From Akkermansia sp. (GTDB taxonomy: Bacteria > Verrucomicrobiota > Verrucomicrobiia > Verrucomicrobiales > Akkermansiaceae): a DNA stretch of 33,255 nucleotides. Below the pieces are notes generated by a model. That model searched no databases. It had not been told where the DNA came from and was given only the letters and a program-made list of their open reading frames with translations. A program made the position numbers and the translations under genes. The DNA lies in assembly GCA_024405415.1 (NCBI GenBank), contig JAKSOV010000013.1:1-33255 (forward strand), written 5' to 3'. Positions 1 to 33,255 of this stretch are shown in pieces (within the stretch, counting starts at the first letter, position 1; each line of letters starts with the position of its first letter).

Positions 1-17
1 GCACTCTATTCAAAAAT

Positions 18-45
18 AGTACATAGTACCTAGTACATAGTAAAT
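18..45. repeat. Heptamer array at the 3' end of the first gene
   Basis: Four consecutive 7-bp units (AGTACAT, AGTACCT, AGTACAT, AGTAAAT) end 10 nt before the stop codon of the minus-strand esterase. Reading leftward on the minus strand the next bases are TGAATAGAGTGC. The same spacer follows the heptamer arrays near 19.68 kb and 22.37 kb, where it leads into a GCGGC hairpin. The window therefore probably cuts through a copy of the composite heptamer/hairpin element. Confidence 0.8.
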
Positions 46-55
46 CTACAACTCC

Positions 56-1618
56 TTATTTCACCTCGCCCTTCACCATGCGCAGGGTGCCGTTGGCGTA
101 GTGCAGCGTGCCGCCCGAGACGGGGATGGTGTCGCCGTCCGCGCAAGGGGTGCCACCCACAATAAGGCTCTGCAAGCCCGTGAAGAGCGTGCCGTCCGCG
201 GCGCCGCCAAGGAGACACGAGTCGGCGGCAAGCTCCGCCTGCGCGATGCTGAGGGGCTCGGCGGGCCATTTCAGCGTGGCACCGCTTTCCATGACGAGGT
301 GCAGCGCGCTGTCTCCTTGCGGGAGTGCGGACAACTCCAGCGTGCGGCCTGCGCCGAGGCGCCATGTCTGCGGCGCCGTGGCGCACACGGGCACGCGCAG
401 GGCGAGGTGGCCGTGTTGCAGCTCGATGCCGCCCTGCCCGAGGCGCAGCTCGGGCGTTGCGCCCTCGGCAGGAGCGATGGTGACGGTCGCGTTGCGGATG
501 CCCGTGCTGTCGTCCTCCGAATAGGGGTCCTCGATGCGGATGCCGCCCACGGACCAGTCCGCAGACAGCAGCTCCGTGCCCTGCGCGCTGTGCAGCATGT
601 TGGCGGAGGAAAGGTCCCACACGGCCGTCTGCTGCGCCGTAGACAACGCTTTTTTCGGCGCGGCGAGGTGCCACCAGGCGCGAGCGTCATTCAGATAAAT
701 CGGCGTGCCCTCCTGCGCTCCCTCATACCACTGGCTGCGAACGCGGGAACGCCCGTCCGCCTTCGCCCCGCGCAGACGCGCCATCTGATAGGCATAGCGG
801 GCGCCGATGGTGAGCTGTGATACGCCGTCATAGTGAACACCGAGCCCGTCGCCTGCCGTAATCTTGTCCAAATCGCGCGTCACCACAAAGCCCATGTGCT
901 TGGCATCTGCCTCCGCCATGCGACGCATGGCGAGCGCCGTGGCTTTCACTGTATCGTTGTTCTGAGAACCCCATGTGGCGCACTCGCCGACCACGGCGGC
1001 CTTCAACGGAGCCTTGACGCGCTTGGCCTTGATATCCTTGCTCAAATCACGCCAAAAGGCCAAAAATTTCTCATCCGCCCCTGCGGCGCTGCGGTTGGAT
1101 TCGCCCTGCAGGTACATCACCCCCTCCACCGACACTTTATCGTAGCGCTTATCCACGGCGGCCAGCGCCGTGTTCACGGAGTTCACCAGCAGACCGTAGA
1201 GCGACTGCCCCTTGGCCCATTGCTCATTGCCGCCGCCGTCGCGAGAGCACTTGATGACGGCGATATTTTCCCGCGTGATACGGCGCATCGCGTAGGCAAA
1301 GCCGAACTCCGGGCCCATGCACTTGCTGCCGTAGGCAGGCAGCTGCGGCGCCACGGGTTCCCACGTCTTGCCCGCATCGGGCACCACGAGATTTTTCGAG
1401 GCTTCATTGGCGCTCACGCTGCCGCTCATGTTGCCGTTCCACATCAGCACGGGCGCGCCGCCCTGCCCCGTGGAGTATTCCGCCAACAGAACCTCGGGCA
1501 GCGGGTCGCCCTTCACCGCACCCAGCGAGTTCGACTGCCCCGTCAGGATGTACACATGCAGCACATCCGCCAAGGCACAGCTACAAAGCAGCAGGGACAA
1601 AAGGAAACGAGCCCACAT
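56..1618 (-). CDS. Secreted sialate O-acetylesterase-like SGNH hydrolase
   Basis: A 520-aa exported protein of the carbohydrate esterase / sialate O-acetylesterase (SASA) type, expected to remove acetyl groups from sugars outside the cytoplasm. Residues 1-17 form a short signal peptide. Block I is TGQSNSLG with the likely nucleophile Ser29. The family motif QGESN is at 171-175 and the likely catalytic His262 is in GVHYDGVSQ, followed by the usual GARYA. Residues after about 285 form a repetitive, beta-rich tail of unknown role that resembles extracellular adhesin or autotransporter passenger sequence. The gene starts 15 nt after the stop of the Sel1 lipoprotein gene, so the two are probably cotranscribed. 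No Shine-Dalgarno is visible. Host mucin sialic acid as substrate is inference; plant or bacterial acetylated glycans are equally possible. Confidence 0.82.
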   Translation of the reverse strand: MWARFLLSLLLCSCALADVLHVYILTGQSNSLGAVKGDPLPEVLLAEYSTGQGGAPVLMWNGNMSGSVSANEASKNLVVPDAGKTWEPVAPQLPAYGSKCMGPEFGFAYAMRRITRENIAVIKCSRDGGGNEQWAKGQSLYGLLVNSVNTALAAVDKRYDKVSVEGVMYLQGESNRSAAGADEKFLAFWRDLSKDIKAKRVKAPLKAAVVGECATWGSQNNDTVKATALAMRRMAEADAKHMGFVVTRDLDKITAGDGLGVHYDGVSQLTIGARYAYQMARLRGAKADGRSRVRSQWYEGAQEGTPIYLNDARAWWHLAAPKKALSTAQQTAVWDLSSANMLHSAQGTELLSADWSVGGIRIEDPYSEDDSTGIRNATVTIAPAEGATPELRLGQGGIELQHGHLALRVPVCATAPQTWRLGAGRTLELSALPQGDSALHLVMESGATLKWPAEPLSIAQAELAADSCLLGGAADGTLFTGLQSLIVGGTPCADGDTIPVSGGTLHYANGTLRMVKGEVK

Positions 1619-1633
1619 GACGTCGGGGAATAA

Positions 1634-2200
1634 TCACTGCTTCTGCTCGCGCAGGGCCTTCCACGCGGCCTTGGCCGGCTCATAGCCGTTCATCTCCGCA
1701 CGGCTCAGCCAGCGCTCTGCCTCGATAGCATCCACCGCCACGCCGAGACCGTCGCGATAGGCGCAGCCGAGGGTATACTGCGCCGCAGGGAGGCCCGCAT
1801 AGGCCGCCTTCGTGCAGTGCTCGATAAAGGCTTTCTCATCCGCCGCCACGCCCTCGCCGAGTGCATAGCAGCGCGCCAGATTAAAGTGCGCTGCGGCATT
1901 GCCCTGCTCCGCCGCCGCGCGGTACAGCTCCGCCGCCTTGGCGGCATCCCCGGGCAGCCCTTCCTTGCCCTCTGCATAGAGCAGCGCGAGGTTGTTCTGA
2001 GCCACGGCATCGCCGCCTTCGGCAGCCTTCAGGAGAGAGAGCACCTCCTCGCTCAGCGCGGGTTCGGGCGCCGGTGCAGGTGCCTCAGCAGCGGGCACCT
2101 CCACCTCGGCCGTCTGCGGTGCGGGGGCGTCCTTCTTGTCCTTACACGCGGACACCAGCGCAAGCGCTGCAAAAGCCATCGGCAGATACAAACTTTTCAT
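1634..2200 (-). CDS. Sel1-repeat lipoprotein
   Basis: A 188-aa protein starting at MKSLYLPM, chosen because a lipoprotein signal with lipobox LVSAC (lipidated Cys about residue 19) follows and a promoter lies just upstream. An Ala/Pro/Glu-rich linker follows, then Sel1/TPR-like repeats from about residue 50 to the end (patterns such as AAEGGDAVAQNNLALLYAEG and AAEQGNAAAHFNLARCYALG). Such repeats usually mediate protein-protein contacts. The lipid anchor places it on the inner or outer membrane facing the periplasm. It precedes the esterase gene by 15 nt. The frame stays open upstream for 86 codons, but that extension has no signal-like character and would erase the lipoprotein signal. Confidence 0.85.
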   Translation of the reverse strand: MKSLYLPMAFAALALVSACKDKKDAPAPQTAEVEVPAAEAPAPAPEPALSEEVLSLLKAAEGGDAVAQNNLALLYAEGKEGLPGDAAKAAELYRAAAEQGNAAAHFNLARCYALGEGVAADEKAFIEHCTKAAYAGLPAAQYTLGCAYRDGLGVAVDAIEAERWLSRAEMNGYEPAKAAWKALREQKQ

Positions 2201-2207
2201 GCCCACC

Positions 2208-2235
2208 ATTTTACGCGCACGCGCGTAAAAGTCAA
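2208..2235 (-). promoter_or_regulatory. Promoter of the Sel1 lipoprotein gene, predicted leaderless
   Basis: On the minus strand TTGACT (2230-2235) and TAAAAT (2208-2213) are separated by 16 bp. Only 7 nt lie between the -10 box and the ATG, so transcription should begin at or next to the start codon. Confidence 0.7.
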
Positions 2236-2274
2236 ACGAAACACGGATAAATGGACCTTTATCGCCCGCGCGTC

Positions 2275-3642
2275 TCAAAACAGTCGTCTTGCGGTGCGGC
2301 GGAAGCGAAGCGCCAACAAGACGGCAGCTACCGTCAACGCCACGATGAAGCTCACCCATGCGCCCGCAGCACCCATGGCAGGCACGAGCAGGTCCGTGTG
2401 GATGAGCACACAGGCCAGCGGGAAACCCACCAGCCAATAGCTGCCGAGGCAAATCCATGTGATGGCTGCCGTATCCTGACAGCCGCGCAGAATGCCCGAG
2501 AGCAGCGCCTGCGCGCCGTCGGAAAACTGGTAAATGGCGCAGAAGAAAAGTAGCTGCGCGGCCAAGGCGGCAATTGCGGCATCCTCCGTATAGCAGGCCA
2601 CAATCTGCGCGCGGAAGAGAATCGTGCAGATGAAGAGCAGCAGCACCCCCGTGAACATCGCAACAAAACTCGTGCGCACCAGCGCAAAAAACTTCTCTTT
2701 ATCCCGCGCGCCGATATGGAAGGCCGCGCGGATGGATGCCGCCACACCGAAGCTGAGCGGCAGCATGAAAATCATACCCGACACGTTGATGGACACCTGC
2801 TGCGCTGCCACCGCGAGCTTGCCCAGCGGCGCAATCAGGAAGGTGATGACCGAGAAAAAGCTCATCTCGCAAAGCGAGGACAGGCCCAGCGGGAAACCGA
2901 GGCGGAAAATGATGCCGAGCTGGTGCCTGTCAGGCAGGCGCAGCGCCAGCCATTGCAGCGTGGTGCGGCGGTACTGCGGGATCGTCAGCAGCAGGGCCGT
3001 CATCCCCAGCGCCATCATCCAGATAATCAGCGCGCTCGCCAAGCCGCAACCTGCACCGCCGAGCGCAGGAAAGCCACCCCAGCCGAACACGAACACGAGA
3101 TTGAGCGGAATGTTCACCACCACACCCAGCATCGAAAAAATCATCCCCGGGCGCGTCTGCCCGAAACCCTCGAAGTGCGACTGCGCCACGCGGAACCACA
3201 AGTTCGCGGGGATGCCCGCCATCATGAACCACGTGTAGAGCTGCGCCGTGCGGGCAATCTCCGGTTCCTCCGTCACCGAATCGAACAGGCAACTGCCCAC
3301 GCCCAACACCAACCACACCACGGGCAGCAGCAGCGCCGCCAGCGCCCGCGTGTTGCTGAGCACCGCGCCGGCCTTGCCCGCGCACCCTGCGCCGCGCAAG
3401 CGCGAAATCATGGGTGTGGCAATCGTCAGAATCGTGCCGAAGCCCACCATCACGGGAATAACCAGCGAGGTGCCGAGCCCCACCGCTGCCAACTCGTTGG
3501 CGCCCGCGCGCCCCGCGGCAATCGTGTCCGTCACGCCCATGCCGATCTGCATCACATTGCCGATATAGAGCGGCAGCATGAGCATCAAGAGGCGTTTCAG
3601 CTCCTTGGGGTCAATCCGGAGTGCTGTACCGAGGGCGGGCAT
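2275..3642 (-). CDS. MATE family multidrug/cation exporter
   Basis: A 455-aa polytopic inner-membrane protein with about twelve hydrophobic segments, the usual size for MATE (NorM/DinF-type) antiporters that expel drugs or cationic compounds using Na+ or H+ gradients. The N-terminus (ELKRLLMLMLPLYIGN, then DTIAAGRAGANELAAVGLG) matches the conserved first two helices of the family. The start at MPALGTAL is chosen because the longer open frame would run back through the tRNA-Glu gene and its terminator. No ribosome-binding site is visible, and the promoter is not clear: an AT-rich stretch lies directly before the ATG. The Sel1 gene follows after 74 nt with its own promoter. Substrate cannot be inferred. 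Confidence 0.9.
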   Translation of the reverse strand: MPALGTALRIDPKELKRLLMLMLPLYIGNVMQIGMGVTDTIAAGRAGANELAAVGLGTSLVIPVMVGFGTILTIATPMISRLRGAGCAGKAGAVLSNTRALAALLLPVVWLVLGVGSCLFDSVTEEPEIARTAQLYTWFMMAGIPANLWFRVAQSHFEGFGQTRPGMIFSMLGVVVNIPLNLVFVFGWGGFPALGGAGCGLASALIIWMMALGMTALLLTIPQYRRTTLQWLALRLPDRHQLGIIFRLGFPLGLSSLCEMSFFSVITFLIAPLGKLAVAAQQVSINVSGMIFMLPLSFGVAASIRAAFHIGARDKEKFFALVRTSFVAMFTGVLLLFICTILFRAQIVACYTEDAAIAALAAQLLFFCAIYQFSDGAQALLSGILRGCQDTAAITWICLGSYWLVGFPLACVLIHTDLLVPAMGAAGAWVSFIVALTVAAVLLALRFRRTARRLF

Positions 3643-3663
3643 AACGATATAATCGAATGAACC

Positions 3664-3692
3664 AAAAAGGCCACGTTCAGACGAACGTGACC
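3664..3692 (-). terminator. Intrinsic terminator of tRNA-Glu
   Basis: On the minus strand a 10-bp stem (GGTCACGTTC / GAACGTGGCC, one G-U pair) with a 4-nt loop is followed by five T residues, starting 6 nt after the tRNA 3' end. Confidence 0.85.
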
Positions 3693-3698
3693 TTTCAG

Positions 3699-3770
3699 CA
3701 TCCGGAACGGGAATCGAACCCGTGTTGCAGGAATGAAAATCCTGAGTCCTAACCCCTAGACGATCCGGAC
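3699..3770 (-). tRNA. tRNA-Glu (anticodon UUC)
   Basis: Cloverleaf on the minus strand: acceptor GTCCGGA pairs with TCCGGAT, D arm includes GTCTAGGGGTTAGGAC, anticodon stem CAGGA/TCCTG with loop TTTTCAT gives anticodon TTC, and the T arm is ACGGGTTCGATTCCCGT. The discriminator is G. The 3' CCA is not encoded (CTG follows). Confidence 0.95.
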
Positions 3771-3797
3771 AGGTTAACGCAACAGGAGCGTGCGGCG

Positions 3798-3826
3798 ATA
3801 CTAGCAGCAAAACACCCCCGACGCAA
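3798..3826 (-). promoter_or_regulatory. Promoter of tRNA-Glu
   Basis: Minus-strand TTGCGT (3821-3826) and TAGTAT (3798-3803) with a 17-bp spacer, about 27 nt before the mature tRNA 5' end. Confidence 0.6.
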
Positions 3827-3899
3827 GACTAAAATGAGATTTTGGCAAAAAAACTTCAAAAAAGCGCAGAATCGACAGATGGGAATATGTTGAATTCAT

Positions 3900-3958
3900 G
3901 CGCGGTGCAGCCGCGCCTGACTTTCAAAATCGTACATCGTACATCGTAAATCGTACAT
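3900..3958. repeat. Heptamer array plus GC hairpin downstream of the secretin operon
   Basis: Four 7-bp units (CGTACAT, CGTACAT, CGTAAAT, CGTACAT) at 3931-3958 lie beside a GCGCGG-TGCAG-CCGCGC hairpin at 3900-3916. The order, seen from the secretin stop codon, is terminator, array, hairpin: the same order as in the other copies of the composite element. Confidence 0.8.
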
Positions 3959-3960
3959 AC

Positions 3961-3992
3961 AAAAAACCCGCCCTGCCGGGAGGCAGGGCGGG
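3961..3992 (-). terminator. Intrinsic terminator of the pilus-like operon
   Basis: On the minus strand an 11-bp perfect stem (CCCGCCCTGCC / GGCAGGGCGGG) with a 4-nt loop is followed by six T residues, 30 nt after the secretin stop codon. Confidence 0.9.
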
Positions 3993-4022
3993 CAAGAATT
4001 ACCATTTGAACCGGGGTAACGA

Positions 4023-6893
4023 TCAGGGATTCACCAGACCGTCATCGGGGAAGAGGCCCGGAGCGGAGGTACCCGCGGAGGAAGCCTCGGAGCCGCGGCC
4101 CGTGTCGCGCTTGCGCATGGGCTTGCCGAAGGGATCGATCACATCCGCCGTCACGAAAATCATGAGGTTCTTGCGGACATGGGATTCAGCCTCGGAGCGG
4201 AACAGGCGGCCGACGAGGGGCAGGTCACCGAAGACAGGCACCTTATCCTCAACCTTCTGCACCTCATCCTCAATCAAACCACCGATGGCGATGGTGTGAC
4301 CATCGTACACGCAGGGGTTGGAGTTGATGTAGCGGCGGCTGAAGATGGGCATATCGATGCGGTTCTCCGTCAGCTCGACGTGCTCAATCTTGGAGGAGTT
4401 AGCCACAGCAGCCGTGATGGGCGAGCCGTAGTTCACGAAACCTTCGAAGTCAACAACGCGGATTTCGAAGCGCTTGAAGCGGACGATATCGCCGTCGGAG
4501 TCCTTGAGAGGCTCAATCTGGAAGCGCATCATGATACCGACTTCTTCCACAGCCCACTCGGAGGGGTTGGCGGGAGAGGCAACGGGCATGGAGCCGTAGC
4601 TGCCGTTGTTGTTGTTGTTATTGTTGTTGTTATTGTTGTGACCGCCGTTGGAGTTGATCTGGGGCTCATCGTAGGCGATGGGGTAGATGAAGCGGCGAAC
4701 CACCTCAATCTTAGCGCAACCCTGCTCATCGTTCTGGTCAGAGGCCAGGGGATCGGGGGCGGGAGCGTACTCCATCTGCTCGTCACCGCTGATCACCAAG
4801 CTCGGGGCAGACATCACATCCACGCCCTTCTTCTGGGAGAGGCCGCGCATGATCATCTGGAAGGAGCCGGAGTCGTAGATACCGGAGAGAGACAGGACGC
4901 CGGGAGCAGCACCGTAGGTGGCGGAAGCCGCAGCGGAACCGGAGGAAATCAGGTTGTTGATGGCGCTGGTGTTGATAGCGCCGCTGCCGGTGCGGAGACC
5001 GCCGGTCATGAGACCGTTGGAGATGGCATCGCGAGCGTTGAAGCCCTCCTTGACGGGCCAGGAACCGCTATTGGTGTGGTTGTTGGCATAGCCCGTACCG
5101 CCGGAGGTCACGAAGTCGGAGGACGTGCGGGGCGTGGTGGCGTTCTGACCGTTCACACCGCCGAGGAAGGCCGTACCGGCATCGTTGATGGAGAAAGGAT
5201 TCACCACCCAGTCGAAGCTGAGCTCCTCGTCGTTCTGCTGAGAAACCTCAACGAACTTGGCGCTCACCTTCACCATCTTGGGCATATCCTGACGGAACTT
5301 GTTGATGGCTTCCTCCACGGTGTCGAGTTCGTCATCGGTGTTGTACACGGTGAGGACACCCGTGGTGCGGGAGTACTGAGCCGTGGAGCCCTGCGGGAAG
5401 GAAACACCCATGTCAATCAGGGAAGCCTTGGCGTCAATCTTCTTAGCCTTGTGCTTGGAAGAGGACACGAAATCGGAATCCTCATCTTCCTCCTCCTCGG
5501 CGCCGTCGTTGCCGGTGAAGAAGGAGGGACGCACCGTCCACTGACGGCGGGTCATGCGCTGAGAAGCGGCACCCTTCTGGTAGACGACCACGGCGTTGTC
5601 TTCCACGCGCATCTCGCAACCCGTGAGGCTGCACACGCGGCGAAGGAGATCAGCAGCGGAAACGTCCTGAAGCTTGAGAGAGGGGATAATGGCGGGAGCG
5701 ATGGTCTGCTGCACTGCCACGGGAGCCGCGGCGGGAGCGGAGCTCTCCTCCTCATCATCATCGTCCTCATCGTCGTCATCGGAAGCAGCGGGGGCGGGAG
5801 CAGCAGCGGGAGCGGCAGCCACCTGAGCCTTCTCGTAGATGAAGTTCATCTGCATGCCGGCCTTGCGGGCCTCGGCGCGGAGGAAGTCCAGAGCGTCCTC
5901 CATGGGCGTCTCCTCGAAGTTGACAGCGGAGATGCGGAGGCTGTTGAGGTTCTCGGAGTTGCGGAGCACGCCCTCGGAAACCTGAGCGGTCTCGGTGCCG
6001 CCGAGCTCGATATCGGGAAGGTCCTGAGGAAGCTGTTCCTCCCAGAGGGCGTCCACCTCGGCCAGAGCCTTGGCGCGATAGGAGTCATGAGCGGCCGTGT
6101 AGTAGTTGGAGCGGCGCTTGCTGATGCTCTCCTGACCGCGACGGGCAGCGGTGTTGTAGGGGTCGATGGCAATCACACGATTGAACTCGGCATAAGCCGC
6201 ATCGTAGTTGCCCAGATCAAGGTAACCATAGGCCAGCGTGAGCAGGCGGTTCACCTCTTCCACATTCTTGACATGCTCAGGCGTCAGAGCAGGGTTGTGA
6301 CGAATCGGGTCGCGCATCAGGGAGAGCTCCTTGCGGGCGCGGGCATTGTTCGGGTCACGGGAAAGGACGTCCAGCAGAAGCTGTTCGGCATCGTCGTAGC
6401 GGCCGATGCGGGAGTACTCGATAGCCACGGCGATGGAGGCATCGCCGATGCTCTTGACGATGAACTCCTGCATCTTCTGCGTAGCGGGAGCCTTGGGGAT
6501 AGCCGTCCAAGCGGCCTGATACTTGTCGAGAGCGTCCTTGTACTTCTTCTCCGAGTACGCCGTGCGGCCTTCCTGCAGGAGCTGCAGAGCCTCGGCGCTC
6601 TTAGCCTGACGGCGAGCCGTCTCGCGGGCGTTGATGCTGTCCTGCTGTTCAGAGCCGGCATACACGGCGGTCGGGCCGACCTGGCTGGTGCCGGCGGCGG
6701 TCGACGTGCTCAGATAACCTGCCGTAGCGGCGGGCGTTTGGGCCGTAGCGGGCGTCTGTGTCGGAGCGCCGGCGGGACGAGCGGCCGATGTGCTCAGATA
6801 GCCTGCCGTAGCAGCCGATGCAAAGGGGCAACCGGCGGCAAGCGCAATGAGAATCATCGCTCGCTTAGAGTGGGTGAGAGGTGCGTGGTTCAT
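4023..6893 (-). CDS. Secretin, PilQ/Amuc_1098-like outer-membrane channel
   Basis: A 956-aa secretin expected to form the multimeric outer-membrane pore of a type IV pilus-like machine. Residues 1-27 are a signal peptide. Two TAGYLSTS repeats follow (about 29-36 and 57-64). TPR-like helices span about 95-260 in place of the AMIN domains of classical PilQ, and an STN-like region is at about 317-440. The secretin core extends to about residue 930 with the signature VPVFGDLPLVGRLF near its end. An acidic block (DDDDEDDDDEEE at about 372-383), a second acid-rich stretch and eleven Asn in a row (4605-4637) lie in linkers. It is the last gene of the five-gene operon and is followed by a strong terminator. 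There is no Shine-Dalgarno; 95 nt separate it from the preceding gene, so an internal promoter is possible. Confidence 0.93.
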   Translation of the reverse strand: MNHAPLTHSKRAMILIALAAGCPFASAATAGYLSTSAARPAGAPTQTPATAQTPAATAGYLSTSTAAGTSQVGPTAVYAGSEQQDSINARETARRQAKSAEALQLLQEGRTAYSEKKYKDALDKYQAAWTAIPKAPATQKMQEFIVKSIGDASIAVAIEYSRIGRYDDAEQLLLDVLSRDPNNARARKELSLMRDPIRHNPALTPEHVKNVEEVNRLLTLAYGYLDLGNYDAAYAEFNRVIAIDPYNTAARRGQESISKRRSNYYTAAHDSYRAKALAEVDALWEEQLPQDLPDIELGGTETAQVSEGVLRNSENLNSLRISAVNFEETPMEDALDFLRAEARKAGMQMNFIYEKAQVAAAPAAAPAPAASDDDDEDDDDEEESSAPAAAPVAVQQTIAPAIIPSLKLQDVSAADLLRRVCSLTGCEMRVEDNAVVVYQKGAASQRMTRRQWTVRPSFFTGNDGAEEEEDEDSDFVSSSKHKAKKIDAKASLIDMGVSFPQGSTAQYSRTTGVLTVYNTDDELDTVEEAINKFRQDMPKMVKVSAKFVEVSQQNDEELSFDWVVNPFSINDAGTAFLGGVNGQNATTPRTSSDFVTSGGTGYANNHTNSGSWPVKEGFNARDAISNGLMTGGLRTGSGAINTSAINNLISSGSAAASATYGAAPGVLSLSGIYDSGSFQMIMRGLSQKKGVDVMSAPSLVISGDEQMEYAPAPDPLASDQNDEQGCAKIEVVRRFIYPIAYDEPQINSNGGHNNNNNNNNNNNGSYGSMPVASPANPSEWAVEEVGIMMRFQIEPLKDSDGDIVRFKRFEIRVVDFEGFVNYGSPITAAVANSSKIEHVELTENRIDMPIFSRRYINSNPCVYDGHTIAIGGLIEDEVQKVEDKVPVFGDLPLVGRLFRSEAESHVRKNLMIFVTADVIDPFGKPMRKRDTGRGSEASSAGTSAPGLFPDDGLVNP
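4605..4637 (-). repeat. Asn-codon microsatellite inside the secretin gene
   Basis: Eleven consecutive Asn codons (AAC with two AAT interruptions) in the loop between NGGH and GSYGS. A trinucleotide tract of this kind can change length without breaking the frame. Confidence 0.9.
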
Positions 6894-6988
6894 GGTAATG
6901 TCTAATTTATGGCAGATTTTTTAGTGATTGTAAAGTCTACAATTGATTTTTTTGAGCGCTCTGCGCGCTTTTTTTGAAGATTTTTTCA

Positions 6989-8128
6989 TTATTTGCCCTC
7001 GGGGGCTGTTTTTTGACCTGCTTTGGGCACGTTGACAGGGCTTTCCATGCCCTCGATGCTGATGTTGACGCTGCCGGATTTATCCATCGTCTCGAGCTTG
7101 GCGTTCATGGGCTTGCCGTCGCTGTAACCGCCGGGGATGACGAAGTCGCCCTTCTCCTGGCACTTGACGGTTTTACCCGCAGCGCTGCCTGCGGTGACGC
7201 GCAGCGTAATCGTCTTATCCTTAATCTGGCGGCCGCGCACGTCATCAGGCTTAGCAGCCTTGGCGATACGGGGCGTACCGGGCACAACGATAAACTCCTT
7301 GTTGTCGGGATTGGCCGTCTCGTTGTCGCGGACAACGATGACGTTCATGTCCGTCTTGTTGCCGCCCAGGTCCGTGCGGACAACCTTATCAAACTTCACA
7401 AAGGTGAAGCGGTTGTCACCATCCTTGAGGCCGAAGCTCTGGCCGGGCTTCACCGTCTTCTTGAAGGAGGGCTGGATATCGCCCTCGGTCTTGAAGATGC
7501 GGATCTCAGCCTCGGTAGGAGCGGCGTCATACTGCAAAGCGCCGGAAACGGAGACGACGGCGGATGCCTCGCTCACTCCCACAACTTCCAGCTTGGGGGC
7601 CTCGTTCACGCGCACAAGGGCGGGATAGCTTGCCACGTCGGCGGGGGAGGTATGGGCGAGGAACTCCTCGCGGTTGGAGAAACCGTCCTTGTCGCTGTCC
7701 ATGTCCAGACCGTCTGCGCGGCCGAGAGCGTCGGCAATGCCGTTGGTGATGAACCAGCTGTTGGGCACATCGGCATGAACCGCAGGGGCGGCGGGGTCAT
7801 AGATGTCGATAATCGTGTTCTTCTGCTGCGAGTCGGAGCTGACCTGCCACAGCTCGGTAGAGAAGAAGAGGGGCGCCATGCGGGGCTTGCCGTTGATGAC
7901 GGCGCCCTCGGGCGCGGCGTCGCTCACGGTGCGGTCGCTCTTGAGGTTGGCCTTCACCTGCTCTGCCTGAGCGGTGAGAGAGCCGTCCCCCTTGCCGCCG
8001 CTCACGACGGTGTCGGGGACAACAACCTTGGAAGACATCATGGTGTACGCGCCGAGACCGGCGGCGGCCAGTCCGAGGACGGCACCGATAATCAGCGCAT
8101 TCTTACCGGAATTGGATTGATCTGCCAT
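6989..8128 (-). CDS. Amuc_1099-like pilus operon protein
   Basis: A 379-aa protein with one N-terminal membrane helix (about residues 10-30) and a large periplasmic domain. It lies between the Amuc_1100-like and secretin genes, the place of Amuc_1099 in Akkermansia and of PilP in the classical pilMNOPQ order. It may therefore link the inner-membrane proteins to the secretin, but no PilP motif is recognised. Residues 141-155 read LDMDSDKDGFSNREE, a DxDxDG calcium-binding loop of thrombospondin type 3 or EF-hand kind. The rest is beta-rich and unrecognised. The gap to the upstream Amuc_1100-like gene is 24 nt, so the two are almost certainly cotranscribed. No Shine-Dalgarno precedes the ATG. 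Confidence 0.82.
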   Translation of the reverse strand: MADQSNSGKNALIIGAVLGLAAAGLGAYTMMSSKVVVPDTVVSGGKGDGSLTAQAEQVKANLKSDRTVSDAAPEGAVINGKPRMAPLFFSTELWQVSSDSQQKNTIIDIYDPAAPAVHADVPNSWFITNGIADALGRADGLDMDSDKDGFSNREEFLAHTSPADVASYPALVRVNEAPKLEVVGVSEASAVVSVSGALQYDAAPTEAEIRIFKTEGDIQPSFKKTVKPGQSFGLKDGDNRFTFVKFDKVVRTDLGGNKTDMNVIVVRDNETANPDNKEFIVVPGTPRIAKAAKPDDVRGRQIKDKTITLRVTAGSAAGKTVKCQEKGDFVIPGGYSDGKPMNAKLETMDKSGSVNISIEGMESPVNVPKAGQKTAPEGK

Positions 8129-8152
8129 AACGGAGATAGGGAGGGTAAAATC

Positions 8153-9064
8153 TTACTTGTTCTTGGCGGGATTGAAGTAGAGCACCTGCAGAGTGAGGTG
8201 GACACGAGCGGTTTCGTTGTCAGCACCGGTCTTGCGGACGGCGATGACGCGGGCGGGGGTGCCCTCCGGCGCAGCAGCGGCCTCGCCCACGTTCTCCCCT
8301 TCCGGGGCAGCCGCGGGAGCGGTGTAGGCGTCGATGCCGGGCAGCGAGTCATTGCCCTTCACCGCCATGCCGGTAATGGTCAGCAGGAAGTCCTTGTCGG
8401 CCACGATGCCGTTAATCACCTGGGGAAGCACGCCGCGCTTGGCCTCGAAGGCCACCTCGAAGCGCAGGGGGAAGTAGGGCTCGGCCTTGCGGCTGCCCTT
8501 AGCGGCTTCTGCGGCGGCCTCGGGAAGAGGTGCGCAGTAAATCTTATCCAGCACCGGAGCGCCGGAGTTGAGCACGATTTCCGCCACACGCTCCACAGCC
8601 TTCATCTGGAAGCTGCGGAAAGGCACATCATCCTCCACGGGAGCAGCATTCTTGAAGGCAGCCAGGCCCAAATCCGCAGCGGGGGAGGACACCACGGCGC
8701 CCTTCTCCTTGGCCAGACCGTCAATCTTGGCGATGGCGCTGCGGAGGTTGTTCTGGAAGTCCTGTGCGGAGAGCTTCTTGCCGTCGCCGTAGCAGAAGGA
8801 GGCAAAATGCGCAAGCTCGGCCTGCAGGTCCTTGTTCACCTGCGTCACCTTGTCGTACGCGGCTTTGATTTCCTTGCGATTGGCAGCGGTGGGGGGCACC
8901 TCGGCGTTCTCGTAATCCTGGAAACGCTCGGAGATAGCCTTCAGCTCCTTCTGCGTGTTTTCAAACTGCTGCGTGCGGTCGTAGCCGTAGTACATGATGC
9001 CGCCGAACGCAATGGCGAACAGGGCGCTCAGGGCAATCACGCGCTTATTTTCACTGATATTCAT
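8153..9064 (-). CDS. Amuc_1100-like protein (PilO-like)
   Basis: A 303-aa protein with a short cytoplasmic start, one membrane helix (about residues 9-27), a coiled coil (about 30-85) and a C-terminal ferredoxin-like domain. This is the architecture of PilO/GspM-type proteins and of A. muciniphila Amuc_1100 (about 317 aa), the protein reported to signal through TLR2 and improve metabolic health in mice. The stretch FEVAFEAKRGVLPQVINGI, then DFLLTITGM, and the C-terminal LQVLYFNP resemble the same parts of Amuc_1100 as I remember it. An Ala/Pro/Glu-rich insertion lies at about residues 246-270. Position between the PilM-PilN fusion and the Amuc_1099-like gene supports the call. Sequence divergence looks substantial, so host signalling by this homologue is not established. 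Confidence 0.85.
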   Translation of the reverse strand: MNISENKRVIALSALFAIAFGGIMYYGYDRTQQFENTQKELKAISERFQDYENAEVPPTAANRKEIKAAYDKVTQVNKDLQAELAHFASFCYGDGKKLSAQDFQNNLRSAIAKIDGLAKEKGAVVSSPAADLGLAAFKNAAPVEDDVPFRSFQMKAVERVAEIVLNSGAPVLDKIYCAPLPEAAAEAAKGSRKAEPYFPLRFEVAFEAKRGVLPQVINGIVADKDFLLTITGMAVKGNDSLPGIDAYTAPAAAPEGENVGEAAAAPEGTPARVIAVRKTGADNETARVHLTLQVLYFNPAKNK

Positions 9065-9097
9065 GGGACTAAATGTTTCTTCGTTCGTAACCGGGGA

Positions 9098-10975
9098 TTA
9101 CTTCTTGGCGCCGTCGGCAAGCTCGGGGATAGCGATGGGCGTCTTGAGCGGCATCACCATCATGAACTTCTCGACATAATCGGGCATCTTGCCCTTGGAG
9201 GCCTTGGAGTCAATGAACTGGAAGTAGTGGTTGAGGTCCTTCTGCACCTTGGCGTTCTGGTAGGAGAAGAGGGAATCGGCACTGCGCTCGTCGAAGTTGC
9301 GATCCACGAGGTCGTAGATAGCCTGACGCTGCGCCGTGCTGCGCTCGTCGCCGGGGGTCTTGATGGTGAAGCCGCTCACATAGATAGCCGTCACCATGGG
9401 GGCCTTGCCGCGCTTCTTGGTATCCACCTCATCAGGGGCCTGATTGAGGGCGGAATCATTGCCGGCGTTGCGGCTGCGGTTCATGTCGATGAGCTTGGTG
9501 CCCTTCACGTCCGCCGCCTCGGTCAGCGAGTTCGTCTCCACATCGTAGTTGATGAGCGGGGAGAACTCATTGAACCAGAACTTCACGGAAGCGCCGCGGG
9601 AGGAAAGCTGGCGAAGGATATCCGCATAGGCAAAGCGCAAGTTGTAAATCTCGGCCACCTTGTCGATTTCCTTCATCGTGCCCTGATACTTGCCCTGCAC
9701 ATTGGCAATCTGCTCGCTCACGCGGGAGACCTCCTCGTCCACGGGCTGAGCCTTGAGGAGAGCGGCCTCGGCCTTCGTCGCGGCATCATTGGCGGTGTAG
9801 GCGAAGAAGCCCGCGCCCGCCAGCGCCAGCAAGCCGGCCGCCACCACCTTGGGCAGCATAGCCTTCTCGGCGCGGTCCTTACCCACGCTCGTGGGCACGA
9901 GGTCGATATCAAACTCACCGATGCCGGCACCCGTCACCGCAGCGCCCGCAATGGCGCCGAGGCAGATGCCGTCCTGCTCCAGCGCATCGGCATCCACATG
10001 TTTGCCGATGGAGAAGCACTGCAGCGGGTTGAAGTATTCCACCGTGATGTTGAGGGCGCTCTGGAGGAACTCCAGAGCATAGGGCAGGCGCGCACCGCCG
10101 CCGCAGATGTAGGCCTTGACGGGGGCGTTGCCGTGGTACTGAGCACGGTAGTGGTTGATCGTGCGCTGCACCTCAGAGGAGAGGCGGCCCATGGCCGTGC
10201 GGATGACCGTCGCCAGCGCAGCCTCCTGCTCGCCCATGGAATCGGTGTGACCGTTACCCAGGGAAACGGCACCGCTGGCGACCTTGAACTGCTCGGCATC
10301 GCGGAAGCTCATGCCGAACTCGCGGGCCACCTGGTTGGTGATGAAGGAGCCGGCCGCCGTGACGGAACGCGTAAAGAAGCGGCCCGAGTCGGAGAAGATG
10401 ATATCGGTGGTCTTGGCGCCGATATCGAGAATCATCACAGGCTCATTCTCCTCGGGGTAAGAAGCACGGAACGCATTGTAGAGGGAGGTGATGGAGCAAT
10501 CCACGCTGCGGGTGCGCAGACCGTTGCTCTCCACCTGCTCATTGAGGCTGTCGAGCACATCCTTCTTGATGGCCACGAGCAGCACCTCGCGCTCCACCTC
10601 GCTGCTGCCGGGCAGCTCCTGGTAGGAGTACTGGATGTCCTCCAGCGGGAAGGGAATGTGCTGCTGGGCCTCCATGCCCACCTGCTCCGCGATATCATCC
10701 ATATCGAGGGCGGGGAGCTTGATGAAGCGCATGAACACCTGCTGTCCGGAAACGACGTTGCGAACCTCGCTGCCGCGCACCTTGAGCTCTGCCACCAGCT
10801 CGCCGATGGCGTTGCTCACATAGTCCATGCGCATGCCTTCCTCGACGGGGTCGAGAACGATGTCGCGACGGGCATAGCGCGAAAGCGCGAAGCCGCGTCC
10901 GGCCGGGGTAAAGACGCCCATCGTCACGCTCTGCGCGCCGATTTCAAGGGCTACCGTAGTCTTATAATCAGCCAT
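9098..10975 (-). CDS. PilM-PilN fusion, Amuc_1101-like
   Basis: A 625-aa protein. Residues 1-345 are an actin-like ATPase fold of the PilM/FtsA family: N-terminal ALEIGAQSV (phosphate 1), LDIGAKTTDIIF at 183-194 (phosphate 2) and ICGGGARLPYALEFL at 290-304 (adenosine motif). It is followed without a break by FDIDLVP at 355-361, which looks like the cytoplasmic NLLP peptide of PilN that binds PilM, then one membrane helix (about 374-393), a coiled coil (about 395-445) and a periplasmic PilN-like domain to the end. It thus joins two normally separate pilus assembly proteins in one chain. It lies 61 nt after the Amuc_1102-like gene and 33 nt before the Amuc_1100-like gene, without a Shine-Dalgarno. 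Confidence 0.88.
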   Translation of the reverse strand: MADYKTTVALEIGAQSVTMGVFTPAGRGFALSRYARRDIVLDPVEEGMRMDYVSNAIGELVAELKVRGSEVRNVVSGQQVFMRFIKLPALDMDDIAEQVGMEAQQHIPFPLEDIQYSYQELPGSSEVEREVLLVAIKKDVLDSLNEQVESNGLRTRSVDCSITSLYNAFRASYPEENEPVMILDIGAKTTDIIFSDSGRFFTRSVTAAGSFITNQVAREFGMSFRDAEQFKVASGAVSLGNGHTDSMGEQEAALATVIRTAMGRLSSEVQRTINHYRAQYHGNAPVKAYICGGGARLPYALEFLQSALNITVEYFNPLQCFSIGKHVDADALEQDGICLGAIAGAAVTGAGIGEFDIDLVPTSVGKDRAEKAMLPKVVAAGLLALAGAGFFAYTANDAATKAEAALLKAQPVDEEVSRVSEQIANVQGKYQGTMKEIDKVAEIYNLRFAYADILRQLSSRGASVKFWFNEFSPLINYDVETNSLTEAADVKGTKLIDMNRSRNAGNDSALNQAPDEVDTKKRGKAPMVTAIYVSGFTIKTPGDERSTAQRQAIYDLVDRNFDERSADSLFSYQNAKVQKDLNHYFQFIDSKASKGKMPDYVEKFMMVMPLKTPIAIPELADGAKK

Positions 10976-11022
10976 AAATTGATTGAATCAGTTAGTAAGA
11001 GAAAAGAGGAGAATGGCGAGGC

Positions 11023-11038
11023 GAGCCGCGCGCGGCTC
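11023..11038. repeat. 16-bp perfect palindrome at a gene end
   Basis: GAGCCGCGCGCGGCTC overlaps the stop codon of the Amuc_1102-like gene in the gap before the PilM-PilN gene. It has no loop or T-tract, so it is not a convincing terminator; it may slow transcription or stabilise the upstream mRNA end. Confidence 0.6.
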
Positions 11039-11879
11039 ACTTCTTCTTGGACTTCTTCCCGGTGCCCGTCGTCACGCTCGTCGTCGTGTCGCTGTCGCTC
11101 ACCGTGCTGTCCGTCGTCGTGTCGGAATCCGCATCAGAGGAAGAATAGGAGGCGCTGCCGCTGCCCTCAGCGCTGCCGTAGAGCGGCTTGGTGGGCGGGA
11201 ACACAGGCGCATAGAAGGGAGCGAAGGGGGTCTCGGAGATAGCGGAAAGCTCCGCGCCCTGCTTATTCTTAGAGGTCTTCTTCCACCAAGCGCCCGTGAG
11301 CTTCTGCTTGTACTTGGCATCCACCACGGCGTAAGGCTCCGTATCGCCCGCAATGCAGGGAGAATCGTGGAAGGAGGCCTCGATAGCCACGGCAATCAGC
11401 TTATCGCCCAGCTCCACCTTCGAGTTGCTGTTGATAATCTTGCTGGCGTTGGCGGGAGAGATAAAGATGCCGACATTCATGTGCCCTTCGGAGAGCTTGC
11501 CGCCGCTCTTGCCGTTGACGGGGATGTCCACATAGGTGATTTCCTTGTCGAGCATGATGGGCTCATCGCCCTTCTCGCCGCCGAACACCGCGTAGACGTG
11601 CACTTTCAGCTCATCCACATAGTTGGGGGAGCGGTCGCCCTTGCACTTGGCCTCCACCTTCAGCGGGATGGTGACATACTGCCATGTGGTGGATTTGTCC
11701 GTGCGGGACTGCTTAGCGTCCTTGCCGCCGAAAATCGTCATCGGCGAGACGGACTCCACGCGCAAATCGCCGCCGTTGCTGACATCCAGCGTTACGCGCG
11801 CATTGTCAGCGTTGAGGGCGGAAGCGACAGGCAGGCCGCAGAAAGCTGCCACGGCAAGGGGAAAGAGCAGGTTCTTCAT
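11037..11879 (-). CDS. Amuc_1102-like secreted protein
   Basis: A 280-aa exported protein, first gene of the pilus-like operon. The start at MKNLLFPL is chosen because a clean signal peptide follows (cleavage after about residue 21, VASA). The longer open frame upstream runs through hairpin-rich intergenic sequence. The body is beta-rich, consistent with an Ig-like fold as I recall being reported for Amuc_1102. The C-terminal tail from about residue 240 is Ser/Thr/Asp-rich (TTTDSTVSDSDTTTS) and ends in KKSKKK, suggesting a flexible extracellular segment. Operon position is the main evidence. No Shine-Dalgarno is present; a TATAAG lies 27 nt upstream, but without a good -35. Confidence 0.75.
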   Translation of the reverse strand: MKNLLFPLAVAAFCGLPVASALNADNARVTLDVSNGGDLRVESVSPMTIFGGKDAKQSRTDKSTTWQYVTIPLKVEAKCKGDRSPNYVDELKVHVYAVFGGEKGDEPIMLDKEITYVDIPVNGKSGGKLSEGHMNVGIFISPANASKIINSNSKVELGDKLIAVAIEASFHDSPCIAGDTEPYAVVDAKYKQKLTGAWWKKTSKNKQGAELSAISETPFAPFYAPVFPPTKPLYGSAEGSGSASYSSSDADSDTTTDSTVSDSDTTTSVTTGTGKKSKKK

Positions 11880-12003
11880 AGTAAAAAAATTCAGATGTGC
11901 GTTATCCTTATACACAATCCGCTCGGCTTTGGCGAGAAGAAACTTGGGCGATTTCGCACTTTTTTCAGCAGCCGTCCGACAAAGGCGGAGTTGTCGAACT
12001 CCT

Positions 12004-12059
12004 GCGCGGCTCTGCCGCGCCGAATTGAAGGTGCTATTCTGACGGAACGTCAGAATAGC
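12004..12059. repeat. Hairpin pair of the composite intergenic element (no heptamers)
   Basis: GCGCGGC-TCT-GCCGCGC (12004-12020), a short spacer, then GCTATTCTGACG-GAA-CGTCAGAATAGC (12033-12059). The order and the CTGACG/CGTCAG tip match the elements at 19.7, 22.4 and 27.9 kb, but no heptamer array is present. Confidence 0.75.
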
Positions 12060-12278
12060 ATCGTATGCGTTGCGCGCGGGTGCGCGCACACTTTGAGGAG
12101 GCATGAAGATGCCGTCACAACAATAGCCCCACCTGTAAGGGTGGGGGATACGGCGGGTTGCACTCCCCCCCCCAGAGGCCCGCCGAATGGCGGGCTGATG
12201 CCAAGGGGATGGGTGAATCTATCCTTACTGTTTTTCTCGCTCTGAGATAAGTGTGAATGTTTGAAATACGGGCAAAAC

Positions 12279-12309
12279 CACCTACACGAGACGTGCCACC
12301 GGCGCTCCG
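12279..12309. repeat. Interspersed 31-bp repeat, copy 1
   Basis: The 31 bases beginning CACCTACACGAGACGTGCC and ending GGCGCTCCG are identical to 16225-16255. A diverged inverted copy of the 3' part lies at 22787-22806. Confidence 0.85.
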
Positions 12310-12361
12310 GCATCCGCCCTGAATGCGGATAGCGGAGCTTGAAGGTTGGCGCGACATGCCG

Positions 12362-13258
12362 TCAGGCTTGCCAGCCCTTGCCCGGCTTCCAACGGCGCAG
12401 GGCTTGGGGAGTCATCACAGGTTCCAACCATGAGAGGATGTACGCCAATACCTCCTCAAACTCCTTGGGCGGGAGCACAAGCGGCGGTTTGCGATGAAAG
12501 GTGTCAGCCTTCATCTTGCGGATATAGGTTGCCCACTCTGTCCGCATGGCATCGATGTAGACATCCTGTTTCAACTCGGCAACAGCGGCGGGGTCGGTGC
12601 CTCGGCGTTCAAAGGTGCGCCCGATGGCTTCACGAAGCGGGGCATACTCAAAGCTCTGCTCGTGTGAGAGAAACCAGAGGTCGTAAAAATCCTTCATGCG
12701 CGAGTTCATGCGGTTGAGCTTCACGATAGCTTCCCATTTTTCGGCAATCAGCGACTCCTTGGAATAGCACAGCACACGCGCGGCTGGGAGCTCCGGCAGG
12801 GTGCAGGGGTAATCCAGCTCCTGAGGCTCCGGGAAAATCTCATCGCTGAACCCGATATCCACTTTCATCTCCAGCGCTTCCCCTGCGACCTGCGCATCGA
12901 ACATCACCCGCATGCCGACATAGAGTGCATCTTTCGTAATCTCCTGCAAGCGAAACGCAGAACCGAAGCTGATACCGTCCTGCACGCCCGGTTTAGTGCG
13001 CACAATCTCGGAAAAAGCTTTTTTGATACTCTCCTCGCTGTTGCTGATGCGGCCGAGAAGGTCAATATCCATAGTGGTGCGCGCTTGGGAGGAACCCATA
13101 CCCGCCAAGAGCATCCCGCCTTTCAGAAAGAGTCGGCCCGCATAGGGGGAGAGGGAAAGGCGGTACAGAAAACGCTCCATAGCGTATTGCTGCATCAGGC
13201 GGCGGGGTGCCACCTGCAATTCGCGGGCGCGGCGGTTGAGTCGTTCTTTCAGCTTCAT
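12362..13258 (-). CDS. abiEii: AbiEii-type nucleotidyltransferase toxin
   Basis: A 298-aa protein of the AbiEii/AbiGii family, the toxin of type IV toxin-antitoxin and phage abortive-infection systems. The nucleotidyltransferase motif is visible as FLKGGMLL (45-52) with GSSQARTTMDIDL (55-67), where Asp64 and Asp66 are the metal ligands. Later family motifs are ESLIAEKWEAIV (168-179) and MKDFYDLWFL (188-197). Family members are reported to transfer nucleotides (GTP-binding, or onto tRNA in the related MenT toxins); the target here is unknown. The start codon overlaps the antitoxin stop by 4 nt (ATGA), implying translational coupling, and fixes the start despite a much longer open frame upstream. 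All key residues are intact. Confidence 0.9.
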   Translation of the reverse strand: MKLKERLNRRARELQVAPRRLMQQYAMERFLYRLSLSPYAGRLFLKGGMLLAGMGSSQARTTMDIDLLGRISNSEESIKKAFSEIVRTKPGVQDGISFGSAFRLQEITKDALYVGMRVMFDAQVAGEALEMKVDIGFSDEIFPEPQELDYPCTLPELPAARVLCYSKESLIAEKWEAIVKLNRMNSRMKDFYDLWFLSHEQSFEYAPLREAIGRTFERRGTDPAAVAELKQDVYIDAMRTEWATYIRKMKADTFHRKPPLVLPPKEFEEVLAYILSWLEPVMTPQALRRWKPGKGWQA

Positions 13259-13803
13259 GAGAGAAGGGATTTCAGGTAAGGGGTGAGCACCGAGAGCACG
13301 CGCAGTTGTTCCGCTTGGCGGCACAGTTCGGGGATATTCAGTTTGGCATGGGAAAGGCGTAACGCTTCCAGAAAGACATCCATGCCGATTTTGTTGCGGT
13401 ATTTGCAGCAGTCGGCAAGGGTGCGTTCCAAGCTCGTCACCCGAAAAGCACCGTATTCCCCTTGGTGCAGCTCGTAGCCGTCGGCCAAGAGGTCGGGCTT
13501 GGTCGCCCAATAGAGGACAGGCGCACACAGCACCCGGGGCCCGCGCGAGCCGCGCGGGATTGCAACGGAGAGATAATCGGGGATTTGCGTTGTCACACGG
13601 TGAAAGCTCAACGCCGAAATGAGGTTCATCGTTGCCGTCGGGTGCACGCGGTTAATCCACTGCATCACTCGCTCCTCAGTCGGGATGACATCGATGGGAA
13701 CATACTGCCCGGGAAGCACGCGCAGCAACTCTCCCGATGCGCTGAGCCGTTGCTTCGTGCGCATCGAAACCGCAGGTGGTGTCATGGGCGTTTTCATCTG
13801 CAT
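13255..13803 (-). CDS. abiEi: AbiEi-type antitoxin/autorepressor
   Basis: A 182-aa protein upstream of and overlapping the AbiEii gene. AbiEi antitoxins have an N-terminal winged helix that binds the system's own promoter and a C-terminal domain that counteracts the toxin. The middle part (NLISALSFHRVTTQIPDYLS, then RVTSLERTLADCCKYRNKIG) carries the pattern of this family's C-terminal domain. The N-terminus is short and fits a reduced winged helix. The start ATG at 13803 (or the ATG two codons later) is chosen because a promoter ends 10 nt before it; the frame's earlier ATG lies inside that promoter region. The pair is likely negatively autoregulated. Confidence 0.82.
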   Translation of the reverse strand: MQMKTPMTPPAVSMRTKQRLSASGELLRVLPGQYVPIDVIPTEERVMQWINRVHPTATMNLISALSFHRVTTQIPDYLSVAIPRGSRGPRVLCAPVLYWATKPDLLADGYELHQGEYGAFRVTSLERTLADCCKYRNKIGMDVFLEALRLSHAKLNIPELCRQAEQLRVLSVLTPYLKSLLS

Positions 13804-13813
13804 CTCTGACGCA

Positions 13814-13842
13814 AATTGTGCACAAAAGCCGTCTTTTGTCAA
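13814..13842 (-). promoter_or_regulatory. abiE promoter, near-leaderless
   Basis: Minus-strand consensus TTGACA (13837-13842), 17-bp spacer, ACAATT (13814-13819), then 10 nt to the ATG at 13803. The inverted AAAAGACGGCTTTT in the spacer could be an operator for AbiEi. Confidence 0.65.
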
Positions 13843-13944
13843 CAATAAACGCCAAAAAGAAGGATGTACAAATCGCGAAGAACGGCGCTACTTCCGTCGG
13901 CGGGGTGTTTCTCTTTTGTTCCGTTGGCAGCGGAACGCCGCGAC

Positions 13945-13978
13945 AAAAAAAGAACCCGCCCCCTTGCGGGAGGCGGGT
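13945..13978 (-). terminator. Intrinsic terminator of the short unit
   Basis: On the minus strand ACCCGCC / GGCGGGT, extended by CCC/GGG with a small bulge, is followed by a T-rich run (TTC then seven T). It starts 25 nt after the stop of the possible small reading frame ending at 14004. Confidence 0.8.
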
Positions 13979-14077
13979 GAAAACTTTTTGGCCGTTTTCA
14001 GAATTGCGGCTTGCTGCTGACAGACAGCTTGCCGCGATTGTCGTTAGAAATGAAACCGAAGTTCCACTCACGAGGTG
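13979..14077 (-). other. Short transcript: small RNA, small ORF or gene remnant
   Basis: Between a strong promoter and a terminator lies a transcript of about 120-130 nt. One frame reads ESPREWNFGFISNDNRGK and ends SVSSKPQF before a TGA at 14004-14006. Its third positions are GC-biased like real genes here, and it looks like the C-terminus of a larger protein, but it has no ATG or GTG start. A second frame has a GTG 6 nt after the -10 box, but it runs through the terminator and into abiEi and is unlikely. The RNA contains a GCGGC...GCCGC stem around GCTG/CAGC. It may be a structured RNA, a peptide with an unusual start, or the tail of a lost gene. Confidence 0.35.
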
Positions 14078-14105
14078 ATTCTACACGATAAGCGTGATTT
14101 GTCAA
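14078..14105 (-). promoter_or_regulatory. Strong promoter of the short unit
   Basis: Minus-strand consensus TTGACA (14100-14105), 16-bp spacer and TAGAAT (14078-14083). Confidence 0.6.
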
Positions 14106-14114
14106 GAGCCCCGT

Positions 14115-14149
14115 TGAAAAATACCCCGCCTGTTAGAAAACAGGCGGGG
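14115..14149 (-). terminator. Intrinsic terminator of the 23-aa gene
   Basis: An 11-bp perfect stem CCCCGCCTGTT / AACAGGCGGGG with a 4-nt loop, followed on the minus strand by TATTTTTC. It begins 14 nt after the stop codon of the small ORF. Confidence 0.88.
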
Positions 14150-14163
14150 CGGGTTGCGATTGT

Positions 14164-14235
14164 TTACTTATCTTTCTTGGCGAAGAGCTGACGAAGCAGC
14201 ACGATACTACCGAGGAAGTAGTATACAATCTTCAT
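14164..14235 (-). CDS. 23-aa hydrophobic peptide
   Basis: An ATG-initiated frame of 23 codons. It reads MKIVYYFLGSIVLLRQ and then ends in a basic LFAKKDK tail, the look of a single-pass membrane peptide with a charged C-terminus. A strong terminator follows 14 nt after the stop, which supports it as a real, separately transcribed gene. No Shine-Dalgarno or clear promoter is seen. Third positions are less GC-rich than in neighbouring genes. It could be a small regulatory membrane protein or a type I toxin-like peptide; there is no family match to name. It is adjacent to, but transcriptionally separate from, the AbiE pair. Confidence 0.6.
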   Translation of the reverse strand: MKIVYYFLGSIVLLRQLFAKKDK

Positions 14236-14570
14236 TACATTTTCTAACGACATAATGCGAGGAAGTAATGATGTGAACATGAGGGCTGCAGTGAGCTGTC
14301 AGACACACCTTTGCCTTGCTGACGAGAAGATGACACCGCGCATGCGGAAACGTGCAGCGCAGGGAGTGTATCACGCGCAGCGAGGGATGTAAAGATACGG
14401 CATGAAAAGTGTATGCGGTTCGCAGGGACACCACGCCCGCGCAAAAAGCGCAAAAAATGACGAAGAAAAGTCTTGACTACCCCCCCCGATTATTAAAATG
14501 CAAGGCGTTGAGTTTCAATGTTTTGCGGCTCAATATCAAAATCACCTAACTCTTTAACTTTAAAGAACTT
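14236..14570. other. Gap between the small ORF and the first PEP-CTERM gene
   Basis: 335 nt between divergently oriented genes. The left 200 nt contain only weak inverted repeats and no convincing gene. From 14443 onward the sequence is the upstream half of the duplicated PEP-CTERM unit (promoter and leader). Confidence 0.6.
14473..14499 (+). promoter_or_regulatory. Promoter and leader of PEP-CTERM gene 1
   Basis: TTGACT (14473-14478), a run of eight C within a 15-bp spacer, TAAAAT (14494-14499), then a leader of about 65 nt containing TTGAG...CTCAA arms around a TTTGCG loop. The whole arrangement is repeated at 15340-15443. The long leader contrasts with the leaderless pattern of most other genes here. 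Confidence 0.6.
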
Positions 14571-15221
14571 ATGAAAAAGACACTTTTTGCAATGGCGGCT
14601 CTCGCGCTTTGCGGCACGGCGTTCGCATGGGAAGGCTCTACAAGCCAACTCAACGCGACGGAACTGGCAAATTTTAACGACTCTGTATATAATGGCGAGT
14701 CCATCACGCTCACTGTGAACACCAATGCGGATTTTGGGAATTTTGACGTTCGCTACTCATTTGGTACCGTGACTTTGAATTTTGTTAGCTCTAATGCTAT
14801 TACCGCATCAACCGCATTGAGAGTGGGGGGGGCCGAGGGCTACACTATCACTGGTGATTCTGCGGCACTAAACTATTGGGGCGAGAAGCTCACTTCTTCC
14901 ACCGACTTAACCTATATTCCGCTCGCTACCACTGCTGCCACTGTAAATGTACCAGCTGTCTCAGCCGTGCCGTCCATTGTCTTTGTCGGCACAATCCCCA
15001 CCATGACCTATACGGAATATATGCGGGCACCCTCGCAAGAAGAACTTGAAGCCATCGGTCACAATGAGTTCGCCCTCGTGGGCTTTACCGCTAACTCCGC
15101 CGACCATCAAAAAGGTCTCTATCTTGTCGGTAGGGGCGGTGCCGCCACCCCCGAACCCGCCACGGCGACCCTTTCCCTGCTGGCTCTCGCGGGTCTCGCT
15201 TCCCGCCGCAAGCGCAAGTAA
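14571..15221 (+). CDS. PEP-CTERM-type secreted protein, copy 1
   Basis: A 216-aa small exported protein. It has a signal peptide (MKKTLFAMAALALCGTAFA), a beta-rich, low-complexity Ser/Thr/Asn-rich body, and a C-terminal sorting signal made of TPEPATATLSLLALAGL followed by ASRRKRK. PEP-CTERM proteins are exported, then processed and sorted to the cell surface or matrix by an exosortase. The function of the body is unknown. The next gene is a paralogue with the same ends and same promoter region. No Shine-Dalgarno precedes the ATG. Confidence 0.9.
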   Translation: MKKTLFAMAALALCGTAFAWEGSTSQLNATELANFNDSVYNGESITLTVNTNADFGNFDVRYSFGTVTLNFVSSNAITASTALRVGGAEGYTITGDSAALNYWGEKLTSSTDLTYIPLATTAATVNVPAVSAVPSIVFVGTIPTMTYTEYMRAPSQEELEAIGHNEFALVGFTANSADHQKGLYLVGRGGAATPEPATATLSLLALAGLASRRKRK

Positions 15222-15247
15222 ACCATTTCCTTAAAAGTAAAGAGTTG

Positions 15248-15284
15248 CACCTCATCGGCTTCGGCCGGTGGGGTGTTTCTCTTT
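15248..15284 (+). terminator. Terminator of PEP-CTERM gene 1
   Basis: A 12-bp stem CACCTCATCGGC / GCCGGTGGGGTG (with G-U pairs), TTCG tetraloop, then TTTCTCTTT. Identical to the one at 16139-16175. Confidence 0.8.
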
Positions 15285-15339
15285 GCCCTATCAGCGCCGG
15301 GCAAGCGTGAAAAAGCGCAAAAAATGACAAAGAAAAGTC

Positions 15340-15366
15340 TTGACTACCCCCCCCGATTGTTAAAAT
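15340..15366 (+). promoter_or_regulatory. Promoter and leader of PEP-CTERM gene 2
   Basis: TTGACT (15340-15345), 15-bp C-rich spacer, TAAAAT (15361-15366), then a 77-nt leader nearly identical to that of copy 1. The leader stem is TTGAGT/ACTCAA here, keeping the pairing of copy 1 with one base pair more. Confidence 0.6.
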
Positions 15367-15443
15367 GCAAGGCGTTGAGTTTCAAGGATTTGCGACTCAA
15401 TATCAAAATCATCTAACTCTTTAATTTTAAAAGACTTACAACA

Positions 15444-16112
15444 ATGAAGAAAACACTTTTTGCGGTCGCGGCTCTCGCCCTTTGCGGCACGGCGGTTGCG
15501 GGCGAGTACAACGCGAGCGAATACCAAAATGTAGATTTTACCAGTGCCATATACGGGAATGGGTCAAATGTTGTGTTCGTTGTGGACGCACCCGCTACCT
15601 TAAAAACCTTTCGGGCTTATGAAGCGGGGTCTATGACTTTGAGCTTTGTTGGTGAGAACACCATCTTAGTGAACGGTAGCGGTATCGGTGGGATTAGTGG
15701 GTTGGACTTGTATACCAGAGGGCCTCTGGCCGTCATAGGCGACAGCTCTGCCAAAGAATACTGGTATACCGCACTCACTTCGGAGGACATCAAGAGTGTC
15801 ACGCTCGCAAGTACCACCAGTTCGTTCGGTGCTCCTTCCGCTAAGACCTCATTTGAAGGGTTGGCGGAAAGCGGTAGCATCACGCTCGGCAACGCCACGG
15901 TGGACTATATGGGTTACCACGAGGTTACCACCGCCGCCGAGGCTGAAGCTCTCATCACGGGCGACAACCAAATCGCGCTCGTGGCTATTAAAGGCACGAA
16001 AGAACTCGCTCTTGTCGGCAAGATTTCCGGTGCCACCACCCCCGAACCCGCCACGGCGACCCTCTCCCTGCTGGCTCTCGCGGGTCTGGCTTCCCGCCGC
16101 CGCCGCAAGTAA
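15444..16112 (+). CDS. PEP-CTERM-type secreted protein, copy 2
   Basis: A 222-aa paralogue of the preceding gene. Signal peptide (MKKTLFAVAALALCGTAVA) and C-terminal TPEPATATLSLLALAGL with an ASRRRRK end are almost the same as in copy 1, while the 160-residue body between them has diverged strongly, keeping short patterns (DSSAKEYWYTALTS against DSAALNYWGEKLTS). The signal and anchor are thus conserved and the exposed part varies. A role as a variable surface or matrix component is inferred; no enzyme motif is seen. Confidence 0.9.
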   Translation: MKKTLFAVAALALCGTAVAGEYNASEYQNVDFTSAIYGNGSNVVFVVDAPATLKTFRAYEAGSMTLSFVGENTILVNGSGIGGISGLDLYTRGPLAVIGDSSAKEYWYTALTSEDIKSVTLASTTSSFGAPSAKTSFEGLAESGSITLGNATVDYMGYHEVTTAAEAEALITGDNQIALVAIKGTKELALVGKISGATTPEPATATLSLLALAGLASRRRRK

Positions 16113-16138
16113 CGGATTTTTCTTAATGTAAAGAGTTG

Positions 16139-16175
16139 CACCTCATCGGCTTCGGCCGGTGGGGTGTTTCTCTTT
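16139..16175 (+). terminator. Terminator of PEP-CTERM gene 2
   Basis: The same 12-bp stem, TTCG loop and TTTCTCTTT tail as at 15248-15284. Confidence 0.8.
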
Positions 16176-16224
16176 GCCGCGTGCGTGGCTCTCATAGGCT
16201 CGTAAGCCGCCGCAAGGCGCGAAA

Positions 16225-16255
16225 CACCTACACGAGACGTGCCACCGGCGCTCCG
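16225..16255. repeat. Interspersed 31-bp repeat, copy 2
   Basis: Identical over 31 bp to 12279-12309. Confidence 0.85.
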
Positions 16256-16320
16256 TAACCACCCCGCCCGATGATGGGGTAACATGAAAATCACCCTTTT
16301 TAACGGGCGGGGTTGCGGGG

Positions 16321-16341
16321 GGGGGCATAACGCCACCCGCC
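16321..16341. repeat. Interspersed 21-bp repeat, copy 1
   Basis: GGGGGCATAACGCCACCCGC plus one C is identical to 22576-22596. Both are followed by an inverted repeat of different sequence, so the element looks modular. Confidence 0.8.
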
Positions 16342-16455
16342 CTACCCCACGCCCTTACGGACGTGGCTAATGTTTGGGACGTGCCCGGGGCACTCCCCAT
16401 AGAGCGCGCCTGTCGGCGCGGGGCCCTTCTATTCCGCGCGGGCTGCGCCCGCGCC

Positions 16456-16502
16456 ATTCTCAATTCTCAATTCTCAATTCTCAATTCTCAATTCTCAATT
16501 CT
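16456..16502. repeat. Heptamer array (CAATTCT) before lgt
   Basis: Six perfect CAATTCT units (16461-16502) preceded by a partial unit. It is the longest and most regular heptamer array in the window and lies directly beside a GC-rich inverted repeat, as in the other copies. Confidence 0.9.
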
Positions 16503-16535
16503 CCACCCTCCATTCATCGCGCACGCGAAAAACCC

Positions 16536-16564
16536 TTGTCGAACGGGGGCGGGGGTGCTATGCT
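16536..16564 (+). promoter_or_regulatory. lgt promoter, predicted leaderless
   Basis: TTGTCG (16536-16541), 17-bp spacer, TATGCT (16559-16564), then 9 nt to the ATG. Confidence 0.65.
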
Positions 16565-16573
16565 GCGGGCAGC

Positions 16574-17587
16574 ATGAATCTGCTCGCGTTCTACACCAAC
16601 AACCTCGACCCCGTCATTGTTCATCTGTTCGGCCCGCTGGCGCTGCGCTGGTATGGGCTGGCCTATGTGGCGGGTTTCATTTTGGGCTACCTCGTCCTGC
16701 AATGGATGTCGCGCCGCAAGATTTACTGTGTGGAGGAAGAACCGCTGGGCGATTTCATCACCGCCATCTGCATTTTCGGCGTGCTCTGCGGCGGGCGCCT
16801 CGGCGAGTTCTTTTTCTACTGGCTGCCCGAAAACGGGCTGTCCGGCATCGCCGCCGACCTGCAATCCGTTTGGGCGGCGTGGATGAACGGGCAATTTGCC
16901 CTGCCGTGGGTGTTCCGCGTGTATGAAGGCGGCATGGCCTCCCACGGCGGCATCATCGGCGTGCTCTGCGTGGCCATCTACTTCTGCTGCAAACACAAGT
17001 GGAACCTCGCCGCCGTGACGGACGGGCTGGCCATCGTGGCGCCGCTGGGGCTGTGCTTCGGGCGACTGGCCAATTTTATCAACGGCGAGCTTTGGGGCCG
17101 CATCACGGATTCCCCCATCGGCGTGCGCTTCATCAGCGAGGCCTACACCCTCCCCCTCACCAAGCTGGAGGAGCTGTGCACGGGCGCGGAGCACATCATT
17201 CAGGCGCCGCTCGGCGATGAAACCGCCACCCCCTACGAGGCGCTGATGCAGCTCTGCTACAGCAACGATGCCGTGGCCGCCATGGTCGCCGCGCAGCTGC
17301 CCACGCGCTACCCCTCCCAGCTGTTTGAGGCCTTCGGCGAGGGCCTGCTCATCTTCTGCATCCTTTTCCCCCTGCGCCTGCTGTGGAAAAAGGCCCCGCA
17401 CGGCATTTTCTCCGCCCTCTTTGCCTTCCTCTACGCCGCCGCACGCATCACCTGCGAGTGTTTTAAGGAGCCGGATGCGGGCGTGTGGTACGGCATCACG
17501 GAGGGCCAATGGCTCACGCTGGGCGTGATTGCCGCGGGCCTTGTGTTCCTCGTCATCGCGCTGCGCAACGCCCGCCGCGCCGCCTAA
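16574..17587 (+). CDS. lgt: Prolipoprotein diacylglyceryl transferase
   Basis: A 337-aa inner-membrane enzyme that transfers diacylglycerol from phosphatidylglycerol to the lipobox cysteine of prolipoproteins, the first step of lipoprotein maturation. Visible signatures are the N-terminal LRWYGLAYVAGFILGY, SHGGIIGV (His in the conserved HGG) and GRLANFINGELWGR, the Lgt family signature. It is longer than typical Lgt (about 260-290 aa) because of an insertion around residues 190-250 in a periplasmic segment. The start is set by the promoter ending 9 nt upstream. The DUF3737 and aminotransferase genes follow with gaps of 16 and 12 nt and are probably cotranscribed. It would act on the Sel1 lipoprotein in this window among others. 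Confidence 0.95.
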   Translation: MNLLAFYTNNLDPVIVHLFGPLALRWYGLAYVAGFILGYLVLQWMSRRKIYCVEEEPLGDFITAICIFGVLCGGRLGEFFFYWLPENGLSGIAADLQSVWAAWMNGQFALPWVFRVYEGGMASHGGIIGVLCVAIYFCCKHKWNLAAVTDGLAIVAPLGLCFGRLANFINGELWGRITDSPIGVRFISEAYTLPLTKLEELCTGAEHIIQAPLGDETATPYEALMQLCYSNDAVAAMVAAQLPTRYPSQLFEAFGEGLLIFCILFPLRLLWKKAPHGIFSALFAFLYAAARITCECFKEPDAGVWYGITEGQWLTLGVIAAGLVFLVIALRNARRAA

Positions 17588-17603
17588 GCCCCTACCCTGC
17601 GCC

Positions 17604-18464
17604 ATGAATACCGATGCCACCCCTGCCCCGCGCACCCTTTCCCGCGAGAAGTTCACGGGCGAGCGAGCCCTGTTCGGCAGCCGCAATCTGGAGATTGTCG
17701 ACTCCATCTTCGAGGACGGCGAATCCCCCCTCAAGGAGAGCGCCGACATCGCCCTGCGCGGCTCCGCCTTCAAGTGGAAATACCCGCTCTGGTACTGCCG
17801 CAACATCACGACCGACCATTGCCACTGGTTTGAGATGGCGCGCGCGGGCGTGTGGTACAGCGAGAACATCTGCGTGGAGAACGCCCTCATCGAGGCGCCC
17901 AAGAACTTCCGCCGCTGCAACGGGCTGGCGCTGCGCCACGTACACCTGCCCAACGCCGCGGAGACCCTGTGGCACTGCCGCGACGTGGAGCTGGAGGACG
18001 TGCAGGCCAAGGGCGACTACTTTGCCATGAACGCGGAGGACCTGCGCATCTCGCGCCTCTCCCTGCTGGGCAACTACTCCTTCGACGGCGTGCGCAACAT
18101 GGAGATTGCCGACTCCCGCCTGCTCTCCAAAGACGCCTTCTGGAACAGCGACGGCGTCACCGCCCGCAACTGCTACATCTCGGGCGAATACCTGGGCTGG
18201 AACGCCCGCAACCTCACCCTCATCGACTGCACCATCGAGAGCCTGCAGGGCCTGTGCTACATCGACAATCTCGTACTGCGCAACTGCAAGCTGCTCAACA
18301 CCACGCTCGCCTTCGAGTACAGCAGCGTGGATGCCGACATCTGCGGCGGGGTGGACAGCGTGCTCAACCCCACCTCCGGCATCATCCGCGCGGATTCCAT
18401 CGGAGAGCTGATTCTCCAAAAGGACAAAATCGACCCGACCAAAACGCAAATCATCATCCGCTAA
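17604..18464 (+). CDS. DUF3737 right-handed beta-helix protein
   Basis: A 286-aa protein matching the DUF3737 pattern: GERALFGSRNLEIVDSIFE, ESPLKES, FKWKYPLWYC and EMARAGVWYSENI. The regularly spaced short strands (N-L-x-I/L-x-D/N-C) indicate a parallel beta-helix of about ten turns. No signal peptide or membrane segment is seen, so it is probably cytoplasmic. No biochemical function is established for the family to my knowledge. Such genes are often found beside MalY/PatB-type aminotransferases in gut bacteria as I recall, and that is the case here (12-nt gap), which suggests a shared role in amino-acid or sulfur metabolism. The start is taken at MNTDATPAP; an upstream open extension overlaps lgt. 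Confidence 0.85.
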   Translation: MNTDATPAPRTLSREKFTGERALFGSRNLEIVDSIFEDGESPLKESADIALRGSAFKWKYPLWYCRNITTDHCHWFEMARAGVWYSENICVENALIEAPKNFRRCNGLALRHVHLPNAAETLWHCRDVELEDVQAKGDYFAMNAEDLRISRLSLLGNYSFDGVRNMEIADSRLLSKDAFWNSDGVTARNCYISGEYLGWNARNLTLIDCTIESLQGLCYIDNLVLRNCKLLNTTLAFEYSSVDADICGGVDSVLNPTSGIIRADSIGELILQKDKIDPTKTQIIIR

Positions 18465-18476
18465 GCCCCCCCCGCC

Positions 18477-19637
18477 ATGTTTGACTCCACCACCGACCGC
18501 CGCCGGACAGGCTCCCTCAAATGGGATGTCGCCGACCACGAGCTGCCCATGTGGGTAGCCGACATGGATTTCACCGCCGCGCCCTGCATCCGCCGCGCGT
18601 TGGAATACCGCGTAGCGCACGGCATTTTCGGCTACAACACCCTGCCGGATGAATGGGCACAGGCCTACATCGGGTGGTGGCAGCGCCGCCACGGCTTCTC
18701 CATGCAGGCGGACTGGCTCATCTTCTGCACGGGCATCGTCCCCGCCATCTCCACCGCGGTGAGAAAACTCACCACCCCCGCGGAGAATGTGCTGCTGCTC
18801 ACGCCCGTGTACAACATTTTCTTCAATTCCGTGCTCAACAACGGGCGCCGCGTGCTGGAGTGCCCCCTGCGCTGCGAGGACAACCGCTTCTCTATCGACT
18901 GGGCGGATTTGGAGCAGAAGCTGGCCGACCCGCAGACCTCGCTGTTCATCCTCTGCAACCCGCACAACCCCACGGGCAACATCTGGAGCCGGGAGGAGCT
19001 GGCCCGCATCGGCGAGCTGTGCGCCAAGCACGGCGTGACCGTCATCGCAGATGAAATCCACTGCGACCTCACCGACCCCGGCTGCGCCTACACCCCCTTC
19101 GCCTCCGTCTCCCCCACCTGCCGCGACATCAGCGTGACCTGCATCGCCCCCACCAAGGCCTTCAACATCGCGGGTCTGCAGACGGCGGCGGTCTGTGTGC
19201 CGCAGCCGCAGCTGCGCCACAAGATGTGGCGCGCGCTCAATACGGATGAAGTGGCCGAGCCGAACAGCTTTGCCGTGCCCGCCACCATCGCCGCGTTCAA
19301 CGAGGGCGAGGCCTGGCTGGACTCCCTGCGGGCCTACATCGCCGAGAACAAGCAGGAGGTCGCCCGCTTCCTCGCCGCTGAGCTGCCGCGCGTGGGGCTG
19401 ACCCGCTCTCAGGCTACCTACCTGCTCTGGCTCGACTGCTCCGCCTACGGCATCCCGAGCGTGGAGCTTGCCGACCGCATCCGCCGCGAGACAGGGCTTT
19501 ATCTCTCCGCGGGCGCCGCCTTCGGCGGCCCCCACGACTGCTACCTGCGCCTCAACATCGCCTGCCCCCGCACCACCCTGCGCGACGGTCTGCGCCGTCT
19601 GAAACAAGGGCTGGACAAGGTGGGGCGGGGGGAATGA
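18477..19637 (+). CDS. MalY/PatB-type PLP aminotransferase (cystathionine beta-lyase)
   Basis: A 386-aa fold-type I PLP enzyme of the class I/II aminotransferases, MalY/PatB subgroup. Members cleave C-S bonds of cystathionine or cysteine to give pyruvate, ammonia and a thiol. Seen: N-terminal TTDRRRTGSLKWD and LPMWVADMDF typical of the subgroup, NPHNPTG (161-167), ADEIHCDL (191-198, the Asp that contacts the PLP nitrogen), and the Schiff-base lysine Lys227 in APTKAFNIAGLQ. Full length. It ends the lgt-DUF3737 run, and its stop codon lies 17 nt before a heptamer array. Whether it is mainly biosynthetic or a cysteine desulfhydrase cannot be told. Confidence 0.9.
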   Translation: MFDSTTDRRRTGSLKWDVADHELPMWVADMDFTAAPCIRRALEYRVAHGIFGYNTLPDEWAQAYIGWWQRRHGFSMQADWLIFCTGIVPAISTAVRKLTTPAENVLLLTPVYNIFFNSVLNNGRRVLECPLRCEDNRFSIDWADLEQKLADPQTSLFILCNPHNPTGNIWSREELARIGELCAKHGVTVIADEIHCDLTDPGCAYTPFASVSPTCRDISVTCIAPTKAFNIAGLQTAAVCVPQPQLRHKMWRALNTDEVAEPNSFAVPATIAAFNEGEAWLDSLRAYIAENKQEVARFLAAELPRVGLTRSQATYLLWLDCSAYGIPSVELADRIRRETGLYLSAGAAFGGPHDCYLRLNIACPRTTLRDGLRRLKQGLDKVGRGE

Positions 19638-19654
19638 CAAATGAGAATTTGTAA

Positions 19655-19813
19655 GTACAATGTACAATGTACAAAGTACAAATCATTAAATAGAGTGCGG
19701 CTGCGCCGCAAGGATTGGTAACTCGTTCTGACGCAAGCGTCAGAACGAGTTTGTTATCTCGCGGCGCAGCCGCCTAACTTCTTGATTTGTACATTGTACA
19801 TTGTACTTTGTAC
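19655..19813. repeat. Composite heptamer/hairpin element, complete mirrored copy
   Basis: A nested inverted repeat. Left heptamer array 19655-19682 (GTACAAT twice, GTACAAA twice). GCGGCTGCGCCGC at 19697-19709 pairs with GCGGCGCAGCCGC at 19761-19773. The centre is a 14-bp stem AACTCGTTCTGACG (19720-19733), loop CAAG, CGTCAGAACGAGTT (19738-19751). The right array 19786-19813 (TTTGTAC, ATTGTAC, ATTGTAC, TTTGTAC) has the same heptamers in inverted orientation but different order. It lies between the aminotransferase and permease genes and could act as a terminator in both directions. Confidence 0.92.
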
Positions 19814-19868
19814 ATCCCGACAAATCCCCATTTGTCGAACCACCCCTTTCCCTCCTCGTTCATTTTGC

Positions 19869-19897
19869 TTGAAAAAGGGGAATAAATTGTGTAACAT
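19869..19897 (+). promoter_or_regulatory. Promoter of the AI-2E family gene
   Basis: TTGAAA (19869-19874), 17-bp spacer, TAACAT (19892-19897), then 11 nt to the ATG: a leader of only a few nucleotides. Confidence 0.6.
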
Positions 19898-19908
19898 ATC
19901 CGCGGACC

Positions 19909-21012
19909 ATGGACACGCAGCCCCCTACATTGCCGAGTGAGCCGAATGACAAGCACCCCTTCCGCATGGGCGAGGGCGGGCGTTTCCTCGTTGTTGCCGC
20001 CTCGGCCTTTGTGGTGTTGTGGGGCTTGCAGAATGCGCGGAGCGTCATCATCCCCATGCTGATGGCGGGGTTCCTCGCCATCATCAGCTACTCCGTCACG
20101 GGGCTGCTGCGCCGGTACCTGCGCTTCCCGCATTGGCTGGCCGTCACCGCCACGGTGATTTTTGACGGCGGCGTGCTTTTCGGCGTCATCAGCCTCATCA
20201 ACTATCTGGCGCGCGACATGGTGCGCACCTTGCAGGGGGATGTCGCCGTGCGCCTCAGCGAGCGCTATGATGTCATCATGGCCGCCTTCGCCAACTTCGG
20301 TTTGGAGGAGCACATGCGCGCCATCTACAGCTCCCCGCAGGACATGTTCGATGTCCACCAAATCATCTCCTTCACCCAGTCGCTCACGGGGCAGGTTCTC
20401 GGCATCATGAGCACCTGCACCCTCGTGCTCATCATGATGACCTTCCTGCTGGGGGAGGCGCCGCTCTTCCTCACCAACCTGCGCAGGCTGCCCAGCAGCG
20501 CCAAGGGCAAGGAGCAGTTTATCAATGCGCTGCAAGGCATCCAGCGCTACCTGTTCATCAAAACCGTCAGCAGCACCCTCACGGCGGTGCTCGTGTGGAT
20601 TCTCTGCGCGGTGATGCACATTCCCTTCGCCTTCCTGTGGGCGGTGCTGGCCTTCGTGCTCAACTACATCCCCACCATCGGCTCCATCATGGCCGCCCTG
20701 CCGCCCATTGCCATGGCCGTGTTGCTGGGCAGCTGGGGAGACGTGCTCATCGTCACCCTCGGCTACATCGGCATCAACTGCGGCATCGGCAACGGCATCG
20801 AACCGCTTTTCCTCGGCAAACAATTCGGCATTGCCACCTCCGTCATCCTGCTCTCCGTCATCTTCTGGGGCTGGGTGTGGGGCCCCTGCGGCATGCTGCT
20901 GGCCGTGCCCATCACCGTGCTGCTGAAGCTCGCGCTGGAAAGCTCGCAGGACCTGTGGTGGGTGGCCGCCATCATCGACGGCGGCAAACAGGACACCACG
21001 CCGAAACACTGA
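19909..21012 (+). CDS. AI-2E family transporter (PerM-like)
   Basis: A 367-aa inner-membrane protein of the PerM/YdgG (AI-2E transporter) family. Paired hydrophobic helices at about residues 25-70 and 80-105, a more hydrophilic middle segment, then several helices including the conserved AFLWAVLAFVLNYIPTIGSI and GNGIEPLFLGKQFG near the C-terminus, both characteristic of the family. Members export small molecules; some are Na+/H+ antiporters, and the original link to autoinducer-2 does not hold for most. A hydrophilic N-terminal 20 residues precedes the first helix. lysA follows 28 nt downstream, probably cotranscribed. Confidence 0.9.
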   Translation: MDTQPPTLPSEPNDKHPFRMGEGGRFLVVAASAFVVLWGLQNARSVIIPMLMAGFLAIISYSVTGLLRRYLRFPHWLAVTATVIFDGGVLFGVISLINYLARDMVRTLQGDVAVRLSERYDVIMAAFANFGLEEHMRAIYSSPQDMFDVHQIISFTQSLTGQVLGIMSTCTLVLIMMTFLLGEAPLFLTNLRRLPSSAKGKEQFINALQGIQRYLFIKTVSSTLTAVLVWILCAVMHIPFAFLWAVLAFVLNYIPTIGSIMAALPPIAMAVLLGSWGDVLIVTLGYIGINCGIGNGIEPLFLGKQFGIATSVILLSVIFWGWVWGPCGMLLAVPITVLLKLALESSQDLWWVAAIIDGGKQDTTPKH

Positions 21013-21040
21013 CACCTTTCAAACACAACCATTCCCCGCT

Positions 21041-22327
21041 ATGCACTCATTCGCTTACCGAAACGGCTCCCTGCACTGTGAGAACGTGAACCTCGGCGAC
21101 ATCGCCGCCGCCGTGGGCACCCCCACCTTCGTCTACAGCAAAAAGACCATCACCGAGGACCTTGCCGAGTTCCGCCGCGCGCTCGCGCCCCTCAACGCCC
21201 ATGTGGCCTACGCGGTGAAAGCCTGCTCCAACAAGGCCATCCTCAACCTCATGGCGCAGCAGGGCGTCGGCTTCGACATCGTGTCCGGCGGCGAGCTGTG
21301 GCGCATCATCAACGCCGGCGGCGACCCCACCCTCTGCACCTACGCGGGCGTCGGCAAGACCGAGGCGGAAATCCGCTACGCGCTGGAGAAGCAGATTTAC
21401 TGCTTCAACTGCGAGAGCGAGAACGAGCTGCGCGAAATCAACCGCATCGCGGGTGAGATGGGCGTGAAGGCCCCCGTGGCCGTGCGCGTGAACCCCAATG
21501 TGGACGCCCACACGCACAAGTACATCACCACGGGCACCAACGAAAACAAGTTCGGCGTGGACATCACCCGCATCGAGCAGGTGTACGCCACCATCGCCGC
21601 CGAGATGCCCCACCTCCACATCAAGGGCCTGCAGATGCACATCGGCTCCCAGCTCACAGAAGTGAAGCCCTTCGTCATGGCCATCGAGAAGGTGAAGCCC
21701 ATTGTCGAGAAGTTTAAGGCGCTCTACGGCATCGAGTTCTGGAGCATCGGCGGCGGCATCGGCATCGTGTACGACGGCTGCCTCGCCTCCGGCAAGCCCG
21801 AGTGGTGGGCCGCCCACCCCGAGCAGATTACCATTCAAAGCTATGCGGACGCCATCATCCCCCTGCTGAAGGACCTCGGCCTCACCATCATTGTCGAGCC
21901 GGGCCGCCGCATGGTCGGCAATGCCTGCGCCATGCTCACCACCTGCCTCTACGAGAAGAAGGGCGAGGCCAAGACCTTCAAGATGATTGACGCGGGCATG
22001 AACGACATCATCCGCCCCGCTCTCTACGAAGGCTATCATGAGATTTGGCCCGTCACCGAGCACAGCGGCGACACCATCACCGCCGACATCGTGGGCCCCA
22101 TCTGCGAGAGCGGCGACTTCCAGGCCCAGAACCGCGCCATTGCGGACGTGAAGCCCGGCGAGGTGCTGGCCGAGATGAGCGCGGGTGCCTACGGTTTCAG
22201 CATGTCCTCCACCTACAACTCCCGCCCGCTGGCGGCCGAGGTGCTCGTGGACGGCGACAAGTGGCACATCATCCGCCGCCGCCAGACGCTGGAGCAGATT
22301 GTCGAGGACGAGCTGCTGCCGGAATGA
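21041..22327 (+). CDS. lysA: Diaminopimelate decarboxylase
   Basis: A 428-aa PLP enzyme that decarboxylates meso-diaminopimelate to L-lysine, last step of the pathway that also supplies peptidoglycan. Seen: VAYAVKAC with the PLP lysine Lys60, the alternative-racemase-type alpha/beta barrel, HIGSQLTEVKPF, SIGGGIGI (phosphate-binding glycines), IIVEPGRRMVGNA, and GPICESGDF carrying the catalytic Cys contributed by the second subunit. Full length. No Shine-Dalgarno lies in the 28-nt gap to the upstream permease gene. A heptamer array starts 13 nt after the stop. Confidence 0.95.
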   Translation: MHSFAYRNGSLHCENVNLGDIAAAVGTPTFVYSKKTITEDLAEFRRALAPLNAHVAYAVKACSNKAILNLMAQQGVGFDIVSGGELWRIINAGGDPTLCTYAGVGKTEAEIRYALEKQIYCFNCESENELREINRIAGEMGVKAPVAVRVNPNVDAHTHKYITTGTNENKFGVDITRIEQVYATIAAEMPHLHIKGLQMHIGSQLTEVKPFVMAIEKVKPIVEKFKALYGIEFWSIGGGIGIVYDGCLASGKPEWWAAHPEQITIQSYADAIIPLLKDLGLTIIVEPGRRMVGNACAMLTTCLYEKKGEAKTFKMIDAGMNDIIRPALYEGYHEIWPVTEHSGDTITADIVGPICESGDFQAQNRAIADVKPGEVLAEMSAGAYGFSMSSTYNSRPLAAEVLVDGDKWHIIRRRQTLEQIVEDELLPE

Positions 22328-22340
22328 TGGGGAAATTGTA

Positions 22341-22438
22341 AGTACAAAGCACAAAGCACAAAGTACAAATCATTGAATAGAGTGCGGCTATGCCGCAAGG
22401 ATTGGCAACTCGTTCTGACGCTCGCGTCAGAACGAGTT
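22341..22438. repeat. Composite heptamer/hairpin element, left half only
   Basis: Array of four units (AGTACAA, AGCACAA, AGCACAA, AGTACAA) at 22341-22368, GCGGC-TAT-GCCGC (22384-22396), then AACTCGTTCTGACG-CTCG-CGTCAGAACGAGTT (22407-22438). Spacers AATAGAGT and AAGGATTGG are the same as in the 19.7-kb copy; the right GC arm and right array are absent. Confidence 0.9.
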
Positions 22439-22575
22439 GTCCTTTTGGGCGACAAGGGTGGATGTTTGAAATAGGGACAGGGAGGGCTACAAGGGTAGAT
22501 TCACCCGCGCCTTGGTACCACCCTGCCATCCCGCCTTCGCCTACGGCTACGGCGTGACAAGTCGGCAGGGTTAGG

Positions 22576-22596
22576 GGGGGCATAACGCCACCCGCC
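22576..22596. repeat. Interspersed 21-bp repeat, copy 2
   Basis: Identical over 21 bp to 16321-16341. Confidence 0.8.
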
Positions 22597-22601
22597 TTGA
22601 T

Positions 22602-22737
22602 CCCAACTCTCACGAGTTGGGCCAAAATTCTTATCGCCTAAAGGCTCAACGACCGCGCGGGCTTTAGACCCGCGCTGACATTCTTTCGGATGCGCCTTTA
22701 GGCGCCAAGAATTTTAGCCCAAGGCGTGAGCCTTGGG
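22602..22737. repeat. Second type of nested inverted repeat
   Basis: Outer hairpins CCCAACTC-TCAC-GAGTTGGG (22602-22621) and CCCAAGGC-GTGA-GCCTTGGG (22718-22737) flank a nested structure: AAAATTCTT (22624-22632) with AAGAATTTT (22707-22715), GCCTAAAGGC (22636-22645) with GCCTTTAGGC (22694-22703), and innermost GCGCGGG-CTTTAGA-CCCGCGC (22655-22675). The layering recalls the heptamer element, but the sequences are unrelated. Confidence 0.85.
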
Positions 22738-22786
22738 GGTAACCCCGGTGATTTTACCCGGCCCATAACCCCGCCGGATGGCGGGG

Positions 22787-22806
22787 TGGTTACGGAGCGC
22801 GGGTGG
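22787..22806. repeat. Inverted, diverged fragment of the 31-bp repeat
   Basis: Its reverse complement, CCACCCGCGCTCCGTAACCA, matches 16242-16261 (end of repeat copy 2 plus flank) except for one base. Both are joined to a GGGG/CCCC-type hairpin. Confidence 0.65.
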
Positions 22807-22912
22807 ATTTACTCTTGCGATTTTTCTGCTTTGCAATCTCGGCATATTTCGGGTGTTTCTCGCCCCGTCATTTCCTCCTCTCGGGAAAAACGAAATAACG
22901 AGCATTTTTGCC

Positions 22913-22941
22913 TTGAAGCCGCGCGGGGAGCGGAGTAGAAT
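22913..22941 (+). promoter_or_regulatory. lpxA promoter, predicted leaderless
   Basis: TTGAAG (22913-22918), 17-bp spacer, TAGAAT (22936-22941), then 7 nt to the ATG. Confidence 0.7.
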
Positions 22942-22948
22942 GCCGAGT

Positions 22949-23731
22949 ATGGCAGATATCCATCCTACGGCTATTATCGACCCCACGTGCGAGATTGCGG
23001 ATGACGTCAAAATCGGGCCCTATTGCGTTGTCGGCCCGCACGTCACGCTCGGCAAGGGCTGCGTCCTTCACAACCATGTCGTCATCGGCGGTCCCTCCAC
23101 CTTCGGCGAGTGCAACGAATTCTTCCCCTTCGCCGTCATCGGCCTCAAAACGCAGGACTTGAAGTACAAGGGCGAGCCGACCTTCCTCGAGGTCGGCCAC
23201 CACAACGTCTTCCGCGAGAACTGCAACATCAACCGCTCCACCTCCGCGGAGACCAAGACCATCATCGGCAACTACAACAACTTTTTGATTAACAGCCATT
23301 GCGGGCACGAGGTCGTCGTGGGTGACCACTGTATCCTCTCGGGCTTCGCGGGTGTGGCGGGCCACTGCCACATCGAGGACTGGGCCATCATCTCCGGCTT
23401 CGCCGCGCTGCACCAGTTCGTGCGCGTGGGCAAGCACGCCATGGTGGGCGGCTGCGCCCGCGTGGGCAAGGATGTGCCGCCCTTCACCATCGTGGAAGGC
23501 CACCCCGCCACCGTGCGCTCCATCAACCTCGTGGGCATGCAGCGCCGCGGTTTCACCGAGGATGAAATCCGCGCCGTCAAGCTCTGCTACAAAAAGCTTT
23601 TCCTCAACAAGGGCTGCAACCAGGCCGGGGGTCTGGCCGCCATCGAGGCGGACGAGCGCTCCGGCCAAAACCCCTGCGCCAAGTACATGGTGGACTTCGT
23701 GCGCTCCTCCGAGCGCGGCTGCCTGCAATAA
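22949..23731 (+). CDS. lpxA: UDP-N-acetylglucosamine O-acyltransferase
   Basis: A 260-aa cytoplasmic left-handed beta-helix enzyme that puts the first acyl chain on UDP-GlcNAc in lipid A synthesis, so the organism should make LPS. Hexapeptide repeats run from HPTAIIDP to about residue 185. The LpxA-specific QDLKYKGEPT is at 69-78. The catalytic His120 lies in FLINSHCGHEVVVG, followed by ALHQF and MVGGCARVGKDVPPF. A helical C-terminal domain starts with RRGFTEDEI. The start at MADIHPT is chosen from family alignment and from the promoter ending 7 nt upstream; a longer in-frame ATG exists inside repeats. The phosphatase gene follows 8 nt downstream. Confidence 0.96.
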   Translation: MADIHPTAIIDPTCEIADDVKIGPYCVVGPHVTLGKGCVLHNHVVIGGPSTFGECNEFFPFAVIGLKTQDLKYKGEPTFLEVGHHNVFRENCNINRSTSAETKTIIGNYNNFLINSHCGHEVVVGDHCILSGFAGVAGHCHIEDWAIISGFAALHQFVRVGKHAMVGGCARVGKDVPPFTIVEGHPATVRSINLVGMQRRGFTEDEIRAVKLCYKKLFLNKGCNQAGGLAAIEADERSGQNPCAKYMVDFVRSSERGCLQ

Positions 23732-23739
23732 GCAACGCC

Positions 23740-24429
23740 ATGTCCGCCCGCCCCATCGTCTTTGATTTGGACGGCACCCTCGTTAACTCCCTCCCCGGCA
23801 TCGCGGAGGGAGTTAATCGTGCCCTGCGCTCCCTCGGGCTGCCCACACATGCGCCCGAGGCCGTGCGCGGCATGATAGGCCGCGGGGCCGCCAACCTCTG
23901 CGCCGCCGCCATCGGCTATGCGGATGTCTCCCTCGCCCCTGCGGAGGAGCTGGAGGCCGTGCACGCCGCCTTCCGCCGCGAATACCCGCACTGCTGGCAG
24001 GGCGACTACACGCGGCCCTACCCCGGCATCCCCGAGATGCTGGCGCACCTCGCCGCCGCGGGCTGCCGACTCGCCGTGTTCTCCAACAAGCCGCACGACA
24101 TCACCGTGCCCATGGTGCAGACCATCTTCCCCGACATTGCCTTTGACTTCGTGCTCGGCAACTCCCCCGCCTTCCCCCGCAAGCCCGCGCCCGATGCCCT
24201 GCTGCATCTCGCCGCGCAATGGGGCATCCGCCCCGCCGAGATGGTGATGGTGGGCGACTCCCTCTACGATGCGCAGACCGCCGACAACGCGGGTTGCCCC
24301 TGCGCCCTGTTCGACTGGGGCTACGGCCGCCGCGGCGACCTCGACGGCCGCACGGTGTTCTCCACCGCCGCCGCCATGGAAAAACACCTCCTCATGTACG
24401 ATGTACGAGGTACGATGTACGATTTTTGA
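23740..24429 (+). CDS. HAD-family phosphoglycolate phosphatase-like protein
   Basis: A 229-aa HAD-superfamily hydrolase of the Gph/PGP group, likely acting on 2-phosphoglycolate or another small phosphate ester. Motif I is FDLDGTLVNS (nucleophile Asp9, acid/base Asp11), motif II is VFSNKP, motif III is the lysine in PRKPAPDALL, and motif IV is VGDSLYDAQTADNAG. A helical cap lies between motifs I and II. It starts 8 nt after lpxA. The last codons (MYDVRGTMYDF and the stop) are supplied by a heptamer array (24394-24421), so the native C-terminus has been extended or replaced by repeat sequence. An exact substrate cannot be deduced. Confidence 0.88.
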   Translation: MSARPIVFDLDGTLVNSLPGIAEGVNRALRSLGLPTHAPEAVRGMIGRGAANLCAAAIGYADVSLAPAEELEAVHAAFRREYPHCWQGDYTRPYPGIPEMLAHLAAAGCRLAVFSNKPHDITVPMVQTIFPDIAFDFVLGNSPAFPRKPAPDALLHLAAQWGIRPAEMVMVGDSLYDAQTADNAGCPCALFDWGYGRRGDLDGRTVFSTAAAMEKHLLMYDVRGTMYDF

Positions 24430-24609
24430 GTTCCGCTCGCTTCGCTCGCCGGCTTATCACAACGCCAAGCGCTTATTACAGCTTATAACAAAGACAACAG
24501 TTTCATTCCACTCTCAGCTTTTGCATGCGCTCTGCGTCTCGTCTCTATCTTGCGGCGCAGCCGCACCAATTTCTCAATTTGTCATTTGTAATTTTTAATT
24601 TGTAATTCC
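24394..24609. repeat. Heptamer arrays flanking the Gph-rlmH gap
   Basis: The left array (ATGTACG, ATGTACG, AGGTACG, ATGTACG; 24394-24421) lies inside the phosphatase reading frame. On the right side GCGGCGCAGCCGC (24552-24564, identical to the right GC arm at 19.76 kb) is followed by a degenerate array 24567-24609 with units such as CAATTTG, TCATTTG, TAATTTG. The central CTGACG hairpin is missing. The right array ends 3 nt before the rlmH start codon. Confidence 0.85.
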
Positions 24610-24612
24610 CAT

Positions 24613-25056
24613 ATGGATTTCCGCATCATCGCCGCCGCTCGCCCCTCCATCGCCTACGCCCGAGACGGCGTGAAGTTTTTTGAAGACCGTCTGCGCCCCC
24701 TCGGCAAGGTGGAACTGCGCTATGTGAAAGCAGGTTCCTCGGAGGACGTCTCCGCCCGCCTTCTGGAAGCCAGCGAGGGGTGCCTGCGCATCGCCATGGA
24801 TGAACGCGGCGAAAACTGGACCACACGGCAGCTGGAAAAGCATGTGCGCGAATGGCAGATGCGCGGCGACATCAAGCACGTCGCCTTTCTCATCGGCGCG
24901 GCGGACGGCCACACCCCCGCCCTGCGCGCCGCCTGTGACCACGTCCTCTGCCTCGGCAAACACACCATGCAGCACGAGCTGGCCCTCGTCGTCCTGCTGG
25001 AGCAAATCTACCGCATCCACACCCTGCTGGCGGGCAGCCCGTATCACAGGGATTGA
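24613..25056 (+). CDS. rlmH: 23S rRNA pseudouridine-1915 N3-methyltransferase
   Basis: A 147-aa SPOUT-fold methyltransferase that methylates pseudouridine 1915 in helix 69 of 23S rRNA on assembled ribosomes using S-adenosylmethionine. Seen: [12 protein letters not shown] (family LDxxGxxxSS region), [10 protein letters not shown] (the SAM-binding glycine-rich turn, GGxxG in most members) and the C-terminal [25 protein letters not shown] matching the conserved LxEQxYRAxxIxxGxPYH end. The length is slightly below the usual 155. Heptamer repeats directly abut both the start and the stop, leaving no room for a standard leader; no Shine-Dalgarno or clear promoter is seen. Confidence 0.93.
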
Positions 25057-25057
25057 G

Positions 25058-25103
25058 GATTTGTGATATGCGATTTTTGATTTGAAATCACATATTACAA
25101 ATC
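25058..25103. repeat. Heptamer array with inverted partner after rlmH
   Basis: Four units (GATTTGT, GATATGC, GATTTTT, GATTTGA) at 25058-25085 begin one base after the rlmH stop. The first two pair with CATATTACAAATC at 25091-25103, giving a 12-of-13 bp stem. Confidence 0.75.
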
Positions 25104-25112
25104 GGACTTCCC

Positions 25113-25140
25113 TTGACTCTTTCCGGGCATTTGGTACAAT
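25113..25140 (+). promoter_or_regulatory. Promoter of the three-gene membrane/kinase operon
   Basis: TTGACT (25113-25118), 16-bp spacer, TACAAT (25135-25140), then 9 nt to the ATG: predicted leaderless. Confidence 0.7.
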
Positions 25141-25149
25141 GTCGGCAGC

Positions 25150-25572
25150 ATGTTTCTCGTGACCTTCATCGGCAGCATCATCGCGTCGCTGTTCGCTCTC
25201 TGCGGACTGCTCGGCGGCGTTGTTTTTTTCCTTGATGCTCAGCAAGGAATGAGCCTCAGCGCGTTCATCTCCGGCTTCACCGCCGCCACGTGGCCGCTGT
25301 TGGCTGCCTGCCTGCTCTTCGCGCTGCTGGAAATTCTCAAGGAGCTGCATGCCCAAGGACTTGCGGACGAAAAGGCGGAAACGCCCAAGCCCGCCGAAAA
25401 ACGCCCGCCCGCCAAAGCAACGAAAACAGCCGCTGCAGAAGCAGGGCCCGTCTACTTCCCCGTGCGGGAAACGCCGCAGGGCCCGCGCATCATCCGCCCC
25501 GATACCGTGAGGGAGCAAGCCGACGAAACGGCTGACAAGCAAGACGACCTGACCTTCTTCAAAACCCGCTGA
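25150..25572 (+). CDS. Small two-helix membrane protein of unknown function
   Basis: A 140-aa protein, not recognised. Two hydrophobic helices (about residues 3-28 and 42-62) are followed by a charged, Ala/Lys/Pro-rich linker (about 63-95) and a C-terminal segment (GPVYFPVRETPQGPRIIRP) that ends in an acidic stretch. The layout suggests an inner-membrane anchor with a cytoplasmic tail. The kinase gene begins 3 nt after its stop, so it is first in a three-gene operon with a cell-wall-recycling-type kinase and a CHASE2-like protein. Start supported by the promoter 9 nt upstream. Confidence 0.78.
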   Translation: MFLVTFIGSIIASLFALCGLLGGVVFFLDAQQGMSLSAFISGFTAATWPLLAACLLFALLEILKELHAQGLADEKAETPKPAEKRPPAKATKTAAAEAGPVYFPVRETPQGPRIIRPDTVREQADETADKQDDLTFFKTR

Positions 25573-25575
25573 ACC

Positions 25576-26547
25576 ATGCCCGCCGCCGCACAGTCCGCTG
25601 CTGCCGTCCTCGCCCGCATGGTGCAGGACTACACGGGCGTGCCCACCGCCGAGGCCGACATGCAGGCCGTGGCTGCGGGCGCGAGCGGGCGCTGCATCAT
25701 GCGCGCGCGCGGCGTGCTCGGCATCCATTGGACCGCCGCCCGCGCCGACAACAACGACTTTCTCCCCGCCGCGCATGAGCTGGCCGCTGCGGGCATCCGC
25801 GTGCCCGCCGTACTGGCCGAGCAGAGCTTGGGCGAAGGCTGCGGCGCCTGCCTCGTGCAGGACCTCGGCACGCGCGATATCCTCAGCCTGAAAGAGGCCG
25901 CATGGGCGGAGAAAAAGGCCGCCTACACCGCCGCCCTGCGCACCCTGCGCCCGCTCTACGACAGCTACCGCCCGCAGCGCGAGATGCAGCCGCCCTTCGA
26001 CACCGCCCTCTACCGCTGGGAGCAGGGCTACTTTGCCGAGCACCTCATCGGCCGCCACCTCGGCGGCGATGCCGCCGCCTTCCTCGCCCACCCCGCCCTG
26101 CAAACCATGGCCGAGTGGCTGGCCGAGCTGCCCCGCGTGCCCATCCACCGCGACTGCCAGAGCCAGAATATCATGCTGTCGGGGGGCGAGGCATGGCTCA
26201 TCGACTTCCAAGGTATGCGCTACGGGCGGGAGGAATACGACCTCGCCTCCCTGCTCTACGACCCCTACATGGAGCTGAGCGCCGCCGAGCGCGCCGAGCT
26301 GCTGGAGGTGCGCGCCGCCCTCGGCGCCCCCGCGCTCGAGCCCGCCGTCTTCTGCGCCTGCGCCATGCAGCGCCTCATGCAGGCGCTCGGCGCCTTCGCC
26401 AACATCGGGTACAACCAACACCGCGCGTGGTACCTCAAAAAAATCCCCGCCGCCCTCGCCGCCCTGCGCGAGATTGCGGATGCCGCCCCCGCTGACAGCC
26501 CCGCCGCCCCCGCCGCCGCATGGATCCGACAACACATAGCAAAGTGA
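25576..26547 (+). CDS. AmgK-like aminoglycoside-phosphotransferase-fold sugar kinase
   Basis: A 323-aa cytoplasmic kinase of the APH/choline kinase fold. The catalytic loop is IHRDCQSQNIM (190-200, base Asp193), with the magnesium-binding Asp in WLIDFQGMRYG (207-217) followed by YDLASLLYDPY. The combination HRDxQSxN and DFQGxRxGxxxYDLASLL is that of AmgK, the anomeric kinase that phosphorylates N-acetylmuramate and N-acetylglucosamine during peptidoglycan recycling. For a mucin or peptidoglycan degrader this would salvage amino sugars. No MurU-type nucleotidyltransferase is adjacent, so the exact substrate is uncertain. The next gene starts 28 nt before this one ends, in another frame. Confidence 0.82.
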   Translation: MPAAAQSAAAVLARMVQDYTGVPTAEADMQAVAAGASGRCIMRARGVLGIHWTAARADNNDFLPAAHELAAAGIRVPAVLAEQSLGEGCGACLVQDLGTRDILSLKEAAWAEKKAAYTAALRTLRPLYDSYRPQREMQPPFDTALYRWEQGYFAEHLIGRHLGGDAAAFLAHPALQTMAEWLAELPRVPIHRDCQSQNIMLSGGEAWLIDFQGMRYGREEYDLASLLYDPYMELSAAERAELLEVRAALGAPALEPAVFCACAMQRLMQALGAFANIGYNQHRAWYLKKIPAALAALREIADAAPADSPAAPAAAWIRQHIAK

Positions 26548-27878
26548 GGGTCTACGGACTGCTCTTCTGGACGGCGGCGCTCGCCTGTGCGTGGGCGCTG
26601 GCGACATACGCCGCCCACCCCCTGACCACCGACCTGTACCGCGAGGCGGAGCACCGACTGCTGCACGCCCCCGCCGAGCAGCAGACCCAGCTCGTGCGCG
26701 CGGGCGAGCAGCCCGTGATGGAGGAAGTCGTCACCACCGAAACCGTCTTCGATGCGCCCATGGTCGGCATGGTGGACCTCAACGATGAGGCCTGCGGTGC
26801 CTGTTTCGCCGCCCTGCCTCTCGGGCCTCAGGATTTGGCCGTGCTGCTCAACAAACTGCGCGAAGGCGGGGCCGAAACCGTCGGCATCTCCTCCGCCCTC
26901 ACTTGGCAGCAGGGCGCGGGCGACATGGCCCGCGAGATGCTTTGCCGCGTCATCGGCTCCTTCCCGCACTCCGCGGTCGGTCTGCGAGGGCGAACCGCCG
27001 CTCAGGCGGATTTCACCCCCATCGTCCTGCGCAACTCCGCCATCCCCGCCGAGCAGGTGCAGGGCGACCCCACAGGACTGCCCATCGCCAACAAGCCCCT
27101 GCCCAACGGCCTGACCGACACGCCCGATTCCCTCAACATCACTTGGGCGCCCGACCGCTTGCAGGACGAGCCGCTCACCCACAAACCCTCCGCCGTGGAG
27201 GACCTGTCTTTCCCCCTGATTGTGCGCTGGAACGGCGAGGCCATCCCCACCCTGCCCTTCCGTCTTGCGCTGGCCGCCCGCGGGCTGACGCCCGCCGATG
27301 TTACGGTGAAGCTGGGCGAATCCGTCAGCTACGGCGGCATGACCCTGCCGCTGGATGAGCACGGGCGCGTGCGCCTCAACGGCGCGCAGGTCATGAACCT
27401 GCCGCTGGACTCCGTGGTCAGCGGCGAAGCCGTGCAGCGCGGGCTCGGCGAACACGCCATCGTCATGCTCGAGCAGCCCGCCGCGGGAGAAAAAGGCACC
27501 CCCCTGCGCCTCGACCGCCTTGCGCGCACCCTCTCCCGACTCGCCGCCACCCCGCGGCAGGTGGAGCACCGCCGCATGGAGCCTGTCGGCGGCCACGTCC
27601 TCCAAGAAGTGACGTGGCTGCACGGCGCGAAAGCCTACGGCATTGCCGCGGCCCTGCTGTTCCTCGGCCTGTGGCTGCTGCCGCTCATGCCCGCCTTCCT
27701 GCGCGGGCTTATCGTCCTCGCCCTGCCCGCCGCCGCCCTGTGGCAGGCATGGACCCTGCTGCCGCAAGGTCTCTGGCTGCCCCTTGCCCCCATCGGCCTC
27801 TGCTGGGTGCTGCTCCTCATCGCCCTCCGCTGCCTCCGCCCCATTGAAAAGGGAGTGTTCGGAAGAAGAAGGAAGTGA
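26520..27878 (+). CDS. CHASE2-like membrane protein without output domain
   Basis: A 452-aa protein with an N-terminal membrane helix (about residues 10-28), a large extracytoplasmic region (about 30-370) and two or three C-terminal helices (about 375-440). The outer region has CHASE2 features: GMVDLNDEACGACFAALPLG, then a helix LLNKLREGGAETVGIS, and later LPLDEHGRVRLN, matching the family's 'DxDG-R-N' segment. CHASE2 domains normally sense extracellular signals for cyclases, kinases or diguanylate enzymes, but here the chain stops after a short basic cytoplasmic tail (GRRRK) with no enzyme domain. It may signal through a partner such as the small membrane protein of the same operon. The start overlaps the kinase gene by 28 nt. 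Confidence 0.7.
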   Translation: MDPTTHSKVRVYGLLFWTAALACAWALATYAAHPLTTDLYREAEHRLLHAPAEQQTQLVRAGEQPVMEEVVTTETVFDAPMVGMVDLNDEACGACFAALPLGPQDLAVLLNKLREGGAETVGISSALTWQQGAGDMAREMLCRVIGSFPHSAVGLRGRTAAQADFTPIVLRNSAIPAEQVQGDPTGLPIANKPLPNGLTDTPDSLNITWAPDRLQDEPLTHKPSAVEDLSFPLIVRWNGEAIPTLPFRLALAARGLTPADVTVKLGESVSYGGMTLPLDEHGRVRLNGAQVMNLPLDSVVSGEAVQRGLGEHAIVMLEQPAAGEKGTPLRLDRLARTLSRLAATPRQVEHRRMEPVGGHVLQEVTWLHGAKAYGIAAALLFLGLWLLPLMPAFLRGLIVLALPAAALWQAWTLLPQGLWLPLAPIGLCWVLLLIALRCLRPIEKGVFGRRRK

Positions 27879-28024
27879 GATGTACGATGTACGATGTACG
27901 ATTTATAAAGTTCGGCGGCTAACGCCGCAAAATGAAAGAAGTCGGTCTGACGCAAGCGTCAGACCGACTTTTCTTAATCATGCGGCGTCAGCCGCACAAA
28001 TTCTATCCTTCGTACATCGTACAT
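27879..28024. repeat. Composite heptamer/hairpin element, mirrored copy between convergent genes
   Basis: The left array begins at the base after the CHASE2-like stop: GATGTAC three times, GATTTAT (27879-27906). Then GCGGC-TAAC-GCCGC (27915-27928), the central stem AAGTCGGTCTGACG-CAAG-CGTCAGACCGACTT (27939-27970), GCGGC-GTCA-GCCGC (27982-27995), and right array CGTACAT twice (28011-28024), ending 3 nt before the ABC-F stop codon. Compared with the 19.7-kb copy, the central arms changed on both sides (CTCGTT to GTCGGT) while pairing is kept. Confidence 0.92.
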
Positions 28025-28027
28025 GCC

Positions 28028-29632
28028 TCACACGTCCATCGCGTTCTGGTCGTCGAGGATGCCGGATTTCTCGAGGTAGTAGTCGTAGCCGCCCGCGTAG
28101 GGGGTCACGGTGCCGTGGTTGATGTGCAGGGTCTTTTCCGCGAGCGCGCGGATGAAGTGGACATCGTGGGAAATGAACACCAGCGTGCCCTGATAGTTTT
28201 TCAGCGCTTGGGACAGCGCCTCCACACTCTGCAAGTCAAGATGCGTCGTCGGCTCGTCCATGAGCAGGAGGTTCGGCGGGTTCACGAGGAACTTCACGAG
28301 ACTCAGGCGCGATTTCTCACCGCCCGACAGCACCTCCACACGCTTCTCCACATCGAGGCGGCGGAAGAGGAAGGAACCGAGAATGCCGCGCGCTTCTTCC
28401 TCGCGCAGCTCGGGGTCCGCGTTCATAATCTCCTCCAACACCGTGAAATTGGGCGTCAGGTTCTCCGAACGCATCTGGGAGAAATAGCCGATACGGGTCG
28501 TGGTGCCCACCACGCGGTTGCCCTCATCAATGGGGATGACACCCGCGAGAATCTTCAGCAGGGTGGACTTGCCCGCGCCGTTCGGGCCGACCAGCACAAT
28601 GCGGTCGCCGCGCTCAATGAGCAGGTCGAGGTTCTTGTAAATGCGCTTGTCGCCGTAGCTCTGGCCCACCTTCTCCAGCTCCAGCACGCGCTGCATGCTG
28701 CGCGGCGGCTGCGGGAAGATGAACTTGAACATTTTTCGCATGGCCTTGGGCTTCTCAATGCGCTGAATCTTCTCCAGCTGCTTCACGCGGCTCTGCACCT
28801 GTGCCGCCTTGGACGCCACGGAGCGGAAACGGTCGATAAAGGCCTCCATGTGCGCAATCTCGCGCTGCTGGTTGTGCCACGCCGCCAGCAGGAGCTGGAA
28901 ACGCTGCTCCTTCAGCTCGAGGAAACGCGTGTAGTTGCCCGTGTAGCGCACCAGCTGCCCGTCCTCAATATCGTACACCGTCTCCACCAGCGAATCCATG
29001 AAATCGCGGTCATGCGAAATCATGAAAATCGCACCGGGGTAATTGGAGAGATAACGCTGGAACCACAGCAGCGAAAGCAGGTCGAGGTGGTTCGTCGGCT
29101 CGTCCAGCATCAGCAGGTCAGGCTCCGCAGCCAACAGCTGCGCGAGGTGTGCGCGCATCACCCAGCCGCCGCTCATCTCGCGCGCGGGGCGGTGAAAATC
29201 CTCGTCCTTGAACGCGAGACCCTTCAGAATGCGCTTCGCCTTCGGCTCAATCTGGTAGCCGTTGTGGGCGATAAAGGTATCCATGGCGTGTGCGTAGGCA
29301 TCGCTCGTGTTGTCGTGCTTCGCTTCGCACTCGCGCAGGGTGCGGATAGCCTCGCCCATCTCGGGGGTGATGCTCATGGCAATCTCCAACACCGTGCGGT
29401 CGCTGGGGTCGCCCGCCTCCTGCGGCAGATAGCCCACCACCGCATAGTCGTCCATCTGAATCTGGCCCTCATCCGGCGAATCCTGCCCGAGAATCATGCG
29501 GAACAGGGTCGATTTACCCGCCCCGTTCGGGCCCACCAGCGCAATGCGCTCGCCCCAGTTCACGGTCAGCTCCGTCTCAAAGAACAGCGTGCGCCCCGAG
29601 TGCGCCTTGGTCAGTTTCTTGATGGTCAGCAT
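28028..29632 (-). CDS. ABC-F family ATPase
   Basis: A 534-aa soluble protein with two ABC ATPase domains in one chain and no membrane segment. Each has a Walker A GPNGAGKST (about residues 33-41 and 360-370), a signature (MSGGWVMRAHLA; LSGGEKSRLSLV), a Walker B (LLMLDEPTNHLDL; LLMDEPTTHLDL) and a switch histidine (ISHDRDF; ISHDVHF). The linker between them is rich in Arg/Lys helices. ABC-F proteins bind ribosomes; some aid translation, others protect against antibiotics. The second Walker B has T in place of the usual N (EPTTHLD). The subgroup is not clear, and housekeeping translation factor is the default. The start at MLTIKK is set by family alignment and by the promoter 9 nt upstream. Confidence 0.93.
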   Translation of the reverse strand: MLTIKKLTKAHSGRTLFFETELTVNWGERIALVGPNGAGKSTLFRMILGQDSPDEGQIQMDDYAVVGYLPQEAGDPSDRTVLEIAMSITPEMGEAIRTLRECEAKHDNTSDAYAHAMDTFIAHNGYQIEPKAKRILKGLAFKDEDFHRPAREMSGGWVMRAHLAQLLAAEPDLLMLDEPTNHLDLLSLLWFQRYLSNYPGAIFMISHDRDFMDSLVETVYDIEDGQLVRYTGNYTRFLELKEQRFQLLLAAWHNQQREIAHMEAFIDRFRSVASKAAQVQSRVKQLEKIQRIEKPKAMRKMFKFIFPQPPRSMQRVLELEKVGQSYGDKRIYKNLDLLIERGDRIVLVGPNGAGKSTLLKILAGVIPIDEGNRVVGTTTRIGYFSQMRSENLTPNFTVLEEIMNADPELREEEARGILGSFLFRRLDVEKRVEVLSGGEKSRLSLVKFLVNPPNLLLMDEPTTHLDLQSVEALSQALKNYQGTLVFISHDVHFIRALAEKTLHINHGTVTPYAGGYDYYLEKSGILDDQNAMDV

Positions 29633-29641
29633 AGCGCGGGC

Positions 29642-29669
29642 ATTATACACAAAACGCGGCATTTAGCAA
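29642..29669 (-). promoter_or_regulatory. ABC-F gene promoter, predicted leaderless
   Basis: Minus-strand TTGCTA (29664-29669), 16-bp spacer, consensus TATAAT (29642-29647), then 9 nt to the ATG. Confidence 0.75.
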
Positions 29670-29700
29670 ACCCTTTCGACGACGCGCAAGCGCTTTCACC

Positions 29701-29729
29701 TTGTCTGAGGGAGAGCCTTCTGCTATGAT
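29701..29729 (+). promoter_or_regulatory. GDSL esterase promoter, predicted leaderless
   Basis: TTGTCT (29701-29706), 17-bp spacer ending TGC (extended -10), TATGAT (29724-29729), then 7 nt to the ATG. It is divergent from the ABC-F promoter. Confidence 0.75.
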
Positions 29730-29736
29730 GGCAGAC

Positions 29737-31452
29737 ATGAAAAAACTTTTCTCCCTCTTCGTGGCTCTTTTGGCGCTGCCTTGCATGGCGGCGGATGACA
29801 AAGCCCCGACACCCCCGACCGACCTCGGCAAGGTCATGTTCGTGGGCGACTCCATCACCCACGGCGTCAACGCCCCCTCCTGGCGCTGGTGCTTCCACAA
29901 AATTTTGGCGGACAACGGCATCGCCTACGAATCCGTGGGCTACCGCACAGGCAACCTCTCCAACGGCGTAGCCGCGGGTGCGGAATACGGCGGCGTGGCC
30001 TTCAACAACGTACACAGTGCGCAAAGCAGCGCCCGCGCCTGGGAGCTGGCGGGCCGCAAAGCGGGCGGGCGTTTCGACAACACCAACCTGCTCAACTGGC
30101 TCGGCCTCTCCGACAAGACCACCAACGGCCAGCCCTACACGGGGCAGACATGGAAGCCTGACACCTTCATCCTCCTCATCGGCACCAACGACCTGCTCTC
30201 CGACGCGCCCGCGGGCGTCAACCCCGACAAGGTGAACGGGCTGCTCGGGGCCGACCGCAAGGGCGGCGACATGAAGACCATCCTCGATGCCATGCAGAAG
30301 GTCAGCCCCAAGGCCAAGATTTACGTGATGACCATCCCCTGCTGGACACGGCACGCCAACAACAACGATGCCGCCGTGCACCAAGGCGTAGCGGATTATA
30401 ACGCCGAGCTGGCCAAAGCCCTCAAAGGCCGCAAGGGCACCAAGCTCGTCGACATCAACAACGGCCTGTTGGACACCACGAGCGACACCCCCTTCTACGG
30501 CTGTGAAAACATGTTCAATAGGCCCGGCGCAGACGGCCTGCACCCCTCCCGCCAAGGCGACCTCATCATGGCAAACAACCTCGCCGACGCCATGGGACTC
30601 CCCGGCCGCACCGCAGGACTGGAGCGCAAGGCCCTCAAGAGCGAGGAAAAGGGCAAAAAGAAAGAACTCACCATGGATAAGCCCGGCAACGCGGGCTTCT
30701 GTGCCGAATTCAGCGCCGCGGCCAACACAAGCCTCACCCTCGCCGACGGCACACAGGGACTCACCCTGCACTTCCGTGACGGCAAAGTCCTCTACGGCGA
30801 GAACACCATCCTCATGGGCAACAGCACGCGCAAAGCCCCGAAATCCCCCATCTGCCGCATCGCCTACACCCCCGGCAACGAAGCGCAGGGTGTCTCCGCC
30901 GGCTACTACGTCTGGCTGGGCGATGACCTCATCGGCGAAGGCCTGAAACCCAACGTCTCTGACAGCAGCTACTGCGGCCTGAAGAGCAGCACGCCCCTCA
31001 AAAAAGCCGCCACCTGCGCCGAAAGCGCCTACGCCCCCGCCGCAAAAAACGCCCCCAAAAGCGGCTTCCGCCTCACCCCGGCCGACCCGAACGCCGTCGT
31101 CGCTGACTACGAAACCAAAGACGGCGTCCTGACCATCCGCAAAGCCAAGAAAGCCGAGCTGGCGACAGCGGATGCCCCCGCCGTCGTCATGGAAGACGGC
31201 GCCATCCTCATCCTCGGCAGCGCACAGGGCGTCCAAAACATCCGCATGGGCAACGCCGCCAACCTCACCCTGCCCGCCGCAGCCGAGCTGAGCATCGACA
31301 TCACGGGTGCCGCCACCTACACCATCATCCTCGCGGGCGGCACGGAAGGCATGGACCTCTCCAAGCTCCGCCTCCTCCGCAACGGCCAACCCGTGAAAGC
31401 GCAAGCCACCATCCCCGACCGCCAAGCCGGCACCGTCGTCGTCACGGAATAA
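29737..31452 (+). CDS. Secreted GDSL/SGNH esterase with beta-rich C-terminal region
   Basis: A 571-aa exported hydrolase. Signal peptide 1-19 (MKKLFSLFVALLALPCMAA). Block I FVGDSITHG with nucleophile Ser39, block III IGTNDL (149-153), and block V DGLHPSRQG with the catalytic pair Asp266 and His269. This is the SGNH fold used by acetylxylan esterases, rhamnogalacturonan acetylesterases and lipases. After about residue 300 comes a Lys/Glu-rich linker and a 270-residue beta-rich region without a recognised domain, resembling the tail of the other secreted esterase in this window. Start chosen at MKKLFSL because of the signal peptide and the promoter 7 nt upstream; an in-frame upstream extension covers the promoter itself. 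Likely acts on acetylated glycans outside the cytoplasm; the substrate is unknown. Confidence 0.88.
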   Translation: MKKLFSLFVALLALPCMAADDKAPTPPTDLGKVMFVGDSITHGVNAPSWRWCFHKILADNGIAYESVGYRTGNLSNGVAAGAEYGGVAFNNVHSAQSSARAWELAGRKAGGRFDNTNLLNWLGLSDKTTNGQPYTGQTWKPDTFILLIGTNDLLSDAPAGVNPDKVNGLLGADRKGGDMKTILDAMQKVSPKAKIYVMTIPCWTRHANNNDAAVHQGVADYNAELAKALKGRKGTKLVDINNGLLDTTSDTPFYGCENMFNRPGADGLHPSRQGDLIMANNLADAMGLPGRTAGLERKALKSEEKGKKKELTMDKPGNAGFCAEFSAAANTSLTLADGTQGLTLHFRDGKVLYGENTILMGNSTRKAPKSPICRIAYTPGNEAQGVSAGYYVWLGDDLIGEGLKPNVSDSSYCGLKSSTPLKKAATCAESAYAPAAKNAPKSGFRLTPADPNAVVADYETKDGVLTIRKAKKAELATADAPAVVMEDGAILILGSAQGVQNIRMGNAANLTLPAAAELSIDITGAATYTIILAGGTEGMDLSKLRLLRNGQPVKAQATIPDRQAGTVVVTE

Positions 31453-31454
31453 AG

Positions 31455-31483
31455 TTGACGCTGACACCCCCGCATGACATAAT
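31455..31483 (+). promoter_or_regulatory. Promoter and short leader of the HD hydrolase gene
   Basis: TTGACG (31455-31460) begins 2 nt after the previous stop, 17-bp spacer, CATAAT (31478-31483). The leader of about 30 nt contains CAGGGT...ACCCTG arms just before the start at 31521. Confidence 0.6.
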
Positions 31484-31520
31484 GGGTGCGCAGGGTACTA
31501 CCCACCCTGCACTTCCCCCT

Positions 31521-32060
31521 ATGACAGACAGCACCCTCATCTCCCGCGCGGCAGCATTCGCCGCCCGAGCCCACGCCGGGCAAACCCGCCGCGGCAGCGA
31601 CACGCCCTACTACACCCACGTCGAAGCCGTCGCCCGCCGTGTGCAGGAACTCTGCGAGCAAGGCCAAGCAGACCCCGCCATGGTCGCCGCCGCCTACCTG
31701 CACGACACCATGGAAGACTGCGGCACCACCCACGATGAGCTGACCGCCCTGTTCGGCAGCGATATCGCCGACCTGGTGGCCGAGCTCACCAACGATGACG
31801 AGAAAAAGCACCGCATGGGCAAAGAAACCTACATGGTCGACAAACTCTCTCACCTCACCCCGCGGGCTCTCACCGTCAAACTCTGCGACACCCTCAGCAA
31901 CATCAGCGACTGCCCCACGCCCACCCAAGCCGCCACCTACGCCTCCATCCAGCGCCGCCTTCAAGCCGCCCCACCCGCAACTTGGAACAACACACACGCA
32001 CAGCTCTCCTCCGCCATCATCAAGGCATACGAGTACCGCTTTGACCCCCAAAAAGCCTGA
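31521..32060 (+). CDS. Small HD-domain hydrolase, ppGpp hydrolase-like (SpoT HD/Mesh1 type)
   Basis: A 179-aa protein consisting only of an HD domain like the hydrolase half of SpoT/Rel and the small alarmone hydrolases, which remove the 3' pyrophosphate of (p)ppGpp. Seen: PYYTHVEAVARRV (His33), LHDTMEDCGTTHDEL (His61, Asp62, Glu65, Asp66, the HDxxED core) and KLCDTLSNISD (Asp123, Asn127, matching KLADRLHNM). No synthetase or regulatory TGS/ACT domain is present. The length fits stand-alone small alarmone hydrolases. Start taken at MTDSTLIS after the promoter and leader; an in-frame ATG at 31482 overlaps the -10 box. The true substrate could be another nucleotide. Confidence 0.85.
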   Translation: MTDSTLISRAAAFAARAHAGQTRRGSDTPYYTHVEAVARRVQELCEQGQADPAMVAAAYLHDTMEDCGTTHDELTALFGSDIADLVAELTNDDEKKHRMGKETYMVDKLSHLTPRALTVKLCDTLSNISDCPTPTQAATYASIQRRLQAAPPATWNNTHAQLSSAIIKAYEYRFDPQKA

Positions 32061-32099
32061 TGCATGCAACGCCGGCCTCGTCCGCAGAGAGGCTTAGGT

Positions 32100-32600
32100 T
32101 CACGCATCCGTCGGCAGTGTGCCGCTACTGACAAGTGTCATGCCTTCTGAGGTAAGACAATGACGGAATCCACGTTCACCGACAGGAATACCTTCCGAGC
32201 GGAAGGCGTATAGTTCATAGCTCCCGCCGGGTTGCCATCCTGCCTGCAAGAGCAAAAGATTACCACGGATGTACCGACGTGTCGTCGAGGGATAGCGAAA
32301 TTTTATAACCTCACGCGATAAGGTACGGCTCGTCTTCGCACGAGTCTCCGTAAGAGCGGCATAAAAATCTGCATAAGAGACGGCACCCAGCTTTCCCCAA
32401 GAGCCGTCGCTCACATAAGACGCCCACTGCGCCTGCGTCCTCGCTATCCATTTCTCCTCGTCCTCCCCCAAAGGGTCATTGCTCTCCCACAACATTTCAA
32501 AGGGAAACACCAACACCCAGCCCTTGTAACGGCGCGACGCGTCATCCGCAAAATAATAGCCTGCGCGCAGCGGGGGCTCGGCATGGGAGGAAGCATTCAT
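32100..32600 (-). CDS. Unrecognised 166-aa protein
   Basis: A 166-aa soluble protein without signal peptide or membrane segment, not recognised. It is rich in aromatic residues (Trp in KGWVLVFPFEMLWES, QAQWASYVSDGSWG, LQAGWQPGG) and has a compact, mixed alpha/beta look. GC bias at third positions is weaker than in neighbours, which may mean recent acquisition. A promoter 11 nt upstream and an ATG start support it. It converges on the HD hydrolase gene with a 39-nt gap that has no obvious terminator. Confidence 0.65.
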   Translation of the reverse strand: MNASSHAEPPLRAGYYFADDASRRYKGWVLVFPFEMLWESNDPLGEDEEKWIARTQAQWASYVSDGSWGKLGAVSYADFYAALTETRAKTSRTLSREVIKFRYPSTTRRYIRGNLLLLQAGWQPGGSYELYAFRSEGIPVGERGFRHCLTSEGMTLVSSGTLPTDA

Positions 32601-32611
32601 GATACAAAAGC

Positions 32612-32640
32612 ACTCTACACCGCCGTCCTCACCACTTCAA
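32612..32640 (-). promoter_or_regulatory. Promoter of the 166-aa gene
   Basis: Minus-strand TTGAAG (32635-32640), 17-bp spacer, TAGAGT (32612-32617), then 11 nt to the ATG. Confidence 0.55.
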
Positions 32641-32750
32641 GAAAAAAGCCATAACTTCCCCAAATCCACGACCTTTCCCCTGTCAAATCACCATACATCC
32701 TCCGGTTGCATGCAACCCGAAAATAGCGGCGGCACCACGCCATTAAAATA

Positions 32751-32853
32751 CCCCGACTGACGGCACGTCAGGCGGGGTTCCCTACCCTGCGGCGATAGCC
32801 GCGCGAATTTAAAACTTTATAAATTATAAATCATAAATCATAAATTATAAATC
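32751..32853. repeat. Composite heptamer/hairpin element, right half
   Basis: CCCCGACTGACG-GCA-CGTCAGGCGGGG (32751-32777), GCGGC-GATA-GCCGC (32789-32802), then five heptamers (ATAAATT, ATAAATC, ATAAATC, ATAAATT, ATAAATC; 32819-32853). The order is that of the right half of the mirrored copies, here next to the 3' end of the rRNA operon. Confidence 0.88.
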
Positions 32854-32879
32854 TCCATTTGCGCGCATGCGCAAATGGA

Positions 32880-32911
32880 AAAGCCCGCATAGCGTTAGCT
32901 ATGCGGGCTTT
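32880..32911 (-). terminator. rRNA operon terminator
   Basis: A 14-bp perfect stem (AAAGCCCGCATAGC / GCTATGCGGGCTTT), 4-nt loop, with T-rich flank on the minus strand, 6 nt after the 5S 3' end. Its symmetry could allow action in both directions. Confidence 0.85.
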
Positions 32912-32917
32912 ATAAGC

Positions 32918-33032
32918 TCCGGCGGCTATCTACTCTCGCGGGACCTATCGTCCGACTACCATCGACGTGCTGATGTTTCACTTCCGGGTTCGGAATGGGA
33001 CCGGGTGGGGCCATCAGGCTGTGACCACCGGA
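32918..33032 (-). rRNA. rrf: 5S ribosomal RNA
   Basis: On the minus strand the sequence begins TCCGGTGGTCACAGC and contains the conserved CCCATTCCGAACCCGGAAGT loop region and the CGATGGTAGT segment. It ends GCCGCCGGA, which pairs with the 5' end. Ends are estimated from the terminal stem. The spacer to 23S rRNA (33033 to about 33211) holds no recognisable tRNA. Confidence 0.95.
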
Positions 33033-33211
33033 TTGCAGCGTTGCTTGGGGCTTTGCCTTTCGCTGTGTATCCGACTGTCACGTGCGGAGCGTTGTGTTTT
33101 GAATATCGGCTTTCCCTCGGTTCGGGATAAAGGGTGAGAGAGAAAACTGACATCCGCGTGGCGTGTGGTGTGTTGAGCTTTTTGTGTTGAATCAAGTTTC
33201 AAAGTTTATCA

Positions 33212-33255
33212 TCATGGGTTTGATGGAGGTCAATCGGATGTTAGTAGTGCTCGGC
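33212..33255 (-). rRNA. rrl: 23S ribosomal RNA, 3' end (partial)
   Basis: The minus-strand sequence GCCGAGCACTACTAACATCC, then GATTGACCTCC, matches the conserved 3' terminal part of 23S rRNA (GAGC..TACTAAT..GACC). It runs off the right edge of the window. The 3' boundary is approximate. Confidence 0.72.

Follow-up and report, generated by a model that had tools for sequence, protein, structure and literature searches.

Amuc_1100 of Akkermansia muciniphila has been reported at the cell surface and as an activator of TLR2 (PMC5332112). Does a five-gene cluster on an Akkermansia contig of 33,255 nucleotides, analysed here over its whole length (the window), encode a relative of this protein, and to what kind of machine does the cluster belong? 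A preliminary description had read the cluster as an Amuc_1098-1102-like operon with conserved gene order and a diverged Amuc_1100 homologue, and had proposed the homologue as a means of finding the surfaces needed for TLR2 signalling.

A divergent copy of the MUL2 block

The five ORFs were all intact and lay on the minus strand of the window between 4023 and 11879, in the order 1102-1101-1100-1099-1098 (Table 1). The intergenic gaps were 61 bp (1102/1101), 33 bp (1101/1100), 24 bp (1100/1099), and 95 bp (1099/1098). The top NCBIfam model of each ORF was that of its own Amuc family. The scores passed the cut-offs for the Amuc_1098 family (NF042912; 756.1 bits against an equivalog cut-off of 750) and the Amuc_1099 family (NF042425; 136.6 against 50), fell just below that for the Amuc_1101 family (NF045709, Amuc_1101_fam; 611.1 against 650), and were clearly below those for the Amuc_1100 family (NF038287; 98.8 against an equivalog cut-off of 180) and the Amuc_1102 family (NF042424, Amuc_1102_rel; 42.2 against 55). 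The Amuc_1100 model was the sole meaningful match of its ORF, and scores below 180 bits for this family were also found in other genomes searched from the same lineage (lineage B, see below). Judged by these scores, the 1100, 1101, and 1102 proteins are homologues below the equivalog level, with a clear family relation.

Table 1. Genes of the five-gene block in the window, in their order along the minus strand.
Gene product	Length (aa)	Position	Strand	Features
Amuc_1102-like (MUL2A)	280	11037..11879	-	N-terminal signal sequence; C-terminal Ser/Thr/Asp-rich tail, last residues GKKSKKK
Amuc_1101-like PilM-PilN fusion (MUL2B)	625	9098..10975	-	NCBIfam Amuc_1101_fam, Pfam PilM_2
Amuc_1100-like PilO-fold protein	303	8153..9064	-	N-terminal helix, coiled coil, ferredoxin-like core, disordered linker ~240-284
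Amuc_1099-like	379	6989..8128	-	N-terminal membrane helix, beta-rich periplasmic part, putative EF-hand/TSP3-type calcium loop DSDKDGFSNREE at residues 144-155
Amuc_1098-like secretin (PilQ-like)	956	4023..6893	-	TPR N-terminus; acidic loops 372-383 and 466-472; poly-Asn 753-763

Gene order and near-constant spacing were kept in nearly all of the ~120 loci compared across the Akkermansiaceae, a few of which had fused, missing, or truncated ORFs. The 1102 gene directly preceded the 1101 gene across loci, and the 1100 gene of the window lay between those for 1101 and 1099, as expected for the Amuc_1100 family. The window thus shows the synteny of the mucin-utilisation locus MUL2, 1102-1101-1100-1099 followed by the secretin, of a block that has already been described as conserved through the Akkermansiaceae (PMC13174399). 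Consistent with the preliminary description, the synteny and the match of each gene to its cognate family model identify the cluster as this known MUL2, pilus-like block, of which the present copy is a divergent, expected relative rather than a surprise.

Host lineage and vertical inheritance

The genome that contains the window is 1.98 Mb in size and 95% complete, and carries M60-like mucinase and fucosidase genes. The Amuc_1100 family was detected in 137 of 145 Akkermansiaceae genomes. Within the genus of the window, its scores split into two groups. The A. muciniphila-like genomes mostly had E values of about 1e-86 to 1e-91, with a single one at 5e-63; the window belonged to the other group, with E values of 1e-21 to 1e-33. 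The 1101 protein of the window had named relatives in Akkermansia metagenome-assembled genomes of water buffalo, yak, goat, cattle, sheep, deer, horse, and rabbit ('Lapin'), and more distant ones in Ca. A. intestinigallinarum and A. glycaniphila; the nearest relative, at 82%, carried no host name. These relatives fit 'Lineage B' as defined by its listed members (PMC10540074), a match made by species names rather than by a joint tree. The window comes from a ruminant-type member of lineage B, related to Akkermansia of the ruminant hindgut.

The mean identities between lineages A and B were 44% (1098), 26% (1099), 22% (1100), 41% (1101), and 21% (1102). In the trees of all five proteins and of the control proteins EttA and LysA, both lineage B and the genus Akkermansia were monophyletic, and lineage A was monophyletic in every tree except that of 1102. 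The five gene trees agreed with the controls and gave no sign of horizontal transfer, which was rejected; the block is vertically inherited across the Akkermansiaceae.

The 1100 protein evolved fast everywhere, with a tree distance between lineages A and B of 3.1, compared to 0.5 and 0.7 for the controls. Its ratio of lineage-B to lineage-A branch lengths was 1.6, inside the range of the controls (1.4 for EttA and 2.5 for LysA), so that no special selection is indicated and a particular acceleration in lineage B was rejected. The ratios of 1098 (3.0) and 1102 (2.9) were somewhat above a baseline that consists of these two controls and spreads widely, and are suggestive only.

Components of a probable type IV pilus-like machine

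Residues 10-344 of the 1101 protein matched Pfam PilM_2 (E = 3.5e-31), and its profile matched PilM of the type IVa pilus model 3jc8 (E = 5.8e-54). Profile positions 355-473 matched PilN of the same model weakly (E = 0.002). The 1098 protein matched Pfam Secretin (E = 2.9e-20) and TPR. PilM, PilN, PilO, and secretin counterparts are found in one cluster, the PilN match being the weak one. For the 1102 protein, the PDB search gave a weak match to Amuc_1102 (7dsz, E = 0.17), ranked under chance-like L25 matches.

The PilO counterpart is the 1100 protein. Searched as a single sequence against the PDB, the 303-aa protein retrieved only the Amuc_1100 crystals (6kny, 6lad, and 6laf; E = 7e-12), which a profile of 57 homologues matched at E = 3.5e-79. 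Its AlphaFold model (mean pLDDT 88.5) superposed on the Amuc_1100 crystal 6lad with Z = 22.6 and 2.0 Å over 166 residues, and the next fold match was Pseudomonas PilO (2rjz; Z = 9.5, 94 residues). The protein is thus predicted to have the fold of the Amuc_1100 crystals, with about a fifth of its sequence in common with the probiotic protein. Both the homology and the divergence noticed at the outset are confirmed by the PDB matches, the NCBIfam score, and the identity of ~22%, and Amuc_1100 ranked first for the ORF at 8153-9064 by sequence as well as by predicted structure, with PilO next by structure. Neither outcome that the preliminary description had named as refuting it, a predicted fold unlike Amuc_1100/PilO or best hits in another family, was observed.

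The preliminary description had also seen an Ala/Pro/Glu-rich insertion near residues 246-270 of the 1100 protein, and this part did not stand. In the AlphaFold model, the Ala/Pro/Glu-rich stretch (~238-283) links two strands of the core and is modelled with low confidence; the aligned part of Amuc_1100 is just as rich in Ala and Pro. The linker is 46 aa long in the window protein, and its median length was 48 aa in the ungulate group, 45 in the rabbit group, 52 in A. muciniphila-type loci, and 76 in the aquatic genera (groups assigned by hand from hosts and identity). The lengths of 46, 52, and 76 aa reject an insertion; the stretch is probably a disordered linker common to the family and variable in length, here shorter than in the A. 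muciniphila-type and aquatic proteins.

The motor genes of a type IVa machine, namely extension and retraction ATPases, platform protein, pilins, and prepilin peptidase, were found on other contigs of the same genome. On contig C90, two adjacent PilB-type ATPases occur together with a PilC-type platform and a pilin, and their neighbours are dprA- and nadC-like genes named by eye. Contig C37 carries two further PilT-sized ATPases; the PilB and PilT assignments were made from size, pairing, and score only. The prepilin peptidase is on contig C70, and N-methyl pilins or pilin leaders are on contig C40 and several others. The motor-gene families are likewise present in lineage A.

We consider it likely that this vertically inherited operon, which corresponds to MUL2 and its secretin, encodes those parts of a type IV pilus-like machine that span the envelope. 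The five genes would be co-transcribed. In the assembled complex, the 1101 fusion, with its cytoplasmic PilM domain and its PilN part in the membrane and periplasm, would pair with the PilO-fold 1100, and an inner-membrane ring of 1101/1100 together with 1099, in the place of PilP/GspC, would align with the outer-membrane TPR-secretin 1098. The motor components encoded at the other loci could then extend and retract a filament that may hold or import host glycans, possibly by binding mucin. The 1102 protein might be exported as a pilin-like or adhesive component.

The same parts could instead make up an exporter resembling type II secretion systems, or an importer dedicated to glycans, in which a short pseudopilus pushes or pulls cargo through the secretin. 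Such a device would suit the resemblance of the 1098 protein to GspD (NCBIfam, E = 8e-29), the short pilin beside the C90 motor genes, which is GspG-like by eye, and the link between the MUL genes of A. muciniphila and mucin uptake (PMC13174399). A second secretin gene lies on contig C29 (28397-28633, minus strand), and other Akkermansia searched likewise have a second copy. The two secretins share the single platform gene of the genome, so that the motor may serve either of them, which also fits an exporter or importer. However, a PilM-type cytoplasmic protein and extra PilT-sized ATPases indicate a retractable type IVa pilus, and the nearest non-Amuc fold of the 1100 protein is PilO. We therefore regard an exporter or importer as unlikely and retain the type IV pilus-like machine.

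The Amuc_1100-like protein and TLR2

The idea that the diverged homologue could reveal the surfaces needed for TLR2 signalling is weak at this degree of divergence. Since lineages A and B have ~22% identity and ~20 positions of the 1100 protein are kept in at least 80% of the 57 homologues, no particular surface could be deduced if signalling were gained or lost. Homologues from lineage A members, at about 75% identity, are intermediate. The titles and abstract openings returned by a literature search mentioned no mapped TLR2 site on Amuc_1100. A homologue that is itself a surface protein signalling to host TLR2, its divergence reflecting adaptation to ruminant hosts, would agree with the reported surface location and TLR2 activation of Amuc_1100 (PMC5332112), but is very improbable in view of a fold, an N-terminal helix, and gene neighbours that are those of periplasmic PilO, and of a lineage-B rate excess within the controls that shows no host-driven acceleration. 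The pilus-like machine sets Amuc_1100 in an assembly complex conserved far beyond human Akkermansia, and this placement bears on how a periplasmic PilO-type protein, if it has a role in host signalling, could act as an immune ligand.

A candidate calcium loop in the Amuc_1099-like protein

Among 51 homologues of the 1099 protein, 13 positions were invariant, and seven of them fell within residues 144-162 (DSDKDGFSNREEFLAHTSP; hypergeometric p = 3e-7 for a stretch picked after inspection). D144, D146, D148, G149, and E155 fit positions 1, 3, 5, 6, and 12 of an EF-hand-type loop. Pfam TSP3_bac matched 42 of the 51 homologues at E values up to 1 (best 2.8e-8), and its match to the window's own protein was not significant (E = 0.89). 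These residue patterns suggest that the loop may bind calcium. It is a concrete and cheap experimental lead and the best one of this analysis.

The AlphaFold model of the 1099 protein was confident (pLDDT 86.5) and had no match above Z = 4.4 among PDB folds, and no solved structure was found for the Amuc_1099 family. PilP and GspC were absent from both the sequence and the fold match lists, an absence that does not exclude a relation. Without detectable similarity to PilP/GspC, the PilP-like role of the 1099 protein is assigned by position only.

Charged and disordered surfaces in lineage B

The acidic loops of the secretin contained 9-18 Asp/Glu per 20 residues in lineage-B loci, whereas the loci compared from lineage A, from aquatic genera, and from A. 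glycaniphila had 6-7. The 1102 proteins differed in the part that follows an ETPF anchor, with median lengths of 79 residues in the ungulate group, 74 in the rabbit group, 44 in A. muciniphila-type loci, and 20 in aquatic loci, under the same hand-made grouping. A Lys/Arg cluster ended the 1102 protein in 33 of 37 ungulate-group loci and in none of the 12 rabbit-group loci. A pairing of charges between the secretin's acidic loops and the basic tail of 1102 was rejected, as the two showed no covariation across 46 loci (Spearman rho = -0.01, p = 0.96).

A more ambitious interpretation is that lineage-B Akkermansia of herbivores remodelled the charged and disordered surfaces of MUL2, with acidic secretin loops and a Ser/Thr-rich 1102 tail, basic-tipped in most of the ungulate group, for a different mucin or glycan environment, and that the machine is calcium-dependent throughout the family via the near-invariant EF-hand-like loop of 1099. 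We hold this combined interpretation to be doubtful.

As a separate observation, the poly-Asn tract of the secretin is a run of 11 Asn. Many lineage-B secretins have runs of at least five Asn at a similar place, and some aquatic genera have Gly runs in place of Asn runs.

Neighbouring genes

On its 3' side, the operon of the window is followed by a MATE gene, which replaces the CoaE- or Rho-like ORF seen in lineage A. Among the lineage-B loci inspected, the downstream neighbour varied by genome (MATE, GalE-like, or ankyrin-like, the latter two named by eye), while CoaE- or Rho-like ORFs lay downstream in lineage A and aquatic loci. Further downstream, three genes away from the operon, the minus strand carries at 56-1618 a gene resembling those for sialic acid-specific acetylesterases (Pfam SASA, E = 4e-21), typical mucin-related enzymes.

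Just upstream of the operon, the region 12362-13845 (minus strand) contains an AbiEii-type toxin gene (Pfam AbiEii, E = 5.8e-44). An ORF at 13255-13845 (minus strand) overlaps the possible starts of this gene and sits where an AbiEi antitoxin would; it had no Pfam match. Two similar small PEP-CTERM proteins, encoded on the plus strand at 14571-15221 and 15444-16112, appear to be a tandem duplication.

Comparison with known systems

Compared to Amuc_1098-1102/MUL2 of A. muciniphila, the block of the window is alike in gene order, strand, spacing, the family of all five proteins, and the fold of 1100, and differs in its acidic secretin loops and longer Ser/Thr-rich 1102 tail. With the type IVa PilM-PilN-PilO-PilP complex and PilQ, it shares the canonical order of a PilM, a PilN-like, and a PilO-fold part and a secretin. 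Unlike in that complex, PilM and PilN are fused, the secretin bears TPRs, 1102 is an extra first gene, and the place of PilP is held by the unrelated-looking 1099 family with its putative calcium-type loop. The MUL2-like loci of aquatic Akkermansiaceae (PMC13174399) show the same syntenic block as the window in Haloferula, Roseibacillus, Luteolibacter, and others, but have a 1102 protein without the Ser/Thr tail and a longer 1100 linker.
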